From contig JAHXIV010000017.1 of NCBI GenBank assembly GCA_025655455.1, positions 58,665 through 122,664 on the forward strand: a stretch of DNA of 64,000 nt. The letters are read 5' to 3'. The translations under genes and the position numbers were made by a program. A model generated the notes under the pieces. That model was given only the letters and a program-made list of their open reading frames with translations, was not told where the DNA came from and made no database searches. The stretch's first letter is position 1. Every line of letters begins with the position of its first letter. The stretch is from a gamma proteobacterium symbiont of Taylorina sp. Lineage in GTDB: Bacteria; Pseudomonadota; Gammaproteobacteria; GRL18. This document shows, in pieces, positions 1 to 64,000 of this stretch.

Positions 1-563
1 TTAACCGCTTCAACAGATAAACCCACTCCAATAGCACCAATGTATTTTCCAGCATAATCATACACACGATGATTAATAAAAATAGTTAGAGAGGTTTTAT
101 TGGCAGTGTCAATATCAACATTCACCTCATAATCCTGCTGCAACTTCTGCACACGAAAATACCATTTATCCTGTTGTTCAATCTGGTTAACTTTTTTTAA
201 AACACCACTGGAATGATAATATTTACGAGTCTTCTCCGACACAAAGAAACTGGTTATTGTGCCATAGTGTACTTGAATCTCTTTTAAATAACGTACTATT
301 GCCCCTTCATCCTGCTCTCCATCCAGAACCCAGTCCCGAACAAAGGTATCTCGTGCCATAATTGAAGAAATAAATATCGGTCTCAATAAATCCTGTTGTA
401 TTTCAGAATAGATATTATCACTGGTCAATGGCAAGGTGTTCTTTTCAACCTGACTGGTAATTGAATCATGTGCCACAAAGTAACTAATGTAACTGGTCGA
501 TAAAAAACCAACCAGCAGCATTGTTGACAATAAAAGGACAAAACGCAGTTTTCTATTCCACAT
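1..563 (-). CDS. Membrane sensor protein with periplasmic Cache-type domain, 3' part outside window
   Basis: The reading frame is open from an ATG at 563 to the window edge, giving about 187 residues of the N-terminus. Residues 8-28 form a hydrophobic membrane anchor. The rest has the character of an extracytoplasmic dCache ligand-binding domain: the stretch containing FVRDWVLDGEQDE, the WYFRV motif and the YDYAGKYIGAIGVGL strand-turn-strand near the cut are typical of Cache domains in diguanylate cyclases and chemoreceptors. The output domain (GGDEF, kinase or methyl-accepting) lies beyond position 1 and cannot be seen. It is separated by about 44 nt from the end of the amidotransferase gene upstream on the same strand, so co-transcription is possible. 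The Cache assignment is from sequence character only. Confidence 0.75.
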   Translation of the reverse strand, partial: MWNRKLRFVLLLSTMLLVGFLSTSYISYFVAHDSITSQVEKNTLPLTSDNIYSEIQQDLLRPIFISSIMARDTFVRDWVLDGEQDEGAIVRYLKEIQVHYGTITSFFVSEKTRKYYHSSGVLKKVNQIEQQDKWYFRVQKLQQDYEVNVDIDTANKTSLTIFINHRVYDYAGKYIGAIGVGLSVEAV

Positions 564-607
564 AAAATTTTCTCTAATAAAAACGAACTATACTTAATCT
601 AATACTA

Positions 608-1345
608 TTATATACCATAGCAATCAGCAAATCGTTTCAATATTTTTTGTGCATGAGGTGTTTTCTTCCGATTAACAACCTCAATCAGATAATCTGCTTC
701 ATGAGGTGGGAAATAACCATGATGCTTATAGGTATTAATTCTCATTGTAAACCCTTCACCATCACCTTCCGGATGAAATTGTGTCGCATAGACGTTTTTT
801 CCAATACGAAACATCTGTACCGGGCAGACAGCACTGGTCATTAATAAAACAGCTCCATCAGGAGTCGTATCACACGCTTCTTTATGTCCCAGTAATACAG
901 ATATTTGATCTGGAAAACCAGACAACAACTTGTCATTCTTCCCTTCTTCAGTGAGATTCAAAGTAACACAGCTCACCGACTCTGCATATTTTGTAGAAAT
1001 AGAGACACCCAGATAAGATCCTAATAAAGCATTTCCGGAGCATGCCCCCAGAAAAGGGAAATCATTTTTTACAATAGTATCAAATAGCTGAGTAAAATCC
1101 TGCTCAATTTTTTTCTGTATAGACGACTTATCTTCATCTGGAGTACTGATATCAAATGGGCTGCCACCAATTATTACAGCGCAATAATTATCTAACGACA
1201 GATGTTGCGGAATGCCCCGCTTCTCAATACGCAGACGATGAACCATTTTTTCCTCAAGCCCGCTATATTTCAGGATGGCTGCAAATTCATTATTTGAGGT
1301 ATTATCCTCCGGACGCAATTGCAAAATAAGAAAAGGCTTTGGCAT
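608..1345 (-). CDS. Class I glutamine amidotransferase-like protein
   Basis: A 245-residue protein of the GMP-synthase-like class I glutamine amidotransferase fold, which hydrolyses glutamine to supply ammonia. The nucleophile elbow LGACSGNALLG supplies the catalytic Cys (residue 102), and QFHPEGD supplies His191 and Glu193, so the triad is complete. The IIGGSPF oxyanion-region motif is present. A TTG at 1363 would extend the frame by six residues; I prefer the ATG at 1345, which begins MPKPFLILQLRP and starts 1 nt after the stop of the M14-family gene. It is the third gene of a tight operon with an aspartoacylase-like hydrolase and a GCS2-type ligase. No synthase domain is attached, so the ammonia acceptor is unknown; it may instead hydrolyse a gamma-glutamyl substrate. 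Confidence 0.85.
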   Translation of the reverse strand: MPKPFLILQLRPEDNTSNNEFAAILKYSGLEEKMVHRLRIEKRGIPQHLSLDNYCAVIIGGSPFDISTPDEDKSSIQKKIEQDFTQLFDTIVKNDFPFLGACSGNALLGSYLGVSISTKYAESVSCVTLNLTEEGKNDKLLSGFPDQISVLLGHKEACDTTPDGAVLLMTSAVCPVQMFRIGKNVYATQFHPEGDGEGFTMRINTYKHHGYFPPHEADYLIEVVNRKKTPHAQKILKRFADCYGI

Positions 1346-1346
1346 T

Positions 1347-2366
1347 TTAAGATATATTTTCAACGGCTGGTAAGGTCATTTTCTCCATCAGATAACATAA
1401 ACAATCCTGACGAATAATTTCCTCTTTTGTTGTCAACATGGATGGCATAACCTGAATCTGCGTTCTGATTTCACCATTATCATAACTAAAATAACGTTGT
1501 GAAACATTTTTACCCTGTTCATCGACTGCCTGTAGATAAATGGGCTTATGCGGATCGATCAGAGCCAGGCACTCACCAGATCTCATCACTGTAAAATTCA
1601 ACCTGTCCACATTACAATCAAAACTAATATCAGCAGACTGATTTGAGTCAAAACTAATGCTGAATTGCTCAGGTACCTTCACAATCGCCATCGTGTGGTA
1701 CAAGTCAAAATCGGCTTTTTTAAGAGCCTGTTGACTAAATTCCCCCATCACCATGATCTTTTCTATGTAGCTTTTTACATGTTCTACACCATGAGGCTGA
1801 TCCGGTTGTCCACACTCAATGGTTACCGCCGGGCAAAGTGATGAAAAAGCCATTGATTGAACACTATCGGGCTGAGTAAAATAAACCACTGTGCGGCTAA
1901 ATAAATGTGCCAGTTGAAAGAAATCATGTTGTTTTTGATTAATACAGGCATAATGTGGATTTTTACCGGTATTATTATGAATATCAATACTGGCAAATAT
2001 CTGCTTCTGTTCCATTTCCAGTAGAATTTTATTCATCATTCTCCCCTCTTCAGAAGGATGATTACGCCATACTCGATTATAGTCTGGTTGACCATCAAGC
2101 ACTCGCTTACATTTTTCTGCCGCAGACACATTAGCAATAAATATCGACAGTGAACGTGCTAATGGTTTATTTTTCTGTGCAACAAGGTAAGATTTTAATG
2201 CTTCCCAGCCGGTTGTTTCATTACCATGTAATAAGACAGAAATAAATAAAGGATTTGGCTGAACACCCGTTAAATGAATCAAGGTTGGTCCTTGCAGATG
2301 CTGACATAATTCATGTGCTTTTTTCTGCAGTAGTTTTTCAGGTAAAGAAGATAATATCGTTAACAT
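1347..2366 (-). CDS. Succinylglutamate desuccinylase/aspartoacylase-family (M14) zinc hydrolase
   Basis: A 339-residue zinc-dependent amide hydrolase of the AstE/ASPA branch of the M14 carboxypeptidase superfamily. Zinc ligands are visible as HGNE (His47, Glu50) and as the His in SIDIHNNTG (His130); TIECGQ (Glu184) is the likely catalytic region. The family removes acyl groups from N-acyl amino acids or trims peptides. The substrate cannot be read from sequence. It is the middle gene of an operon: the GCS2-like ligase gene ends 9 nt upstream and the amidotransferase begins 1 nt downstream. The pairing of an amide-forming ligase with an amide-cleaving hydrolase suggests turnover of one gamma-glutamyl-type or N-acyl compound. 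AstE itself is less likely because no arginine-succinyltransferase genes are nearby. Confidence 0.85.
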   Translation of the reverse strand: MLTILSSLPEKLLQKKAHELCQHLQGPTLIHLTGVQPNPLFISVLLHGNETTGWEALKSYLVAQKNKPLARSLSIFIANVSAAEKCKRVLDGQPDYNRVWRNHPSEEGRMMNKILLEMEQKQIFASIDIHNNTGKNPHYACINQKQHDFFQLAHLFSRTVVYFTQPDSVQSMAFSSLCPAVTIECGQPDQPHGVEHVKSYIEKIMVMGEFSQQALKKADFDLYHTMAIVKVPEQFSISFDSNQSADISFDCNVDRLNFTVMRSGECLALIDPHKPIYLQAVDEQGKNVSQRYFSYDNGEIRTQIQVMPSMLTTKEEIIRQDCLCYLMEKMTLPAVENIS

Positions 2367-2375
2367 TTTTATTCC

Positions 2376-3863
2376 TCAGACTTCCCACTCATGTACTGCC
2401 CGCCCGCTTTGCTGCATTTGTAAATAAGCTCTGGTTAATGCCTGCATATCTTTACCATAATTCTCAACGTAACGACGCTGCCATACAGCGCCATTTTGTC
2501 CACTGCTAATACGCTGTTCAATAATACCAAGATAATAAGCAATATCCTGTCTGGCAATACCCAATTGATTTAAGCCATCTTTGGCCATAGGCAGCAGGTA
2601 ATCCATCAGCAAAGCCTTCATGGGCAGATGTCTACCCGACAACCAGCTGGTTTTGCCATGTAAACCCTGTTTGGCTGCCCGATAAAAATTTTCTTTAGCC
2701 TGCACAAAAGGCAATTGCAGCTCTGCAATTTCATATTGGTTGGCCAGAGCAGTGACTGCACCAATAAAAAAGGCGGCATTGGCAACGCTGTCAATGATTG
2801 TTGGACCTGACGGCATGACTCGATGTTCTAACCTTACATGATAGTCCCTACCTCGTTCAGGATCTTCACGATAGGCAATCAAAGGACGATTCCAACGCCA
2901 TATGGTACCATTATGCAGGCTCAGATGAGCCAGATCCTCCACTGCAGTATTAAAGATCTCCGGCAGTAATACTGGAAAATGCTCATTATTTTCCTGAAAA
3001 CACTCCAGTAAGGATTGTTTTGCATAACCGGAACCAAAACTGACTCGTTTGACAGGACCAAACATTGCGCCGTCAAACCCACCAACAGAAACTGCCTGTT
3101 CAAATACTGGAATACGGGTTTCACACCATAAATCTTTAGCAAACAAAAAAGGGGAGTTAGCTGTTAGTGCCACAATGGGTGCTGATAAAAGAATGGCGGC
3201 ATTATAGTAACGTACTGATTGTGAAAATGGCATTTGTAAATGTAGCTGGAAGGAAGTCGCTGCCGATTCCAGCATGACATCCTGATGCACACTTTTTAAT
3301 GTTTCACTGCCTTGAATATCCAACTCAATTGCCCGCCCTTTACGACTTCTGAGTACTTGTTCATTAAGAGCTTTGTAACGCGTTAAATGGGACATATTCG
3401 CCAGTTGCAAATGCTGCTCCTGCAAGCTGGGCAGGGAACCCACCATAATCTGGCAACAGCCCAGTTCATTGGCTACCGTTTCACACTCAGACCAGAGCCG
3501 GGTCAATTCCTGTTCCATATTATGCAGCACTGATCCACTTAAAACAAAAACTGAACTATTCAGCTCAATATTAAATTGTGCCAGCTCTGTGGTGACCTGG
3601 GGAAAAATAGATGAGTGTTTGAGACGTTGCAGAAATTCATTATTAATACAGGCCGGCTCAGCATTTTGATCAATAAAACAGGTTTCCAGCTCAAAACCAA
3701 TACTTGGATGTGTATCACATTTGTGATAATGATTTTGCTGACTGATTTTTTGAGTTTCCTGCTCAAACCAGTGACTTAACCATTGCAGCTCAGCATCCAT
3801 TTTGTCACGAAAACATGAAAAATCATTTTTTTTAAAATGGCGATGTGTAATTTCCTGACCCAT
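2376..3863 (-). CDS. GCS2-family carboxylate-amine ligase (glutamate-cysteine ligase-like)
   Basis: About 495 residues related to the GCS2/YbdK group of ATP-dependent carboxylate-amine ligases. Visible hallmarks are the acidic GFELETCF motif, ELNSS, TANSPFLFAKDLWCETRIPVFEQ, the WRWNRPL segment and LEHRVMPSGPTIIDSVANAAFF. The frame stays open to a GTG at 3938, with ATGs at 3917 and 3902. I chose the ATG at 3863 because MGQEITHRHF followed by a charged helix is, from memory, the usual start of this family; the ribosome-binding evidence is weak for every candidate. It is the first gene of a three-gene operon with an M14 hydrolase and a class I amidotransferase. Ligation of an amine to a glutamate-type carboxylate is likely; authentic glutathione synthesis is not shown, as no GshB neighbour exists. 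Confidence 0.8.
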   Translation of the reverse strand: MGQEITHRHFKKNDFSCFRDKMDAELQWLSHWFEQETQKISQQNHYHKCDTHPSIGFELETCFIDQNAEPACINNEFLQRLKHSSIFPQVTTELAQFNIELNSSVFVLSGSVLHNMEQELTRLWSECETVANELGCCQIMVGSLPSLQEQHLQLANMSHLTRYKALNEQVLRSRKGRAIELDIQGSETLKSVHQDVMLESAATSFQLHLQMPFSQSVRYYNAAILLSAPIVALTANSPFLFAKDLWCETRIPVFEQAVSVGGFDGAMFGPVKRVSFGSGYAKQSLLECFQENNEHFPVLLPEIFNTAVEDLAHLSLHNGTIWRWNRPLIAYREDPERGRDYHVRLEHRVMPSGPTIIDSVANAAFFIGAVTALANQYEIAELQLPFVQAKENFYRAAKQGLHGKTSWLSGRHLPMKALLMDYLLPMAKDGLNQLGIARQDIAYYLGIIEQRISSGQNGAVWQRRYVENYGKDMQALTRAYLQMQQSGRAVHEWEV

Positions 3864-4230
3864 AATAATTGATATATCCAATAAATTATTGATATGTTTC
3901 ATGTCTGAGTATAGCATAAGAGAATTAAGTTTCTTCACATTATTGCATGCTGTTAGTCAGCCTTAGCAAGCAAAAGAGACATTCATGAATGACGCTGTCA
4001 ATTCGTACTTCGGAGTGTCGTGTAATGTTTCAGTGAAGGGAAAATAGAGTCTTTAGGCATACAACTAATGATACGTACTATAAAAATACCTTATAATATG
4101 ATTTTATTGGATTGTCTGATATGTTTATGATGCTCATTGTTAAATTTATTCAGGTAATGCTAATACCAAAAATAAAGATATTCCTGTCATTACAATAACT
4201 ACTAATACAATGTAGAGAGATGAAACTGAA
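3864..4230. other. Divergent intergenic region without recognised genes
   Basis: This is the promoter region between the leftward GCS2 operon and the rightward PAS-GGDEF-EAL gene. It is A+T-rich. A short dyad-like stretch near 4002-4020 (TACTTCGGAGTGTCGTG) is visible, but I cannot assign an operator. A 64-codon frame on the minus strand (4150-4344) overlaps the next gene and has no coding character. Confidence 0.4.
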
Positions 4231-6906
4231 ATGACTAAAATTATCAATCGTCAATTTATAATCCTTCTCACACTTATACTTCTTGTGGGAATTGCATCTA
4301 TTGTAGTGGTGGCTCATATAACCGATAAGAACATGCGTTTGCAACTTCTTAAGCAGGCCAGAATAACAGCAAGTACTATTAATATTGAGCGAATTAATTC
4401 CTTATCCGCTTCAAAAAAAGATATAAATCAGCCTGATTATGAGCGTATTAAATCACAACTTGCACAGGTACGAAAAACCAATAAACAGTTTCAGTTTATC
4501 TATCTGATGGGACAACACCTGGATAAACGTATTTTTTTCTTTGTTGACTCCCAGCCAGTAGACTCTAAAGACTATGCTCCTCCTGGATTAATTTATGAAG
4601 AGGTTTCAGACTCTTACCTGCATATTTTTGATACAAAAAAAGAAGCTGTTGTAGGACCTATAACCGATCGATGGGGAACATTAGTTACAGCACTTATCCC
4701 TATTAAAAATCCTGTAACTGGAGACTTCATTGCTATTCTTGGTATGGATATCACTGCAAACAACTGGAATAAAAAAATTCTCTTCTACGGTACGATACCA
4801 TTTGTATTAATGTTACTGATTATAATTTCAACTCTATTAATAGCATTAAAAAGACAAGTGGCTCAGGCACACTTTGAGAGTGAAGAAAAACATAGATTAT
4901 TTTTTGAAAATTCTCCCATAGGGATTATTCATTATGATAATAATGGCACAATTACGGATGTTAATGATGCAATAATATCTATCTTAGGCTCTTCTCGTAA
5001 TAAGCTGATTGGATTTAATCTGGATGAAATACAAAATAAGGTTTTGGCAAATGAAGTTTCTAAATCCCTTGATGGCATAACAGGGCATTATGAAGGGGAA
5101 TACAAGTCAATTACAGGAAACAAAACATCAATCATAAAGGTTGATTTAGTGCCTATCCTTCATAATGGCAAAGTCAGTGCTTGTATTGGAATTGCTGAAG
5201 ATATTACTAAACGTAAAAAAACTGAACAAAAATTAGCAGAGACTAATTATAATCTTCAGCAGTATCTTGATGTAATAGATGATATTAATATTGGACTTTT
5301 TGTTGTTGATGAGAATTTTTATATTCGTTATATGAATAATTCAATGATAGAGTGGTTTGGCGACCACACAGGTAAAATCTGTTACTCTTCTGTAGCAAAA
5401 CTTGAACAACCTTGTTCATATTGCAAGCTCAGAGAAGTCATTATTGAAAATAAAAAGGTAATTTATGAGCCAGAAACACCAGATGGGAAATTTTTTGAAA
5501 TAGTTGCAACTTCTATTAAAAACTCAGATGGAGCAACATGTAAGATGGAGGTGATTAGAAATGTAACAGATAAAAAAAATGCCCAAAAATATCTGCTTGA
5601 ACAAAAAGAAAAATTAGAGCATCAAGCCCATCATGATGCACTGACTGAGCTTCCAAATCGTCTTTTATTTAATGACAGGCTAGTTCAGAGTATTGAAAAA
5701 TCCAAACGTAATAATAGCAAAATGGCTTTACTCTTTATTGATCTTGATCACTTTAAAGAAATTAATGATTCAATGGGGCATAATATAGGGGATGAGGTTC
5801 TTAAAATTATTACACAACGTCTTAATAAAATCATACGAAAAGAAGATACCCTTGCCCGCTTGGGTGGTGATGAGTTTACGGTTATCGTAGAAGATTTAAA
5901 ACAAGGGCAAGATGCATCATTATTAGCACAAAAAATTATTGAATTTCTTGCAGAACCCATTAAAATTGAAAATAACTCTCTCTATGTTTCCAGTAGTATA
6001 GGAATTAGCCTTTACCCAAGTGATGGGGATTGCTCTCAAAACCTTTTAAAATATGCTGATTCCGCTATGTATAAGGCAAAAGATGAGGGCAGAAATAACT
6101 TTCAGTTTTACAGTGCTGAAATGACAGAACTTGCTATTGAACGGGTTGTTATGGAATCCAGCTTTAGATCTGCACTAATAAATCAAGAGTTTATTGTCTA
6201 TTATCAGCCACAGATAAATGCTGAAGAAAGCAAACTGATCGGGTTGGAAGCTCTGGTCAGATGGCAGCATTCTACAATGGGGCTTGTATCTCCTGCCAAG
6301 TTTATTCCTTTGGCTGAATCCACGGGACTCATCATTGAACTTGATCAATTTGTCATGAAAACTGCCATGAAGCAGGTTGTAAAATGGCATGCTCAAGGCT
6401 TAAATCCCGGGAAATTAGCCCTCAATCTTGCTATAAAACAGCTTCAGCAGAAAGACTTTATTAATATTCTTAAAAATATGATAACAGAGACTCAATGTAA
6501 GCCAGAGTGGCTTGAACTTGAGGTTACAGAAGGTCAGATTATGACAAATCCAGAAGCTGCTGTAAAAATCCTGAACTTGATTAGTGACATAGGTATAGAC
6601 TTAGCAGTTGATGATTTTGGAACAGGCTACTCTTCTCTTTCCTACCTTAAAAAGTTGCCCATCAATAAGTTGAAAATTGATCAATCATTTGTACGAGAAC
6701 TACCAGATGATGAAGAGGATGTTGCCATTGCAAAAGCAGTTATTACTTTAGCAAAAAATTTGAATCTTAGAATTATTGCAGAAGGTGTTGAAACAACGGA
6801 GCAAAAAGAGTTTTTGGTACAAAATGGATGCACGAATATTCAGGGATATCTTTATAGTAGACCGATACCAGCTAATGAGATGGAAGAGTATCTGAAGAAA
6901 ATATAG
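4231..6906 (+). CDS. Cache-PAS-PAS-GGDEF-EAL bifunctional c-di-GMP protein
   Basis: An 891-residue inner-membrane protein that probably makes and/or breaks cyclic di-GMP. In order: TM1 (about 4-28), periplasmic Cache-like sensor (about 30-180), TM2 (about 185-210), PAS1 (about 220-335), PAS2 (about 345-460), GGDEF (about 475-630) and EAL (about 640-885). The cyclase signature GGDEF (near 543) is intact. The phosphodiesterase domain keeps EAL (near 672) and DDFGTGYSSL (near 793), so both activities are possible. PAS2 carries three clustered Cys residues (EQPCSYCKL near 392-396 and a nearby KICYSS), which could bind metal or sense redox. The gene is monocistronic and converges on ybeY. Confidence 0.93.
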   Translation: MTKIINRQFIILLTLILLVGIASIVVVAHITDKNMRLQLLKQARITASTINIERINSLSASKKDINQPDYERIKSQLAQVRKTNKQFQFIYLMGQHLDKRIFFFVDSQPVDSKDYAPPGLIYEEVSDSYLHIFDTKKEAVVGPITDRWGTLVTALIPIKNPVTGDFIAILGMDITANNWNKKILFYGTIPFVLMLLIIISTLLIALKRQVAQAHFESEEKHRLFFENSPIGIIHYDNNGTITDVNDAIISILGSSRNKLIGFNLDEIQNKVLANEVSKSLDGITGHYEGEYKSITGNKTSIIKVDLVPILHNGKVSACIGIAEDITKRKKTEQKLAETNYNLQQYLDVIDDINIGLFVVDENFYIRYMNNSMIEWFGDHTGKICYSSVAKLEQPCSYCKLREVIIENKKVIYEPETPDGKFFEIVATSIKNSDGATCKMEVIRNVTDKKNAQKYLLEQKEKLEHQAHHDALTELPNRLLFNDRLVQSIEKSKRNNSKMALLFIDLDHFKEINDSMGHNIGDEVLKIITQRLNKIIRKEDTLARLGGDEFTVIVEDLKQGQDASLLAQKIIEFLAEPIKIENNSLYVSSSIGISLYPSDGDCSQNLLKYADSAMYKAKDEGRNNFQFYSAEMTELAIERVVMESSFRSALINQEFIVYYQPQINAEESKLIGLEALVRWQHSTMGLVSPAKFIPLAESTGLIIELDQFVMKTAMKQVVKWHAQGLNPGKLALNLAIKQLQQKDFINILKNMITETQCKPEWLELEVTEGQIMTNPEAAVKILNLISDIGIDLAVDDFGTGYSSLSYLKKLPINKLKIDQSFVRELPDDEEDVAIAKAVITLAKNLNLRIIAEGVETTEQKEFLVQNGCTNIQGYLYSRPIPANEMEEYLKKI

Positions 6907-6936
6907 AGTAAATTTTTATGATGAAATGAAATTAAT

Positions 6937-7434
6937 TTATGGCTCATAATAAGGGTTGGCAAAACCTGATTGTTCCATGATTTTAATTTCCAGAGCTTCC
7001 ATAATTTCAGCCTCTGAATCTTCAATATGATCATAGCCTTTGAGGTGCAAAACACCATGAATGACCATATGAGCCCAATGGCTGAATAATGTTTTTTGTT
7101 GTTGTTCTGCTTCTTCAGCAACAATATCATGGCAAATAACAATATCGCCTAATAAAGGTAATTGAACTTGCGACGGAGCTTCAAAAGGGAAGGAAAGTAC
7201 ATTGGTTGTTTTATCCTGATGACGATAAGTTTTATTTAAATTACGGATTTCATCCTTACCTACAATGCGGATAGTCAGCTCCTGTTCATCTTGACCAGGC
7301 TGTTTATTATGAGCTGTATCGGCCATTAATGCTGCTTTCACCCAGGATTCAATCCTATCCTTATCAGGAATGGAAACTGAGTCAATCATCTGTTGTACAT
7401 CAACAACAAAGGACGGACTTTGACCATTTCTCAT
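6937..7434 (-). CDS. ybeY: Endoribonuclease YbeY (16S rRNA 3' maturation)
   Basis: A 165-residue single-strand-specific RNase that matures the 3' end of 16S rRNA and takes part in 70S ribosome quality control. The zinc-binding motif HGVLHLKGYDH (His126, His130, His136) is complete, and the upstream TTNVLSFPFE and LGDIVIC strands match the family. It lies 2 nt downstream of ybeZ, the conserved order miaB-ybeZ-ybeY. In Enterobacteria ybeX/corC and lnt follow; here the operon ends at ybeY and meets a convergent c-di-GMP gene 30 nt away, so those genes must be elsewhere or absent. Confidence 0.97.
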   Translation of the reverse strand: MRNGQSPSFVVDVQQMIDSVSIPDKDRIESWVKAALMADTAHNKQPGQDEQELTIRIVGKDEIRNLNKTYRHQDKTTNVLSFPFEAPSQVQLPLLGDIVICHDIVAEEAEQQQKTLFSHWAHMVIHGVLHLKGYDHIEDSEAEIMEALEIKIMEQSGFANPYYEP

Positions 7435-7436
7435 TA

Positions 7437-8477
7437 TCAGGATTTTTTATATTTGTTTTGACGCACTGTTTTTTTCTTATTTTTTTCTTTTTTTCCGTCA
7501 TCCACCTCATAGGCATCAACAATACGCTGTACCAGTTCATGGCGTACAACATCTTTAGAATTAAAGTGGGTAAAACTGATCCCTTTCACTTTAGACAGAA
7601 CTTCCGCAGCATGTTTCAGACCTGACTTTCTACCACCGGGCAGGTCAATCTGAGTCACATCACCCGTTACAATTGCTGTTGAACCAAAGCCAATACGCGT
7701 TAAAAACATTTTCATTTGTTCACAGGTAGTATTTTGCGCTTCATCCAGGATAATAAAAGACTCATTGAGACTTCTTCCACGCATAAAGGCTAACGGTGCG
7801 ACTTCCAGAATATTCCGTTCAATTAATTTGCTGACTTTCTCAAAACCCAGCATTTCATATAAAGCATCATAAAGAGGACGTAGATAGGGATCAATTTTTT
7901 GTGAAATATCACCCGGCAAAAACCCCAGGTTCTCACCGGCTTCCACCGCCGGACGAGTTAATATAATACGTCTGACCTGATCTCTTTCCAGAGCCTGTAC
8001 CGCACAGGCCACAGCCAGAAATGTTTTGCCGGTTCCGGCAGGTCCAATGCCAAAATTAATATCATGCTGTAAGACGCGTTTTAAATAAGCCTGCTGATTG
8101 CTGCCGCGCGGTTTGATTAAACTACGCCCTGCCAGCAATGAAACCTCATCCTGCTGTAGATTATGTGTTCTGTCGGCATCTTCTTTTAACTGTGCCTCAA
8201 TACCGGACTCCTGTAAAAACAGGTGTATTTTTTGCGGATCCAGCACGGTGTCAGCACTTTCTTCATACAAAGCCAGTAAAACAGCCACTGCAGCTTCTCT
8301 ATCCTCAGGTTTTCCAGTCACCTTAAATTTATTACTGCGATTGGCAATTTGCACCGCCAGACGTCTTTCAATCAAACGTAGATGTTCATCTAACTGCCCG
8401 CAAAGATTCACCAGGCGGATATTATCCAATGGTTCTAAAGTCAGTTGTTGTGATACTGATTGTACTGCAGAAGTCAT
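7437..8477 (-). CDS. ybeZ: PhoH-family ATPase YbeZ
   Basis: A 346-residue PhoH-like NTPase that works with YbeY in RNA metabolism. An N-terminal RNA-binding-like region (about 30-100) precedes the P-loop ATPase. Walker A is GPAGTGKT (145-152), and Walker B is followed by DEAQNTT (near 246). The C-terminus ends in a very basic tail (about 325-346, rich in Lys and Asn), longer than I would expect and probably RNA-contacting. It overlaps the end of miaB by 4 nt and is followed by ybeY after 2 nt, so the three genes are translationally coupled. Confidence 0.96.
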
Positions 8478-9802
8478 ACTAATTCACCACGCAGAGAGTT
8501 ACGATAGGCGGCAGTAATTTTAAGCGGTATGATCTTTCCGATTAAGTCCCTCTCTTGTGGATTAAAATTCACTACACGATTATTTTCAGTTCGACCGGCC
8601 ACTTCATGCGCTTCTTTTTTCGATATGCCATGAACAAGAATTTTCTGTATACTGCCCACCATTTGCTGTGAATATTCAGCTGCAAATTCATTAATACGCG
8701 CCTGCAATTGACTTAAACGCTGTTTTTTTACTGCCATAGGCACATCATCCGGGAGTGATGATGCCGGTGTTCCAGGTCTGGGACTATAAATAAAGCTAAA
8801 ACTCTGGTCAAAACGGATATCCTCAATTAATTGCATTGTCGCCGCAAAATCAGTTTCTGTTTCACCCGGAAATCCGACAATAAAATCAGATGAAATCGCA
8901 ATATCCGGCCGTGCTGCACGGATCTGTTTTATTTTACTTTTATATTCTAGAACCGAGTGATTTCGCTTCATCATGCTGAGAATACGATCAGATCCACTCT
9001 GCACCGGCAGATGTAAAAAACTCACCAGCTCAGGTACTTCACGATAGACATCCACCAGACTTTGTGAAAATTCATTGGGATGAGAGGTAGTATAACGAAT
9101 ACGTTCAATTCCTTTAATTTGTGATACATAATGAATTAACAGAGCCAGATCTGCAATATCAGCGTCATGCGTTGCACCGCGATAGGCATTCACATTTTGT
9201 CCCAGCAAATTGACTTCAACCACACCCTGCTCTGACAATGCCGCCACTTCAGCGACCACGTCATCCAATGGACGGGAAATCTCTTCACCACGAGTATAGG
9301 GCACCACACAGAAGGTACAATATTTACTGCAGCCTTCCATCACCGAGACGAAGGCGCTGGGTCCGTCTGCACGTGGTTCCGGTAAATTATCAAATTTCTC
9401 AATTTCCGGAAAGGATACATCAATCACCGGCTGATGAATTTTTGATACTTTATCCAGCATTTGCGGCAAACGATGCAAGGTTTGAGGACCAAAAACCAAA
9501 TCAACATAAGGCGCACGCTGACGAATCAATTCCCCTTCCTGACTCGCCACACAACCACCGACACCAATGACGATATCAGGATTCATTTCTTTAAGCTCGC
9601 GAAAACGTCCTAATAATGAAAATACCTTTTCCTGCGCTTTTTCCCTGATAGAACAGGTATTGATCAGCAGAATATCAGCATCCTGTGGTTCCTGAACCAG
9701 AACAACACCATGTGACTCATTAAGAATATCCGCCATCTTAGCAGAATCATAATCGTTCATTTGACAACCAAAAGTTTGAATATACAACTTGCCGGACATC
9801 AA
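8474..9802 (-). CDS. miaB: tRNA-2-methylthio-N6-dimethylallyladenosine synthase MiaB
   Basis: A 442-residue radical-SAM methylthiotransferase that converts i6A37 to ms2i6A37 in tRNAs reading UNN codons. It has an N-terminal UPF0004 domain with the auxiliary-cluster cysteines C13, C50 and C84, a radical-SAM CxxxCxxC motif (C158, C162, C165 in [17 protein letters not shown]), and a C-terminal TRAM domain (about 375-440). Length matches the family. It is the first gene of the miaB-ybeZ-ybeY operon. Its promoter must lie in 9803-10078, which also holds a long hairpin repeat. Confidence 0.97.
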
Positions 9803-9836
9803 CCCGTATCCTTATTATTCGCTAAAGAGTTTTCGG

Positions 9837-9915
9837 ACAATAAACTTGCCCGCTGTCGTTTTGCAAACATATTTACCTGCAAAACGACAGCGGGCAGGTT
9901 TATGTTTGATAAGAG
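9837..9915. repeat. Family A intergenic palindrome, copy 1 (24-bp hairpin)
   Basis: An almost perfect inverted repeat: arm 9842-9865 pairs with 9878-9901 over 24 positions (one G-T pair), with a 12-nt loop. The element ends in GTTTATGTTTGATAAGAG, which recurs at 14031-14048. The left arm core (ATAAACTTGCCCGCTGTCG) recurs in diverged form at 13950-13982 and 59968-60000. It lies between divergent miaB and the 270-aa gene, so it is unlikely to be a simple terminator. No transposase lies nearby. Confidence 0.8.
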
Positions 9916-10078
9916 CGGAAAAGTAACATGTTTATGCTTCATTTTCCATCTTTATCTTTACCTAAAACCTCTAATCACTCTATAATTGTACTCATTCTAT
10001 ATGGCAAAGATGATAAACGACAGCTATACTTAATTTATTCTTATAACAGATACATTTAATTTTAATCAGGACAAAAAA

Positions 10079-10891
10079 ATGGGCCTTCTCGATAACCTAA
10101 AAGAACAAGCTGATCAGGATATAAGTAAGCAATTAGACACAGAACTCAGTAAAGAAAATACCGAATATGTATTTGATGTTCTGATTGCGCCTAAGATGAA
10201 ACAGATATATTTCTATTTCAAAGAATTTACACAACATTTAAACGTCATCAAACAAACTATTAAAATCCCTGCCTATTCCAAGCAATTTCCAAATATGGGT
10301 GAATTATCCCAGGTCGAGTATAAAATTAGCTCTGATGGTTCCGGCGGTGTCGTTGACCATGATAAAATCCAGACCATTCAGCTGCGTTACAGATATAAAG
10401 GACTTGCTGTAAAGGAGTATGTCCATCACACCGACAGTAAATTAGAAGCCGATCAAATAACAGACTTTCTGACCAGCCGAAAAATAAGCTATGCCAGTGC
10501 CAATAACCTGGCCAGCAAAAACAATGGGGCATTAACCTTTTACATCACCAAAGATATTCCTGTTGTATTTAAGTTTACCGGTAATCCTGAAACTTCTAAA
10601 ATCCTTCTGAATATAAAAAATCATGAAAATTTTGAAGAACGAATACTCACCATTAATCCTGTAGATATTGATGAAGCCTATTTAGATAAACTTGCCCGCT
10701 ATATATTAAGAAAAGATAGTGATTTTTTAAATATTGATATCGATGATCAGGTCAGGATCCAGATCCGGCAAAGAATGGAAACTGAGAAAAAGGCCAAACA
10801 AGCAGAGAAAGAAGCTGAAGAAAAAGCAAAAACAGAAAACGAAACTGAAGAGAAATCCGGAAAATCATTTTTTTCAAAATTGTTTAAGTAA
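10079..10891 (+). CDS. Uncharacterised cytoplasmic 270-aa protein with charged C-terminal tail
   Basis: I do not recognise this protein. It has no signal peptide or membrane segment. Residues 1-225 look like a mixed alpha/beta globular domain (FYFKEFTQHLNVIKQTIKIP, then several short strands). Residues 226-262 form a Lys/Glu/Ala-rich probable coiled coil, and the protein ends with FFSKLFK, a short amphipathic-looking tail. A good ribosome-binding site (CAGGAC, 7-12 nt upstream) supports the ATG at 10079. It stands alone between divergent miaB and convergent amtB, with its own terminator. Function is unknown; the tail could mediate membrane or partner docking (inference). Confidence 0.8.
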   Translation: MGLLDNLKEQADQDISKQLDTELSKENTEYVFDVLIAPKMKQIYFYFKEFTQHLNVIKQTIKIPAYSKQFPNMGELSQVEYKISSDGSGGVVDHDKIQTIQLRYRYKGLAVKEYVHHTDSKLEADQITDFLTSRKISYASANNLASKNNGALTFYITKDIPVVFKFTGNPETSKILLNIKNHENFEERILTINPVDIDEAYLDKLARYILRKDSDFLNIDIDDQVRIQIRQRMETEKKAKQAEKEAEEKAKTENETEEKSGKSFFSKLFK

Positions 10892-10892
10892 A

Positions 10893-10940
10893 AGCAGAAA
10901 GAGCAGAGTTCAGCTCTTTCTGAATTCTACTCTTTCTGCC
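10893..10940. terminator. Bidirectional hairpin terminator between convergent genes
   Basis: The inverted repeat GCAGAAAGAG ... CTCTTTCTGC (about 10893-10902 and 10930-10939) encloses a second internal copy of the same pairing. It sits in the 49-nt gap between the 270-aa gene and the end of amtB. The position and symmetry suggest it stops transcription from both sides, although no long U tract follows the outer arm. Confidence 0.65.
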
Positions 10941-12254
10941 CTAGAAGTCGTATCCGCGTTCATCATGAGAAACCAGATCCAGTCCTTCTGTTTCTTCATC
11001 ACTTTCAACACGTAAGCCAACAATCTTATCTACAATTTTCAAAATAATATAAGTCATTATCGCTGTGTAGGTAAACGTAGCAGCAATACCAATCAGTTGA
11101 ACCTGAACCTGACTGATCATATTCATTCCTTCGGCATAACCCTGACCTGAGAAAACCCCCAACCCTGCTGAAGCAAAAATACCCGCCAAAAAAGTACCTA
11201 AAATTCCACCCACACCGTGCACTGGAAAGACATCCAGAGAATCATCCAGTTGAAACTTCACCTTAATCAACTGGGTTGCTGTATAACAAACAACACCAGC
11301 AGAAAGACCAATAATCAGGGCACCTGCAGGTCCCACAAAACCAGAAGCTGGTGTTATCGTGCCCAGTCCGGCAACCATTCCTGTTACAATACCTAATACA
11401 GAAGGCTTACCATGTCTCAGCCATTCAATGGCCGCCCACATCGCTGCACCGGCCGCTGCTGAAATATGTGTGACTAACATTGCCATAGCTGCATTACCAT
11501 CAGCAGCCAGAGCACTGCCGCCATTAAAGCCAAACCAGCCTACCCATAACATGCCTGCACCAATAACAGTCATAGTTAAATTATGCGGCGGCAACATATG
11601 CACACCAAACTCTTTACGCTTACCAATCACAAGGGCAGAAACAATAGCTGCAACGCCCGCAGTAATATGTACCACTGTGCCACCGGCAAAGTCCAACAAC
11701 CCCATTTCAAATAACCAGCCGCCTTCTGCCCAGACCCAGTGAGTGACCGGGACATAGACCACAAAGAGCCAGATAGCACTAAATATCATCATGGCAGAAA
11801 ATCGAGCCCGTTCAGCAAAAGCACCAACAATCAACGCCGGGGTAATGATGGCGAAGGTCATTTGAAACAATGCGAATAAACCTTCCGGAATCGTACCGGA
11901 AACCGAGCTTTCCATCACCCCGGCAAAAAGCACCTTATCAAAACCTCCGATAAAGGCGTTCATAGAACCACCGTCACTGAATGCCAAAGAGTAACCAGCG
12001 ACTAGCCAAAGGATAGACATAATACTAGTAATAGCAAAACACTGCATTAAGATGGATAAGACATTTTTTGTACGCACCAGACCACCATAAAAAAGAGCCA
12101 GTCCCGGCAAAGTCATAAATAAGACCAAGGCGGTTGAAATCATGACCCATGCAGTATCTGCACCGTTTATGGTGTCAGCTGCCATTGAATCTCCAGCAAA
12201 GAAGAAGAGTAAAAAAATCAGGCTGATAGCTGATAATTTATGATTTTTTGTCAT
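10941..12254 (-). CDS. amtB: Ammonium transporter AmtB
   Basis: A 437-residue Amt/Rh-family ammonium channel of the inner membrane. It starts with a cleavable signal peptide (about 1-25, ending DSMAAD), followed by eleven hydrophobic segments. The twin pore histidines are visible in VVHITAGVAAIVSA and VFPVHGVGGILGT, and DFAGGTVVHI is the family signature. No glnK (PII) gene is adjacent, which is unusual because glnK-amtB is the common arrangement. Regulation is readable: a sigma-54-type promoter lies about 50 nt upstream of the start and an NtrC-type palindrome about 180 nt upstream, so nitrogen-limitation control is expected. Confidence 0.96.
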   Translation of the reverse strand: MTKNHKLSAISLIFLLFFFAGDSMAADTINGADTAWVMISTALVLFMTLPGLALFYGGLVRTKNVLSILMQCFAITSIMSILWLVAGYSLAFSDGGSMNAFIGGFDKVLFAGVMESSVSGTIPEGLFALFQMTFAIITPALIVGAFAERARFSAMMIFSAIWLFVVYVPVTHWVWAEGGWLFEMGLLDFAGGTVVHITAGVAAIVSALVIGKRKEFGVHMLPPHNLTMTVIGAGMLWVGWFGFNGGSALAADGNAAMAMLVTHISAAAGAAMWAAIEWLRHGKPSVLGIVTGMVAGLGTITPASGFVGPAGALIIGLSAGVVCYTATQLIKVKFQLDDSLDVFPVHGVGGILGTFLAGIFASAGLGVFSGQGYAEGMNMISQVQVQLIGIAATFTYTAIMTYIILKIVDKIVGLRVESDEETEGLDLVSHDERGYDF

Positions 12255-12304
12255 GGAAGAACCCTTTTTGTTAATAAGATGCTATTTTAAGTTGAACTGC
12301 ATCA

Positions 12305-12320
12305 AGCAATTTTTGCACCA
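12305..12320 (-). promoter_or_regulatory. Sigma-54 (-24/-12) promoter of amtB
   Basis: Reading toward amtB, the sequence is TGGTGC, five A residues, then TTGCT. It matches the TGGCAC-N5-TTGCA consensus with the invariant GG and GC at exact spacing. Transcription would start near 12294, giving a leader of about 40 nt before the amtB ATG at 12254. Confidence 0.75.
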
Positions 12321-12330
12321 TAAAGGTACA
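12314..12330. promoter_or_regulatory. NtrC-like dyad overlapping the -24 element
   Basis: TGCACC-ATAAA-GGTACA matches the 17-bp NtrC half-site arrangement with one mismatch in the right half. It overlaps the -24 box of the sigma-54 promoter, so it may be a weak or governor site, or partly coincidental because the -24 box itself contains GGTGC. Confidence 0.4.
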
Positions 12331-12426
12331 TTTTTCAGTGAATCAAAGAGTTAGGGGGAAATGAATCATAATTCTGAATTAAACAGTTTTAAATAAAGCA
12401 CTTTTATGGTTCATTACAGAGGAACT

Positions 12427-12443
12427 TGCACAAAATCAGTGCA
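12427..12443. promoter_or_regulatory. NtrC enhancer-type palindrome upstream of amtB
   Basis: TGCAC-N7-GTGCA is a perfect 17-bp dyad, the pattern bound by NtrC. Its centre lies about 140 nt upstream of the predicted sigma-54 start, the spacing typical of looping enhancers such as those of glnA. Together with the -24/-12 box this makes nitrogen control of amtB likely. Confidence 0.7.
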
Positions 12444-12531
12444 TTCTCTTGAGTAACAAAAAATTGACACAAATGATTTAAAGCCAATTTTATGTTACCA
12501 AGACGATGGTCGGCAAATTTCAAGTTTGGCT
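12443..12531 (-). repeat. Family B intergenic repeat, short copy
   Basis: Read on the minus strand, the element runs from AGCCAAACTTGAA to TTTTTTGTTACTCAAGAGAAT and matches both ends of the longer element at 31401-31578. It lies just after the mazG stop codon, with the same polarity toward the downstream gene as the other copy. It lacks the 31441-31529 segment present in the long copy, consistent with deletion between GTAACAT direct repeats. Confidence 0.8.
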
Positions 12532-12545
12532 GAGGGCTATAAAAA

Positions 12546-13352
12546 CTATTGTTTTATCTTTTGCCAGATGTGTTCCAGTTGATCCAGGGAGGTATTTTCC
12601 ATTTCATTTCTATCGTATTGATAGTGTTGCTCCAGTTTTTTAAAGCGTTGTATAAATTTGTGATTACTTCTTCTCAGAGCTTTTTCCGGATCAATTTTCA
12701 ATTTTCGAGCCAGATTAACACAACTGAACAGAACATCACCCAGCTCATCTTCAATTTTTTGTTTGGAATGTTCTATTGTTTTAGCTTCATAAGATTTGAT
12801 CTCTGGCAAAAGCTCATCCAGTTCTTCCTGTATTTTGGGCAATACAGCTTCTGCACTATCCCAGTCAAAACCAATATGAGTTGCTTTTTTCTGGATTTTT
12901 ACGGCTCTGGTCATTGCAGGTAAAGCTTGACTGATCCCATCCATCAGGCTAAGCGGATCTGATTTGGCAGAAAGTTGTACAGGTTTTTCCGTTTCTTTTT
13001 GTTGTTCCCATGCTTTCAGGAAAACAGCTTCATTTTCATACTGGTGATCAGAAAAAACATGAGGGTGGCGTGCAACCATTTTATCAGCGATAGCAGAGGC
13101 AATATCATCAAACTCGAATAAGCCTTCCTCTTTTGCCAATTGTGCATAAAAAACCACCTGAAACAAAAGATCGCCCAGTTCTTTTTTAACTTCATCCATA
13201 TCGCCCAGTTCTATTGCCTCAGCAACTTCATAAGCTTCTTCCAGTGTATAACTAACCAGAGATTGATAATTCTGCTGTAAATCCCAGGGACATCCCTTTT
13301 CCGGATCCCTCAGGGAAGACATGATATCCAGTAGGCGTTGTAAATTTTTCAT
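12546..13352 (-). CDS. mazG: Nucleoside triphosphate pyrophosphohydrolase MazG
   Basis: A 268-residue all-alpha NTP pyrophosphohydrolase that removes abnormal nucleotides and affects (p)ppGpp levels. Two MazG domains are present: GCPWD and EEAYEVAEAIE (the ExxE metal site) in the first, and EELDELLPEI plus EDELGDVLFSCVNLARKL in the second. The frame is open to an ATG at 13391, inside rsd, but I chose the ATG at 13352 because MKNLQRLLDIMSSLRDPEKG matches the usual family start. This leaves a 10-nt gap after rsd. The two genes form an operon. Confidence 0.93.
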   Translation of the reverse strand: MKNLQRLLDIMSSLRDPEKGCPWDLQQNYQSLVSYTLEEAYEVAEAIELGDMDEVKKELGDLLFQVVFYAQLAKEEGLFEFDDIASAIADKMVARHPHVFSDHQYENEAVFLKAWEQQKETEKPVQLSAKSDPLSLMDGISQALPAMTRAVKIQKKATHIGFDWDSAEAVLPKIQEELDELLPEIKSYEAKTIEHSKQKIEDELGDVLFSCVNLARKLKIDPEKALRRSNHKFIQRFKKLEQHYQYDRNEMENTSLDQLEHIWQKIKQ

Positions 13353-13362
13353 TGATTGTAAG

Positions 13363-13827
13363 TTACTGAGAAGATGGAGATAAAACAGCATTTATCACTT
13401 TATCTTCCAGGCTAATCCTATCTGCCAGCAATTCACCTACATCACTTAAGCATGATTCCAGCTTATCACAAACCATTTGTGACGCATCACTATTATATTG
13501 ATCATGAAAATCAAGAATTTTCTGAGTATTATCCAATAAGGAAGGATAAATACTATCAGCAATATCTAAAACACTTTGACGTCGTTCTGACTGTTTGCCA
13601 TCCTGCTCATCCAGATAACCATACAGGTTAAAATGAGCCTTGGCCGTATAATCCACCAGTACTTCACAAAAATCCTCTAACACTTCCTGTAATGTTTCAT
13701 TCATTTCAAATGGCTTATACGTCATAAGCTGTTTATATTGTGAGAGGCATTCAGTGCGAGACGTGATTAAAGATTTAGCCATACGATGAGACTGCACCCG
13801 ACGTTCTTTGGTGATGGTATCAATCAT
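13363..13827 (-). CDS. rsd: Rsd/AlgQ-family anti-sigma-70 regulator
   Basis: A 154-residue protein of the Rsd/AlgQ family. These bind region 4 of the housekeeping sigma factor and shift RNA polymerase toward alternative sigma factors in stationary phase; AlgQ also influences exopolysaccharide expression. The helical pattern, the LVDYTAKAHFNLYGYL segment and the overall length match the family. It precedes mazG in an apparent operon. Both genes relate to nutrient stress, so co-regulation is plausible (inference). Choice between the names rsd and algQ is arbitrary. Confidence 0.85.
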   Translation of the reverse strand: MIDTITKERRVQSHRMAKSLITSRTECLSQYKQLMTYKPFEMNETLQEVLEDFCEVLVDYTAKAHFNLYGYLDEQDGKQSERRQSVLDIADSIYPSLLDNTQKILDFHDQYNSDASQMVCDKLESCLSDVGELLADRISLEDKVINAVLSPSSQ

Positions 13828-14321
13828 TGTATTTTGTCCTGTTTAATAAACATTTATGTCTATATTACCCTTAAATAAAAAAAAAATCGAAAAAATTTAA
13901 TATTAACAGGGCATATAATTTCAAAATTAGCTGATAAGAGTCCTCAGCAAATAAAACTTTGTCGCTGTCGCTTTGCGAACATAATTCATTATAAATAAGT
14001 CAGGGGTAACTCTATTATTCGCTCATGGCTGTTTATGTTTGATAAGAGTTTGGATTATTACTTGTTTTTATACTATAGTTACAACTATACTTTAGTAATT
14101 CTTAAACATTTATTTTTTAGAATTACTTATCCCAGTGGCTAGACAGGAGTTTGTCCGAGAATAGAAGCTGAACAAAATATTAAAGCTTTTAGACGAACTG
14201 TCGTTATAATGTGTAGCCCTTAGCTAAACTGACGTTGCTGCTGGCATTTGTTTTCAAGGCACTGCATAAGCTGATGAATTGATAAAGAAATTTTTGTTAG
14301 TAATAAAGAAGAGAAAAGAAT
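13828..14321. other. Long divergent intergenic region rsd/cheV
   Basis: This stretch of 494 nt has no credible gene. It contains the second family A repeat (13944-14048), an AGTAATTCT/AGAATTACT hairpin at 14094-14127 (9-bp stem, 16-nt loop), and the promoter and leader of cheV. A purine-rich AAGAAGAGAAAAG directly before 14322 serves as the cheV ribosome-binding site. Confidence 0.6.
13944..14048. repeat. Family A intergenic repeat, copy 2
   Basis: The core TCAGCAAATAAAACTT followed by a GTCGCTGTCGCTTTGCGAACAT-type block matches copies at 9842-9870 and 59963-60000. The right end GTTTATGTTTGATAAGAG is identical to copy 1. Here the internal right arm has decayed, so the long hairpin of copy 1 is lost. 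It lies between divergent rsd and cheV. Confidence 0.7.
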
Positions 14322-15299
14322 ATGGCCAATTTTATTCAATCTGTAGATGAGCGTACTAACCTTGCTGGAACCAATAGACTTGAAGTGCTTTTGTTCAGTC
14401 TTGGCAAGGATGACTCAACAGACAGGCAGGAAGTATATGGGATTAATGTATTTAAAGTCCGTGAAGTGATGCAGGTACCTGCTATTACCCACGCACCGGA
14501 TATGCCGCCTTCTGTGGAAGGAATGACCAGTCTTAGGGGCACAATGGTACCGGTTGTCAATCTACCAAAATTTTGCGGTCTGAATATCTCAGAAGAACCA
14601 CAAATTCTTATTGTGACGGAATACAATAAACATATGCAGGGGTTTTTAGTGCAATCCGTTGAAAATATTCTGCGTCTGCAATGGAATGATATCAAGGTAC
14701 CGCCACAGATGATGTCTGATCGTCTGGGAGGATTAGTCACTGCAGTAACAGAATTGCAGGACGGACGTATCGCCATGATTATGGATGTAGAAAAAGTCCT
14801 GGCAGAGACCGCACATTTTGCTCAGGATGAATCCTTTTTTGATGAAGTCACTAATAGCCTGGAAGATCAGGGTTTCACTGTTATGTTTGCTGATGACTCT
14901 ACCGTTGCCCGTAATCAAATCGAACGCACTCTGGATCACATGGGAGTAGCACATATCAGTGCAATTAATGGTGCAGAGGCCTGGAATAAGCTTAAGGATA
15001 TAGCAAGTCGTGCAGAAACAACAGGCCTGCCTGTGTCCGATTACATCCAGTTGATACTGACTGATGTTGAAATGCCTGAAATGGATGGTTATGTACTAAC
15101 CAAACATATTAAAAATGATCCCCGTTTTAAAGATATTCCAGTTGTTATGCATTCTTCACTCTCTGCTGAGGCCAATAAATCCCTTGGAAAAGGCGTGGGA
15201 GCTGATGACTACGTTGCTAAATTTGAACCTGTCGAATTATCGAATAAACTGGTCGAAATGCTGGCTCATAAAAAACCTGCTTTAGAAGATAAATCATAG
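14322..15299 (+). CDS. cheV: Chemotaxis coupling/adaptation protein CheV
   Basis: A 325-residue hybrid of a CheW-like coupling domain (about 15-165) and a receiver domain (about 185-315). The CheW part keeps the VREVMQVPAIT and LRGTMVPVVNLPKF motifs that contact CheA and receptors. The receiver has the acidic pair D191/D192, phospho-acceptor D248 (LILTDVEMPEMDG) and the conserved Lys in DDYVAKF. CheV couples receptors to CheA and tunes signalling by its phosphorylation. No other chemotaxis or flagellar gene is in the window, so it is a stand-alone cheV, a common situation in this class. Confidence 0.93.
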   Translation: MANFIQSVDERTNLAGTNRLEVLLFSLGKDDSTDRQEVYGINVFKVREVMQVPAITHAPDMPPSVEGMTSLRGTMVPVVNLPKFCGLNISEEPQILIVTEYNKHMQGFLVQSVENILRLQWNDIKVPPQMMSDRLGGLVTAVTELQDGRIAMIMDVEKVLAETAHFAQDESFFDEVTNSLEDQGFTVMFADDSTVARNQIERTLDHMGVAHISAINGAEAWNKLKDIASRAETTGLPVSDYIQLILTDVEMPEMDGYVLTKHIKNDPRFKDIPVVMHSSLSAEANKSLGKGVGADDYVAKFEPVELSNKLVEMLAHKKPALEDKS

Positions 15300-15304
15300 A
15301 CCGG

Positions 15305-15335
15305 GGCTGGAGCCAAATAATATTTGACTCCAACC
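15305..15335. terminator. Hairpin between cheV and the sensor kinase gene
   Basis: GGCTGGAGCCAAAT pairs with ATTTGACTCCAACC (15305-15318 with 15322-15335) with only G-U substitutions and a tiny loop. It lies 6 nt after the cheV stop and just before the kinase ATG, without a U tract, so it may attenuate read-through or protect the cheV mRNA end rather than terminate fully. Confidence 0.5.
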
Positions 15336-15342
15336 TCAAACA

Positions 15343-17277
15343 ATGACAATGACCCGTATAAAACTACTTTTTATTCTTTTTTTATTTTTTATACCACTTA
15401 TCCACGCAGCTCAGAATGAAAGCAGCAGCTCCCGGTTATATAACTCATCCATACTCATGGAAAAACAACGAATTAGTGTTGGCATCTTAAGTTATAATCC
15501 TCTGGAAACTCTTGAAGGTTCACGTTGGAAATTAAGCTTTAAACGTTTAAACAGCCATCCTGATTATATTTTTATTCCTCAGTTTTTAGATATTGAAGCA
15601 CTGCAAAAAAAATTAAATAAAGACGAGCTGGATTTTGTCATCATTGATGCGTTCAGCTATCTTAAACTGGAAGAAGAGTATGGAATACAACACATGCTCA
15701 CCCGCAATGAACTTTACTCAAAAAAGCCATTTTCCTTAGAAGGTTTATCGCTCTACACAAAAAGCAACAATTATAATATTGTTCGATTTTTAGATCTAAA
15801 GGATAAAAAGATTGCCGTATTAGCCGGTAACATTCCTATTTCAAAAACATTTTTAAAGCAATTCTTATTTAAACACGGACTAATCATTGATTTTAATATT
15901 AATATTGAAATAATCAATGAAGTTAACCAGTTATTAAACTTGCTGGATTCCACTAAAGTAGATGCTATTATTGCTAAATCAGGCGTTATAGAAAAAAAAT
16001 TCAAAAAACAGTACGTACTGAACAAGATGCCTCTCCCCAGGCTGATTAATCCTCGTCAAAGCTGGCAGGCACCATTTTTACACAGTTCAGAATTAATACC
16101 CGAATGGCCTATTGCAAAAGCCTGGTTTATTGAAAATAGTCTTGCAAATCAAGTGGCCTCACTATTACTGAGCAGCCCAAAATTAATGGATGGACAGTTA
16201 ATCAATGTTAATCACGGTGAATATAACATCAATGAGTCAGCTGATGATTTTTTAGAACAATATCAATGGAGTATTGCTCAGGATTATAATATTTTATATA
16301 CATTATTTTCTCTGACAAAGAATAATCAGGCTTTATCTCAAAATGATCACGCACACCTTTCCTCTCAATTTCAAACTATCGTCGTTTATATTATTATTTT
16401 CTTTTTATTGGTTATTTTAAGCTTATTTTTACGATCATCACGTGATTTAAACAATCGATTAACACTATCCAAGCAATCATTGGAGAGAGAAATTAATGAA
16501 CGGCAGTTGGCTCAGGAACAAGCCCTGAGTCATCATGATGAACTGGCACATGTCACCAGACTCAGTACCATGGGAGAAATGGCTTCAGGTCTGGCTCATG
16601 AACTTAATCAGCCATTATCTGCTATACATACCTATGTACAGGGATGTATACGCCGCATTGATACAGGTCAGGATAATCTGGAAGAGATCGTTAATGCTCT
16701 GAAGTTAACCACTCAACAAGCTGATCGTGCTGCAGGAATTATTCGCCGTTTACGCAGTTTTGTACGCAAAGAACAAACCCATAAAACCTATAGTGACATT
16801 AATAATATTATTCATGAGGTGCTCAGTTTTCTTGACAGCCAGTTAAAAAATAACAATATTAAAATTAGACTTCAGCTACAGGACAAGTTAGCTCCGGTTC
16901 TGGTCGATATTATTCAGATTGAACAAGTATTGGTCAATCTATTAAAAAATGCATCCGAATCTCTCATCAATGTTAATGGGCCAGGTATTACTATTTCAAC
17001 AAAACTGGTGAGAGATGATGCAATTGAGTTATGTATTATTGACAATGGGCATGGAATTAGTAAAGATAAGCTCAAAAGGATTTTTAATCCCTTTTTTACC
17101 ACAAAAAATAGTGGTTTGGGGATGGGATTATCCATTAGCAAGTCAATTATAGAAGCTCATGATGGTAAGCTATATGCAACGAATAATACCATTCAGGGCG
17201 CACGATTCTGTTTGACTCTGCCATTGATTAGCCAAAATAATGTCTTAGAAGGACGTTCAGGAAACAATAATGAATGA
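15343..17277 (+). CDS. TtrS/PhnD-type membrane sensor histidine kinase
   Basis: A 644-residue kinase with signal peptide (about 1-23), a periplasmic PhnD-like substrate-binding domain (about 40-290), one TM segment (about 345-365), a coiled linker, HisKA (LAHELNQPLSAIHTYV, His near 419) and HATPase_c (NxxKNASESL, DNGHGIS, GLGMGLSISKSIIE). This is the TtrS/TodS-DctB-like architecture; TtrS senses tetrathionate. The gene overlaps the response regulator by 8 nt, so they form a pair. No tetrathionate reductase or other obvious target is adjacent, so the ligand is unknown; a phosphonate, oxyanion or organic acid is possible. Confidence 0.9.
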   Translation: MTMTRIKLLFILFLFFIPLIHAAQNESSSSRLYNSSILMEKQRISVGILSYNPLETLEGSRWKLSFKRLNSHPDYIFIPQFLDIEALQKKLNKDELDFVIIDAFSYLKLEEEYGIQHMLTRNELYSKKPFSLEGLSLYTKSNNYNIVRFLDLKDKKIAVLAGNIPISKTFLKQFLFKHGLIIDFNINIEIINEVNQLLNLLDSTKVDAIIAKSGVIEKKFKKQYVLNKMPLPRLINPRQSWQAPFLHSSELIPEWPIAKAWFIENSLANQVASLLLSSPKLMDGQLINVNHGEYNINESADDFLEQYQWSIAQDYNILYTLFSLTKNNQALSQNDHAHLSSQFQTIVVYIIIFFLLVILSLFLRSSRDLNNRLTLSKQSLEREINERQLAQEQALSHHDELAHVTRLSTMGEMASGLAHELNQPLSAIHTYVQGCIRRIDTGQDNLEEIVNALKLTTQQADRAAGIIRRLRSFVRKEQTHKTYSDINNIIHEVLSFLDSQLKNNNIKIRLQLQDKLAPVLVDIIQIEQVLVNLLKNASESLINVNGPGITISTKLVRDDAIELCIIDNGHGISKDKLKRIFNPFFTTKNSGLGMGLSISKSIIEAHDGKLYATNNTIQGARFCLTLPLISQNNVLEGRSGNNNE

Positions 17278-17878
17278 GAATAGTATAGTATTTGTCGTCG
17301 ATGATGATGAAGCAGTCAGACAATCTACAGCCTGGTTAATTGAATCTATCGGTCTTAAGGTCATCACTTTCAATTGTGCTGATGATTTTCTGGAAAATTA
17401 TAATAATGAGCAGGGTTGCATAATCATGGATGTCAGAATGCCCGGCATTAGTGGTCTCGAAGCGCAGGAGGAAATGGTTAAAAGAGAAATAGATTTGCCT
17501 TTAATATTTATTACCGGTCATGGCGATGTCCCTATGGCTGTACGCGCATTAAAACGAGGGGCATTTGATTTTATTGAAAAACCGTTTAATGATCAATTGC
17601 TACTGGATGCTATACAAAGAGGAATTAAGCATAATTCTGACAGTATTGAGTCTATGGCCAAAAATGAAAGTATTTATAAGCGCATTGATTCTCTGACTCC
17701 CCGTGAACGCCAGGTCATGTCACGAGTAACAGAAGGTAAGCCCAACAAGGTGATTGCTCATGAACTCAGTGTCAGTATTAAAACTGTTGAAGTCCACCGT
17801 GCGCGCATGATGGAGAAGATGGAAGCAAGTTCTGTAGCAGAATTAGTTAAAATGACTATTGATGCTGAGAAGAGTTAG
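17270..17878 (+). CDS. FixJ/TtrR-family response regulator
   Basis: A 202-residue two-domain regulator. The receiver (about 5-120) has D11-D13, phospho-acceptor D54 (CIIMDVRMPG), and the Thr/Lys switch in FITGHGDVPMAV and FIEKPF. The C-terminal LuxR-type helix-turn-helix (about 135-200) begins LTPREREV-like with SLTPRERQVMSRV and ends in VEVHRARMMEKM. It starts inside the last codons of the sensor kinase, so both are translated together. It would activate genes on phosphorylation by that kinase; target genes are not visible here. Confidence 0.94.
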   Translation: MNENSIVFVVDDDEAVRQSTAWLIESIGLKVITFNCADDFLENYNNEQGCIIMDVRMPGISGLEAQEEMVKREIDLPLIFITGHGDVPMAVRALKRGAFDFIEKPFNDQLLLDAIQRGIKHNSDSIESMAKNESIYKRIDSLTPRERQVMSRVTEGKPNKVIAHELSVSIKTVEVHRARMMEKMEASSVAELVKMTIDAEKS

Positions 17879-17913
17879 AGCCGTATCAGACAAATTAATA
17901 GTCATTTCAGGCC

Positions 17914-18267
17914 TCATTTTTTCTTCTGTACAACCCGCAGACGAGTACCATGTTCAAGAGACAGAAGAATTTCCTGAGCCGTAATATTATTTGGAAAATA
18001 AGCCCCTGAAATTTTAGCACCATTAATCGATGCACCTTCCAATAGAGCCCCTCTGAAATCAATCCCCTTTAAATCAGTTTGTCTGAAATAAGCATTTCTA
18101 AAATCTATACCCGCTGCATTGAGACCTTTTAAATCAATCGAGCGGAAATCACAGAACTGGAGGTCATAGAATTCCCCCCCCTGTTTTTTGCTATTAAATT
18201 CCTCAATATTTCCGTCCCTGAGTAGTTGATACATTGGATCATCTGATATCACTGGTTTCTTGTTCAT
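17914..18267 (-). CDS. Small pentapeptide-repeat protein
   Basis: A 117-residue cytoplasmic protein with about ten pentapeptide repeats (A/C-D/N-L/F-xx), for example LQFCDFRSIDLKGLNAAGI and GIDFRGALLEGASINGAKI, between residues 35 and 95. These form a right-handed quadrilateral beta-helix. The protein is short, with a basic tail (RVVQKKK). Its role is unknown; gyrase-protection (Qnr-like) proteins are about 200 residues, so that function is not supported. It follows a DUF2835 gene by about 25 nt on the same strand. Confidence 0.85.
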   Translation of the reverse strand: MNKKPVISDDPMYQLLRDGNIEEFNSKKQGGEFYDLQFCDFRSIDLKGLNAAGIDFRNAYFRQTDLKGIDFRGALLEGASINGAKISGAYFPNNITAQEILLSLEHGTRLRVVQKKK

Positions 18268-18292
18268 TGGTTATTCCTAATATAAATAAACG

Positions 18293-18517
18293 TTAGTTTG
18301 ATATCCGATCAATACTGACCAGTTTATTATCTTTATCAAAAACAATTCTAAAACTGCCATTGACTCCAAAACGATCAACATATTTCTGTAATGCACTGGC
18401 GGGAAATTGAATGCGTCTCCCGTCAGTAGTGACTACCTGTACTGAATCAACTGCCCCCTGATAATAACGTAGATATTCCTGAGCATCAATAGCAATGCGA
18501 AAACGAATTTCATTCAT
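18293..18517 (-). CDS. DUF2835 family small protein
   Basis: A 74-residue protein matching the DUF2835 pattern: an alternating N-terminal strand (NEIRFRIAIDAQEYLRYYQG), then DGRRIQFPASALQKYV and GSFRIVF. The family is conserved in Gammaproteobacteria and has no assigned function. I chose the ATG at 18517 because the family starts there and a GTAGGGAT ribosome-binding site precedes it; the upstream ATG at 18538 would add seven atypical residues and touch the hrpA stop. It is probably co-transcribed with hrpA. Confidence 0.85.
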   Translation of the reverse strand: MNEIRFRIAIDAQEYLRYYQGAVDSVQVVTTDGRRIQFPASALQKYVDRFGVNGSFRIVFDKDNKLVSIDRISN

Positions 18518-18538
18518 ACGGATCCCTACTGGTATCAT

Positions 18539-21500
18539 CTATGTCTGAATCAATGCCTGCCATTTTTTTTCCAGACGTTTAGCAGAAACAGGCTGGATCG
18601 TTTTAAGTTCCTGTGCAAACAAAGAAATTCTAAATTCTTCCAGCAGCCAACGATATTCCACTAACTCCGGTTGTATAAGATTTAATAGTTTAACATGACT
18701 ATTACTACAATTATCTATTTGACTATATTTTTTATATCTTTCCCATAAGGGAATAAGTTGTGCCTGATTCAAGCCATCACGCCGATAATCATGCTGTGCC
18801 TTTTCCAGACGATTCGTCATTCCTTTAAAATATCGAGGCAGTCGTTTTAACCAAATCAACGGGGTCTGTGCAAGAAACCCCTTATAAATTAATTCATCCT
18901 GCTGCTGTTTTATATCTGCGACAGTATTCACCAGGCTAAAAGGGATATTCATTTTAAGCCTCTTAGTCAACTGGTGATTGGCTTGCAGAGCATTCAGTGC
19001 TGCCTGAGCCATTTCCAGCTTATGTTTTTCCAAAGAAGACTTAACTGTCAGACGCATTTCCTCAAAACATTGTTTATCTCGAATTTCAGCAAGACAAGTG
19101 ATTATACTTTCCTTCTTTTTAAGTAAAGATTCCTGCAAAATTGTTTGTATGGTATTGATCAAAATACCATCAACCATATCCAGCTTCAAATCACTGCATG
19201 AGCCATAGGCAGTAAAAAGCAAGCAGGCTTGTTCAAAATCAGCTAATTGCTTTTGTAAATACTTCAATTCCTGAGATAAAGATATTTTTAATAATCTCTC
19301 CACCCCCCGAATATGATTTTCTCTGGCAGCAGTCTGTTGATCAAATAATTTAATCGCAACAGAATCTTTATGGCTATCAGACTTATCCTGTAATGCAGGA
19401 TAAAGCATAATAGTCATACCATGACGTTTTATTTCCACCTGTTCCGGCAATGTTTCAAAATCCCATGATTTAATATCCTGGCGCTCAATAGAATCATCAA
19501 TCTCATCATCTAATAGCTGCAATGCCTGCTCAGCCCAGTACTTCCTGAGCTTTGACAAATTTCTGCTGCTGTCCAATTCATGTCCCTCATTGTCAATGAT
19601 CTTAAAGTTCATTTTTAAATGATCCGGGACATTTTCATTAGCCTCTTTGTTATATCCACTATCTGTTAAACTGGGACGTGCACCTGATAATTCCCGTTCC
19701 AGCTCATTGCCCATTGAAAAAGACAGCTGCGACTTAAGAAATCCAAGTAATTGTTCGCCCAAATCACCCTCACGATATTTCACCTGTTCTAAAAAAGCCG
19801 TGACAGTGTTGGGAACAGGGACAAATTGTTTGCGTATTGTTTTGGGTAAGGCACGTAAAATCCCGGTTATTTTTTCTCGTATTAATCCCGGAACCAGCCA
19901 TTCAAAAACAGTTTCATCCAGCTGATTGATTACAGCCAGGGGGAAAACCACCGTAACACCATCCAGAGCATGACCCGGTAAAAAATGATATTCCAGTGGT
20001 AATTGCAGTGCGCCGCTGCTGATAGTTGGTGGATATAATTCATCAGAAACATGATCAATATCTTTTTTTAATAAATCTGATTGCTGCAAAAACAAATATT
20101 CAGCATCCTGCCTTTCAATTTCTTTTCTCCATGGCTCAAAAGCAGCCCTTGAATAGATATTTTTATGCGACTTGAGTTGTTTTTCAAGCCTTTGCTGATA
20201 AAATTCAAAAATAGCTAAGTCATCCACCAGCAAGTCCTGACGACGGGACTTATGCTCCAGATGTTCCAGTTCCTGAATTAAGGCCAGATTATATTTAATA
20301 AAACGTGGAATTTTACGATTTTGATCCTGATATTCACCGCTCACCAGAGCATCACGAACAAAAACTTCCTGAGCCGCAACAGGATCAATAGGTCCGTAAT
20401 TGACTTTCTTTTTAGCATTAATCACCAGTCCATATAAACTCACTTTACTCCAGGCAGAAACCTGTCCTGATTTTGCTTCCCAGAAAGGTTCATAGTAATG
20501 GTATTTGAGCAGATGTTTTGCATTATATTCCAGCCATCCCGGCTCAATTCTCGCCACAGTACGGGCATAGACTCCTGATGTTTCAATAATTTCTGCCGCC
20601 ATAATCCATTTAGGTTTGCGTCTGTATAATTTTGAACCTGGAAAAATACTAAAATGAAGATTTCTGGCACCAAGATAGTTATTTTTATCTTCTTTAAAAC
20701 CAATATTCCCCAAAAATCCTGTTAATAATGATTGGTGAATAGCGGCATAATCTAATTGTTCTTCATCTTCCCGTCCTTTATATTGCAATGAATCAAAGCG
20801 AAAACCTAATTCTTTTGTTTGTGTAAAAAGCTGTTGATAAAGCTCACGCCACTCACGCATACGCATAAATGAAATAAACTGAGCTTTGCAATATTGACGT
20901 AATTTGTTTTGTGAAAGATGTTTACGCTGTGTCTCATAACTGAACCATAAATTCAGATAAGTAATAAAATCAGAACTATTGCTAGTATATTGTGCATGTT
21001 TTTCATCTGCAGCCTGCTGCTTGTCAGCCGGCCTTTCTCTGGGTTCCTGACAACTCAAAGCCGCTGCAATCACCAGAATCTCAGATAATACATTATTTTG
21101 TTCTCCTGCAAGGATAATACGAGCCAGTTTGGGATCAACTGACAACCTTGCAATAGAGCGTCCGATAACTGTTAACTGACGCTGTCCATTAATCGCCTCC
21201 AGTTGTTCCAATAACAAATAACCATCATTAATTTGTTTATCAGAAGGTTTTTCCAGAAAGGGAAATTGTTTGATGTCACCCAGTTTAAGAGACAGCATTT
21301 GTAAAATAACCTGAGCCAGATTGGTTCTTAATAATTCAGGCTCAGTAAACCCCGGACGTTGATTATGATCATCCTCACTATAGAGCCGGATTGCAATGCC
21401 GTCACTCAAACGACCACAACGTCCGCTGCGTTGTCTGGCAGAGGCTTGTGAGATTTTTTCAATCGGTAAACGCTGGATTTTATGTTTCACACTATAGCGA

Positions 21501-22711
21501 CTCATGCGAGCGACACCGCTATCAATCACATAACGTATACCCGGTACCGTTAATGAAGTTTCAGCCACATTGGTGGCAAGAACAATGCGTTGACAACTAT
21601 GCGCTGAAAAAACCCTGTTTTGTTCACTGGCAGATAAACGGGCATAAAGCGGAATAATCTCAGTATTGGACTTTAAGCCGTACTGACTATGGTGATGCTT
21701 ACGCAAGGCTTCCGCTGTTTCACGAATTTCTCTCTCACCAGAGAGAAAAACCAGAATATCACTCTGCTCTGCAGTGCCTGTAAAGGATTCCATAGCCAAT
21801 TCATCAACTGCTGCTAAAATACCATCCACCATTGTCCTGTCTTCTTCTAATGGATGATAACGAACTTCAACCGGATAGTTGCGTCCGGAAACTTCAATAA
21901 CAGGCGCTACTTTTCCTGATATGGAAAAAAATTGAGAAAAACGTTCCGTATCAATAGTTGCTGAAGTAATAATGACTTTTAAATCCGGACGTTTCGGTAA
22001 TAGTTTCTTGATATAGCCCAATAAAAAATCAATATTCAGACTACGCTCATGGGCTTCATCAATAATAATCGTATCATAACGATTTAATAATCGATCCGTT
22101 TGAGTTTCTGCTAACAAAATCCCGTCCGTCATTAACTTAATATAAGTTTCCTCACGAGACTTGTCATTAAAACGCACCTTATAGCCGACCTCTTCACCCA
22201 AAGGTGTTCCCAGTTCCTGTGCAATGCGTTCCGCTACGCTTCTTGCCGCCAATCGACGCGGCTGTGTATGAGCAATCTGTCCCATCACTCCGCGACCGAT
22301 AGTCAGGGCAATTTTAGGTATTTGAGTGGTTTTTCCAGAACCTGTTTCACCAGCAATAACAATCACCTGATGACTTTGCATCAAAGTCTGGATTTCTAAT
22401 AATTTTTTTGAAACGGGCAATTGTTGTGGAAACTCTGGTCTGGGCAGCCCTTTTTTTCGTTGCTGTACTTTTACAAGAGATAGTTCTACTCTACTTTGAC
22501 AGGAAGAGAAAGTTCGACTGATTTGCTTTTCAATAGACTCCATCGATAAGTTTTTTTTATGATTCGTGTCAGACAATTTTTTGAATAAGTTGAAAGACCG
22601 GATTAATTCTTTTTTTATAGGGTATTGGTCAAATAAATAACAGTGTTTAATCTGCTGAAACAGCTGATCATACTTCTTTTTATCACTTTGATTATGTAAA
22701 GAATTCAACAT
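18539..22711 (-). CDS. hrpA: ATP-dependent RNA helicase HrpA
   Basis: A 1390-residue DEAH-box helicase, slightly longer than E. coli HrpA (1300). Walker A GETGSGKT (121-128), DEAH (218-221), SAT, and the motif VI region QRSGRCGR are intact. The helicase-associated, OB-fold and long C-terminal DUF3418 regions follow. HrpA unwinds RNA and rescues stalled or collided ribosomes on mRNA. The first 60 residues are variable and charged. It is followed by the DUF2835 and pentapeptide genes on the same strand and faces the cNMP gene divergently. Confidence 0.96.
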   Translation of the reverse strand: MLNSLHNQSDKKKYDQLFQQIKHCYLFDQYPIKKELIRSFNLFKKLSDTNHKKNLSMESIEKQISRTFSSCQSRVELSLVKVQQRKKGLPRPEFPQQLPVSKKLLEIQTLMQSHQVIVIAGETGSGKTTQIPKIALTIGRGVMGQIAHTQPRRLAARSVAERIAQELGTPLGEEVGYKVRFNDKSREETYIKLMTDGILLAETQTDRLLNRYDTIIIDEAHERSLNIDFLLGYIKKLLPKRPDLKVIITSATIDTERFSQFFSISGKVAPVIEVSGRNYPVEVRYHPLEEDRTMVDGILAAVDELAMESFTGTAEQSDILVFLSGEREIRETAEALRKHHHSQYGLKSNTEIIPLYARLSASEQNRVFSAHSCQRIVLATNVAETSLTVPGIRYVIDSGVARMSRYSVKHKIQRLPIEKISQASARQRSGRCGRLSDGIAIRLYSEDDHNQRPGFTEPELLRTNLAQVILQMLSLKLGDIKQFPFLEKPSDKQINDGYLLLEQLEAINGQRQLTVIGRSIARLSVDPKLARIILAGEQNNVLSEILVIAAALSCQEPRERPADKQQAADEKHAQYTSNSSDFITYLNLWFSYETQRKHLSQNKLRQYCKAQFISFMRMREWRELYQQLFTQTKELGFRFDSLQYKGREDEEQLDYAAIHQSLLTGFLGNIGFKEDKNNYLGARNLHFSIFPGSKLYRRKPKWIMAAEIIETSGVYARTVARIEPGWLEYNAKHLLKYHYYEPFWEAKSGQVSAWSKVSLYGLVINAKKKVNYGPIDPVAAQEVFVRDALVSGEYQDQNRKIPRFIKYNLALIQELEHLEHKSRRQDLLVDDLAIFEFYQQRLEKQLKSHKNIYSRAAFEPWRKEIERQDAEYLFLQQSDLLKKDIDHVSDELYPPTISSGALQLPLEYHFLPGHALDGVTVVFPLAVINQLDETVFEWLVPGLIREKITGILRALPKTIRKQFVPVPNTVTAFLEQVKYREGDLGEQLLGFLKSQLSFSMGNELERELSGARPSLTDSGYNKEANENVPDHLKMNFKIIDNEGHELDSSRNLSKLRKYWAEQALQLLDDEIDDSIERQDIKSWDFETLPEQVEIKRHGMTIMLYPALQDKSDSHKDSVAIKLFDQQTAARENHIRGVERLLKISLSQELKYLQKQLADFEQACLLFTAYGSCSDLKLDMVDGILINTIQTILQESLLKKKESIITCLAEIRDKQCFEEMRLTVKSSLEKHKLEMAQAALNALQANHQLTKRLKMNIPFSLVNTVADIKQQQDELIYKGFLAQTPLIWLKRLPRYFKGMTNRLEKAQHDYRRDGLNQAQLIPLWERYKKYSQIDNCSNSHVKLLNLIQPELVEYRWLLEEFRISLFAQELKTIQPVSAKRLEKKWQALIQT

Positions 22712-22846
22712 TTTTTATTGTCTGAACTGATGCTAATAATTAAAAGAATAATTATACCTTAATCTACAAAAATAATTTTTCCTTATTCCTGTGATTTTTG
22801 TCTATTTCTGCTAAAATTAAATAAAATCCAAAATCGGAGTAATTTA

Positions 22847-24223
22847 ATGGCTGCTGTGCCAAAACTAGATGTCAATATTGCCAGGAAATTCTACCCCTTT
22901 GACTCCCAAAGTATAAAAAAAGTTCAGGAAATTATTGAAAAATCAGCTGTTCAGAAACTGCCTGCTGACAGAATCCTTTTTAAGCAGGGCGATAAAGACA
23001 AATGGACAATCTATTTACTCTCCGGTAAAGTTGAGCTGACACAGCCTGACGGAATAGTTGAGATAATTGAAGCTAACACCGAAGCCGCCATTCAGCCAAT
23101 TTCAAATCAGGTTCCACGTACTGCCACAGTAAAATCTCACACTGAAATCAGCGTCCTTATTATTGATCGAAGCCTGTTACAGCTGTTACTTAATCATAAT
23201 GATGGCGGTGTAGTGGTTGGTGATCTTGATGATGATGAAGATGAAGACTGGATGTCTCGTTTTCTACAATCCAATGCATTTTTACAATTGCCTGCAGCGA
23301 ATATTCAGTCACTCATGATGAGCTTGCAGGAACAGCCGCTTGAAATGGGTGAGACTATTATCCAGGAAAACTCACCTAATGATGATAAATTCTATATTAT
23401 CCAGGAAGGCAGCTGTATTGTTACAAAAACCAATCAGTCAACTGGAAAAGAAATCACTCTGGCTCAATTAGACTACGGTACTGGATTTGGTGAAGAAGCT
23501 CTGATTACAGGCGGTGTCCGTGGTGCCAGTGTCTCTATGAAAACTGACGGCATCATTATGACTCTGGAGAAAAAAGATTTTCTTGATTTATTAGTTGCCC
23601 CTCTGATTCATCGTATCAGCAATGATGAGGTCGATGGGCTTATTTCAAGTGGTGATTATCAACTGATTGATGTCAGAAATGAAAATGAATTTAGTCAGGG
23701 GCATCTGGAAAAAGCAGAAAAAAATATTCCTATTAGTTTAATCCGCTCTCAATTAGAGGCACTGGACGAAGAGAAGCATTATATTATTTATTCTAATCAG
23801 GAAAATCGCAGCAGTGCTGCTGCATTCTTATTTATCCAGCAGGGCTTTGAATGTTCAATTATTGCTGAAGGGATTGAGAAAATTGATAATCTGCTTGCTT
23901 CAGAGCCAGCAGCTATTCCAGAGCCTCCCGTCACCTTAGATGATAATGTAGTTGTAGAAGCTGCAGCAGAAGAAAGTTCAGATCCAGGCAAACACACACA
24001 GCAGAATAAACAACTCACATTAGAACAACGTTGTAAAAAAACTGAAGCACTGGCGGCAACATTTAAAGCCAAGGCACAGGAAGCCATAAAATTTGCTAAA
24101 GTTAAAGCAAAACAACTTGAGCTGATCAAACAAAAACTACATGATGAAACCCTGCGTGCAGACAACGCAGAAGCTGAATTAGAACAAGCCCGCAAAGAAA
24201 TTGAACAACTGAAACTAACATAA
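22847..24223 (+). CDS. Tandem cyclic-nucleotide-binding, rhodanese-like, coiled-coil protein
   Basis: A 458-residue soluble protein. Two cNMP-binding folds are present: a degenerate one (about 15-110) and a better one (about 140-255) with the phosphate-cassette-like FGEEALITGGVRGASV. A rhodanese-like domain follows (about 262-340), but the active-site loop reads YSNQENRSS, with no catalytic Cys, so sulfurtransferase activity is not expected. An acidic linker (about 345-385) leads to a coiled coil (about 388-458). There is no DNA-binding domain, so it is a signalling or scaffold protein, not CRP-like. Its gene is 12 nt upstream of the TOPRIM gene and probably opens the SMC-like operon. Confidence 0.85.
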   Translation: MAAVPKLDVNIARKFYPFDSQSIKKVQEIIEKSAVQKLPADRILFKQGDKDKWTIYLLSGKVELTQPDGIVEIIEANTEAAIQPISNQVPRTATVKSHTEISVLIIDRSLLQLLLNHNDGGVVVGDLDDDEDEDWMSRFLQSNAFLQLPAANIQSLMMSLQEQPLEMGETIIQENSPNDDKFYIIQEGSCIVTKTNQSTGKEITLAQLDYGTGFGEEALITGGVRGASVSMKTDGIIMTLEKKDFLDLLVAPLIHRISNDEVDGLISSGDYQLIDVRNENEFSQGHLEKAEKNIPISLIRSQLEALDEEKHYIIYSNQENRSSAAAFLFIQQGFECSIIAEGIEKIDNLLASEPAAIPEPPVTLDDNVVVEAAAEESSDPGKHTQQNKQLTLEQRCKKTEALAATFKAKAQEAIKFAKVKAKQLELIKQKLHDETLRADNAEAELEQARKEIEQLKLT

Positions 24224-24235
24224 TCAGCCAAAGCA

Positions 24236-25027
24236 ATGAGTAAAGCAAGCTTTGCCCGATATCTGCATCAGATTAAAAATTCCAAACCTGTTAACTGGGG
24301 ACTTTTTTCAGCTTTGGCTGAGTCTTATTCCATTAACAATGAACAATTAAGCAAAATATTTTTCTGGAAAAAAATTAATAATAAGCGGTATAAAGTGACT
24401 ATTATTAATCAATCATTATTTGAGCTGTTAATTTCCAGATTTCCTTTACTCAATATCACCAGTCGAAAAATAGCCAGTATTGCCGGCAATAGTCATAACC
24501 ACAAAGTCAGTGGTTCATTATTATCCCTGTTAGCCTATCAACAGGTATTTCCACAACTGGTATTATTTGCAGCTGACGGCAGCTATCAAACACCACATCC
24601 ACTGCACAAGAATCTACTGGTCATTGAGAATCTAGAAAACTTTCTAAGCCTGATAAAAAATCCCGCAGCACTTACACAATGGCTGGATGAAGATTGGCCT
24701 TGTGACATTGTTTATGCTCAGGGCAAGGCCATTGGAAACAAATTACACCAACAATTTTTTTTACAATACGATAAAATACGTTGCTTACTGGATATTGATT
24801 CAGGCGGCTTTGAAATTTTCAAAAATATTCATCAATTAGTAGAGCAAAAGGTATGCAGCTTTGTGCTCAGTCCATATTATTTAGAAAAATATATTCAATA
24901 TGGCTATCCTATTAATCAGCAGCAGCGGTTGGATTTAGATATTCAGCATTATCCACCTCCCTTGAAAGAAGTCGTCGCAATCGTCAGAAAATATAAGCAA
25001 TTTGCAGAGCAGGAAATTCTTCTATGA
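24236..25027 (+). CDS. MksG/JetD-like TOPRIM nuclease subunit (DUF2220-type), short form
   Basis: A 263-residue protein whose C-terminal half resembles the TOPRIM (DUF2220) domain of MksG/JetD, the DNA-cleaving subunit of Wadjet-type systems. The key acidic residues appear as IENLENFL (E131, E134), a DxD in CLLDIDSGGFEIF (D186, D188) and a terminal AEQEIL (258-262). Known JetD proteins are about 350-400 residues; here the N-terminal DUF3322-like arm seems shortened to about 100 residues. It overlaps the SMC-like gene by 4 nt (ATGA). The assignment rests on motif spacing and operon context rather than a profile search. Confidence 0.7.
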   Translation: MSKASFARYLHQIKNSKPVNWGLFSALAESYSINNEQLSKIFFWKKINNKRYKVTIINQSLFELLISRFPLLNITSRKIASIAGNSHNHKVSGSLLSLLAYQQVFPQLVLFAADGSYQTPHPLHKNLLVIENLENFLSLIKNPAALTQWLDEDWPCDIVYAQGKAIGNKLHQQFFLQYDKIRCLLDIDSGGFEIFKNIHQLVEQKVCSFVLSPYYLEKYIQYGYPINQQQRLDLDIQHYPPPLKEVVAIVRKYKQFAEQEILL

Positions 25028-28000
25028 GCATCAAATCAGCAATAAAAGCTGAAAGCAATTTTCAGGACAGCCTTGAACTGGATAAAGATCATTATCAGAT
25101 CAATAAATTGATCTGTGTAAACAGTATGAAAAATATCTGTTATCTGGAACTGGATGTCACTAAAAACACCGTTTTATATGGTGATAACAACCTGGGAAAA
25201 ACCAGTATTCTCAGCACTCTGAAATTACATTTATTGCCAGAAATCAACTTTCGCGACAGCAAAAATAAATTTGCCTTAATGGGTTCTTCCGGCAAGGCTT
25301 ATAGTAATCAGGAATCCCGTGATTATTACTTTCCCTCAATTAATTCCTATTTAATACTGGAAGGTGAAAATCCATTTGGCTCTTATGTGTATATTTTGTT
25401 CCGTGCCAGCGAAGAACAATTTGGCTATTCACGCCTTGTTTTACCCGTCAATTATGCTGAGATTGAATCCATTTTCTGGAATAAGAATTCCCCGGCCAAT
25501 CATCAGCTGGGTGAACCGGCTCAGCCCAGTTTAAAGTTGATCAAATCACTGGTCAAAAAATACAATGGCCGTTTACTACGTTCCACGCAGGACATTCGAG
25601 ACACCATTTATACCTTTAACCAGCTCAATGAGGAAAAAGGTCGTTTCTGTATTATCCCGATGAAAGAAGGCGGTATAGGACGTGAAGTTGAAGCATTCCG
25701 TCGTTTACTACAGTTCACCTTTGAAATTAGTCAGGGTAGTCCTGCCTCTTTAACCAATGCACTGGCAACCATTATAGAAGGTCAGAAAAAAAGCAAAAAA
25801 GATGAATTGAATCAAAATTTACAGGCCATTATTGATGAGTATAACGAGCTAAATATTGAACAGGAAAAGATCACCCGCTTAAAAAATACCCGTGCTTATT
25901 ATGAACGTATCAGGCTGTCATACAGCAATGCACAACAAGGTTTGCAGCAGGCAGGAGAATGCTACTGGCAGCTTAAAAGCGGATTATTAAGCGAGTTGGA
26001 AAAATTGCAGCAACAGGAAATAAAACTCATTCCTGAATATGAAATTTTAAACAACGATTTATTACCGGATCAGGATAAAATACAGCGTCAACTGAAACAA
26101 CAGAAAAGTGACTATAAAAGCCAGTATGATGGTATCAACGGCCACTTAAAACATGAACAAAAACAGGTTGAGCGCATCCGCTATCTGTTAGAAGAAGAAT
26201 ATACCGGCATAGACAATAGCGATGACATTGAAGAAATGTTATATGAATACATAGAAACTCTCAATGAAAGCATAAAAAGTCTTCATGATAAGGAAACCTT
26301 TGCCGCAAGTCTACAAAGTAAAATCAAGCATAAAAGTCACTTAAATACAGAAATAAAACAACTTGAACAACAACTGATGAACAAGGAAGATTCACTGCTC
26401 TATCAGGTTTCTCCCCATTCAGCAACGGTATTGAGCAATATTAATAATAATTTTGATCAATTGAACATTGCCCATAGCGGTGCTTTAAGCACTGCAGAAC
26501 TGGCTTTAATTAATGACTTTAGTGACCTTTTTATTACAGATACTGAGCAGCATATGCTTTTTAAACAGCAAAAATTTATCCATCACATTACCCCTTTTGA
26601 TCCACAACAGCAGCATAATAAATGGCTGCAGAAAAAAATACATAAAGAAGAAGAATACCAGAAGCTCACTCGACTCATTGATGAAGAAAGCAGGGAACTA
26701 AATCAATTAACCAGCGAAAATCTGCTGCAGAAAAAAATTGCAGCTGAGCAGGAACTTGTCAAAGCAAAAAGTGATCTCTCTTTAATCATTAATAAAGATA
26801 AAATTAATCAGGATTTTCAGACACATCATCAGTCCTTACAGGAAAAAAGTGATCAACTGATAGAAATTCAGCGTGAACTGGACACATCCAATGAACAGCT
26901 GGAAATTTATAAAGGACAAAAATACCAGTTAAAACAACAATTAGATGAATTGAAAAATAACAAAGTGGTTGTTATCCGCTTGACCAGACAAATAAAAAAA
27001 TACCTTGAATATGAATCTCAATTTGCAGAATTTGATGCGGGTGCAATCAATACAAAGAAGGATGACATCAATGATGAAACCATGGCTGAACTGGATCAGC
27101 AAATAGACTTGTTTCAATATGCCTTAAATCAAACCGAGCAAACTATTCATGATCTGGTATTAAAAGAAAAGCTGGATTTTTTAGATAATGAAGCTGTTTA
27201 TCGTTTGGGCAAACCGTTGCAAAGCATTAGCCCTTTAATAGAACAATTATCTGCTGAATATGAAAACATTGAATCATACGAAAAGATGCTGCAGGCTCAG
27301 GTACGCAAGCACAATAAAATTGTAGGGACTAAAGTCTCTGAACTGGAACAAAATAATCAGTTAATTAATGATTTCAGACGCAAACTGGATAATGCTTTTA
27401 GCGGCATCAGCATCAGTGATTTAAAAGAGATACATGTTAAATTAAAACTGGATCCCCGTTTTGAGGAATTATTAAATGACATTCAATCAGAGAATGTTGA
27501 TTTTTATCACGACAGCTTAATTTCAGCTGATTTTTATGACAAGCTGAATACCTTTTGCGGACAATTTTTTACTTCAAAAAATGGTAAAACTGAAAGCCTG
27601 ACTCTGGAAGGTTTAATTAAAGAAGTTCTGTATGAGTATCGTGTTCAGGATCAGGACAAACGTACCACGTCTTCACAATCTAACGGTACTAACGCTATTA
27701 TTAATAGTACTTTTTTAACCATTTTATTAAATGAACTGATTCAGCCCAATATTATATTGTCCTTACCCATAGTATTTGATGAAATTGCCAATCTGGATTT
27801 TCACAATATGCTCAGTGTTGTCAATGTCGCTGCAGAGAATCATTTTTCATTATTTTCAGCAACACCAACAGAAAATCTGCAGCTGAATAATGCTCTGGGG
27901 CATTTTATCCATCTGGATTTATTTAAAGCAACCGAGCAATCCTATGATGAAAAACGCTCTATTGTCTATTATGGCGGTGCTGAGTCACTTGAGATTATGA

Positions 28001-28065
28001 ATCCCCTCAATCCCCCTTTAGAACAAAAAATAGACACTCTCAGGCAAAATGAGGAAGTTATTTAA
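25024..28065 (+). CDS. MksB/JetC-like SMC-family ATPase
   Basis: A 1013-residue condensin-type ATPase. Walker A is YGDNNLGKTSIL (G53-T60). The C-terminal lobe has a probable signature SQSNGTN (near 883) and Walker B ILSLPIVFDEIANLD (near 910-922), with the catalytic Glu after the Asp. Between them are long heptad-rich coiled coils (about 260-480 and 540-820) around a short central hinge region. Length and the YGDNNLGKTS head fit MksB/JetC rather than MukB (about 1480) or canonical SMC (about 1150). It is coupled by overlaps to the TOPRIM and kleisin-like genes. These ATPases extrude DNA loops; Wadjet forms restrict circular plasmids. Confidence 0.85.
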   Translation: MSIKSAIKAESNFQDSLELDKDHYQINKLICVNSMKNICYLELDVTKNTVLYGDNNLGKTSILSTLKLHLLPEINFRDSKNKFALMGSSGKAYSNQESRDYYFPSINSYLILEGENPFGSYVYILFRASEEQFGYSRLVLPVNYAEIESIFWNKNSPANHQLGEPAQPSLKLIKSLVKKYNGRLLRSTQDIRDTIYTFNQLNEEKGRFCIIPMKEGGIGREVEAFRRLLQFTFEISQGSPASLTNALATIIEGQKKSKKDELNQNLQAIIDEYNELNIEQEKITRLKNTRAYYERIRLSYSNAQQGLQQAGECYWQLKSGLLSELEKLQQQEIKLIPEYEILNNDLLPDQDKIQRQLKQQKSDYKSQYDGINGHLKHEQKQVERIRYLLEEEYTGIDNSDDIEEMLYEYIETLNESIKSLHDKETFAASLQSKIKHKSHLNTEIKQLEQQLMNKEDSLLYQVSPHSATVLSNINNNFDQLNIAHSGALSTAELALINDFSDLFITDTEQHMLFKQQKFIHHITPFDPQQQHNKWLQKKIHKEEEYQKLTRLIDEESRELNQLTSENLLQKKIAAEQELVKAKSDLSLIINKDKINQDFQTHHQSLQEKSDQLIEIQRELDTSNEQLEIYKGQKYQLKQQLDELKNNKVVVIRLTRQIKKYLEYESQFAEFDAGAINTKKDDINDETMAELDQQIDLFQYALNQTEQTIHDLVLKEKLDFLDNEAVYRLGKPLQSISPLIEQLSAEYENIESYEKMLQAQVRKHNKIVGTKVSELEQNNQLINDFRRKLDNAFSGISISDLKEIHVKLKLDPRFEELLNDIQSENVDFYHDSLISADFYDKLNTFCGQFFTSKNGKTESLTLEGLIKEVLYEYRVQDQDKRTTSSQSNGTNAIINSTFLTILLNELIQPNIILSLPIVFDEIANLDFHNMLSVVNVAAENHFSLFSATPTENLQLNNALGHFIHLDLFKATEQSYDEKRSIVYYGGAESLEIMNPLNPPLEQKIDTLRQNEEVI

Positions 28066-29459
28066 TGTTCGCCTCTACTGACATCAGTCTGATTAGCCTG
28101 ATAGAAAACAAACAGGTGATCTATGCGGTGGTTGATTATATGGATAATCATGCGACTGAATTGGTCAATGAAGCAGTTTATATCCAGGCCGTGCGGAAAT
28201 TAATTCAAACTAAAACCAGAAAGACTGAACAACAGCGTTTGGCTAAAACATTTGATCTGGAAAATTTAATCAGTGCAGGTCTGGTCATTGAGGTAGACAA
28301 AGCGACAAGAAATATTTTATTTCATTCTGCAGTAATTGAAATTTTTCGCTTGTTTGACAGTAAACGTCTGCGTGAATTAACCAATGCTGATTTAGAAGAT
28401 CTTTCTGCCCGTCTGGACAATGCAAGAGAAGGCTTGTTAAAACATATCAGCGGAGATACAGAAGATTTAGATGAACAAATTGAAGTGGTTTTTTTATTAC
28501 TCAGTGAAATCTCATCCAGGCTGCAAACCAATACCCGTTCACTACAGTCTAAAGCACAGAATCTGGCAGAGACAATCGATGTCGGCGGCGATTTAACCCT
28601 GTTAGAAGATGTCGCACAAAAACACCGGACACTGGCTGAAATCCATAAAATTTATCATCGTAATATTTTACCCATGCTGGAGTTTTTAAATGAATATGAA
28701 CAAATAAAGGGTCTGTCACCACTAAAGAAAATCACTGCTATTCATAATATACTGGAAGATTTTTCTTATACCGATGAAGCCTACCGGGTACAGCAATATA
28801 AGATATCCATTACCACACATTATAAGACGATTGAATCTATCAGCCAGTTATTAGAACGTTATTCTCGCCAGGAAAAACGTTATCGACAACAATACAATTG
28901 TATTGAAAGTGCCTATCAATTACTCATGGATAGTGCTGAACAACTCTCTGATGGTAAATTAAATACACAGTATTTTAATGAGGATGATCCCTGCTTTAAT
29001 CATGCTGATGCCTTATATGGTTTAAAACATTATCGAGCAGCACAAAAAAGCCTGATCAACTGGGCTGATATTAATCATCGCGCTTATCTGGACGAATATC
29101 TACTCAATGCAGAACAGAGAAAATTAGATGAAAATAGCGTTGCACAGGTACAAAGTTTATTACATAAAGAGAAACAATTAGAAAAATGGCAGGGGCAGCA
29201 ACACAAAAATGAACTGGAAAAATTTATTGATCAGATCATAATAACAGCACCGGTGGATGATATTTATAGTGAAATTTTTTCCCTGCTGCAGGAATCAATA
29301 GAACAGGCTGACTTATCTGACGTATTATTTATTGCAAAACAATTACAAATTAATAAACAATGGAACTTAAAGGTTCACTTTGAACAGGAGCAATCAATCC
29401 TGGTTCACACTAAAACTTCGCAAAAGTTATCTTACTGGCGCAGGGAGCTGCAGGCATGA
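28065..29459 (+). CDS. MksF/JetA-like kleisin subunit
   Basis: A 464-residue, mostly helical protein in the position and of the size expected for the MksF/JetA kleisin that bridges the SMC heads. An N-terminal winged-helix-like segment (about 10-100) is followed by helical regions including LEDLSARLDNAREGLLKH and LQSKAQNLAETID, which in kleisins contact the SMC neck. I see no catalytic motif. The start codon overlaps the SMC stop (TAATG), and its end overlaps the next gene by 4 nt. Identification is by context, length and helical pattern, so it is moderately certain. Confidence 0.72.
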   Translation: MFASTDISLISLIENKQVIYAVVDYMDNHATELVNEAVYIQAVRKLIQTKTRKTEQQRLAKTFDLENLISAGLVIEVDKATRNILFHSAVIEIFRLFDSKRLRELTNADLEDLSARLDNAREGLLKHISGDTEDLDEQIEVVFLLLSEISSRLQTNTRSLQSKAQNLAETIDVGGDLTLLEDVAQKHRTLAEIHKIYHRNILPMLEFLNEYEQIKGLSPLKKITAIHNILEDFSYTDEAYRVQQYKISITTHYKTIESISQLLERYSRQEKRYRQQYNCIESAYQLLMDSAEQLSDGKLNTQYFNEDDPCFNHADALYGLKHYRAAQKSLINWADINHRAYLDEYLLNAEQRKLDENSVAQVQSLLHKEKQLEKWQGQQHKNELEKFIDQIIITAPVDDIYSEIFSLLQESIEQADLSDVLFIAKQLQINKQWNLKVHFEQEQSILVHTKTSQKLSYWRRELQA

Positions 29460-30010
29460 TCCAATCTGAAAAAAGTCGTCATATTTATGCTGATTTAATT
29501 AATGGTCGTATTATCAATAAATTTAATTTAGAACATGATAACCAGCTCATACCCAATGCTGATTATAGCGAATTGTTTTCCAATTTAGAAAGTTATACTG
29601 AACTGTATCGCAATATCGGATTTGAGCTGGTATTTCGAGGTTCTTTTTTCTTTATTCGTGACCTGCATCTGGGCGATACTTATAAAGAAATGGCCATAAA
29701 AATTCAGGTCAGCTTATTGATACTGGCTCGAAAAATCACCGCAGCGGGCTTTGGCTTTGACTTACTGGAAAATGAGAATGCCGGGATCTCTGCAGCACAA
29801 CTGGAAGAAATCACACAGGAAGATGAGGTCAAACAATTAATTCTTGCTGCAAAGCTGGGCAAAAAAACATTGCATGAAGTCGTGAAGGATGTATTATTAG
29901 AAAAACGTATTATGGAAAAAAATGCTCAGCAGCGCTATATACTAAGTGATGCAGGAAAATATTTTTTCAAGCAATTATTTGATCAGGAAAAAGCAAGTAG
30001 TGAATTATGA
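29456..30010 (+). CDS. MksE/JetB-like winged-helix subunit
   Basis: A 184-residue protein with the size and features of MksE/JetB, the KITE-type dimer that binds the kleisin. The segment YTELYRNIGFELVFRGSFFFIRD, a strand-rich wing, is followed by helices and a second winged-helix-like part (about 120-175, LHEVVKDVLLEKRIMEKN). It follows the kleisin-like gene with a 4-nt overlap and is overlapped by syd. Context makes the call: TOPRIM, SMC, kleisin and KITE genes are contiguous. Order G-B-F-E is the reverse of the usual F-E-B-G. Confidence 0.72.
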   Translation: MIQSEKSRHIYADLINGRIINKFNLEHDNQLIPNADYSELFSNLESYTELYRNIGFELVFRGSFFFIRDLHLGDTYKEMAIKIQVSLLILARKITAAGFGFDLLENENAGISAAQLEEITQEDEVKQLILAAKLGKKTLHEVVKDVLLEKRIMEKNAQQRYILSDAGKYFFKQLFDQEKASSEL

Positions 30011-30608
30011 ACTCAGCAAGCATCCACTGCATAATAGTCTGGATAATTTTTTTAAGCGTTATCTGAATATGATAGAGAGACAAAGCGCTGCCTTGCCCAT
30101 CACTGAATATCATGCTGACTGGCCTTCCCCCTGCCACTGTGGTGAACCCTTCATGACAGAAGAAATGAATTATTGTATTCATTGGAAACCCATAAAAAGA
30201 GAGGAGCAAAGAGGAGTAAGCAACGATTTGTCCAGGCTTGAAAAAGCGCTGGAAATACAATTATATCCTGATATTAAAGTTTTTTTTAGTGATTACTGGT
30301 GTGAACAAATGGAGGTGACTTTCCTTGCTGAAAATGAGCTGGGTGGAAATTTAACCCTGATGTTTGTCTGTAATGAAGATGATATGGAACGTCTCATAAA
30401 AAATCAGCTGGGGCATGCTCTTAATAAAATCAGGAACAAACAAAGTCTGACTTTTTTTATTGCCTGCACTGATTCAGATTATATCATCAGCATAGAAAAC
30501 AATTCCGGTCATGTGGTTCTCGAACGACCCGGTTATCCTATTGAAAAAGTGTTATCCAATAGCCTGAAAGAATTTATTGATAAATTAGACTACGGCAGCT
30601 TGGCATGA
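30000..30608 (+). CDS. syd: SecY-interacting protein Syd
   Basis: A roughly 202-residue peripheral membrane protein of the Syd family, which binds SecY and is thought to check translocon assembly. Family features visible are WPSPC, the LEKALEIQLYPDIKVFF segment, NQLGHALNKIR, LTFFIACTDSDYIISIENNSGHV and a terminal LKEFIDKL helix. The frame is open from an ATG at 29946, but I prefer the GTG at 30000 (AGGA 11 nt upstream, 11-nt overlap with the previous gene); an ATG at 30069 is possible but would cut family residues. It also carries an extra Cys-x-Cys (CHCGEP). Its place inside an SMC-like operon is unexpected. Confidence 0.85.
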   Translation: MNYELSKHPLHNSLDNFFKRYLNMIERQSAALPITEYHADWPSPCHCGEPFMTEEMNYCIHWKPIKREEQRGVSNDLSRLEKALEIQLYPDIKVFFSDYWCEQMEVTFLAENELGGNLTLMFVCNEDDMERLIKNQLGHALNKIRNKQSLTFFIACTDSDYIISIENNSGHVVLERPGYPIEKVLSNSLKEFIDKLDYGSLA

Positions 30609-31402
30609 TCTTTAAAAACCTTATCGATAAACTATCAGCCAAAGCGGATGTCGTTCAGGATCAATGCCATTCAATAGCTGTCAGCGATGTTGGAAGAAAA
30701 CGTAAACTCAATGAAGATTGCGTCCTGATAGATGAACATACAGGTCTTTCTATTGTTGCTGATGGAATGGGGGGGCACAGAGCAGGAGAAGTGGCCAGCA
30801 ATCTGGCTATTAAAACAATTGCAGCTTATATTAAGACTCATAGTAATAATGCCCCCCTCACACCTGCTGCTATTGAAAAAATACTGCACGATGCAATTGA
30901 AGAAGCTAATTATCAAATCAATCAGAAAAATACGGCTCAGGATATTCCTGAAGGTCAGGGAATGGGAACAACCATTACCGGTTTTGTAAAAGTCCACCCC
31001 GGCGACAAAACTGAACAGCAGATTGTTGCTTTTAACGTAGGGGATAGTCGTTGTTATAGTTTTTATCAGAGAGAGTTAAAACAATTAAGTACTGATCACA
31101 GCCATTACCAGTTATGGAAAGAAACAGGCAAAGTTGGTGAGGAACCCAGAAAAAATATTATATACAAAGCCATTGGTCCATGGAAAAAAGTAGTTGCAGA
31201 TCTGTACACTCACCACATCAGGAAAAGTGAACTGCTCCTATTGTGTTCTGATGGACTGAGTGACATGCTGTCAGATAATATTATTTGTGCTATTCTTGAT
31301 AAAAATAATAATAATCTTAAACAGACAGCCAATAGTCTTATTTCTGCGGCTAATGATGCCGGAGGTAAAGATAACATTACCGTCTTATTATATAGCCTTT
31401 AG
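30605..31402 (+). CDS. PP2C-family serine/threonine protein phosphatase
   Basis: A 265-residue PPM/PP2C phosphatase, dependent on Mn or Mg. Conserved motifs are complete: VGRKRKLNEDC, VADGMGGHRAGEVAS, FNVGDSRCY, LCSDGLSDML and GGKDNITVLL, which carry the metal-binding aspartates. The catalytic domain fills the protein; residues 1-20 are an extra leader without membrane character. It overlaps syd by 4 nt and ends the seven-gene operon. No Hanks-type kinase gene lies in the window. Its substrate could be one of the operon's own products (inference), or it may act more generally. Confidence 0.93.
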   Translation: MIFKNLIDKLSAKADVVQDQCHSIAVSDVGRKRKLNEDCVLIDEHTGLSIVADGMGGHRAGEVASNLAIKTIAAYIKTHSNNAPLTPAAIEKILHDAIEEANYQINQKNTAQDIPEGQGMGTTITGFVKVHPGDKTEQQIVAFNVGDSRCYSFYQRELKQLSTDHSHYQLWKETGKVGEEPRKNIIYKAIGPWKKVVADLYTHHIRKSELLLLCSDGLSDMLSDNIICAILDKNNNNLKQTANSLISAANDAGGKDNITVLLYSL

Positions 31403-31578
31403 CCAAACTTGAATTTGGCCACCATCATGTGTGGTAACATAAATTCCTACGTAATGATGGTGGAAAAATTTAAGTTACTTAGAAATGCCCACAGCCAAAA
31501 AAATTGGCACGAATTATTTTTAGTAACATTAAAATGGCTTAAAATTAATTGTGCCAATTTTTTGTTACTCAAGAGAAT
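31401..31578 (+). repeat. Family B intergenic repeat, long copy with two hairpins
   Basis: This shares both ends with the copy at 12443-12531 (AGCCAAACTTGAA and TTACTCAAGAGAAT). It overlaps the PP2C stop codon. Two stems are visible: 31406-31428 with 31454-31476 (imperfect, core CCACCATCAT/ATGATGGTGG), and 31498-31510 with 31551-31563 (AAAAAATTGGCAC/GTGCCAATTTTTT). GTAACAT direct repeats at 31434 and 31523 bound the part missing from the short copy. It may also act as the operon terminator. Confidence 0.8.
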
Positions 31579-31608
31579 ATAATAATTTACATTTCATAGG
31601 AAAATTCA

Positions 31609-33144
31609 GTGGAAAATATTGACACACCAAAAAAAGCCCCTAAGTCCATTATTATTATTTTTGGTGCCGGAGGTGACTTAACCAAACGAAAATTAATTCC
31701 CGCTCTTTATCACTTAATGCAGCAGGGTTTATTATCCAAACATACCAATGTTGTCGGGGTTGATCGATTAGACAGTGATAATGAGACTTATAGAAATCAT
31801 CTCAGTGAAGAAATTGACTGTTTTATTGATAAGGAATTTTTTTCCCGGGATTTGTGGGATCAACTTATCTCCAAAGCACATTTTATGCAGGGAGATTTCA
31901 GAGATCCTGAAACTTATAAAAATTTAAAAAACTTTCTGACGGACATTGATAATAAGACCGATACGCCTGATAATTATCTATTTTACTGTGCAACGCCGCC
32001 CAGTTTTTTTGGTGAAATAGCCGCTCAACTCTGTGCAGCAGGACTGTCAACAGAATCAGATGATTACTGGCGACGCCTGATTGTTGAAAAACCCTTTGGC
32101 CGTGATCTTGAAACAGCACGAGAATTAAACAAAGCATTACATCAAAGCTTTCAGGAGCACCAGATTTATCGCATTGATCACTATCTGGGCAAAGAGACAG
32201 TACAGAATATTATGGCTTACCGTTTCGGCAATGGAACTATTGAACCTATCTGGAATCACCGTTATATCGATCATATCCAGATTACTGTAGCCGAATCTCT
32301 GGGCGTAGAAGGCCGAGCCAATTATTACGAAACGGCCGGTGCTATGCGGGACATGATTGCCAATCACCTGCTGGCCTTAATGTCTGTTATTGCCATGGAA
32401 CCCCCAAATTCATTTAATGATGCCGATGCCATTCGCGATGAACAAACCAAGGTATTAAAAGCCATTGAAAAATTTACTCCGGAACAGGTATTAAGCTGTG
32501 CTGTACGTGGACAATATGGTGGTGCTAATCTGGATAATGGTGAAAGTATATTGGGGTATCGGGAAGAAGAACGGGTGGCACCGGAATCAGGCACCGAAAC
32601 ATTTGTGGCTCTAAAGCTGATGATTGATTCATGGCGCTGGTCCGGTGTGCCCTTTTTTATTCGCACAGGAAAACGCATGCCGGGTCGATATACTGAAGTC
32701 GTCATTCAATATAAATATGCCCCCAGCATGATGTTTCATAAGTCAATGGATAAAATTAATCATCTTGAACCCAATCGTCTTATTATCCGTATCCAACCCG
32801 ATGAGGGAATTTCCATGCAGTTTAATGCCAAAAAACCAGGTACTATACAAGAACTTTCAACCGTTGACATGGATTTCAGCTATAGTGAACATTTTGGCAA
32901 TGCACCCAGCACCGGTTACGAAACATTAATTTACGATTGCCTCTGTGGTGATGCCACCTTATTCAAACGAGCAGATAATATCGAAGCCAGCTGGGCTATC
33001 GTACAACCTATTTTAGATGTCTGGCAGGCACTGCCTGCCCGAACATTCCCCAATTACAAAGCAAACAGCTGGGGTCCTGACGAAGCAGATACACTATTAA
33101 AGCGTGACGGGCAGGAAGATAGACAATGGCATCAGATTAAGTAA
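31609..33144 (+). CDS. zwf: Glucose-6-phosphate 1-dehydrogenase
   Basis: A 511-residue enzyme oxidising glucose 6-phosphate to 6-phosphogluconolactone with NADP, the entry to the oxidative pentose phosphate and Entner-Doudoroff pathways. The nucleotide-binding IIFGAGGDLTKRKLIPALYHL and the active-site RIDHYLGKETVQN motif are intact. The usual neighbour pgl (6-phosphogluconolactonase) is absent here. It is monocistronic, with a hairpin terminator following. Its upstream region is largely occupied by a family B repeat, so promoter elements must lie within about 30 nt of the repeat or inside it. Confidence 0.97.
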   Translation: MENIDTPKKAPKSIIIIFGAGGDLTKRKLIPALYHLMQQGLLSKHTNVVGVDRLDSDNETYRNHLSEEIDCFIDKEFFSRDLWDQLISKAHFMQGDFRDPETYKNLKNFLTDIDNKTDTPDNYLFYCATPPSFFGEIAAQLCAAGLSTESDDYWRRLIVEKPFGRDLETARELNKALHQSFQEHQIYRIDHYLGKETVQNIMAYRFGNGTIEPIWNHRYIDHIQITVAESLGVEGRANYYETAGAMRDMIANHLLALMSVIAMEPPNSFNDADAIRDEQTKVLKAIEKFTPEQVLSCAVRGQYGGANLDNGESILGYREEERVAPESGTETFVALKLMIDSWRWSGVPFFIRTGKRMPGRYTEVVIQYKYAPSMMFHKSMDKINHLEPNRLIIRIQPDEGISMQFNAKKPGTIQELSTVDMDFSYSEHFGNAPSTGYETLIYDCLCGDATLFKRADNIEASWAIVQPILDVWQALPARTFPNYKANSWGPDEADTLLKRDGQEDRQWHQIK

Positions 33145-33153
33145 AAAATGCAG

Positions 33154-33182
33154 CCGCTCGAATAAGAGCTCTGAGCGGTTTT
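33154..33182 (+). terminator. Rho-independent terminator of zwf
   Basis: CCGCTC (33154-33159) pairs with GAGCGG (33173-33178), followed by TTTT. It lies 9 nt after the zwf stop and just before the convergent secreted-protein gene. Confidence 0.75.
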
Positions 33183-33196
33183 ATCCAGAATACAGA

Positions 33197-33553
33197 TTAC
33201 AAACTTTCTCTACCCGGACCAAGGAGAGGGCATAAAAAATACTTATCCCCTGAGTCCATTTCTCCATCCATATTTAAATCAATCCACCAGCGTCCTCCTA
33301 AATGCCCCACATTACCAGGTCCGAACTCTGTTTCCAGCCCATTCATTCCCGGAATTAATTCCTGAAATTCACCCCGCTGAGGTAAATCAGTTAATGCAAT
33401 TGAGTCATAATACAGACCCTGTGACGTCACATAGATTACTGGTGATCCCGGACTGCCACGTCCAGATTTATTTTGTGATGCATAAGCGGAACCGACTATT
33501 GCAATAGCAGAACTGATTAATACAGCAACACTCAATGTTTTTATGATATTCAT
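33197..33553 (-). CDS. Small secreted protein with possible EF-hand-like loop
   Basis: A 118-residue protein with a clear Sec signal peptide (about 1-25, ending AYA). The mature part (about 92 residues) is Gly-rich and contains DLNMDGEMDSGD (near 93-104), which resembles a dockerin/EF-hand calcium loop (D-x-N-x-D-G). It ends CPLLGPGRESL with one Cys. I do not recognise the family. The ATG at 33553 has an upstream GGAGAGATT-type ribosome-binding site. It is monocistronic, converging on zwf. An exported calcium-binding or adhesion-related role is only a guess. Confidence 0.75.
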   Translation of the reverse strand: MNIIKTLSVAVLISSAIAIVGSAYASQNKSGRGSPGSPVIYVTSQGLYYDSIALTDLPQRGEFQELIPGMNGLETEFGPGNVGHLGGRWWIDLNMDGEMDSGDKYFLCPLLGPGRESL

Positions 33554-33817
33554 GGTTAATCTCTCCGATTGTTTTTTTAAAAAGGAAATTCATTATTACT
33601 CTGAATAGTCACGTGAGTATCACAAAATAATCACATTTTTATAAAAAGTGTATTTTTGGATTCACCACAAAAATACATACCTTTCATCTGACAGAAAAAC
33701 AACCAAAAGAGACAAAAGAAGGGGTGGTGCGGGGGCAGAAGCAGGGATTTGCACCCTACCTCGTTTTTCCTGGATAAAGCAAATTGTTAGAATTTACTAT
33801 TTTTATTGAGTATATTT
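33554..33817. other. Intergenic region
   Basis: No gene is seen. The region holds the promoter of the secreted protein (leftward) and a G-rich stretch at 33715-33760 with a weak GGTGC/GCACC pairing that resembles no known RNA. Confidence 0.4.
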
Positions 33818-34330
33818 TTAAAACCAACCACTTGGTTCTGCTTGGGTTATGGTAATAACATGTTTTATGTATGAAATTTTTTGTTTACTTGTGTTACTAC
33901 TAATCTTGAAACGCTTTTCACCTTTTGGTGGGACAGTTATATCCCATAATTCCTCACTTATAAGATCTATAGGATCTCCATTGGCATCAAAAAACTCAAC
34001 ATCAAGAATAATATTAGTTAAAGGCTTATCCGATTTATTTGCAATTGTTCCTAAAATTGTGACTTCAATTCCACAATCAGAGTTTTGAACTTTAAAACTC
34101 GATTTATCAACTTCCAATATACCATCAAGGTTGTAGATAATATCATCTTCGAAATGATCACTATCAAACCATGAAAATAAAGCTATTATAAATACAATAG
34201 TTAAAACCCATTGCCCTAAACTAGAATGAAAAAACCTAGATCCTGGATTTTGATATGATTGGCACTTAGGACATTTTTTTGCATTAACATGAATATGTTC
34301 TAGGCAAATAGCACATATTTTATCTTCCAA
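33818..34330 (-). CDS. Zinc-ribbon, single-TM, FxLYD-like domain protein
   Basis: A 170-residue membrane protein. The N-terminal zinc ribbon has C6-x2-C9 and C20-x2-C23. A TM helix (about 40-55) follows. The C-terminal part (about 75-165) resembles FxLYD-type beta-sandwich domains: EVTILGTIANKSDKPLTNIILDVEFFDANG is the characteristic run, followed by PPKGEKRFKIS. The topology would place the beta domain outside the cytoplasm. Function is unknown. Upstream (minus strand, 34331 on) lie an A+T-rich promoter region and the toxin-antitoxin relic. Confidence 0.8.
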   Translation of the reverse strand: MEDKICAICLEHIHVNAKKCPKCQSYQNPGSRFFHSSLGQWVLTIVFIIALFSWFDSDHFEDDIIYNLDGILEVDKSSFKVQNSDCGIEVTILGTIANKSDKPLTNIILDVEFFDANGDPIDLISEELWDITVPPKGEKRFKISSNTSKQKISYIKHVITITQAEPSGWF

Positions 34331-34522
34331 AAATCACTCCTGATAAATTAACTTTCTTTATATTGTAAGAATTTTTATTGTATTTAGTTTTAACAAAAGT
34401 AGTTGACTAGTTTTCGTTTAATTATGCCTCACTTTATAATTTTACTCAATAATATTAAAATTCTTCAGAATAGGACTTACAATTCCTTTCTGGATAACAC
34501 ATAACCGAGGGCAATAAAAAGT
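34331..34522. other. A+T-rich intergenic region
   Basis: No gene is seen. This part probably contains the promoter of the zinc-ribbon protein near 34331-34420 and further decayed sequence of the toxin-antitoxin relic. Confidence 0.4.
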
Positions 34523-34603
34523 TTATAGATAAATCTCATGCAGAAAATAACGATTAACTTCTTTATGAAGAAAATTTGGTAGCCTTAAACTTACCGTGCT
34601 CAT
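34523..34603 (-). pseudogene. Truncated antitoxin-like gene (ribbon-helix-helix N-terminus)
   Basis: The 26-codon frame starts MSTVSLRLPNFLHKEV, the characteristic beginning of ribbon-helix-helix (HicB/CopG-type) antitoxins, then departs from the pattern and stops. The ATG overlaps the TGA of the preceding PIN-like fragment. It is probably the remnant of an antitoxin whose DNA-binding start survives. Confidence 0.6.
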
Positions 34604-34700
34604 AGCAATCCTCTTTCTTTTAAGTATTCATATGGAGTTACTGCTTTTATTCCGAATTTTGAAATACCGCTAAAATCCTTTTTATTAAAAATTATATAGG
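34600..34700 (-). pseudogene. C-terminal fragment of a PIN-domain toxin
   Basis: Reading leftward, the codons give SYIIFNKKDFSGISKFGIK then AVTPYEYLKERGLL and a stop. This is the usual C-terminus of PIN-family toxins (F-N-x-x-D-F ... FGI ... TPxEfL). The rest of the gene is missing: the fragment overlaps the 3' end of the phosphodiesterase gene in another frame. With the adjoining antitoxin fragment it marks a deleted toxin-antitoxin locus. Confidence 0.65.
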
Positions 34701-35417
34701 AGGTTGGTTACTGAGTATATAATCAACCTCTGCATCAAGACATTGCTGAATTTCACTATTGCTTTCAGGCAGGTAGCCAATTACATAAGCGCCCTGTTGA
34801 TGAAAAAGTTTTACAATTCTCTTATTCAGTAAAGGAAGCCCAAATATTTTAGGTGTAAGTGAATAGATTTTCTTCGTTTTAATATTACCTAATGCCGCCA
34901 GTCCCAAAAGAGATGCAATTCCCGCCCGATAGCACTCTTCTATACGCGGAAAACAAACCGCTTCAGGAAAAATACTTAAAAAAAGAGCTTGTTGTTCTTT
35001 ACTCCAGAACAGGAAAATGATTTTACTCAGAAGATTTTTATTGTTAATCAAATGAGTTGTGAGGATACTCATTGTCTGCTTTGCGGTGTCTGGTTTTATA
35101 TCAAAAACCCAGTTCTGTTGTTTAAATTCCAGCATAAACTCATCAAGAAATAATAATTTTTCTCCCTTGTTCAACTGAATATTCTCTAATTCTGAACGAC
35201 TCATTTGCAAAATATTGCCTGTCGAAGAAGAAAGCCGACCCAGTTCAAGTTCATGGCAAAGTACAATATGATTATCATTTGTGCTATGAAGATCAGTTTC
35301 CAGCCAGGAAAAACCGGCTTTGCAGGCTGATTTAAAAGCAGCCAGGGTATTTTCATCATAGTATTGTGAAAGTCCCCGGTGGCTTATCCAGATAGCTGAC
35401 GACTTAACAGAAGTCAT
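34692..35417 (-). CDS. Glycerophosphodiester phosphodiesterase-family protein
   Basis: A 241-residue TIM-barrel phosphodiesterase of the GDPD family. SHRGLSQYYDENTLAAF and LETDLHSTNDNHIVLCHE supply the catalytic His pair, Glu and Asp (HRG, ENT, ETD, H). It hydrolyses glycerophosphodiesters to glycerol 3-phosphate and an alcohol. There is no signal peptide, so it is cytoplasmic (UgpQ-like). The ATG overlaps the waaA stop by 4 nt, so it is translated from the waaA message. Its last codons overlap the PIN-toxin relic, and the ending NQPPI may have been altered when that DNA was joined. Confidence 0.93.
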   Translation of the reverse strand: MTSVKSSAIWISHRGLSQYYDENTLAAFKSACKAGFSWLETDLHSTNDNHIVLCHELELGRLSSSTGNILQMSRSELENIQLNKGEKLLFLDEFMLEFKQQNWVFDIKPDTAKQTMSILTTHLINNKNLLSKIIFLFWSKEQQALFLSIFPEAVCFPRIEECYRAGIASLLGLAALGNIKTKKIYSLTPKIFGLPLLNKRIVKLFHQQGAYVIGYLPESNSEIQQCLDAEVDYILSNQPPI

Positions 35418-36769
35418 GTCAGATAAGGTTTTAGTAACAACATCATTTTGTTCATTGCACCTGCATTCTGTTCTATCAACTGTTTTGCCTGTGCAGCTAT
35501 TCTGTCTGACTCTGATTTATCTGATAATAAATAATCCAATACCTGTTCTAATGAATCTTTATCCTTCACCTGCAGGGCAGCCTTATAATGTAAAAACAGT
35601 TCACCAACGGCATTAAAATTAAACATATGGGGACCATATACTATGGGCAAACCCATGGCGGCTGGTTCCAGTATATTGTGTCCCCCTGTAGGCACCAGTG
35701 TGCCTCCCATAAACACCAGATCCGCACAGGCAAAATAACACATCATTTCCCCCATACTATCACCCAGCAATATCTCAGTTGATTTATCGGTATTCAGGGG
35801 CTTATCATCCATTACTGAGCGTTTTATGACAAAATTATTGTCTGCCTTTAATAATCGATAAACAGACTGAAAACGTTCCGGATGTCGCGGCACAATAATC
35901 ATCACCAGCTGTCGATGGTGTTGTTTTAGTTTTTGATAAACACTGAGCAGAATTTCATCTTCACCCTTGTGGGTACTGGCGGCTATTAATACCGTATTGT
36001 CCTGCCAGTGCAATTGCTGTCGCAGAGTATTTCCTGCTTTTATATCATCCGCATTAACATTGATATCAAACTTGATACTGCCTGTTATTGATACAGCAGT
36101 TTTTTTTGCACCCAGACATTGTAAGCGCTCACTATCAAGGATATCTTGAGCAGCAATCCCTGTAAACTGCTGCAATGCCGTTTTTATTAAAGTTGATATT
36201 TTACTATATCCTTTTGCCGAACGGGCGGATAGTCGGGCATTTAACAACCACATCGGAATACTCATTTGTTGTGCTGCATTGAGTAAATTAGGCCATATTT
36301 CTGTTTCCATAATCAGTCCTAAACGGGGACGAACAGCCGTTAAAAAACGCTGCATCGCACCGGGCAGATCATAGGGCAGATAGACATGAAATATCTTTCC
36401 CTGTTTAATTTCACGAAAAAATGTCTTTGTAATTTGTGCAGAACCGGTGGTAGTGGTACAGGTAATGACCAGAGGGTAGTGTGGATAATCCTGCATCATT
36501 TGCCTAATCAGTGGCAATGCCGCTATAAATTCACCCACTGAAACCGTATGAAACCAGATAGATTGTCCTTTTTTTTTCTCTAATTTAAGTTCTGTTTGAA
36601 ATTCTGTTTTTAAAAAGTCCGGTTTTGAAAAGAAGGCCAGACGTTCAGCCAGACGTAATGATTGTCGCTGTTCCTTGTAGGCATTAGTTTTTTGATGTTT
36701 GATCAGCAGACGTAAAAAGAGTGCAGGAACTAAACAATAATATAGGAGTGTATAAAAAAAACGTGACAT
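35414..36769 (-). CDS. waaA: 3-deoxy-D-manno-octulosonic acid transferase WaaA (KdtA)
   Basis: A 451-residue GT30 transferase that adds Kdo to lipid IVA at the inner membrane. An N-terminal membrane anchor (about 1-20) precedes HTVSVGEFIAALPLI, with the catalytic Glu, and the C-terminal GT-B half with GDSMGEMMCYFACADLVFMGGTLVPTGGHNILEPAAMG. It is somewhat longer than the E. coli enzyme (425), and residues 19-48 hold an extra basic segment. Lipid A and inner-core genes (hldE, LpxL homologues, a Kdo-kinase-like gene) lie within 7 kb. Confidence 0.96.
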   Translation of the reverse strand: MSRFFYTLLYYCLVPALFLRLLIKHQKTNAYKEQRQSLRLAERLAFFSKPDFLKTEFQTELKLEKKKGQSIWFHTVSVGEFIAALPLIRQMMQDYPHYPLVITCTTTTGSAQITKTFFREIKQGKIFHVYLPYDLPGAMQRFLTAVRPRLGLIMETEIWPNLLNAAQQMSIPMWLLNARLSARSAKGYSKISTLIKTALQQFTGIAAQDILDSERLQCLGAKKTAVSITGSIKFDINVNADDIKAGNTLRQQLHWQDNTVLIAASTHKGEDEILLSVYQKLKQHHRQLVMIIVPRHPERFQSVYRLLKADNNFVIKRSVMDDKPLNTDKSTEILLGDSMGEMMCYFACADLVFMGGTLVPTGGHNILEPAAMGLPIVYGPHMFNFNAVGELFLHYKAALQVKDKDSLEQVLDYLLSDKSESDRIAAQAKQLIEQNAGAMNKMMLLLKPYLT

Positions 36770-36785
36770 AGACTTGAGATATTAT

Positions 36786-36858
36786 ATCAAAGGGGTCAGA
36801 GTAAAATGATTTTTGCTTTTTATTTTAAAAAAAATCATTTTACTCTGACCCCTTTGAT
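36786..36858. repeat. Family C palindrome, copy 1 (29-bp perfect arms)
   Basis: A perfect inverted repeat: 36786-36814 pairs with 36830-36858 across a 15-nt loop. The arms begin ATCAAAGGGGTCAGAGT. The right arm overlaps the end of the aldo/keto reductase gene and supplies its last five codons and stop. REP-like palindromes of this kind are usually mobilised in trans by Y1 (TnpA-REP) transposases; none is in the window. Confidence 0.9.
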
Positions 36859-37649
36859 GCTTCCACCAGATGCTCAACAATCTGAGCATTCTGTATAAGA
36901 TGTGCAGGGTTAATCGTACCGGCAATTAAGCAATTCACCGCCTGATGAGAAAAAACATAGTTTAACGCACCTTCAATGCCATCACCTCCTGCTTTACTAT
37001 CAGCATGACCACTTTGCAGACCTTTTTTTATAATCACCCCTTTATTAAGTTCAAGAGCCCGATCCAGTACCGGGTCATCCGTATGATCACTACTATTTCG
37101 GGTAGCCATAATTACATCTGTATTCTCTACAGTCCAAAGCCCCCCGGCCGTTGTTTTGGTTGACAGGCCAATAGCTCGGATCAGGCCTGCCTGTTTAAGT
37201 TTTTGCAAGCTTTCAAGCACTTCTTCCTGCTCTATCACTTGCTGATCATTCCCATCTGAATGCACCAATACAACATCCAGATAATCTGTATTTAATTTTT
37301 TCAGGCTGTTCTCAATAGTTTTTCTGGTGGTTTGAGCACTAAAATCAAAATGAGATTGTCCATTATCAAAGGCTTCACCTACCTTGGAAACAATGACCCA
37401 CTCCTGTCGATGGCTCAGCAACTGTCCAAGTCTTTCCTCACTACTACCATAAGCAGGAGCAGTGTCCAGTAAATTAATACCCAGCTCACGACTCAGGGAA
37501 AGTAATTCCAGCACCGCCGGATCATCCGGTATTTTAAATGACCAGGGATATTTAACCTGTTGATCACGACCAAATTTTACTGTACCTAATCCCAAAGGAC
37601 TGATTTGAATACCTGTTTGGCCTAATTCTCTTGTCTGCATCATAACCAA
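36840..37649 (-). CDS. Aldo/keto reductase
   Basis: A 269-residue NAD(P)H-dependent oxidoreductase with the AKR TIM barrel. The catalytic tetrad is readable: Asp and Tyr in LLDTAPAYGSSEERLG, Lys in VSKVGEAF and His in VLVHSDG. The ATG at 37649 is followed by in-frame ATGs at 37643 and 37640; the second overlaps the TGA of the upstream FAD gene and is the likely coupled start. The last residues SKGSE and the stop come from a family C palindrome, so the native C-terminus was probably different. The substrate is unknown. Confidence 0.92.
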   Translation of the reverse strand: MVMMQTRELGQTGIQISPLGLGTVKFGRDQQVKYPWSFKIPDDPAVLELLSLSRELGINLLDTAPAYGSSEERLGQLLSHRQEWVIVSKVGEAFDNGQSHFDFSAQTTRKTIENSLKKLNTDYLDVVLVHSDGNDQQVIEQEEVLESLQKLKQAGLIRAIGLSTKTTAGGLWTVENTDVIMATRNSSDHTDDPVLDRALELNKGVIIKKGLQSGHADSKAGGDGIEGALNYVFSHQAVNCLIAGTINPAHLIQNAQIVEHLVEASKGSE

Positions 37650-38878
37650 TGTTGTACTTTTTTCCAGGGAAGCTTTGCTGTGTGGGCAGGAGTAAGCAAA
37701 GAAATCAAAGGGGTCAGAGTCGATTGTTTTTTTTCAAAAATCAATCGACTCTGACCCCTTTGAGCACTCTCCAGCTGCTCAATAATTTTATCCACCATAA
37801 CAGGCGTCATTGCCAGCTTAACCGGCCAGGCAGTAATGACATTATCCTTTCTGAACACAGCAGGCTCCACCGGTCGACTACCATCAGACATTTTGGGTTC
37901 AGCCCGTTCAATAGCCAATGCCGACCATTGACATTGTGAAAAATTCATCCATGGCATCAATTCCTGCAATGCCTGTTTTGCTGCACTAATTTGTTCATCT
38001 AATGTTCGACCCACCCCTTTTTCAGCAATTTCACCACCAAGATACCAGACCACCTCATCTTCTCCCGCTTGAGATGAGGAAACAGGTAAAGTATAAGCTG
38101 TAATGGTCATTTTTGGTAAAGCACTCGCACCTAAGCAATGGGCATAGATTCTGGGTAAAATGGAAGCTCTGGCTTTTAACATCGGCATAAACAGTGGACG
38201 ACGCTGCATTTCAGGCTGTTTTAATTGTAAGCTATCTAATAATTGTTCATTACCGGAACCTGCCGTCAATATAAGCCTTTGTGCGCTTATAGCAATATTC
38301 TGTCTGCTATCTTTAAGCTCATACGATTCATCTGCAGCACTGATTTGATCGATATTCAGCTGAAATATAAGCGTTTCATACTGCTTCCTGATAGACTCAA
38401 TCACACTTTGAATATCAAGTACGGGTTCATCCAGTTGATATAGTACACCATTAAAATCATCTGCATCAAAAGGGGCTGCAAACTCATGACTTGACAGTGA
38501 TTTCATGCGACTGCTCATCACCCTGGAGGCAAAAAAACCCGTTAGTCTTGCGGCTAGATTTTTATTGGACCAGAGGTACTGATGGTCAGAGAGCTTTTTT
38601 GCCTGACTCAGATCAATTTCACCCTGCCCTTCTAAACAGGCTTTCCAACGCTGCGGCATTTTTTGAATTGACTGTGAAGAATGGGTCAACTTACCGGTTA
38701 AGGCGTATTTAGTACCACCATGAATAATGCCCTGCGAAGCACCTGTTTGCTGACAAGCCAGTTCATCAGCTTCTAATAAAATGACCTGATAACCCAATTG
38801 TCTCAATCGTGCTAATGTCCACAGGCCTGCAATACCACCACCAATAATCGCAATATCAACCTGATTATCAGCAATCAT
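37640..38878 (-). CDS. FAD-dependent oxidoreductase (DAO family) carrying an embedded repeat
   Basis: A 412-residue protein of the D-amino-acid/glycerol-3-phosphate oxidase superfamily. IAIIGGGIAGLWTLARLRQLGY is the FAD-binding GxGxxG dinucleotide fold, and ASQGIIHGGTKYAL is the GlpD-like flavin contact. Near the C-terminus, a family C palindrome (37705-37763) is translated as about 20 extra residues (AQRGQSRLIFEKKQSTLTPL), after which normal-looking sequence resumes (LLTPAHTAKLPWKK). The insertion keeps the frame, so the protein may be functional. The ATG overlaps the hldE stop by 11 nt. Neighbours suggest a sugar or glycerol-phosphate substrate, not proven. Confidence 0.88.
   Translation of the reverse strand: MIADNQVDIAIIGGGIAGLWTLARLRQLGYQVILLEADELACQQTGASQGIIHGGTKYALTGKLTHSSQSIQKMPQRWKACLEGQGEIDLSQAKKLSDHQYLWSNKNLAARLTGFFASRVMSSRMKSLSSHEFAAPFDADDFNGVLYQLDEPVLDIQSVIESIRKQYETLIFQLNIDQISAADESYELKDSRQNIAISAQRLILTAGSGNEQLLDSLQLKQPEMQRRPLFMPMLKARASILPRIYAHCLGASALPKMTITAYTLPVSSSQAGEDEVVWYLGGEIAEKGVGRTLDEQISAAKQALQELMPWMNFSQCQWSALAIERAEPKMSDGSRPVEPAVFRKDNVITAWPVKLAMTPVMVDKIIEQLESAQRGQSRLIFEKKQSTLTPLISLLTPAHTAKLPWKKVQHWL
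37705..37763. repeat. Family C palindrome, copy 2, inside a coding sequence
   Basis: Arms 37705-37726 and 37742-37763 form a 22-bp perfect stem with a 15-nt loop. The outer 16 nt (TCAAAGGGGTCAGAGT) are identical to copy 1, while the inner stem is different (CGATTG against AAAATG) but still self-complementary. The element lies in frame within the FAD oxidoreductase gene. Confidence 0.9.
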
Positions 38879-40400
38879 CAGTTTTACTTTCTACACTGGT
38901 ATTGGCTACACTATTACTTTCAACGTTCTTACTTTCAACAGAGGTATCAGCAGAGCGAATGGATCGAATCAACCCCGTAGTAGAACAATTATCAACATAT
39001 TCCATCACCAGTACCTCTCCTCCCTGATCCCGAACACATTGACCACCGGGAATATCATCGGGGTTATTATCACCGCCTTTTACCAGAGCAGAGGGGGAGA
39101 CATCACAAATCAGACGTGTCGGTGTATCGTCAAAAAAGGGCACTACCCAGTCCACACAACTCAGACCAGCCAGAACCTGCATACGACGACTCATGGTATT
39201 GACAGGCCGCTCAGATCCCTTAATGCGTTTCACGGAAGCATCATCATTCACCGCAACAACCAATCGATCGCCTAAACTTTTAGCCTGTTCCAGATAGGTC
39301 ACATGCCCTGCATGGAGAATATCAAAACAGCCATTGGTCATAATGACTTTTTCACCATGATTTTTGGCATCTTTGACCAGTGTCACCAAACGTTCTTCAG
39401 CAACAATCCCCTGTTCAACATCACTGAGCTGGCGCATGGCAGCACGTAGCTCATGCACAGTCACAGTTGCTGTACCCACTTTTCCAACCACAACACTGGC
39501 AGCCAGATTGGCCAGTTTCACTGCATCCACCAACTCCATGTCCGCTGCAATTGCAGCACTTAAAACAGCAATAACGGTATCACCAGCTCCTGTCACATCA
39601 AAAACTTCTCTGGCACGAGTAGGAAGATGCACAGCCTTCTTCCCTGCCTGCAGCAAGGTCATGCCCTTTTCACTACGCGTAATTAATAAAGCTTCAAGAT
39701 CCAGTGAGCGGCGTAATTTTTCAGCCTTCTCAACCAGAATTTCATCCGTATCACAAATCCCGACGATAGCTTCCAGTTCAGATAAATTGGGTGTTAACAA
39801 GGTAGCACCCTGGTAGATAGAAAAATCATTGCCTTTAGGATCAATAATAATTTTCTTAGACTGTGCCTTTGCCAGACGAATTAATTCAGGCAAATTGTCT
39901 AATGTACCCTTCTGATAGTCTGAAAATAACACCACATCATGTTGTGCTAATTGTGTCTGAAAAGTATCTTTTAAATGTTCACCAACATCCGGATGGTCAT
40001 TATTGATATGATCTCTATTTAATGAGAAGCCATCTTCAAAGTCCAGACGAATTAATTGCTGATGACGGCTTAAAACTCGTAATTTGGTAATAGTTGTACA
40101 ACCTGCCAGCTCAACAAATTGGCAATTAACCCCCTGATGAGTCAAACGATTTTTTAATGTTCCGGCATTTTCATCCTGGCCGGTCAGACCAACCAGAGAT
40201 GGACTTCCATTGAGTGCAGCAATATTAATAGCAACATTGCCAGCCCCCCCTGCCCGCTCTTCTGATTCTTCAATTTTAACCACAGGAACAGGTGCCTCAG
40301 GTGAAATCCGTGAGGTCGAACCGTGCCAGTATCGATCCAGCATCAGATCGCCAACCACTAATATTTTTGCCTGTGAAAAATCCGGAATTGTAATTTGCAT
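38868..40400 (-). CDS. hldE: Bifunctional heptose kinase/adenylyltransferase HldE
   Basis: A 510-residue enzyme of ADP-heptose synthesis for the LPS inner core. The N-terminal ribokinase-type kinase (about 1-320) has GGAGNVAINIAALNG and the DVTGAGDTV anion hole. The C-terminal nucleotidyltransferase (about 340-475) has MTNGCFDILHAGHVTYL with the HxGH motif and NDDASVKRIKG. The last 30 residues are an extra tail with repeats of the type TSVESK, not part of the family (E. coli HldE is 477). The stop overlaps the FAD oxidoreductase start by 11 nt. Confidence 0.96.
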   Translation of the reverse strand: MQITIPDFSQAKILVVGDLMLDRYWHGSTSRISPEAPVPVVKIEESEERAGGAGNVAINIAALNGSPSLVGLTGQDENAGTLKNRLTHQGVNCQFVELAGCTTITKLRVLSRHQQLIRLDFEDGFSLNRDHINNDHPDVGEHLKDTFQTQLAQHDVVLFSDYQKGTLDNLPELIRLAKAQSKKIIIDPKGNDFSIYQGATLLTPNLSELEAIVGICDTDEILVEKAEKLRRSLDLEALLITRSEKGMTLLQAGKKAVHLPTRAREVFDVTGAGDTVIAVLSAAIAADMELVDAVKLANLAASVVVGKVGTATVTVHELRAAMRQLSDVEQGIVAEERLVTLVKDAKNHGEKVIMTNGCFDILHAGHVTYLEQAKSLGDRLVVAVNDDASVKRIKGSERPVNTMSRRMQVLAGLSCVDWVVPFFDDTPTRLICDVSPSALVKGGDNNPDDIPGGQCVRDQGGEVLVMEYVDNCSTTGLIRSIRSADTSVESKNVESNSVANTSVESKTDDC

Positions 40401-40428
40401 TTAATATTTCTTTATAATTTCATTTATA

Positions 40429-40459
40429 GGATTCATAAGGATCCATAAGGATCCATAAG
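40429..40459. repeat. 10-bp tandem repeat upstream of hldE
   Basis: Three adjacent copies of GGATYCATAA lie about 30 nt upstream of the hldE start, between hldE and the divergent acyltransferase gene. Each contains a near-BamHI palindrome. It may be a slippage tract affecting hldE expression, but the copy number is low. Confidence 0.6.
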
Positions 40460-40596
40460 CAGCTCATCTGCTCAAATACCCACCAGGTATGATAACATAT
40501 CAGCTACTTTAATAAATGCCAAATCCTCTATGACAAACTCACGAATAAACAGTACAATACGCTGTTCTATATTGACAGTTTCAGGCTCTGGTAGTA

Positions 40597-41562
40597 ATGA
40601 CAGCACAGCAACCCTTTCTATGGTACAACTATCTTGCACCAAAATACTGGCCATCCTGGCTTGGTCTTGGTGCTATGCGCATTGCAGTAATACTACCCTA
40701 TCGTATACAGCTTATGTTTGGATTTTCCATCGGTCATCTATTTTATCTGTTGGGAAAATATCGGCGTAAAGTGGTACAAACAAATATTCAACTATGTTTC
40801 CCTGAATTATCTGCACAGCAACAGGAACAATTGGTCAAAAAACATTTTCATTCCGTAGGCATGGGACTGATTGAAATTGCCATGAACTGGTGGGGGCAAG
40901 CCGATCAACTGAAAAAGCTGGTCACCATAAAAAATTACCACTATATTGAAGAAGCTTTAAAACGAGGTCAGGGCATTATTGTTTTAGGAGCTCATTATAC
41001 TACAGTTGAACTCAGTGCCCGTTTTATTACCCTGGACAATAAATTTGCAGCCAGTTATCAGAGCATGCGAAACCCAATCTTTGATCATTACACCATGCAG
41101 GCACGTTACCGGAATTTTGATCAAGTATTCGCACGTGATGAAATTCGTCAGACTTTTCGTTATATCAAACAAGCTAATGTTGTCTGGATTGCTGCTGATC
41201 AGGATACCGGTATTGATAATAGTGAGTTTGTACCTTTTTTTGGCCAACTGGCAGCCACCCAGACCGTGGCTTCACGTATGGCAAAAATTACTAAAGCGGC
41301 AATTATTCCTTATTATTCCAGACGTCTGAAAGGGACTCAGGGATATGTGATGGAGTTTTTTCCTCCTCTGGAAAACTTTCCGGGAAATTCTTTAAAAGAA
41401 GATGCTGTTCGCACCAATCAAATACTGGAGGAATTCATCAGGCAGGCACCTGAACAATATCTATGGACACATCGCCGTTTTAAAACACGACCCGAAGGTG
41501 AGGCAAAGCTGTATTCTAAAAAACCCCGTAGAGTTAATAGAAACAAGAGCACACAAAAGTGA
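40597..41562 (+). CDS. LpxL/HtrB-family lipid A acyltransferase (first copy)
   Basis: A 321-residue inner-membrane late acyltransferase that adds a secondary acyl chain to Kdo-lipid A. The catalytic HX4E motif is seen in VLGAHYTTVEL, and AADQDTGIDNSEFVPFFG and YLWTHRRFKTRPEGE are family hallmarks. One N-terminal TM segment (about 30-50) is present. The C-terminus ends in a basic tail. It is the first gene of a three-gene operon: the next gene starts with GTG overlapping its TGA. A second, shorter LpxL-like protein follows, suggesting the two use different acyl positions or donors. Confidence 0.92.
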   Translation: MTAQQPFLWYNYLAPKYWPSWLGLGAMRIAVILPYRIQLMFGFSIGHLFYLLGKYRRKVVQTNIQLCFPELSAQQQEQLVKKHFHSVGMGLIEIAMNWWGQADQLKKLVTIKNYHYIEEALKRGQGIIVLGAHYTTVELSARFITLDNKFAASYQSMRNPIFDHYTMQARYRNFDQVFARDEIRQTFRYIKQANVVWIAADQDTGIDNSEFVPFFGQLAATQTVASRMAKITKAAIIPYYSRRLKGTQGYVMEFFPPLENFPGNSLKEDAVRTNQILEEFIRQAPEQYLWTHRRFKTRPEGEAKLYSKKPRRVNRNKSTQK

Positions 41563-42347
41563 AAGATGAATATTTCAATACAGCTGAAACCAGGCAGTTG
41601 TTAGAACACAGTCAGCTCTCTCAGTTTGAACAAATCTGGGCGCTGGACACTGACTGGTTTGAGCCGCCAAACTACAGACGAAATGGCTGGAGTGGTGTAA
41701 TTAAATATCCTTTAACTGACAGCAATGGAAAAACCACATGGGTTTTCATTAAGCGTCAGGAAAATCATAACTTCAAAACACTCTGGCATCCATTTAAAGG
41801 AATACCCACTTTTCGACGTGAATATAACAATATAAGGCATTTAACAAACAAGCAAGTACCAACATTGACTACCTTATACTATGGCGAGCGTTCCAGAGAT
41901 GGCAAAGATCAGGCCATTTTAATCACACAATCACTGGAGGGCTACCAGAGTTTTGAAGAATTTTTTGCTGATAATACAAAAGAGATTCCACAACGCTCTG
42001 AGATCATGAAACTAGCCGGCCAGATCATACGCAAAATGCATGATGCCCATTTTCGCCATAATTGTCTGTATGCAAAACATTTATTTGTCAGCTGCAATGC
42101 CGATAATACTGACACTATTGAGATTCGACTGATCGATCTTGAAAAATTAAAATGGCTGCCGTTATTAAAACAAATAAGAAGAAATGATCTATCACGGCTA
42201 ATCCGAAGAGGCGAGCCACTGATCTATAATGATCTGAAGAAAATACTCTACAGCTATTATCGATCTGGACAAGATCTACATAACAGCACTTTAGCATCAG
42301 AACTCAACACTTTGCTGGAACATCAGGAAAGGTATCAGACTCCTTAA
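41559..42347 (+). CDS. Lipopolysaccharide kinase (InaA/Kdo-kinase-like)
   Basis: A 262-residue protein-kinase-like enzyme of the LPS kinase (Kdo/WaaP/InaA) family. The VFIKRQ strand provides the ATP-binding Lys, HDAHFRHNCLYAKHLFV is the catalytic loop and RLIDLEK replaces DFG. It probably phosphorylates an inner-core sugar. It starts with GTG at 41559 inside the previous stop codon (GTGA), and its own stop overlaps the next ATG (TAATG). The sandwich between two LpxL homologues supports a lipid A-core role; which residue is phosphorylated cannot be told. Confidence 0.85.
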   Translation: MKDEYFNTAETRQLLEHSQLSQFEQIWALDTDWFEPPNYRRNGWSGVIKYPLTDSNGKTTWVFIKRQENHNFKTLWHPFKGIPTFRREYNNIRHLTNKQVPTLTTLYYGERSRDGKDQAILITQSLEGYQSFEEFFADNTKEIPQRSEIMKLAGQIIRKMHDAHFRHNCLYAKHLFVSCNADNTDTIEIRLIDLEKLKWLPLLKQIRRNDLSRLIRRGEPLIYNDLKKILYSYYRSGQDLHNSTLASELNTLLEHQERYQTP

Positions 42348-43222
42348 TGAAGAGTAAAACTATCATAGCCATATTACATCTGCTATCCTGGCTCCCCCTG
42401 CCTCTAGTACATGGCCTGGCCTTTATTATCGGTCTGCTGCTTTACTGGTTCCCCAATAGTTTAAGAAAAGTAGCAGCAAAAAACCTGCAACTCTGCTTCC
42501 CTGAGTTATCAGATAATGAACGCAAGACATTATTACGTCAAAGCTTAATAGAAAACTGCAAGACTATGCTGGAGATGGGCACTCTCTGGCTCTGGTCAGA
42601 ACAGCGTATTCAACTTTTAAACAAGGGAGTTGCAGGATTAGAAATTTGGCAAGCGGCAACTCAAAAAGGTCATGGTATTATTTTTGCCACTCCCCATCTG
42701 GGTGCATGGGAATATGCCGGATTATTTGATCAAACTCCTCTCACTATTTTATATCGTCCACCTAAATTAACTGATTTTGGTGCCTTTATGCTTAAGGCGA
42801 GAACACGCACCGGCAATACCATGGTGCCGACCACAGCATCTGGTGTTAAAACCTTATATAAAAATTTAAAAAAAGGCGGCTGGGCAGCCATTTTACCTGA
42901 TCAGGATCCGGATTCCGGTGGTATCTTTGCCCCTTTTTTTGGCATCCAGAGTAATACCATGAATCTAATCAATAAGCTGGCACAACGTACCGGTGCTGAA
43001 GTAATTTTTGTCTATGCTGAGCGCCTTTCCTGGGGACGTGGGTATGTGATGAATTTTCATGCCTGCGACCAAAAAGAAATAACCGATCCCAATCCAGTTA
43101 AAGCTGCCGCAGCATTAAACAAAGGAGTTGAAGCATGTGTCCGCAATCTACCGGCTCAATACCAGTGGACTTATAAACGTTTTAAAAAACGTCCCGAAGG
43201 TGAAACCAAAATCTATATTTGA
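42347..43222 (+). CDS. LpxL/HtrB-family lysophospholipid/lipid A acyltransferase (second copy)
   Basis: A 291-residue member of the LpxL/LpxM acyltransferase family. The catalytic HLGAWEY (H-x4-E) in FATPHLGAWEYAG is intact, with LPDQDPDSGGIFAPFFG and YQWTYKRFKKRPEGE. An N-terminal membrane helix (about 5-30) is present. It shares its overall pattern with the protein encoded at 40597 but differs in length and motif detail (HLGAWE against HYTTVE), so the two are ancient paralogues. It is the third gene of the operon, after the LPS kinase. Confidence 0.92.
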   Translation: MKSKTIIAILHLLSWLPLPLVHGLAFIIGLLLYWFPNSLRKVAAKNLQLCFPELSDNERKTLLRQSLIENCKTMLEMGTLWLWSEQRIQLLNKGVAGLEIWQAATQKGHGIIFATPHLGAWEYAGLFDQTPLTILYRPPKLTDFGAFMLKARTRTGNTMVPTTASGVKTLYKNLKKGGWAAILPDQDPDSGGIFAPFFGIQSNTMNLINKLAQRTGAEVIFVYAERLSWGRGYVMNFHACDQKEITDPNPVKAAAALNKGVEACVRNLPAQYQWTYKRFKKRPEGETKIYI

Positions 43223-43506
43223 TCGTTCGGTAATGTCAAAAAGCAATGTTTCAATGATTTTTGTTAAAACCAAGCATCCTTAGAAAGGCTGTGATCACCC
43301 TGGAACAGTCAATTAATAACTTCTAATATATTATAATAAGTTGCAAATCAATCTAAAAACATACAAATTTCTAATCATTTAAGATTCGTGAGTTATACAA
43401 GATAATTCAGATCTATTAAACAATTATCTTATTTTTTCTTTTTTGGGATTTTAAGTCCTTAACTTTACTTGTGATATAATAATTTTTTTACAAAAAAACT
43501 CAGCTC
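43223..43506. other. Intergenic region before the cyclase gene
   Basis: A 284-nt A+T-rich gap with no gene. The part just before 43507 (TTGTGATATAATAATTTTTT) holds a good -10-like TATAAT at about 43474, probably the promoter of the four-domain diguanylate cyclase gene. Confidence 0.5.
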
Positions 43507-46500
43507 ATGTATAGAATGCTTTTTTTATGCCTCTTATTAATAAATAATGCTGTCTTCTGCTCACAGGAAAGAAAGTCAGAAGAAAATGCAAGGGTAATTT
43601 CTTTTCCTGAAAACAACATTAAGCTAACACCACAGGAACAAATATTTATTAAAGAACATCCGCAGATTGTATTAGCCAGCGGCAGTTCATTTGAACCTTT
43701 TACTGTTTTGAATCCAAATGGCAGCATTAGTGGCTTTGATGTTGATGTAATGTCTTTAGTGACAAAAAAATCTGGTTTAAATGTAGTTTTTTCTCTGGGG
43801 AAGTGGAGTGAAATTCAGGAAAAAGCACTAAAAAGAGAATATGATGGTCTTAGTTCTACCGTTATTACAGAATCACGTAAACAGCATTATAATTTTTCTG
43901 TCCCATATCTAAAATTGTTTTTTTTTGCCTTTGTTAAAAAAGGTAATCCTCAACATATATATAAATTGAAGGATCTTGATGGTAAACGCATCGCACTTCA
44001 GAGAGGAAATCTTGCTTTTGAAAAACTAGCACACAATTTAGGGAAAAATTTTAAGTATGTTTATTATGACACCATTCATGATTTGATACTGGCCGTAGTC
44101 TCGGGAGAAGCAGATTTTACCATTCTTGATGAATCAGCCCACTATATTGCACAAACACTGGGTCTATCAAATTCAGTGGAAGAAGCCTTTGCGATTGATA
44201 AAAAACCTTCTGAGCTATTTTTTGCATTACGTAACGATTATCCTGAACTTTTGAGTATTATTAACAAATCATTACAGTCAATATCCAAAATAGAGCTATT
44301 GGAAATCAGAAGAAAATGGTTTGGAAGAAATGGAAGATCTCAATTAAACCTGCAAAATATGCGACCTCCTAATTTAATTTTGTCTCAAACAGAAAAAAAC
44401 TTTATTGCCTCTCACCCTGTAATGACTGTCGCTAATGAAATGGATTGGCCTCCTTTTGACTTTAATGAATTTGGTAAGCCTAAGGGACTTGCAATTGATC
44501 ACATTAAGCTACTAGCTGAAAAAGCTGGATTTAAGATTAAATTTATTAACCATTTAACATGGGATGAGTTGTTAGGGCGTTTTAAGAAAAAACAGATAGA
44601 TATTATTCCTGGACTTTATCGTAATAAACAGCGTGAATCATTTACTCTTTATACTCCAGCTTATTTCAGGGGCAAACTTGGAATTTATTCCAATAATAAT
44701 TTATCCATTCATAGCCTGAGTGATCTCGAAGGGAAGCATGTTGGTATCCAAAAATCACACGGTGCGATTCCTATAATAAAGGAAAAAGCTCCTAATATTC
44801 ATTTGTTAGAAGACTCCAGCCCTGAAAATCTGGTTAAGATGCTAGCCACAGATAAATTAGATGCAATTATTGGCAACCCATTACTTTTTTCTTATTTTGC
44901 CAAAGAAAACCAAATCTCCAGTTTAAAACTATCTCACTATATAGAGATGACTAAAGATGAGCAATTCAATATTTCGTTGCATATTGGTGTACGAAAAGAC
45001 TACCCGATTTTGCACCAGATTCTGACTAAAGCGATGACATCTGTCAGTGATAAAGAAATGATGGTTATAGAAAATAAGTGGCATAATACAAAAAACACAC
45101 CAGAAACAGCAATTTTTCTAACCCCTGAAGAACAGGCTTTTATTGCAAAGCACTCGTTGATAAAAGTTTCTAATGAAATGGACTGGCCTCCTTTTGATTT
45201 TACTATAGGCAAAGAACCTCAGGGCTATAGTATAGAGATGCTAAAGCTACTGGCCAAACGTATTGGTATTCGTCTGGAGTTTATAAATGGTTATACCTGG
45301 AATGAACTATGGGAGAAGTTTAAACGTAAAGAACTGGATCTTGTTCATCCCGTGTTAGTTACTGATGAGCGTAAGAAATATGGCCTTTATACCAGCCGTA
45401 TGTATAGTGGAAGACAGATATTTGTTACTCGCAAAGAAGCTCCAAAAATTGATAATTTTAACCAATTGCAAGATAAAGTTTTTGCTACACCTAAAGGATG
45501 GGCTTTAACAACATATATACAAAAACAATACCCACAGCAGCAGTTATTGTTGACCGATTCAATCAGTGAGGCTCTTGATGCTGTTAGTAACAGTCTGGCC
45601 TATGCTACAGCTGATAATAATGCTGTCATCGGTTACCAGCTCAATAAAAATATACGCAACGATCTTAAAATTAATGGCTGGTTTCGCCAATTTGATCAGG
45701 AACATAAATATAATCTACATTATTTAATTCGAAAAGATTGGCCGTTATTGCTTCATATTTTTGAAAAAGCAAAAAATTCACTGACGTCAAGTGAACTTTC
45801 AGCTATGCAAAACCAATGGTTTGGAGAGACAAAAATATTTCAATCTATTGGTACAAATCAGGTATCACTTACAGGGCAGGAAAGAGATTATCTGAATGGC
45901 AAAAAAAATATTTCATTCTGTGTTGATCCTAACTGGATGCCTTATGAGTACCTTGATGATGATGGTAATCATCAAGGAATGGCTGCTGATTTTTTACAAC
46001 TCATAGCCAAGCGTCTTAAAACTTCAGTCTCTTTATACCCTACCCAAAATTGGAGTAATAGTCTAAAAGCCCTGCAACAAGGGTATTGTGATATTATAAC
46101 ATTAGCTAATTCTACACCATCCAGACATTCCTATATGAACTTTAGTACACCATATCTAAGTTTTCCCTATGTCATAGCAACAACCCAGGATAAATTTTTT
46201 ATTGATGACTTTGAACAACATCTGGATAAATCTTATGCTGTCGTGAAGGATTATGCGGTTACTGAAGAATTAAGAAAGAATTATCCAAAACTGCATTTAA
46301 TCGAGGTAGACAGTGTTTTTTCAGGTTTAAAAATGCTTAGCGAAGGAAAAGTCTTTGGCTATATTGGGGCAACGGCCGTAATAAACCATAGTTTGCAAAA
46401 ATATGCTATTTTAGATGTTAAGCTGGCAGGAAAGCTTCCCTGGGGCTATGAATTAAGTGTAGCCAGCCGCAGTGATGAGCCTATACTAGGAAGTGTTATA

Positions 46501-47211
46501 CAAAAAGCAGTAAACTCTTTAGAGAAGAATGAAATAAAACGTATTAAAGATAAATGGATAGCAGTTAATACTGAACGGGTAACAGATTTTACTCTGCTAT
46601 GGCAAGTCCTGTTAGTCATCAGTATCATTTTATCGATAGTTATTTATTGGAATCGTAAATTAAATCATGCCAAATTAAAACTGGAATTTGCACAAAAACA
46701 ATTGAGAAGTAAAAATAGACAGTTAGAGGAAATTTCAGTTACTGATCATTTAACAAGGCTTTATAACCGCATAAAGCTCGATGAGGTACTACAGTATGAA
46801 ATTAAGAGAGCCAATCGTTTATCATCTCCATTTGCTATTATTATTTTAGATATTGATTTTTTTAAACAGGTAAATGATACTTATGGTCATAATATTGGCG
46901 ATCAGATCCTGGTTGAACTTTCTCAAACTCTTACTAATAATCTACGTGAAATTGACATACTGGGTCGATGGGGAGGGGAGGAGTTTTTGATTATTTGTCC
47001 CAATACAGCTCAAGAAGGAGCTATGACACTGGCTGAAAATTTACGTAAAAGCATTGAATTTCATGAATTTCCAGAAGTTAAACATAAGACTGCAAGCTTT
47101 GGTGTTGCAGTCTTTCAAAAGAAAGATACTGCTGAAATTATTATTGAGCGTGCTGATATAGCACTTTATAAGGCAAAAACAAGTGGACGAAATATGGTCG
47201 TTTTAGGATAA
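43507..47211 (+). CDS. Diguanylate cyclase with four tandem periplasmic substrate-binding domains
   Basis: A 1234-residue membrane protein. A signal peptide (about 1-19) leads to four SBP_bac_3 (venus-flytrap) domains, roughly 35-280, 290-540, 540-780 and 785-1020. Each is introduced by a similar LTPxExxFI/YL sequence (domains 2 and 3 share NEMDWPPFDF). TM about 1030-1055 and a short coiled coil lead to a GGDEF domain (about 1075-1234) with GGEEF near 1156, so it is an active-type cyclase. The arrangement resembles BvgS/EvgS sensors with a cyclase output. Domains 2 and 3 look like a recent duplication. It probably senses amino acids or other small ligands and raises c-di-GMP. Confidence 0.93.
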   Translation: MYRMLFLCLLLINNAVFCSQERKSEENARVISFPENNIKLTPQEQIFIKEHPQIVLASGSSFEPFTVLNPNGSISGFDVDVMSLVTKKSGLNVVFSLGKWSEIQEKALKREYDGLSSTVITESRKQHYNFSVPYLKLFFFAFVKKGNPQHIYKLKDLDGKRIALQRGNLAFEKLAHNLGKNFKYVYYDTIHDLILAVVSGEADFTILDESAHYIAQTLGLSNSVEEAFAIDKKPSELFFALRNDYPELLSIINKSLQSISKIELLEIRRKWFGRNGRSQLNLQNMRPPNLILSQTEKNFIASHPVMTVANEMDWPPFDFNEFGKPKGLAIDHIKLLAEKAGFKIKFINHLTWDELLGRFKKKQIDIIPGLYRNKQRESFTLYTPAYFRGKLGIYSNNNLSIHSLSDLEGKHVGIQKSHGAIPIIKEKAPNIHLLEDSSPENLVKMLATDKLDAIIGNPLLFSYFAKENQISSLKLSHYIEMTKDEQFNISLHIGVRKDYPILHQILTKAMTSVSDKEMMVIENKWHNTKNTPETAIFLTPEEQAFIAKHSLIKVSNEMDWPPFDFTIGKEPQGYSIEMLKLLAKRIGIRLEFINGYTWNELWEKFKRKELDLVHPVLVTDERKKYGLYTSRMYSGRQIFVTRKEAPKIDNFNQLQDKVFATPKGWALTTYIQKQYPQQQLLLTDSISEALDAVSNSLAYATADNNAVIGYQLNKNIRNDLKINGWFRQFDQEHKYNLHYLIRKDWPLLLHIFEKAKNSLTSSELSAMQNQWFGETKIFQSIGTNQVSLTGQERDYLNGKKNISFCVDPNWMPYEYLDDDGNHQGMAADFLQLIAKRLKTSVSLYPTQNWSNSLKALQQGYCDIITLANSTPSRHSYMNFSTPYLSFPYVIATTQDKFFIDDFEQHLDKSYAVVKDYAVTEELRKNYPKLHLIEVDSVFSGLKMLSEGKVFGYIGATAVINHSLQKYAILDVKLAGKLPWGYELSVASRSDEPILGSVIQKAVNSLEKNEIKRIKDKWIAVNTERVTDFTLLWQVLLVISIILSIVIYWNRKLNHAKLKLEFAQKQLRSKNRQLEEISVTDHLTRLYNRIKLDEVLQYEIKRANRLSSPFAIIILDIDFFKQVNDTYGHNIGDQILVELSQTLTNNLREIDILGRWGGEEFLIICPNTAQEGAMTLAENLRKSIEFHEFPEVKHKTASFGVAVFQKKDTAEIIIERADIALYKAKTSGRNMVVLG

Positions 47212-47698
47212 ATTATGCGGTCTTTTTTTCAATTAAGTTGTTAATCATCACATCGCTATTTTATTTATTCAAAATATCCACGCAGAGAGTATTTTTTATG
47301 CAAGTAATATTGCTCATTTATCTGCTTCAGCTAAATTACAAACAGCTTTCTTTACTCAGAACAACTGTTGGTTTGGCAGTACTCAGGAAATCATATGTAC
47401 AGCTTATTTTGCCTAATATGTAAACGTCCGATAGTACGAATTATATCCATCTGAAATGACCGAAAATGGCTATATCAAGGAAATTAAAATTTTCAACAAC
47501 TAGCGCAATGGAAAATTAGATAAAATTTTTAATTTACCAATAATTGTATGAATTGAGTTTCAAATGATAATTTTATTGAGTTCAAGTGCTGTTGTTGTTT
47601 CTTATTTCTTTGATTTGGCTCTCGCTCTTTCGCCCCTGGAGAGGGAATGACGTAGGAATGGTTTGGAGTGTGTATTACTACATCATTCCAAATGCCCC
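47212..47698. other. Long intergenic region with possible decayed sequence
   Basis: The region of 487 nt has no supported gene. A frame at 47270-47420 reads SIFYASNIAHLSASAKLQTAFF and continues to a stop at about 47419, but it lacks a start codon and may be a remnant. A weak hairpin (TTTGGAGTG/CATTCCAAA near 47659-47690) lies before the convergent end of the dehydratase gene and may terminate transcription. Confidence 0.4.
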
Positions 47699-49615
47699 TC
47701 AATTCCGAGCACTTTTCTTCTTCAACTCACACCAGAGTAAATCTACAGGTTGATCCTTGTCCGGTACATAGCCAGTTTCACTGTCCAGCAAAATTTCACG
47801 TACCCATGAAATATTAAAATCATTACAGGCTTCATCAAGCAGAGCCATTTTATCATCCATAACGGCGAGTGGCAGCATTTTTTCTTCTGCACGCATAATT
47901 CTCGGATGTTCTGTTGCAGACACATTATCACCGATTAAAAGTTCTTCATAGAGTTTTTCACCAGGACGCAATCCTGTATATTCTATGCTGATATCACCGT
48001 CCGGATTTGACTCATCCTGTACTTCATAGCCGGAAAGATGGATCATTTTTTTTGCCAAATCAACAATTTTAATCGCTTCACCCATATCCAGCACAAACAC
48101 ATCACCGCCCTGTGCCAGAGAACCGGCCTGCAGCACCAGCTGGCTGGCTTCAGGAATTGTCATAAAATAGCGAATAATATTGGGGTCAGTGACAGTCACG
48201 GGACCACCATGCTTTATCTGTCTGGTAAACAGAGGGACAACCGAGCCTGAGGATCCCAGGACATTACCGAAACGAACCATACAGAAACGAGTTCCTTTTC
48301 CGGCATATTTTTTTGCCATTCCCTGTAAAACCATTTCCGCAAAACGCTTGGTCGTTCCCATTACATTTGTTGGACGTACAGCCTTGTCAGTTGAAATCAA
48401 AACAAAGGTTTCTACATCACTCTCATAAGCAGCCTCAGCGGCACGGCAAGTACCGAAAATATTATTACGAATGCCTTCAACAATATTTTCTTCCACAATG
48501 GGCACATGTTTATAAGCGGCAGCATGATAAACCGTATCCACACCATAAGCTGTAAAAATACTTTGTAAAAGCTTTTTATCCTGTACCGAACCCAGTAAAG
48601 CCGTTAGGTGAATAGTTTCTGATCCCTGCTCAACAGATAATAATTTCTTAAGTTCCTGCTCCATGGAATAAAGTGCATATTCTGATAATTCAAATAAAAT
48701 TAAATGTTGTGGTTGATATTTTATTATCTGTCTGCACAATTCTGAACCAATAGAACCACCAGCACCACTGACCAGCACGACTTTGTTTTTTATACAGTGT
48801 TCAAATAACCGGGCATCCGGTACCACGGAATCACGTCCCAGGAGATCTTCAATATCTATTTCACGCAGTTCTTCAATTTTAGCTTTACCACTAACAATAT
48901 CTGCCAGCACCGGAATGGTTTTTACATGCACAGGAAGAGGTTCCAACAACGCAATAATTTTCTTTTTCTGCTGCGCTGACACTGAAGGCATGGCCATTAA
49001 GACTTGCGTAATCCCTTTTTTGGCAATCAGATTTTCAAGATGGCGCGGGCGATAAACTTGCACACCGTTGATGATACGCCCTTTTACTTTTCTATTATCA
49101 TCAATAAAAACAGCCGCTTCATATTCACCACTCTGACGTAATGCCACTAACAACTGTCGGCCAGCATCACCGGCACCATAGATGGCCACGACTTCACATT
49201 CTTTTTTTAGAATAGCCTGATAATAATTCCAGACAATAAAACGCGAACCACCCACAAAAAACAACGCCAGTCCCCAATAGATAAAGGGAATGGAACGGGG
49301 AATTCCTTCTGCTCGTGTGAGAAACACCAAAGATCCTACGATTAAAGCCGAAATAGAAATTCCCTTAATCACAGCAATAATGGCTTCCGTACCCATAAAA
49401 CGTATCACTGAGCGATATAAGCCCAAACGCATGAAGACCAGCATGGTAAAAAGAGTGCCGAAGATATAAACCAGCAGATCACGAATATCAGTGTTGTAAG
49501 GCTGATCACCCCAGCGTAAAACAATCGCCAGCCATAATGCCAGAGGCAACCATACCATATCACCTGCTGCCATAAGAAATTGCTTAAATCCACGTGAGAT
49601 TTCTTTATCAGACAT
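47699..49615 (-). CDS. WbpM/FlaA1-type nucleotide-sugar 4,6-dehydratase, membrane form
   Basis: A 638-residue protein: four TM helices (about 5-125), a CoA-binding-like Rossmann domain (about 128-245) and a C-terminal SDR dehydratase (about 275-600). VSGAGGSIGSELCRQI binds NAD, and LISTDKAVRPTNVMGTTKR is the family catalytic region. Enzymes of this type make UDP-2-acetamido-2,6-dideoxy-4-keto-sugars from UDP-GlcNAc for O-antigen. The ATG at 49642 would add nine residues and overlap further; I prefer the ATG at 49615, which overlaps the stop of the upstream gene by 8 nt. The sugar is probably QuiNAc or FucNAc, consistent with the epimerase at 51298. Confidence 0.93.
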   Translation of the reverse strand: MSDKEISRGFKQFLMAAGDMVWLPLALWLAIVLRWGDQPYNTDIRDLLVYIFGTLFTMLVFMRLGLYRSVIRFMGTEAIIAVIKGISISALIVGSLVFLTRAEGIPRSIPFIYWGLALFFVGGSRFIVWNYYQAILKKECEVVAIYGAGDAGRQLLVALRQSGEYEAAVFIDDNRKVKGRIINGVQVYRPRHLENLIAKKGITQVLMAMPSVSAQQKKKIIALLEPLPVHVKTIPVLADIVSGKAKIEELREIDIEDLLGRDSVVPDARLFEHCIKNKVVLVSGAGGSIGSELCRQIIKYQPQHLILFELSEYALYSMEQELKKLLSVEQGSETIHLTALLGSVQDKKLLQSIFTAYGVDTVYHAAAYKHVPIVEENIVEGIRNNIFGTCRAAEAAYESDVETFVLISTDKAVRPTNVMGTTKRFAEMVLQGMAKKYAGKGTRFCMVRFGNVLGSSGSVVPLFTRQIKHGGPVTVTDPNIIRYFMTIPEASQLVLQAGSLAQGGDVFVLDMGEAIKIVDLAKKMIHLSGYEVQDESNPDGDISIEYTGLRPGEKLYEELLIGDNVSATEHPRIMRAEEKMLPLAVMDDKMALLDEACNDFNISWVREILLDSETGYVPDKDQPVDLLWCELKKKSARN

Positions 49616-50603
49616 GACAACCTGCACGGTTTTTCCACGCAAATAGAATCAGTGGGATATAAGCAAGAAGAAGACATGGTATGAGAATGGAATGAACAAC
49701 ATGTCCTAACCATGCCAATGGTAATAACCAGAATAGATTGATCATTAGAACTCCAAGAGTCACTATTTTATGACCGTATTGACGTGATAAAATTTGATAG
49801 GCATGACTTCTATGTGCCTCATAGACTTTTTCACCTCTGAATAAACGCACCAATAGAGTATAAGTCGCATCCGTTATAAACACAGCCAGTAAAATAAGCC
49901 AGATAGAAAATTCCAGACTGCCATTATTGGCCGTAATCAGTGAAAAAGCAGCGATTAATAGTCCCAGAAAAGCACTGCCTACATCTCCCATAAAAATTTT
50001 TGCAGGAGGCCAGTTCCATATTATAAATCCGGACAGGGCTAGAAACAATGCTATCATTAACTCTGTATTGACAGAATTATTGTCTGAATATATTAATAGT
50101 ATGACACTGAATATTACTGTCATTGCTTCCACTGTCGCAATACCATCAATACCATCCATAAAATTATAGAGATTGAGCAGCCAGACCAGATAAAGCAGAG
50201 TCATGCTCCATAAAAAGCTCACAATCATCCAGTTGTCATTGTCACCCCAGGGAATAATGCCAAGCCAGTAACAGATCCAGGCTGCTGCACTAAAATGGAT
50301 AAGCAGGCGATATCGAGCAGGCACATGATTATGATCATCAATAAAACCGATGATTGCAATACTGGAAAGACCCAGCAAACCATAGAAGATAGTAATTTCT
50401 ATAGAATCCGTCAAAAAAAAGCTGATAAGGGCAAAGTAGAAAGACAAAACAATCGCCAGCCCTCCTCCTCTTGGTGTTGGAATGGAGTGAGAACTGCGTT
50501 CGTTCGGTGTATCAATAATATTATTTTTCAGGGCAAATTGCCGGACATAATAAGTCAGGCTAAAGGACAAAACAAAAGCCAGAAAGTAAATAATTTCATC
50601 CAT
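49608..50603 (-). CDS. WecA/WbpL-like polyprenyl-phosphate sugar-phosphate transferase
   Basis: A 331-residue glycosyltransferase of the GT4 (MraY/WecA) membrane family with about ten TM helices. The Asp-rich GFIDDHNHVPARYRLLIHF, NLYNFMDGIDGIATVEA and MGDVGSAFLG motifs are intact. It starts O-antigen synthesis by transferring a HexNAc 1-phosphate to undecaprenyl phosphate. It overlaps the dehydratase gene by 8 nt. In related loci the NAD-epimerase gene lies directly upstream; here a toxin-antitoxin pair separates them. Confidence 0.92.
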   Translation of the reverse strand: MDEIIYFLAFVLSFSLTYYVRQFALKNNIIDTPNERSSHSIPTPRGGGLAIVLSFYFALISFFLTDSIEITIFYGLLGLSSIAIIGFIDDHNHVPARYRLLIHFSAAAWICYWLGIIPWGDNDNWMIVSFLWSMTLLYLVWLLNLYNFMDGIDGIATVEAMTVIFSVILLIYSDNNSVNTELMIALFLALSGFIIWNWPPAKIFMGDVGSAFLGLLIAAFSLITANNGSLEFSIWLILLAVFITDATYTLLVRLFRGEKVYEAHRSHAYQILSRQYGHKIVTLGVLMINLFWLLPLAWLGHVVHSILIPCLLLAYIPLILFAWKNRAGCHV

Positions 50604-50606
50604 AAT

Positions 50607-50984
50607 TCAGGGAGTATACTTATATACTTTTAAACCGCTAATGGGTTCAAAATGTTTGATATTAGCAGTACAGAGGTTTTCGTCATGTTTAATTGCCGTA
50701 GCTGCCATTAATGCATCACCCATTTCAACACAATGACTCAAGGAAAATTGCCTGACATATCTCCTTGCATTATTAGAAATATGGCTATCAATCTCATATA
50801 TTTTGAAATGAAGTGCTGTTAATAATTGTTCAAATTTTTTTAATTCTGCCTTATTTCGGCAAAATGGAACATATTCCATATAAGTCACAGCAGAAATTGA
50901 TCGTTTAGTTGTTTCTAATAATAGTTGTCTGGCACTTTCTACACCTCTGTCAGCATAGATAAAAATATTAGTATCAAATATCAT
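50607..50984 (-). CDS. PIN-domain toxin (VapC-like ribonuclease)
   Basis: A 125-residue PIN-domain endoribonuclease. The acidic site is seen as D4 (MIFDTNIFIY), E37 (VTYMEYVPF), D90 (EMGDALMAATA) and N108 (TANIKHF). Length and ending LKVYKYTP fit VapC-type toxins. The ATG overlaps the antitoxin gene by 11 nt. The gene follows directly on its antitoxin, inside the polysaccharide locus, and ends 4 nt before the transferase start. Confidence 0.9.
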   Translation of the reverse strand: MIFDTNIFIYADRGVESARQLLLETTKRSISAVTYMEYVPFCRNKAELKKFEQLLTALHFKIYEIDSHISNNARRYVRQFSLSHCVEMGDALMAATAIKHDENLCTANIKHFEPISGLKVYKYTP

Positions 50985-51246
50985 TCAATGTTCTTCTTCT
51001 TCCCTTTCTAATCTCACGCAACTCACTTTCAACAACATCAGAAGAAGCACTAAAATTTGGTCCTTTGTGCATGCCAAAAAACTGATTCATAGCTTCGACC
51101 TGATGAAGTTTATCTTCACCGGAAGAAACAGGCATAACGATACCTAAAGGTTGACCATGATAAGAAAGATTGACGGTTTCTCCCCGTTTTAAAGCATCTA
51201 TCAGAGCCTTATGCTGAGTTTGTAATTGTGTTGCCGTAATATTCAT
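50974..51246 (-). CDS. Phd/YefM-type antitoxin
   Basis: A 90-residue protein with the Phd/YefM start (MNITATQLQTQHKALIDALKRGE) and the beta hairpin VNLSYHGQPLGIVMPV, typical of antitoxins that bind their own promoter. The C-terminal half (about 60-90), rich in charge and Glu/Arg, would mask the PIN toxin active site. The gene starts upstream of and overlaps the toxin gene, and the promoter must be within 51247-51297. Family assignment from sequence character. Confidence 0.82.
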   Translation of the reverse strand: MNITATQLQTQHKALIDALKRGETVNLSYHGQPLGIVMPVSSGEDKLHQVEAMNQFFGMHKGPNFSASSDVVESELREIRKGRRRTLNDI

Positions 51247-51297
51247 ATAAAAACCTATTTAAAAATACATATTTTTAGTTTATAAACCTATCAGGCT

Positions 51298-52245
51298 TTA
51301 GTCAACTATATTCACTGTTTTTTTAATACCTTCTTCAACTGACACATCTGGCTCCCACCCTAATAGCTGTTGGTTTTTTGAAATATCAACCTGTAAGGTA
51401 CCAAATAGCCTTTCATATTCTGACCGACGACCCGCAAGAGCAGTGAGAAACTTCAGAAAACCTCCTGGCAAATAATATAAACGACTCTTTTTACCCAGAG
51501 CCTGAGCAATTTTCTCAAATAATTCAGAAGTTGATAAATCATGAGCATCACTGACCAGGAAAACTTCTCCAACCGCTTTAGGATGGCTCAGACACACTTG
51601 AATCAGTGAACACAAGTTTTGAATATTGACCAGACTTCGGGCGTTTTGAATGCCTGCCAGAGGGAGAGGAATTGATTTATCAACCAGCTTGATAAGACGA
51701 CTAAAATTCCCCTTCACCTCAGGACCATAGACCAGAGGGGGACGTATAATCACTACATCAAGCCCTGTTTTCTGGCCCAGCGCTAATAACTGCTGCTCTG
51801 CTTCAAACTTGGAAACAGCATAAGGTTCACGGGGATTGGGCTGATCATCTGCATAAAAAGGAGTTTTTGAGGTTCTTTCACCATTGACCTTAATCGTACT
51901 CAGATAAATAAAACGCTTCACCCCTGCTTCAACAGCCTGTTTTGCAAGTCTCATTGACCCCAGAGTATTGACTTCACGGAAAACAGTCAGAGGATCGGCA
52001 TGAGTCTCCTGCATCACATGTACTCTGGCCGCCAGATGAATCACTATATCAACGTCAGTCAAGGCAAATTGCCATTGAGTACTCGCATTGATATCACCAA
52101 TAGAGAAAGCATTTTCCTCTGTAGATATTACCTTATTTCCCGAGTTACGATAAGTGTAAACAATATTGTGCTTATTTTTATGCAATTCATCCGCAAGAAA
52201 TTGACCGATAAAACCGCTGCTCCCTGTAATTAGTATCTTTGACAA
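51298..52245 (-). CDS. NAD-dependent epimerase/dehydratase (WbpV/WbgV-like)
   Basis: A 315-residue extended SDR. ITGSSGFIGQFLADEL binds NAD, and the catalytic Tyr/Lys are in YAVSKFEAE, with an LSTIKVNGE Ser-Thr region. This type (UDP-4-keto-6-deoxy-GlcNAc 4-reductase or C4 epimerase) follows the WbpM-like dehydratase in the QuiNAc/FucNAc pathway, consistent with the locus. It is separated from the transferase gene by the toxin-antitoxin pair. The exact product cannot be decided from sequence. Confidence 0.88.
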   Translation of the reverse strand: MSKILITGSSGFIGQFLADELHKNKHNIVYTYRNSGNKVISTEENAFSIGDINASTQWQFALTDVDIVIHLAARVHVMQETHADPLTVFREVNTLGSMRLAKQAVEAGVKRFIYLSTIKVNGERTSKTPFYADDQPNPREPYAVSKFEAEQQLLALGQKTGLDVVIIRPPLVYGPEVKGNFSRLIKLVDKSIPLPLAGIQNARSLVNIQNLCSLIQVCLSHPKAVGEVFLVSDAHDLSTSELFEKIAQALGKKSRLYYLPGGFLKFLTALAGRRSEYERLFGTLQVDISKNQQLLGWEPDVSVEEGIKKTVNIVD

Positions 52246-52257
52246 GTAATTTCTACC

Positions 52258-53346
52258 CTAGTTCAACTCATTAATTTTCTTATAAAAACTCATTGTTTCC
52301 GCATAACACTTATCCCATGAAAAGTTCTTTGCATGATCAACACCTCTGCTGATGATTTTATTTCTCTGTAAATCATCATCAAGTAATGAGAAAGAATCCA
52401 AAAGAGTATGACTATCCAGATATTCAACTAATAACCCTGCATTACCTGCAACTTCAGGGATAGAAGACTTCGCCATGGCAATAACGGGACATCCCGCTGC
52501 CATAGCTTCAATAATAGGAATACCAAAGCCCTCATATTCTGAAGGATAGATAAAACAAAATGCTTGATTATAGAGTTCATTAAGCTGAACGACATCCACA
52601 AAACCAATAAAAATAAATCGTCCGTTTATTTTTTGTATTAAGTGTATTTTTTCTTCTCTTGTTAATGGTGCACCAACAATAACCAGACTAATACTACCAC
52701 AGTTCACCAAAGCATCAACTAAAGCAGAAAAGTTTTTGTACCCGGCTCTGGCACCTACAAACAACACGAATTTTAATGATTTTAAATCATTAATTTGATC
52801 GCTATATTGGTATGTTTCAGCTAGTACATGAAAAGCATCTGATTTACCATTGTGAATCACTTTAACCGGCACCTTAATCTGCGGGAAAAACCGGAATAAA
52901 TCCTGACGTGTATTTTCTGAAATACAAATAATACCAGCGGCATTTTTTATCGCATAATTTTTTTGTCTTAGATGGATCCATTTTGCCAGTCCATGACGAT
53001 AGTATTCATAGGTAAAATCATGAATTGTAACAATATTTATAGCATTTTTGGCGATTCTATAATAGCTTGAATGGAATAGTGATGTGCAAGCAGGTTTACG
53101 TCCGAAAGGGAGATAGCGTGCAATTCTAACCGGGATTTTTGTTTCTTTCTGCATCGGGTTTTGCAGCCTGGCCGCAATCTTTTTCAATGAGTGACCAAGG
53201 ACATGATTTTCTCCGCTTTCAAATTGAAAAACCTCTAAATCAAATCGTTCATCCCTGACCAGACGCTTCAGCAGTTCATGCCAGTAAACAGAGATTCCGC
53301 CCATTTTTTGTAATGAGAAAATAATATTATCCAGTATCACTTTCAT
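52258..53346 (-). CDS. GT1/GT4-type glycosyltransferase
   Basis: A 362-residue GT-B transferase. The C-terminal donor domain has VGARAGYKNFSALVDAL and the EX7E-like FIYPSEYEGFGIPIIEAMAAGCPVI motif, the activated-sugar contact. The N-terminal acceptor part starts MKVILDNIIFSLQKMGGISVYWHELLKRL, with the glycine-rich loop. Its stop lies 12 nt before the epimerase ATG and its ATG overlaps the flippase stop by 4 nt. It probably adds a hexose or mannose to the repeat unit; linkage unknown. Confidence 0.9.
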   Translation of the reverse strand: MKVILDNIIFSLQKMGGISVYWHELLKRLVRDERFDLEVFQFESGENHVLGHSLKKIAARLQNPMQKETKIPVRIARYLPFGRKPACTSLFHSSYYRIAKNAINIVTIHDFTYEYYRHGLAKWIHLRQKNYAIKNAAGIICISENTRQDLFRFFPQIKVPVKVIHNGKSDAFHVLAETYQYSDQINDLKSLKFVLFVGARAGYKNFSALVDALVNCGSISLVIVGAPLTREEKIHLIQKINGRFIFIGFVDVVQLNELYNQAFCFIYPSEYEGFGIPIIEAMAAGCPVIAMAKSSIPEVAGNAGLLVEYLDSHTLLDSFSLLDDDLQRNKIISRGVDHAKNFSWDKCYAETMSFYKKINELN

Positions 53347-54644
53347 AGGACTTTTATTTTATATAAACGTTGAAAAAAATTAATAGAAGTTATCTGGTAC
53401 CAGATTTGTAATCGAAAATTTCTGCCAAAGAGTGCAGGATAGCATAAGTTAACAGTAATTTGTGAAATCAGGGTTGCCCAGGCAGCTCCTGTCACACCAA
53501 ACCTGGGGATCAGAAAAATATTTAAAATAATATTAGTGATCATGCCGGCAAACTGAAAATAAAATGCTGTCTTTTGTAAATTCTCTGCTAAAATCCAGCG
53601 ATTCAAAACAACCCCCCAGAACATAAAGATACAAATCCAGATATGTATCTTTAAAACATCTGTTGCAAGAGTAAAAGCCTGTCCATAAAGAAAAATAATA
53701 ATGTAGTCAGATAATACAACAACAGGAAAAATAATCAGCATAGCAAAAACAAACATTAGAGAGTAAAGGTTCTTAATACGGCTTTTATACAATTTGGCGG
53801 AAATCTTCTTGGCATTAAGAATGGCTGGAAACAATGCCGTCGCAATAATCAGAGGGAGAAAGTAGGTTGCTTCAGTTAAACGTGAAGCTGCAGCGTAAAC
53901 GCCCACAGCAGGTAGACCGATAAAATACTGTAACATAACCTGATCAATTTTCATGTAAAATGAAACCATCAGCATTGATAAAATGAGCGGCCAGGCATTT
54001 TTTAGTAAAGAAAAGCCCAGAGACTTATCCCATTCCCAGGAAAAAAAAGGATGATGACCATACTTGCGATAAATCAATAGCAGACCTGCTGCTAATATGA
54101 CAGCATCCAGTAAATAAACCCAGGCAAAGTAAATCAAATCAGCCTCAATATAAAGTAGATAGATTCTGCTTAGAACTACGACTGTTGTTTGAAACAATTT
54201 AACCCAGACAATATACTTATTTTCTGATTTCGCCTGAAAAAACATATCAACATTATTTGTGGCCTGAAAAAATGCCATCAGTGCCATAATATAAATAATA
54301 TTCTTGTCAGTATCAATCCATGGAAGCTGAGCCAGAGCGCTGATAATAATAAAGGAAAGCAAAGCACCTGTCAGCCTCAAAAAAAAAGTACAGCCTAATA
54401 TTTTATTAAAATTATCAGGTTCTTCAACCAGTTCTTTAACTACAAGACTATTCAAGCCCAGAGTGCTGAAACCGGTAAATAAACCAATCAGACTCAACGC
54501 AAAACTAATTTCTCCAAAAGATTCCGGCCCCAGATAACGAGCCACCAGGACGCCAATAATGAGTGCCAGTCCTAAACGAAAAAAACGTTCCAGCGCCAGC
54601 CATGACATATTGGAAAAATATTTTTTAAACCCATTAGACCACAT
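53343..54644 (-). CDS. Polysaccharide repeat-unit flippase (Wzx/PST family)
   Basis: A 433-residue integral membrane protein with about twelve TM helices and the PST/MOP-flippase N-terminus (WLALERFFRLGLALIIGVLVARYLGPESFGEISFALSL). It moves lipid-linked repeat units across the inner membrane. No Wzy polymerase is visible in the window, so it may lie beyond 64000 or the system may differ. It starts the leftward transcription unit that runs to 47699, about 200 nt from the divergent cassette at 54851. Confidence 0.9.
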   Translation of the reverse strand: MWSNGFKKYFSNMSWLALERFFRLGLALIIGVLVARYLGPESFGEISFALSLIGLFTGFSTLGLNSLVVKELVEEPDNFNKILGCTFFLRLTGALLSFIIISALAQLPWIDTDKNIIYIMALMAFFQATNNVDMFFQAKSENKYIVWVKLFQTTVVVLSRIYLLYIEADLIYFAWVYLLDAVILAAGLLLIYRKYGHHPFFSWEWDKSLGFSLLKNAWPLILSMLMVSFYMKIDQVMLQYFIGLPAVGVYAAASRLTEATYFLPLIIATALFPAILNAKKISAKLYKSRIKNLYSLMFVFAMLIIFPVVVLSDYIIIFLYGQAFTLATDVLKIHIWICIFMFWGVVLNRWILAENLQKTAFYFQFAGMITNIILNIFLIPRFGVTGAAWATLISQITVNLCYPALFGRNFRLQIWYQITSINFFQRLYKIKVL

Positions 54645-54850
54645 ATTAAATATTTACTCACAAAGGACATATTTTACCTAAACAACTCAGTTGAACTGTA
54701 ACGTGAATGTCTAAGGTGCTGCAGCTTGGGCATTCAAATTAGATTTAACTGAATTATTTATGTTTAAGAGAATATATAATTTTATACCCTATAAAAGAAA
54801 CTATGATAAAATTTTACCTCATAGTGAAAAATAAAACAGGATAAGTGTCA

Positions 54851-55066
54851 ATGGGAGAAAAAATTAAAACATTATCTCATGGAAAAATACTGAATATTGA
54901 TTTTGAAGTAGAACTTAATCACCCGCCATCAAAAGGTCAGGATAAGCAGATTCACATCCAGTCTGAACAATTTCGATTTGAAATAGATAGAAAAGACTAT
55001 ATTAAATATGCATTATCTGTTCTTGTTGCTGAAAAAAATCTGAAGCAGCTGAAGGGGATTGAATGA
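54851..55066 (+). CDS. Small uncharacterised protein with a domain shared with its third neighbour
   Basis: A 71-residue acidic-basic protein. I do not recognise it, but its segment from residue 30, KQIHIQSEQFRFEIDRKDYIKYALSVLVAEKNLKQLKG, resembles residues 30-67 of the 250-aa protein two genes downstream. The ATG at 54851 is preferred over the in-frame GTG at 54845: the AGGA at 54838-54841 lies 9 nt upstream of the ATG but only 3 nt from the GTG. It overlaps the nucleotidyltransferase gene by 4 nt, so it is the first gene of a coupled cassette. Confidence 0.75.
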   Translation: MGEKIKTLSHGKILNIDFEVELNHPPSKGQDKQIHIQSEQFRFEIDRKDYIKYALSVLVAEKNLKQLKGIE

Positions 55067-55701
55067 GTGACAAGACAGCTGAATTAGAATTAATTTTTAA
55101 TTTACTACAACAGAATGATATCAGCTATCTGGTTTTGAGAGGATTTGATGAAATTCCCGAAAAAGTGAGCTATACAAATGATCTGGATTTATTATGTGCA
55201 ATAGAAGATAAAGATAAATTAGCCCGGCTTTTTAAACAATCAGGATATCGCATTTATCAGGATTCTCTATTTCATCATACCTACCTTTATGCTGCGCTCC
55301 CGCATCAGCATTTCAGGTGTAAGAAAAAAGATTTGCACATTGATATAGTTTATAATCTTGCCTACAAAAGCCCTAACAAGGGTGAATGGGTATCCATTCA
55401 TGAAAATCTGCAACAATCAATATGGCAGAATAAAAGACAAGTGGACAAATTCTGGCTATTTCAACCCTCCTATCATGATGAATTAATACATCTGATCTGT
55501 CATTGTATTTTTGATAAACGGGAGTTCAAAGCAAAATACATTCAGCGCATTGGATATTTATTTGCTAAAGTGAATCAAATACAGCTGAAAAATGATTTAG
55601 AATTGATTTTTTTTAAATACACACATTCTTTAACAGAGCAGATAAAAGAAAAAAATTACAAACACATCATTCACAATTATTTAGCCTTTAAAGAGTATTA
55701 A
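55063..55701 (+). CDS. Nucleotidyltransferase-fold protein (NTP_transf_5-like)
   Basis: A 212-residue protein with the nucleotidyltransferase core: GFDEIPEKVSYTNDLDLL contains the first metal-binding Asp pair (D40, D42), and KKDLHIDIVYN supplies the third acidic position (D94). It resembles the NTP_transf_5 group often encoded in polysaccharide and lasso-peptide loci. The start overlaps the small gene upstream. It probably modifies a sugar, phosphate or protein acceptor, but its product is unknown. The gene ends 1 nt before the next. Confidence 0.8.
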   Translation: MSDKTAELELIFNLLQQNDISYLVLRGFDEIPEKVSYTNDLDLLCAIEDKDKLARLFKQSGYRIYQDSLFHHTYLYAALPHQHFRCKKKDLHIDIVYNLAYKSPNKGEWVSIHENLQQSIWQNKRQVDKFWLFQPSYHDELIHLICHCIFDKREFKAKYIQRIGYLFAKVNQIQLKNDLELIFFKYTHSLTEQIKEKNYKHIIHNYLAFKEY

Positions 55702-55702
55702 A

Positions 55703-56455
55703 ATGAGCAATCCGGCAGTGATAACACTGGATGATGAAAGCAGCCGAATCGGTAGATTCAAACGATTTGTTCTGGAAGATAACATCGGTGAATCAATTCA
55801 TTTACATATTGATAATATGAGAGTTGATTTTACAATCAATGAGTTCCTGGAATTTTCTGATATCATCCGTTCATCACTACTGGAACTTGATATTCTCAAA
55901 GGTTTTTCTTTAAATCATTTTGATGAATCCTTCTTAAAAGACTGTGCTCCCTTATTATCCTCTCTTGACAAAATAGAAATTGAAGAAATTGAACTCTCAT
56001 CGCTACGATGTGTTATCCGAACAGAGTTGAAATATGGCCTGAATCAGGTGAGCCTGGCTACCATTGCTGATTCACCTGCTTATCAATATCTGGAAGGCAA
56101 TAAACAGGAACTACTAAAGTATCATCAGTTTAACTATTTAAGTCTGGACAATGAACAAAGACTTCTGCAATTATTATCTTCCATCAAAGAAAAAAAATAT
56201 CCCTATAATAATCAATATATTGTTTTATTTAATGGGCAGAATATTATAAGAGATGGTCAGCATCGAGCAGCCATCCTGGCTCATTTATATGGACTGAATT
56301 ATAAAATAAACATTGTAAGATTTTACTTTCATGGAAGGAAACATCAGATCAATATCTATAAAAGTAATTTAAAAAATATCACACTCTGGTCTGCTACAAA
56401 AATTTTCCGTGTTGTTAAACCTCAGCTAAAGAGAATCATTGCAAAGATACGATAA
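55703..56455 (+). CDS. DGQHR-motif (ParB/sulfiredoxin-like) protein in the polysaccharide locus
   Basis: A 250-residue protein with two parts. The N-terminus (about 25-70) resembles the 71-aa protein at 54851 (IHLHIDNMRVDFTINEFLEF). The C-terminal half (about 110-210) contains FNGQNIIRDGQHRAAILAHLYG, a nucleotide-binding GxxRH-like motif of the ParB/sulfiredoxin fold (R183, D184, G185, H187, R188). Such domains bind CTP or ATP or act as small kinases. The tail is very basic (last 40 residues). It converges on the double glycosyltransferase 2 nt away. A kinase or phosphotransferase acting on glycan is an inference. Confidence 0.72.
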   Translation: MSNPAVITLDDESSRIGRFKRFVLEDNIGESIHLHIDNMRVDFTINEFLEFSDIIRSSLLELDILKGFSLNHFDESFLKDCAPLLSSLDKIEIEEIELSSLRCVIRTELKYGLNQVSLATIADSPAYQYLEGNKQELLKYHQFNYLSLDNEQRLLQLLSSIKEKKYPYNNQYIVLFNGQNIIRDGQHRAAILAHLYGLNYKINIVRFYFHGRKHQINIYKSNLKNITLWSATKIFRVVKPQLKRIIAKIR

Positions 56456-56457
56456 GT

Positions 56458-58050
56458 TTATCTGAAGAAGTATTGCTTAAATCTCATTTTTAATTTACCA
56501 AATATAAACATCAGAGCAGAAAATGAAACATTATTGTCTTTAGCTGCTTGAATAATTTCTTTATTTTGCAACACAACATTAGCAATTGACTGGTTTGAAA
56601 CTCCTCCCATACGCATTTTTACCCATAAATTTGGCACATAAAGACTATTAATTTGATATTTTTCTAAAAAACGCAGCATCAGTTCAATATCATTACCCAG
56701 CTCATAGTCTAATGAAAACAGACCAAATTGTTCATAAACTGATTTTTTTACATAAAACGTCGGATGCGGCGGTGACCAGCCTTTGGAAAAAGCTCCGGCT
56801 TTAAAACCAGAAGATCGCCAGTAACGCTTCACATCCTTCAAATTAAATTGGTCTACATATACCAGATCAGCATAACAGGCATCGATATTATTTGAGGAAA
56901 AAGTTTGTGCAACATTCTTCAGTACTTCCGGACTGGCCAGCACATCATCTGCATTGATAAATCCGATAATATCACCACTTGCTCTGGAAATTCCCTTATT
57001 CATTGCATCATAAATACCTTCATCTCTTTCTGACACAAAGTGACTGACCACATCAGGATATTTTTTGATAATATTAAGCGTATTATCAGTTGAAGCACCA
57101 TCAATAATAATATATTCCAGATTGGTATAGCTTTGCGACTGGACAGATAAAATGGTATCTTCAATGGTTTCCTGACGATTAAAAGAGACGGTAATTAGTG
57201 ATATTTTTAATGAATCCTTTTTTTCATTAACTTCTGGCTCTATCGGACTGATATATTGCTTTGAATGCAGTTTTTTAACATAGTGATAAGAACCAGAAAG
57301 AAAAAAACGTCCCATACTGCGTAAATGCCAGCGAAAATATTTGAGATTTCTATGACTTTCACGCTGACCGCTATGAATAATTGAAACTTTTGGATTAATC
57401 AGCACAACCCGTTGACTAAGCCAGATTCTGGAACACAGTTCAACATCTTCATAATATAAAAAATAATTGGTATTAAAACCGTTCATCAAGTCAAAGACTT
57501 CACTACGAAAGCCCAGAAACATGCCTGCCATCCAGTCAGAAATGAAGCTGGTATGATGATTTAAATACTGGTTTGTTTCACGAACACCAAAAAACTTTTT
57601 TACAATTCTCCAGGGTGTCGGCAACTCTCTGCAGCTATCTTCCAGTTCACCGTTAAAATTCTTAACCAGAGGTGCTATCACTCCAATTTTATTATTTAAT
57701 TCAAGCTCTTCTGACAGAACAGTAAAAACATCCTCCTGAATGCGCACATCAGGATTAATAACAAAAAAATAATGCCTGTTTTTTAAATCAATTGGATCAT
57801 GAAAAGCCTGATTATGATTTTCTCCAAAGCCCTTAGGTAATTGATTATTAATCACTTTAACAGGGAAAGAAAAATCAGAGAAATCAATTGATTCATTTTC
57901 AGGTACATTTAAGGTCAGAGTCACCTGAAAGCGCTGCTGACATGCCAGTGTACTCAAATCATGAAGTAGATGCCTAACCAGATCCAGTTGATTATGACTG
58001 ACAATTGAAATATGTATATCAGGTTTGGCAAACAATTTATTTGAATTCAT
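56458..58050 (-). CDS. Two-domain GT2 glycosyltransferase
   Basis: A 530-residue fusion of two GT-A (GT2) domains. The first (about 8-265, rhamnosyltransferase-like) has FFVINPDVRIQED and FLYYEDVELCSRIW, and the second (about 275-525, WcaE/SpsA-like) has ITVSFNRQETIEDTILSVQSQSYTNLEYIIIDGASTD and INADDVL. Each keeps an Asp-rich donor motif. It probably adds two sugars in sequence to the growing repeat unit. The next gene in transcription order is upstream at 58068, 17 nt away. Confidence 0.9.
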   Translation of the reverse strand: MNSNKLFAKPDIHISIVSHNQLDLVRHLLHDLSTLACQQRFQVTLTLNVPENESIDFSDFSFPVKVINNQLPKGFGENHNQAFHDPIDLKNRHYFFVINPDVRIQEDVFTVLSEELELNNKIGVIAPLVKNFNGELEDSCRELPTPWRIVKKFFGVRETNQYLNHHTSFISDWMAGMFLGFRSEVFDLMNGFNTNYFLYYEDVELCSRIWLSQRVVLINPKVSIIHSGQRESHRNLKYFRWHLRSMGRFFLSGSYHYVKKLHSKQYISPIEPEVNEKKDSLKISLITVSFNRQETIEDTILSVQSQSYTNLEYIIIDGASTDNTLNIIKKYPDVVSHFVSERDEGIYDAMNKGISRASGDIIGFINADDVLASPEVLKNVAQTFSSNNIDACYADLVYVDQFNLKDVKRYWRSSGFKAGAFSKGWSPPHPTFYVKKSVYEQFGLFSLDYELGNDIELMLRFLEKYQINSLYVPNLWVKMRMGGVSNQSIANVVLQNKEIIQAAKDNNVSFSALMFIFGKLKMRFKQYFFR

Positions 58051-58067
58051 TAGTATTTAGTCATTGC

Positions 58068-59018
58068 TTAAAAAAAATTTTTATTTAGAATTGACCAGAT
58101 ATAATAATTAGAGACTACTTTAGAGTGTTGAACTCCCTGACGTTGTTTCCAGACTTCCGGAAACCCCGATAATGCATCTCTTTTAGCCCTTAAAATAACT
58201 TTTCCTTTGCCTTGAAAAAAGAAGTAAATAATAGTAACAACATTGAGTAACAAATGAAAAGGCAAAGTCAGCAATAATAAAGATAAAGGCATATTTTTAA
58301 AATAGGTCCAGACTAAATTTCGATGTCCATAATACACTGAAAAGTCACTATGCCTGCCTGTAATTGCTGAACCCATATGATATACCAGTGCATTTTCAAC
58401 ATAGAAGCAAGCATATCCATGCAGCTGCATACGAAATCCCAGGTCAATATCTTCTAAATAACAGAAGAAGGACTCATCAAAGCCTCCCAGTTCTTTAAAA
58501 CTCGATGCCCGATACATCGCAGCTCCACCACAGGAGCTAAAGACCGGACCACTTAGTTGATTCACATCAGAAATCCTGCACTGATAGTGACGACGTGCTG
58601 GTCGACCAGAAATATGATAGTCATCACCCGTGCCATCATAAAATTCTCTGCATTGATCATCAATCATTTTAGCGGCAAATGAATGATATTGAGGATTTTT
58701 TTCAGCAGTTTCAATAAGTACCTGTAAAAATTTTTTATCAGCAAAAGCATCTGGATTCAATAGAACCAGATAATCACTATCATGAATATTCCCGACAGCT
58801 AAATTATTGGCTTTTGCAAAACCCAGATTAGAGCCTGCTCTGATAATTTCCAGTCCTGGCAATTCCGGCAGGTCATCCAGAGAACTATCCTGACTGTTAT
58901 TGTCCACTACAATCACCCGATCCGCTAAACGGGTTTGTTGATCCAGTGTGTCTAAGGTACGTTTTAATAAAGAACCACTATTATAATTAACAATAATGAC
59001 GCTGATATGCGGTCTCAT
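58068..59018 (-). CDS. GT2 family glycosyltransferase (rhamnosyltransferase-like)
   Basis: A 316-residue GT-A transferase with a C-terminal membrane-associated part. SVIIVNYNSGSLLKRTLDTLDQQT and VLLNPDAFADKK carry the donor motifs, and CYLEDIDLGFRMQLHGY is the ED-rich acceptor site of the rhamnosyltransferase group. The region 235-265 is strongly hydrophobic (LPLSLLLLTLPFHLLLNVVTIIYFF), suggesting membrane binding. Its ATG overlaps the stop of the preceding gene by 4 nt. Confidence 0.92.
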   Translation of the reverse strand: MRPHISVIIVNYNSGSLLKRTLDTLDQQTRLADRVIVVDNNSQDSSLDDLPELPGLEIIRAGSNLGFAKANNLAVGNIHDSDYLVLLNPDAFADKKFLQVLIETAEKNPQYHSFAAKMIDDQCREFYDGTGDDYHISGRPARRHYQCRISDVNQLSGPVFSSCGGAAMYRASSFKELGGFDESFFCYLEDIDLGFRMQLHGYACFYVENALVYHMGSAITGRHSDFSVYYGHRNLVWTYFKNMPLSLLLLTLPFHLLLNVVTIIYFFFQGKGKVILRAKRDALSGFPEVWKQRQGVQHSKVVSNYYIWSILNKNFF

Positions 59019-59929
59019 AATAATTTCCCGCTTTTTCCGATAAAACCATGGTATATACCCAGTAACATCATTTTTAAATTTTCAATTCTTGGTGCTGTAA
59101 AAATCAGACAATACGCAAGCTTAAATAGAATATGAGGAGTAAAGTGATAAGAAATCCAGCACCATGATACATAGTCTCTTCGGTATAATAAAAAAGAATT
59201 TCTAAACTGGTAATAATAACGCAGCGCAGAATGTATATTAACACGCTTGTTAATTATAGAAATTTTGTGGTTGTCTTCTCCAATCAAATGACACATGTTT
59301 GCATTGCAAACGGCATATGACTGATATCCCATACTTTTAGCCCTAAGTCCCCATTCCACATCGACCAGATCAATGAACAAACGCTCGTCCATTAAACCCA
59401 CCTGATTTAAAGTGCTTAAAGAAATCAATGAACCTGAAGAAATAACATGATCACAGGCAATCAACTGTTTTTTCTGTGTACAATTCTGTCGTTTTACCGG
59501 ACAATTTTCACTATTGATATAAGTCGTTATATTGTCTTCTCTATCAGAATAATTGGATCCTAGAGCCGCAGGTCTACGGCTTTGTTCTAATAATAGTTTC
59601 TCAGCAAAGAGTAATTGTTCTACCATTGTGGAATCAGGCACACTATCCTGATCCATTAACAGCACATGACTGAATAGTGCTTTTTGCGCAAAACCAATGC
59701 CATAATTATAGGCAGCTGCAACGCCCTGATTAGATAAAAACCGCTGTGTCACAATTTGACTTAATTGCTGCTCATTGAAATTCTGATTCAGAAGCTCAAA
59801 AGGATCCTGAAGAGATGCATTATCAATTAATAAAATTTGTTTCACCTGAGCTAACAAAGAATTGATCTGCTTTATCAAAACAGAAAGTTCAGGATTATAA
59901 GAAACAATAATAGCGATGCATGATTGCAA
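59015..59929 (-). CDS. GT2 family rhamnosyltransferase-like protein
   Basis: A 304-residue GT-A transferase. AIIVSYNPELSVLIKQINSLLAQVKQILLIDNAS is the nucleotide-binding start, and LLMDQDSVPD is the DxD-type motif. FIDLVDVEWGLRAKSMGYQSY matches the RfbF-like rhamnosyltransferases. It is the first gene of the leftward 3-gene transferase unit; its promoter faces the TTG-start gene at 60127 across a family A repeat. Confidence 0.9.
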   Translation of the reverse strand: MQSCIAIIVSYNPELSVLIKQINSLLAQVKQILLIDNASLQDPFELLNQNFNEQQLSQIVTQRFLSNQGVAAAYNYGIGFAQKALFSHVLLMDQDSVPDSTMVEQLLFAEKLLLEQSRRPAALGSNYSDREDNITTYINSENCPVKRQNCTQKKQLIACDHVISSGSLISLSTLNQVGLMDERLFIDLVDVEWGLRAKSMGYQSYAVCNANMCHLIGEDNHKISIINKRVNIHSALRYYYQFRNSFLLYRRDYVSWCWISYHFTPHILFKLAYCLIFTAPRIENLKMMLLGIYHGFIGKSGKLL

Positions 59930-59962
59930 AAAAATCAGCCTTTTATGATAAAATGAGAGCCG

Positions 59963-60000
59963 TCAGCAAATAAAACTTGCCCCTATCGCCTTGCTAACAT
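59963..60000 (+). repeat. Family A intergenic repeat, copy 3 (partial)
   Basis: TCAGCAAATAAAACTTGCCC followed by TATCGCCTTGCTAACAT aligns with the left half of copies 1 and 2 (at 9842 and 13944). The right half (GTTTATGTTTGATAAGAG) is absent or unrecognisable. It lies between divergent glycosyltransferase genes. Confidence 0.65.
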
Positions 60001-60083
60001 TTTTTATAACAAAGTAAGACAGTGATAAATTTTATGTCAGATAGAAGACTTGAATTGTATCATAAAGACAACCCTCACCCTAA

Positions 60084-60104
60084 CCCTCTCCCTGAGGGGG
60101 AGGG
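60084..60104. repeat. Short G+C-rich hairpin (REP-like)
   Basis: CCCTCTCCC-TGA-GGGGGAGGG forms a 9-bp stem with one mismatch and a 3-nt loop, within a CCCTCACCCTAACCC stretch. It resembles a repeat common in many proteobacterial genomes. It lies 22 nt before the TTG start of the next gene, so it may affect that gene's translation. Confidence 0.7.
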
Positions 60105-60126
60105 AATTTATGGATGAGTAAATAGC

Positions 60127-61287
60127 TTGAAAATATTACATATTGGAAAATATTATCCCCCTTTCTCCGGTGGTATCGAAAATTTCATGGGAGAGTTGCT
60201 GCCCTTGCTTACCTCTGATGAGCATACTGTTTGCGCATTGGTGCATGATCATTCATCAGGCCGGTTAGCAACAGAAGAAAACATTAATCAGGTTAAAATC
60301 ATCCGGGTACCCTGTTATGGACGATTATTATATGCCCCAATCAGTCCGGCATTTCCTGTCTATTTACAACGTATTCTAAAACAGTTCAAACCGGATATTA
60401 TTCATATACATATGCCCAATACCTCTGCATTCTGGCTGTTACTCTCATCTCCGGCTAAGAAAATTCCCTGGGTTATTCACTGGCATTCTGATGTGATTGG
60501 TGCATCTCCCAATAAAATGGTTGCTCTTGCCTATTATTTATATCAGCCGTTTGAGTTTCAATTATTAAAAAAATGTCAGCTAATTATTACCACATCTCCT
60601 CATTACCAGCAAAGCAGTACCGTTTTAAAAGCATGGATTAAAAAAACCCGGGTTATTCCTCTAGGACTGACAAAGCAGCAAGCAACCTTATCTGACAAAA
60701 ATAAAGACTATGCTGAGCAGTTCTGGGGAGAAAGTAAACATCGTTTACTTTCCATTGGTCGATTAACCTATTATAAAGGCCATAAATACCTGATTGAGGC
60801 CATGCAATACATGCCGGAAAGCCAGCTTATTATTATTGGACAAGGTGAAGAACGTGACTCACTTCAAAAACTAATCGAGAATCTAAAACTCACTCATCAC
60901 ATCTTTCTTACTGGAAAACTGAGCAATTCACACTTACATGCTTTACTGAAAAGCTGTGATATTTTTTGTCTTCCTTCTATTGAACGAACGGAAGCCTTCG
61001 GGCTTGTCCTTCTTGAAGCCATGTATTACGCTAAACCGACTGCCGTCAGTAATATACCCGGCTCAGGTATGACCTGGGTTTGTCAGGACAACAAAACAGG
61101 TATTCATACTGAAGCTGCCAATAGTAAAAAGCTTGGCCATCAATTACAAAAGCTATGCAATGATCCACAGTGTTATATAAAGTTGGGAGAAAATGGAAAA
61201 AAGCGCCTGGAAAATCTTTTTGACTTAAAAAACATTGCTGACAAAACCATTAATTTATATAAAGAAATGCTGTCAATAGCCGGTTAA
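60127..61287 (+). CDS. GT4-type glycosyltransferase starting at TTG
   Basis: A 386-residue GT-B transferase. KILHIGKYYPPFSGGIENFMGEL is the classic N-terminal GT4 start with the glycine-rich loop, and SIGRLTYYKGHKYLIEAMQYMP and the EX7E-like CLPSIERTEAFGLVLLEAMYYAKP motifs are intact. No ATG or GTG precedes this residue in frame before a stop codon, so a TTG start is required by the frame. It ends 6 nt before the convergent transferase gene. It may add mannose or glucose to the repeat unit. Confidence 0.92.
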   Translation: MKILHIGKYYPPFSGGIENFMGELLPLLTSDEHTVCALVHDHSSGRLATEENINQVKIIRVPCYGRLLYAPISPAFPVYLQRILKQFKPDIIHIHMPNTSAFWLLLSSPAKKIPWVIHWHSDVIGASPNKMVALAYYLYQPFEFQLLKKCQLIITTSPHYQQSSTVLKAWIKKTRVIPLGLTKQQATLSDKNKDYAEQFWGESKHRLLSIGRLTYYKGHKYLIEAMQYMPESQLIIIGQGEERDSLQKLIENLKLTHHIFLTGKLSNSHLHALLKSCDIFCLPSIERTEAFGLVLLEAMYYAKPTAVSNIPGSGMTWVCQDNKTGIHTEAANSKKLGHQLQKLCNDPQCYIKLGENGKKRLENLFDLKNIADKTINLYKEMLSIAG

Positions 61288-61293
61288 GCAGAT

Positions 61294-63576
61294 TTAGAGA
61301 ACATATCGTGTTTGTGTAGCTAATTGAAACTCCAGACTTTCTAATGAAAGATTTTCATTATACATCGGATCATGTTGCAAAAGGGACTGCCAGTTTTTTT
61401 TCATATAAGTAATTTCATTATTAAATCGTGCCTGTTTTTCCGGTGAATTTTCATAACCTCGTGATAGAGATTCATAATGATATAATTTGGCATGTGGAGT
61501 CCATAAGTTAATTAATCCACTCTGCTGTAGTTTTAAGCATAAATCAATGTCATTAAAAGCAACCGCCAGTTCTGCTTCATTAAAACCACCAACCGATAAA
61601 AAATCTATTTTTTTAACTGCTAAACAGGCAGCAGTTACAGCACTATAACTTTGCACTACCTGTAATCTACCTAAAGGTAGTTTTAAATTATTTTTTAAGC
61701 CTGAAAAGATATGGCCGGCAACACCCCGATAACCAAGAATAACCCCTGCATGCTGGATTAAATCATCAGGGAAAAGCAGTTTAGCTCCCACTGCCCCCAC
61801 TTTTGGTAAAAGAGCCAGTTGCACCATTTCAGATAGCCACTCAGAATTGATCACTTCGATATCATTATTAAGGAATAATAAAATATCTCCTCGTGCATAT
61901 TCAGCTGCAGTATTATTAATTGCCGAATAATTAAAAGGTTTGTCATAAGGTATTAGGCGAATATTATTCTGATGGGATAATGATTCTAAATAATCTAAAG
62001 TTTTTGTCTCATCCGACTGATTGTCAACCACGATAATTTCATAATGAGAATAAGAACTTCGCTCTATAATACTGGCTATACATTGTTTAAGGATCTGGTA
62101 GCCATTTTTTGTGGGAATAATAATACTGACCAGTGGTTTTTCTTTAAGCTTATACTGAAATCTATAAAAGCCTTCATCCTGAAATAAACATTGAACAACA
62201 GGAGAGCCTGATTTTTCAAGATGTTGTGATAATATTTGCTGCATTTTATCAGTATTAGGACTCTTCATAATTTCGCCTGAGCAATAATTTTCTTCATCAC
62301 GATATGATAGTACCACTGGAATATGCACTATGTTTTCAGACTTTAGAAACCGTGAAGCTCTCAAAGCCAGTTCCCAGTACGCAAATAAATCAACCGGCTG
62401 CTGTAAACCTCCCAATTGAATAAAGAAATTTGCTTCATAAGCCGTCAAGCCGCCAAAATAATTTTGACTCCTGAGTAAAAAAGGGTCCCAGTCCGGCTTA
62501 AATACTGGGTTAAAATGTTTTCCATTGCTGTCAATAGAATCTTCATCAGCATAGGCAACTTTAAATGAAGAGTTTTTAGAATAAGTGGCGGCTAGAATAG
62601 ATAAAGCCATTGGATTTAAAAGCACACCGGCAGCCGGAAAGACAATAATCTGTTCCTTAGATGAACAATGCTTAACTGAATATGAAATCAATTGATTACA
62701 TTGCTGACTCGTGGAAACAGTATCTGTTTCAAAAAATTTAAAACGGGGATCATTTTTAAACAATGGTAAGAGTAATTCATTATTGGCAGAAATAACGATT
62801 GATTGCCAATGTGGATAAGACTGCACCTGCAGTGATTTTTTCAATTTTTCTATAAAAACAGGATCATAGTCGGCTAATATTATCATTAATAAAAACTCAG
62901 GGTTTAACTGAGCAGGATAAAAATCATATTCTTCAAGCTGAGAGGATAGTAATTGCTCACTAAGCCTGATATATCCTCCATAATTTGATGTATCATTCAA
63001 TAAGGGCTTGTCTAATAGATTAACACCATTTGACAGACGTTCAACAAGAATATAACGAATATGATACAGAGCCTTATGCTTTGCCCAGATCTGTCTGGAT
63101 ATAAGCTGATTAACAAGCACTGGCATTTGTGTATATAGAAAAAACAGTATCACTGTATATTTTGAAACCTGATAGCACTTAAATGACTGTAAATTAAAAT
63201 TTCCCTTTTGCTTCATAGGAACAAAGCGAATTTTTTCACAGCCATCAGGTATACGCAGCAAACAATCAATTTTGCCATCAATATCAATCGCCAAGGTTAT
63301 TTTGTCCAGCTCTGAAAAGCCTGTTCCACAATCAAAGTAAAGATCTGGACTAATTGGAAAATCACACTGCAGGGATAAGCAAAATCTTGCCCAACGACTT
63401 AATCCTCCTTTTTTAAATGAAACATCAAAAAAAGGATGACTTCCACTGGAATAATAATGTTGCTTAGTTATTTTTATTTGTTCATTTGCCTGTAAATTAA
63501 CTTCCAGCTTTGTAAAGAAGAGCTTAAAGAAAAAGTGAGTTATTTTCATTCTTAAAGAAGAATAAATTTTATTCAT
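61294..63576 (-). CDS. Large GT2 glycosyltransferase with extra N-terminal domain
   Basis: A 760-residue protein. The first 200 residues form an unrecognised domain rich in aromatic residues. Next (about 228-450) comes a degenerate GT-A-like domain (LLMIILADYDPVFIEKLKKSLQ, YADEDSID) and then a full GT2 (about 475-745): LVSIIIPTKNGYQILKQC, FLNNDIEVINSEWL and LAVAFNDIDLCLKLQQSG. The last keeps the DxD and acceptor motifs, so the C-terminal domain is likely active and the middle one may be a partner or inactive. The ATG at 63576 has weak upstream purines. It faces the partial gene at 63699. Confidence 0.88.
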   Translation of the reverse strand: MNKIYSSLRMKITHFFFKLFFTKLEVNLQANEQIKITKQHYYSSGSHPFFDVSFKKGGLSRWARFCLSLQCDFPISPDLYFDCGTGFSELDKITLAIDIDGKIDCLLRIPDGCEKIRFVPMKQKGNFNLQSFKCYQVSKYTVILFFLYTQMPVLVNQLISRQIWAKHKALYHIRYILVERLSNGVNLLDKPLLNDTSNYGGYIRLSEQLLSSQLEEYDFYPAQLNPEFLLMIILADYDPVFIEKLKKSLQVQSYPHWQSIVISANNELLLPLFKNDPRFKFFETDTVSTSQQCNQLISYSVKHCSSKEQIIVFPAAGVLLNPMALSILAATYSKNSSFKVAYADEDSIDSNGKHFNPVFKPDWDPFLLRSQNYFGGLTAYEANFFIQLGGLQQPVDLFAYWELALRASRFLKSENIVHIPVVLSYRDEENYCSGEIMKSPNTDKMQQILSQHLEKSGSPVVQCLFQDEGFYRFQYKLKEKPLVSIIIPTKNGYQILKQCIASIIERSSYSHYEIIVVDNQSDETKTLDYLESLSHQNNIRLIPYDKPFNYSAINNTAAEYARGDILLFLNNDIEVINSEWLSEMVQLALLPKVGAVGAKLLFPDDLIQHAGVILGYRGVAGHIFSGLKNNLKLPLGRLQVVQSYSAVTAACLAVKKIDFLSVGGFNEAELAVAFNDIDLCLKLQQSGLINLWTPHAKLYHYESLSRGYENSPEKQARFNNEITYMKKNWQSLLQHDPMYNENLSLESLEFQLATQTRYVL

Positions 63577-63698
63577 TAGCTTTTACATTACCTGTCATTG
63601 TATTTTACCCATTCTACACAAGTATTATTCCAGGTTAATAAACCTTGTTAACTATTGTATACTATAATTTTCTATTATGTGCAGAAAGAGATTTTATC

Positions 63699-64000
63699 TT
63701 GCTTGATATCAGCATTGTTTTACACAACTCAGAACAATATCTTGAAAGACTTATCGCCAGCCTTAAACAGCAGACATTCCCGCTATCTGAGATTAGTTTA
63801 CTGATTTATGATAATAATAGTTCTGATAACACCTTATTAATTCTGGATGAATTAATCAGACCACTGCAAAAAAAATTCCAGCAATATATTCTTATTAAAG
63901 GTAACACCCGGATTGCCTGCAGCAAGGCTCAGAATTTAATCATTGCCCATGGTAAGAATGATTTTATTTTCCTGTTAAAACCGCAGGTGGAGTTATCAGA
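63699..64000 (+). CDS. GT2 glycosyltransferase, 5' part only
   Basis: An open frame runs to the window edge (about 100 residues). It begins at TTG 63699, with AAAGAGAT 8 nt upstream; no ATG or GTG occurs in frame upstream before a stop. The sequence LLDISIVLHNSEQYLERLI, then DNNSSDNTLLILDELI and FIFLLKPQVEL, is the nucleotide-binding start of a GT2 transferase. The C-terminal catalytic part is outside. Confidence 0.85.
   Translation, partial: MLDISIVLHNSEQYLERLIASLKQQTFPLSEISLLIYDNNSSDNTLLILDELIRPLQKKFQQYILIKGNTRIACSKAQNLIIAHGKNDFIFLLKPQVELS

Follow-up and report, generated by a model that had tools for sequence, protein, structure and literature searches.

Three closely spaced genes lie on the reverse strand near the beginning of the window, by which we mean the entire 64,000-nucleotide stretch of DNA analysed here. 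In transcription order, they correspond to a GCS2-fold ATP-dependent carboxylate-amine ligase (2376..3863, 495 aa), an M14 zinc hydrolase of the AstE/AspA type (1347..2366, 339 aa), and a stand-alone class I glutamine-amidotransferase-like enzyme, or GATase (608..1345, 245 aa from the ATG at 1345). As called, the open reading frames leave 9 nt between ligase and M14 hydrolase and 1 nt between M14 hydrolase and GATase. We set the ligase start at the ATG at 3863, with relatives beginning MGxEI; the longest reading frame opens at a GTG at 3938. A sister genome (G001) has the identical gene order, with gaps of 20 nt and 9 nt—this order and spacing, along with the joint presence of ligase and M14 hydrolase in 125 of 369 genomes, place the arrangement beyond chance. 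Reading frames, family matches, and motifs all bear out the earlier note's description of three tightly spaced genes with intact catalytic motifs.

The ligase is only marginally recognized by its family model, scoring 21.4 bits against Pfam GCS2 (PF04107; barely above the cut-off of 21) over about one third of the model. Because this score is borderline, the Pfam model failed to pick up the ligase in a whole-genome scan of the window genome itself (0/1); a scan that overlooks a known ligase is therefore uninformative on absence in other genomes. Searches of the PDB with the ligase, using either a single sequence or a profile, found no relative, and the protein falls below the cut-offs for YbdK (21.2 vs 176.4 bits for TIGR02050; 22.8 vs 425 bits for NF010040). 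Its GhExE motif reads G56-F-E58-L-E60, and G56, E58, and E60 are invariant across 68 homologues. A fold search with the AlphaFold model (pLDDT 95) returned YbdK as the nearest structure (1tt4; Z 36.2 over 346 residues, rmsd 2.5), with resemblance also to the glutamate-cysteine ligases of plants and yeast. The protein has both the motif and the fold of the GCS2 carboxylate-amine ligase superfamily and, judging from family and active site, would form an amide from a carboxylate of glutamate at the expense of ATP.

The M14 hydrolase was assigned to its family more readily, scoring 43.7 bits against AstE_AspA_cat (PF24827; cut-off 25). Its active-site residues—H47, E50, R88, N97, R98, H130, and E184—are invariant across 63 homologues, and it has all the features that define the family, from score to HxxE...H, Asn-Arg, and catalytic Glu. 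By fold, the AlphaFold model (pLDDT 96.4) is closest to succinylglutamate desuccinylase (Z 21.6 over 273 residues, rmsd 3.8), with aminoacylase 3 and aspartoacylase among the other top neighbours; identity to the top-listed solved structures is 13–19%. PDB sequence searches recovered no relative with the single sequence and weak relatives with a profile, and scores against equivalog models were far below cut-off for both AstE (TIGR03242, 13 vs 305.65 bits) and aspartoacylase (PRK02259, 28.6 vs 180 bits). Neither the ligase nor the M14 hydrolase of the window attains any specific NCBIfam family; the two are new subfamilies within known kinds of enzyme.

The third gene belongs to a named family, passing both Pfam PF00117 (45.6 bits, cut-off 22.8) and NCBIfam NF005743 (PRK07567; 299.1 bits, cut-off 264), with a Cys-His-Glu triad at C102, H191, and E193. 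It adjoins the other two genes in the window genome and in G001 only. The earlier note had proposed that the trio together makes and breaks a gamma-glutamyl or N-acyl compound, and had named co-occurrence as the check. We ran that check and found the GATase at none of 80 named ligase loci and at 1 of 25 loci of first relatives, with its family above cut-off in 13 of 369 genomes; the trio is rejected as a conserved unit. What survives of the proposal is the ligase–M14 unit, which is real, conserved, and uncharacterised, while GATase membership does not. A single dedicated pathway employing all three enzymes would accord with the close spacing in the window genome and G001, with the presence of the ligase in 9 of the 13 genomes bearing the GATase family (vs 132/369 overall), and with a genome (G374, L163) that lacks an M14 gene and carries a class I GATase 1.4 kb from the ligase. 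Set against the near-absence of GATases from ligase loci, however, such a pathway appears unlikely. The GATase is a local, lineage-specific addition, and the conserved unit is the ligase–M14 pair.

The inheritance of the pair is strongly coupled. Among 369 sampled genomes of the class, 125 encode both proteins, seven the ligase only, four the M14 hydrolase only, and 233 neither (two very short ligase fragments, in G102 and G386, are left out of these ligase counts). A Fisher test of these counts takes no account of relatedness among the genomes. Ligase carriers make up 132 of 369 genomes, about one third of the class sample, and include, per the names of the sequence records, nitrifiers, methanotrophs, sulfur oxidisers, and animal symbionts. 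The M14 gene comes immediately after a same-strand ligase in 111 of the 125 genomes with both. A further nine genomes were filed as having the pair on different contigs or strands; in five of these (G153, G306, G313, G353, and G367) the ligase gene is split and its C-terminal piece adjoins the M14 gene, so only four (G028, G042, G087, and G261) have the two truly apart—among them the complete, single-contig genome G042, where they are separated by 1.65 Mb. An M14 gene is near the ligase at 76 of 80 named loci, and in a phylum-wide sample at all 11 loci fetched, down to the most distant ones (about 30% and 25% identity). Finally, two genomes of one genus encode the pair as a single reading frame spanning both domains without a stop (814 aa in G032, L040; 844 aa in G294, L154); in the window, the genes are separate.

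Exceptions to pairing were few. The ligase occurs without a strong M14 match in G374, G204, G091, G130, G362, G333, and G375, the last two having incomplete ligase matches. In two of these genomes another amidotransferase-like hydrolase is found near the ligase—the class I enzyme of G374, and a class II enzyme in G204 (L158)—and no obvious substitute hydrolase is nearby in G091, G130, or G362. Conversely, the M14 hydrolase occurs without the ligase in G116, G236, G346, and G386, in the last only as a fragment.

Since the two genes are co-inherited in many bacteria and sometimes fused, a small make-and-break pathway is indicated, and we give a probability of roughly 0.5 to the reading that the pair forms a two-enzyme module making and breaking an isopeptide-type (gamma-glutamyl-type) amide of an amino acid or peptide. 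In this reading, the ligase would spend ATP on activating a side-chain carboxylate—most probably the gamma-carboxylate of glutamate or a glutamyl residue—before coupling the activated group to an amine on an amino acid or short peptide. The M14 hydrolase, acting on the same bond, would cleave the product's amide next to a free alpha-carboxylate and give back both halves; the class I amidotransferase-like hydrolase added in the window species and the sister genome might provide a second gamma-glutamyl amidase. Consecutive steps would account for pairing and fusion just as well as opposing reactions would. In a sequential route, the M14 enzyme would strip an N-acyl block (acetyl or succinyl) to free an amino acid for the ligase, or deblock after ligation, as its nearest folds—succinylglutamate desuccinylase, aminoacylase 3, and aspartoacylase—might suggest. 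Recurrent neighbours, most clusters of which were judged by eye, included no conspicuous acyltransferase or other pathway gene, however, and we consider a sequential route a possible but doubtful account.

As for the product, the earlier note had suggested a small thiol or an osmolyte, and nothing pointed towards or away from the latter. Production of gamma-glutamylcysteine for glutathione or a similar compound would be in keeping with the GhExE motif and with the likeness in fold to plant and yeast glutamate-cysteine ligases. Across a hand-picked set of 61 genomes (31 with the ligase, 30 without), however, all 31 ligase genomes, the window genome included, encode GshB above cut-off and a dedicated GshA, of the PF08886 type in 16 (one split in two) and of the PF04262 type in the other 15 of 15. 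The ligase is accordingly rejected as the glutathione ligase, and the retention of these dedicated enzymes in genomes that carry it also speaks against a glutathione-like thiol. The ligase also scored 12.5 bits against the EgtA model (cut-off 370.8), and a glutathione route would leave the paired M14 hydrolase unexplained; overall, we regard such a product as highly improbable.

A more concrete lead to the role of the make-and-break module comes from its genomic surroundings. Upstream of the pair, no neighbour recurs more often than MurU, an enzyme of cell-wall sugar recycling (NF045761; 314 and 319 bits vs a cut-off of 250), which lies directly upstream at 45 of 80 named loci (45/75 when restricted to named loci with >700 nt of upstream sequence) and upstream in at least 51 of the 132 ligase genomes of the class sample, a lower bound among the matches listed. 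At 20 of 40 loci having enough sequence, MurU is separated from AmgK yet kept with the ligase, and in two genomes with no ligase match (G116, L164; G236, L165) it lies directly upstream of the M14 gene. On the ligase tree, murU linkage takes 10 changes, vs a mean of 30.7 in shuffles. Other recurrent neighbours, named from sequence impression—lipB/lipA-like, rho, glycosyltransferase-like (8/80, with a sub-threshold Pfam match only), and YcgN-like (10/80) genes—are all rarer than MurU.

The frequent position behind murU tentatively suggests a role with cell-wall-derived glutamyl peptides or a UDP-MurNAc-linked compound. Working beside AmgK and MurU in such cell-wall recycling, the pair could conceivably take as substrates either UDP-MurNAc-linked compounds or glutamyl peptides from murein, in the latter case for instance at the gamma-D-Glu-mDAP bond. 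A murein tripeptide carboxypeptidase, Csd4, is among the fold matches of the M14 model (Z 16.6 over 180 residues, rmsd 2.5). Several observations temper this idea, however. The AmgK-like and murU genes of the window genome lie on a separate contig from the pair, the window species having lost the linkage; a strong MurU match is missing from about 13 of the 132 ligase genomes (table read by eye, among the matches listed), and MurU is not nearby at any of the 11 phylum-wide loci inspected. The AmgK-like neighbours themselves fall short of the cut-off of the NCBIfam AmgK model (304 and 282 vs 550 bits). Moreover, Mpl is above cut-off in all 31 ligase genomes tested, and the pair is therefore no Mpl replacement. 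More speculatively, and rather improbably as a whole, MurU, ligase, and M14 hydrolase might constitute a branch of peptidoglycan recycling that has gone unrecognised in many Gammaproteobacteria, with the ligase building and the M14 hydrolase trimming a gamma-glutamyl linkage carried by either a salvaged murein peptide or a UDP-MurNAc-linked precursor, and with some lineages, including that of the window, detaching the pair from murU and adding a second amidase.

Literature searches, incomplete in coverage, on the trio, the pair, MurU with the ligase, and RimK with aspartoacylase turned up nothing on point; no described pathway for the ligase–M14 unit was found. The earlier note, too, knew of no standard pathway employing the three enzymes together. 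The pair is widespread yet outside specific NCBIfam families. Co-inheritance and occasional fusion of a ligase with a hydrolase define a testable question about a metabolite, and the murU linkage offers a concrete place to look for the pair's role.

Comparison with known systems places each enzyme near, but apart from, characterised relatives. YbdK (GCS2; PDB 1r8g, 1tt4) is like the window ligase in fold (Z about 36) and GhExE motif, but is about 370 aa long vs 495 aa, and its family models are matched at only 21–23 bits; to our knowledge, an M14 hydrolase neighbour, usual for ligases of the window type, is not a recorded feature of YbdK. With AstE, aspartoacylase, and aminoacylase 3, the window M14 hydrolase shares fold and zinc, Asn-Arg, and Glu active-site residues, whereas its equivalog scores and low identity set it apart. 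CphZ, a cyanophycin dipeptide hydrolase acting on beta-Asp-Arg, has the same AstE/AspA-type M14 fold (Z 17.2 over 268 residues, rmsd 4.2) and, per PMC10206079, offers a precedent for M14-type hydrolysis of a side-chain-linked dipeptide; CphZ-type enzymes, however, sit with cyanophycin genes, whereas the window M14 is partnered by a GCS2-fold ligase. Proteobacterial carboxylate-amine ligases of the glutamine synthetase superfamily and of GCS2 size adjoin a GATase-like peptidase, according to PMC2588565; the likeness is one of description, and the conserved partner of the window ligase is instead the M14 hydrolase, with the GATase only an addition. In six genomes, a RimK-like ATP-grasp ligase is followed, by coordinates, by an AstE/AspA-like M14 gene, again combining an amide ligase with an M14 enzyme, but the ligase fold is unrelated to that of the window ligase and the M14 protein is a distant paralogue. 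Finally, the glutathionylspermidine synthetase/amidase of E. coli carries ligase and opposing amidase activities on a single polypeptide. The natural ligase–M14 fusions resemble it in joining a predicted ligase and a predicted hydrolase in one chain, and these two might act on one bond, although the E. coli enzyme combines an ATP-grasp ligase with a CHAP amidase, whereas pairs of the window type combine a GCS2 fold with an M14 hydrolase.

Family scans identify three adjacent minus-strand genes in the window—a GCS2-like ligase (495 aa; 3863-2376) that only just exceeds its Pfam-type cut-off (GCS2, 21.4 bits against 21), an M14 protein (339 aa; 2366-1347; AstE_AspA_cat, 43.7 bits against 25), and a class I amidotransferase-like protein (245 aa; 1345-608; GATase, 45.6 bits against 22.8)—separated by gaps of 9 nt and 1 nt. 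In an NCBIfam scan, the amidotransferase passed NF005743 (299.1 bits against 264), and no model was passed by the ligase or the M14 protein. Catalytic residues are present in all three proteins and are invariant across 68 homologues of the ligase and 63 of the M14 protein. These results agree with the gene labels, tight spacing, and intact active sites described in the earlier note.

The ligase and M14 genes are largely inherited together. Among 57 related genomes, 26 encode the ligase, and the M14 gene was present in 22 of the 25 loci fetched around these ligases. From a scan of genome contigs with 591 confirmed matches, the best 80 were retained as named loci, and 76 of these likewise carry the M14 gene. 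Across 369 genomes of Gammaproteobacteria, 125 encode both genes, 7 the ligase only, 4 the M14 gene only, and 233 neither. Where both occur, the M14 gene generally follows the ligase at a distance of no more than 300 nt, on the same strand (111/125), or lies 0.9 to 2.5 kb beyond it (5/125). In the other nine it is on a different contig or strand; five of these are split ligase genes with the C-terminal piece adjoining the M14 gene, leaving four true separations, including the single-contig genome G042, where the genes are 1.65 Mb apart. At the opposite extreme, the two are fused in a single open frame in G032 (locus L040, 814 aa) and G294 (L154, 844 aa). A 194-aa frame in another genome (G386:C26:2244-2804) joins a ligase start (residues 1-31) to an M14 end (201-333), and may be a deletion remnant of such a fusion, since the fused form occurs in that genome's family (f10). 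In a phylum-wide sample of 249 genomes, the ligase had 12 strong matches, 7 falling outside the class, and the M14 gene adjoins the ligase at all 11 loci fetched, down to roughly 30% and 25% identity. In one family outside the class (L178, L180), the M14 gene overlaps, or ends shortly before, a gene that by sequence impression resembles pyruvate dehydrogenase E1; at L042 and L187, genes that resemble the MEMO/AMMECR1 cluster, again by impression, are found upstream of a divergent ligase-M14 pair. At L054, L056, L071, L082, L093, L096, and L115, the gene after the M14 gene encodes a glycosyltransferase-like protein of about 360 aa with a sub-threshold Pfam match; this cluster occurs at 8 of the 80 named loci.

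The earlier note's three-gene unit did not survive this comparison: the amidotransferase appears in only 1 of the 25 relatives' loci, that of the sister genome G001, and at none of the named loci (0/80, best 80 of 591). NF005743 exceeds its cut-off in 13 of the 369 class genomes, nine of which also encode the ligase; among these it adjoins the ligase only in the window genome. In G374, which has no strong M14 match, the amidotransferase of this family lies 1.4 kb downstream of the ligase with one gene in between; in G204, also without a strong M14 match, a divergent ligase (L158) adjoins an amidotransferase of class II (63.8 bits to Pfam GATase_4). These two cases suggest, without proving, that more than one kind of amidase can take the role of the hydrolase; G091, G130, and G362, which encode the ligase with no obvious substitute hydrolase nearby, count against this idea. 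Downstream of the L158 ligase are genes resembling a cyclase and an FAD-monooxygenase, named by impression only. In the window, a dCache sensor begins 44 nt after the amidotransferase on the same strand (3-563, minus; continuing past the window edge, G000:C5:57772-59227), followed, after undetermined bases, by a second ORF with a stretch that by sequence impression looks like a diguanylate cyclase; the sensor may be co-transcribed with the amidotransferase. With a divergent PAS-GGDEF-EAL protein upstream of the ligase (4231-6906, plus), the operon is thus flanked by cyclic-di-GMP-type proteins.

The commonest gene upstream of the pair is MurU (N-acetylmuramate-1-phosphate uridylyltransferase). 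Two examples scored 314 and 319 bits (cut-off 250), and their AmgK-like neighbours 304 and 282 bits (cut-off 550). The gene immediately before the ligase is MurU at 45 of the 80 named loci (best 80 of 591), or 45/75 when upstream sequence longer than 700 nt is required. Of these 45, 40 extend far enough to look further, and AmgK precedes MurU in 20, the other 20 having different genes there, in many cases a rho-like gene; MurU therefore often remains with the pair after separating from AmgK. Two genomes without a ligase match, G116 and G236, have MurU immediately ahead of the M14 gene. On a quick tree of 96 ligases, with some long branches, murU linkage took 10 changes, where shuffles averaged 30.7, and the window ligase falls in a strongly supported set of six rows, five of them murU-linked. 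The window genome carries murU and an AmgK-like gene on another contig, where murU adjoins the phosphoribulokinase-like gene that comes after the pair in genus relatives; the pair has moved away from that site. MurU is not obligatory: about 13 of 132 ligase genomes, judged from the match table, have no strong MurU match, and none was seen at the 11 phylum-wide loci.

Two other roles were rejected using 31 ligase genomes that we chose from the 132 for completeness. All encode GshB, and each has a GshA from either of two other families (16 and 15 genomes). All also encode Mpl, which 29 of 30 genomes lacking the ligase have too; because these enzymes coexist with it, the ligase is neither a glutathione ligase nor an Mpl substitute.

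The predicted ligase model (pLDDT 95) is closest in fold to YbdK (Z 36.2, 346 residues, rmsd 2.5), with plant glutamate-cysteine ligase at Z 31.9 (382 residues, rmsd 2.9). The M14 model (pLDDT 96.4) has succinylglutamate desuccinylase as its nearest fold (Z 21.6, 273 residues, rmsd 3.8); next come aminoacylase 3 and aspartoacylase (about Z 19.5, 259 residues, rmsd 3.2-3.3). Further matches are CphZ (Z 17.2, 268 residues, rmsd 4.2) and Csd4 (Z 16.6, 180 residues, rmsd 2.5). In M14 enzymes, an Asn-Arg pair grips the free carboxylate beside the amide being cut, and this pair is invariant in the M14 homologues. A GCS2-type ligase would couple the glutamate side-chain carboxylate to an amino acid, and the product would be an amide with an adjacent free carboxylate, of the type an M14 enzyme would accept. 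We favour, at roughly even odds, a module that makes and breaks an amide of the gamma-glutamyl type, because the carboxylate grip suits such a product and because enzymes with the same annotation as the window M14 protein are reported to be isoaspartyl dipeptidases (PMC10206079). A sequential route and a cell-wall role are each a less likely reading, and the second is compatible with the others.

The ligase-M14 pair is real, conserved, and uncharacterised, and is of interest for its wide distribution and MurU linkage; its enzymes are new subfamilies of known kinds, not categorically new. Neither the pair nor the trio turned up in the literature that we searched, though Iyer et al. 2009 on amidoligases may mention them. 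Another ligase-M14 pairing joins RimK-like ATP-grasp ligases to AstE/AspA-type M14 proteins, distant paralogues that adjoin them in six genomes (G154, G033, G084, G107, G146, and G150). PMC2588565 describes a related idea, in which a GCS2-sized ligase, though a different one, has a glutamine-amidotransferase-like peptidase as its neighbour.

What the first reader, a model, noticed from the sequence alone, without database searches (positions are those of the whole stretch)
54851..56455. Three-gene cassette: domain protein, nucleotidyltransferase, ParB/Srx-like protein
The 71-aa protein and the N-terminus of the 250-aa protein share a domain of about 38 residues (IHIxxxxxRxxxxxxxF/YxxF/Y), and between them sits a nucleotidyltransferase. 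The 250-aa protein has RDGQHRAAIL, a ParB/sulfiredoxin nucleotide-binding motif. The genes are coupled (4-nt overlap, then 1-nt gap) and point away from the flippase. This suggests a transfer system that modifies the polysaccharide by phosphate or nucleotidyl groups, with the small domain as recognition unit.
Basis: partly seen in the sequence, partly recalled or inferred. Interest (0 to 1): 0.65.

Follow-up and report, generated by a model that had tools for sequence, protein, structure and literature searches.

The report
Mobile twin-domain nucleotidyltransferase module, glycan loci
Three coupled genes inside a surface-sugar gene cluster belong to an apparently undescribed enzyme kit, two sister mini-domains plus a nucleotide- or phosphate-transferring enzyme, that recurs in distant bacteria, an archaeon and virus-derived sequences and probably decorates sugars or related surface molecules with phosphate-containing groups.

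Summary
Three tightly coupled genes (S 71 aa, N 212 aa, P 250 aa) sit between wzx and glycosyltransferase genes. N is an NTP_transf_5 nucleotidyltransferase with a conserved D-x-D...D active site. S and the N-terminus of P carry the same domain (profile-profile E 1.8e-8). The identical S-N-P operon, always in glycan loci, occurs in three Campylobacterota and three Omnitrophota places. Beyond it, the two sister domains (A = S type, B = P type) form a mobile pair: A|N|B, A|N|B-kinase-like, A|N|glycosyltransferase-B, B|A-N (Haladaptatus, an archaeon), A-B tandem, A-B-ParB-like, and A-B-nucleotidyltransferase-APH kinase in one chain. I read this as a phosphotransfer/nucleotidyltransfer module: the A.B pair is the constant scaffold or recognition unit, N the nucleotidyltransferase, and the DGQHR part of P the equivalent of the kinase. 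A ParB/Srx identity for P itself is not proven (no Pfam hit, poor model); it rests on motif order and on a relative with A-B fused to a recognisable ParB domain. Substrate and chemistry are inferred. The nearest functional precedent is the lasso-peptide kinase/nucleotidyltransferase pair PsmK/PsmN. The domain pair has no name in Pfam, NCBIfam, PADLOC or PDB.

The parts
54851..55066 (+). S: 71-aa stand-alone domain A (predicted beta-beta-beta-beta-alpha)
   Evidence: ORF; relatives 59-79% identical in six other S-N-P operons; AlphaFold2 pLDDT 86.9, strands 4-13, 16-24, 33-38, 42-46, helix 47-68
54902..55051 (+). segment of S homologous to the N-terminal domain of P
   Evidence: HHalign prob 95.4, E 1.8e-8; shuffle control
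55063..55701 (+). N: nucleotidyltransferase, NTP_transf_5 (PF14907)
   Evidence: E 3e-9, above the gathering score; start overlaps the S stop by 4 nt
55180..55188 (+). D40-L-D42 of N, catalytic D-x-D
   Evidence: invariant in 14/14 N homologues from bacteria, virus contigs and an archaeon
55342..55344 (+). D94 of N, third acidic residue
   Evidence: D in 13/14, E in Haladaptatus
55687..55698 (+). C-terminal FKEY of N; the last residue is Tyr in all homologues
   Evidence: Y at the extreme C terminus in 14/14; possible docking tail (inference)
55703..56455 (+). P: 250-aa protein, domain B fused to a DGQHR (ParB/Srx-like) domain
   Evidence: ORF; 49-56% identity to L004 and L003
55703..55906 (+). 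domain B of P (residues 1-68): MSNPAVI...EDNIGESIHLHIDNMRVDF...
   Evidence: 51-79% identity across seven operons; E-D-N-x-G-E-x-I-H-x-H-x-x-N-x-R invariant in bacteria, virus contigs and Haladaptatus
55985..56338 (+). DGQHR domain of P (residues about 95-212), ParB/Srx-like by motif order
   Evidence: related 144-aa stand-alone protein in an L. plantarum EPS locus, tblastn E 5e-6; ParB_N comparison weak
56249..56278 (+). RDGQHRAAIL motif
   Evidence: sequence; kept in 5 of 7 operons, degenerate in two Omnitrophota (RYGQSF, RYGHAE)
54645..54850 (.). 206-bp divergent intergenic region between wzx and S; expected to hold the operon promoter
   Evidence: no sigma-70-like site above chance; AGGA about 9 nt upstream of the S ATG

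Best explanation
S-N-P is a horizontally moving three-gene enzyme module that modifies a glycan, or the molecule that carries it, during surface-polysaccharide synthesis. S (domain A) and the N-terminus of P (domain B) are two copies of one small fold. They pair into a composite domain that recognises a conserved ligand and holds the catalytic units together. The C-terminal part of P (ParB/Srx-like, DGQHR) does the job that a kinase does in sister modules: it phosphorylates the acceptor, or activates it using a nucleotide. N then transfers a nucleotidyl or other phospho-linked group onto that phosphate. Shown: the domain homology, the operon and its conservation, the conserved N active-site residues, and the recurrent linkage of A, B, nucleotidyltransferase and kinase or ParB-like domain, including single chains. 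Inferred: A.B pairing, the phosphotransferase role of P, the order of steps and the acceptor.
For: (1) Seven S-N-P operons in Gammaproteobacteria, Campylobacterota and Omnitrophota, same order and coupling, all next to wzx, GT2, GT9 or sugar-nucleotide genes. (2) A and B are homologous and are the best-conserved parts (mean identity 65% and 66% against 40% for N and 45% for the rest of P), with correlated divergence (r 0.80, n = 7 operons; S also correlates with the rest of P, r 0.78). (3) A and B travel together in other arrangements: A|N|B or A|N|B-kinase-like in virus-collection contigs, B|A-N in Haladaptatus, A-B-nucleotidyltransferase-APH kinase in one chain, A-B-ParB in one chain, A-B tandem. 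(4) Kinases recur: APH E 3.9e-17 in the fusion, weak Pkinase E 0.002 in virus-locus proteins, a GT2-HPr-kinase-like gene directly upstream of the L004 cassette (E 0.016). (5) N active-site residues conserved. (6) Precedents: PsmN puts hexoses on a Ser phosphorylated by PsmK (PMC9266682, PMC8498205); SerK, annotated as ParB, is an ADP-dependent kinase (PMC5120207).
Against: P has no detectable Pfam hit and its model is poor. Two of seven P proteins have lost the D, H and R of DGQHR, so catalysis by that motif is not universal. The S-N-P operons have no conventional kinase of their own. The Haladaptatus copy lies beside sugar-metabolism rather than glycan-assembly genes. There is no substrate evidence. 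That PsmN itself belongs to PF14907 was not tested here.
Confidence: 0.45

Rival explanations
1. The DGQHR domain is an NTP-dependent switch, not a phosphotransferase: it binds CTP, ATP or GTP and, through the A.B pair, turns the nucleotidyltransferase (or neighbouring glycosyltransferases) on and off.
For: [quoted passage not shown] Two operons with a degenerate motif persist. An A-B-ParB chain exists without a recognised nucleotidyltransferase gene directly beside it.
Against: Elsewhere the same slot holds kinase-like domains, which suggests catalysis. ParB membership of P itself is unproven.
Confidence: 0.2
2. Domains A and B are not a docking pair but ligand-binding modules (for example for a lipid-linked sugar or another phosphorylated ligand), each recruiting its own enzyme to the same substrate.
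For: Many invariant polar residues in B (E-D-N-x-G-E-x-I-H-x-H-x-x-N-x-R); fusions to different enzymes (GT8-like, kinase-like, DGQHR).
Against: A and B nearly always occur together, including in tandem in one chain, which favours a two-part domain; the two ideas are not exclusive.
Confidence: 0.2
3. S is the acceptor: a small carrier protein that N and P modify, with the modified protein taking part in glycan assembly.
For: S is small and strongly conserved; lasso-peptide nucleotidyltransferases modify peptides (PMC8498205).
Against: S is a predicted compact fold, not a leader/core peptide; its relatives are fused to the enzymes themselves; the conserved residues do not include an obvious single acceptor.
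Confidence: 0.1
4. Toxin-antitoxin or anti-phage defence cassette inserted in the O-antigen locus.
For: Nucleotidyltransferase plus small protein is a known toxin-antitoxin pattern (general knowledge); a PIN-domain gene lies nearby (50607-50984).
Against: No PADLOC hit for any part; all seven operons sit in glycan loci; the small domains are fused to glycosyltransferase-like and kinase-like proteins.
Confidence: 0.05

Closest known systems
NTP_transf_5 (PF14907) nucleotidyltransferases
   Same: N belongs here by score and by D-x-D...D residues
   Different: accompanied by a paired small domain; conserved C-terminal tail ending in Tyr; function of the Pfam family itself uncharacterised
PsmK/PsmN of the lasso peptide pseudomycoidin (kinase, then nucleotidyltransferase-like phospho-glycosylation)
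   Same: phosphotransferase plus nucleotidyltransferase acting together; kinase/nucleotidyltransferase linkage in sister modules
   Different: no lasso genes seen among the cassette's neighbours; A/B domains; DGQHR domain instead of an HPr-type kinase in S-N-P; shared PF14907 membership not tested
ParB/Srx fold: ParB CTPases, SerK (ADP-dependent serine kinase)
   Same: motif order helix(LLSSIKEKKY)-strand-IIRDGQHRAA; a sister A-B fusion has a recognisable ParB domain (E 3.3e-8 in a single-sequence search; Pfam E 0.0097, below cut-off)
   Different: P itself scores no ParB family; DGQHR rather than GERRxRA; no ParA or parS context
PUR repeats (Pur-alpha; B. burgdorferi Bpur)
   Same: four strands then a helix, about 70 aa, two repeats needed for one domain (PMC2954813); several PUR entries among the best Foldseek matches, TM up to 0.62
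   Different: no significant Foldseek E-value (best 0.36), no Pfam PUR hit; no reason to expect nucleic-acid binding

Membership tests
NTP_transf_5 (PF14907) | Pfam gathering score | tested here: met
   37.3 bits against 31.2, E 3e-9
NTP_transf_5 (PF14907) | D-x-D and a third acidic residue of the nucleotidyltransferase fold | tested here: met
   D40/D42 in 14/14, D94 in 13/14 homologues
ParB/Srx fold | family profile match for P | tested here: not met
   no Pfam hit for whole P or for the C-terminal part at E up to 10
ParB/Srx fold | collinear profile alignment with ParB_N | tested here: inconclusive
   51 columns including SI-helix and DGQHRAA, score 21.1 against shuffles 10.9 +/- 2.0, but prob 6% and an unrelated control (domain A) reaches 20
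ParB/Srx fold | three-dimensional fold | tested here: inconclusive
   model pLDDT 49.6, pTM 0.42; no meaningful Foldseek match
ParB/Srx fold | ParB domain in a sister protein with the same A-B pair | tested here: met
   L099:6083-7099(-), ParB HMM E 3.3e-8 (single-sequence search), Pfam ParB_N E 0.0097 at 210-271, below Pfam's cut-off
PUR repeat | beta4-alpha topology | tested here: met
   S model pLDDT 86.9
PUR repeat | significant structural or sequence match | tested here: not met
   Foldseek best E 0.36; no Pfam PUR hit
PUR repeat | intertwined dimer of two repeats | not testable with these tools
   no complex prediction available
kinase/nucleotidyltransferase tailoring pair (PsmK/PsmN-like) | kinase linked to the nucleotidyltransferase | tested here: inconclusive
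   met in the single-chain fusion (APH E 3.9e-17), likely in virus contigs (weak Pkinase); in the window only the DGQHR domain fills this slot
kinase/nucleotidyltransferase tailoring pair (PsmK/PsmN-like) | phospho- or nucleotidyl-transfer activity | not testable with these tools
   needs biochemistry
anti-phage defence system | match to a PADLOC model | tested here: not met
   no hit for S, N, P or sister proteins

The most novel reading that the evidence does not exclude
A cross-domain module built round an undescribed paired domain (A.B). The pair is a constant two-part adaptor that couples an interchangeable nucleotidyltransferase with interchangeable phosphotransferases or glycosyltransferases, and so defines a new class of phospho-decoration of surface glycans (and perhaps of small metabolites in archaea) that viruses also carry.
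Probability: 0.4. Interest if true: 0.8.

Novelty: new variant of a known kind. Interest (0 to 1): 0.62.

Why it matters
O-antigen and exopolysaccharide loci hold many genes called 'hypothetical' whose chemistry is unknown. Here a sequence rule (domain A + nucleotidyltransferase ending in Tyr + domain B) picks out one coherent module across bacteria, an archaeon and virus-derived contigs. Natural gene fusions point to what it does, phosphotransfer followed by nucleotidyl- or phosphoglycosyl-transfer, and make it testable with three small proteins. It would also give the uncharacterised family PF14907 a biochemical handle.

Tried and rejected
Pairwise BLAST of S against P: nothing; only profiles show the homology. 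AlphaFold2 of P: too few sequences, pLDDT 49.6, so its Foldseek list was discarded. ParB_N profile against P: above shuffles but hardly above an unrelated control, left as inconclusive. Replacement of N between two types: N has a long branch (about 1.2 substitutions per site) separating window/G390/G591 from the four other operons, while S and P do not. N rejects the S+P tree (AU p 1e-5), but S+P does not reject the N tree, and a clade of all seven bacterial N is not rejected, so a swap is suggested, not shown. L047 (one domain-B 'hit' inside a 3333-aa protein) discarded. No cultured phage holds the module. A 'DUF3276' (bacterial PUR) set for a direct comparison could not be obtained. Toxin-antitoxin/defence reading: no PADLOC support. 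BFVD structure search with S: nothing significant. Virus-collection scan with the DGQHR part: no relative. Promoter scan: nothing above chance.

Full report
WHAT IS THERE. The three ORFs are as described: S 54851-55066, N 55063-55701 (ATGA overlap with S), P 55703-56455 (1-nt gap). They lie on + between a wzx-type flippase on - (Polysacc_synt 1.3e-30) and a run of glycosyltransferases, downstream of lipid A/core genes including a Kdo/WaaP kinase (41559-42344). GC is 32-34%, a little below most of the flanks. P is absent from 95 relatives, including 15 genomes of the same genus, and its profile hits only this genome among 369 of the class. The cassette is therefore patchy in this lineage, most simply by horizontal acquisition (inference).

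THE SHARED DOMAIN IS REAL. S and P cannot be aligned by BLAST. With relatives added, domain A (S) and domain B (P 1-68) match at prob 95.4, E 1.8e-8 over 44 columns; the score is 41 against a shuffled mean of 10.3 and maximum of 20.6. S is predicted with good confidence as four antiparallel strands and a long helix (pLDDT 86.9). In P the same strand-strand-strand-helix order is predicted, in a low-confidence model.

THE OPERON RECURS. One genome-collection scan found the operon in a Campylobacterales MAG (L003) and an Omnitrophota MAG (L004). Profile searches added a second copy in the first, another Campylobacterota genome (contig of 1.68 Mb) and two more Omnitrophota (one on a 580-kb contig, so a binning accident is unlikely). 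All seven keep S-N-P order and coupling. All sit among wzx, GT2, GT9 (PF01075 confirmed in two), nucleotide-sugar or other glycan genes. Mean identity is 65% for S and 66% for domain B, but only 40% for N and 45% for the rest of P. The most constant things are therefore the two small domains. The DGQHR motif is kept in five operons and degenerate in two (RYGQSF, RYGHAE). A stand-alone 144-aa relative of the DGQHR part lies in an L. plantarum plasmid exopolysaccharide locus (YDGQHRATVL).

THE WIDER MODULE. Searching with domains A and B gave further arrangements. (a) IMG/VR contigs: A|N|B, A|N|B fused to a kinase-like protein, A|N|kinase-like|B, and A|N|GT8-like-B, the last with a kinase-like gene downstream. 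(b) A Haladaptatus plasmid (archaeon), two copies: B followed by A fused to the nucleotidyltransferase. (c) A genus in another class of the same phylum, six genomes: in the two read in full, one chain of 811-814 aa with A, a second A/B-like repeat (weak: E 0.013-0.04), nucleotidyltransferase-like sequence (GSDVDILI) and an APH kinase (E 3.9e-17); the small domain and GSDVDILI were read in all six, the kinase part in two. (d) Omnitrophota: one chain A-B-ParB (Pfam ParB_N E 0.0097; HMM of real ParB proteins E 3.3e-8) and one A-B tandem protein directly after a flippase-like ORF. There is no match in cultured phages. Phage hallmark genes on the IMG/VR contigs were not tested, so 'virus-derived' rests on that collection's own classification.

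MECHANISM. N has its active-site residues (D-x-D...D) in every bacterial and virus-contig copy and ends in a conserved terminal Tyr. Single-chain proteins that join A, B, a nucleotidyltransferase and a kinase, or A, B and a ParB domain, argue that these parts act together (a Rosetta-stone argument). Where the window has a DGQHR domain, sister modules have a kinase-like or ParB domain. A ParB-like protein can be a kinase (SerK, PMC5120207) or an NTP-binding module with varied specificity (PMC12704722). The only experimentally studied kinase/nucleotidyltransferase pair I found is PsmK/PsmN, which phosphorylates a peptide Ser and then adds hexoses to the phosphate; one review leaves open whether PsmN is a glycosyltransferase or a nucleotidyltransferase (PMC9266682, PMC8498205). 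The most economical reading is: the A.B pair binds the acceptor and holds the enzymes; P (or a kinase) phosphorylates or activates; N adds a nucleotidyl or phospho-linked group. The glycan as acceptor is inferred from context.

LIMITS. Direct ParB/Srx membership of P is unproven. The PUR-repeat resemblance of S is topological only. Frequencies are from samples: domain B in 4 of 398 Pseudomonadota, 5 of 384 Omnitrophota and 2 of 249 Campylobacterota genomes. No metagenome scan was available, and the collections are not the whole of sequence space. The novelty claim rests on Pfam, NCBIfam, PHROGs, PADLOC and PDB having no such family, and on a limited paper search, not on a full literature search.

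Noticed in passing
50607-50984 and 50974-51246 (-): PIN-domain gene (PF01850, E 2.8e-11) with a small Phd/YefM-like gene upstream (by eye), a VapBC-like pair inside the O-antigen locus between wecA-like and SDR genes.
   Followed up: partly
L080:5189-7624 and L081:6181-8625: 811-814 aa chains joining two small domains, nucleotidyltransferase-like sequence and an APH kinase, directly after a PPK2-like gene in L080 (by eye); six genomes of one genus have the chain's N-terminal part.
   Followed up: partly
L099:6083-7099 (-): A-B-ParB fusion with a VNGHHRY motif in an Omnitrophota glycan locus.
   Followed up: yes
L017:9408-10193, L022:8763-11051: Virus-collection contigs rich in glycan genes: GINT1_N-like (PF24793, E 9e-29) proteins, GNAT, methyltransferase-like, GT2 and kinase-like proteins beside the module.
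   Followed up: partly
N homologues, C terminus (window 55687-55698): Every nucleotidyltransferase of the module ends exactly at a Tyr (FKEY, FKDY, YGDY and the like), an unusual conserved C-terminal residue.
   Followed up: partly
L024:7076-7288: Domain A matches phrog_17331 (unknown function, 477 positions) weakly (E 5e-4), so larger phage proteins may contain it.
   Followed up: no
L005:6210-10438: L. plantarum pMK01 exopolysaccharide locus interrupted by IS30 elements next to the DGQHR relative.
   Followed up: no
L006 and record NZ_CP120472 at about 25 kb and 586 kb: The Haladaptatus plasmid carries the B|A-N gene pair twice with the flanking fba and DUF362 genes repeated too, suggesting a large duplication.
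   Followed up: no
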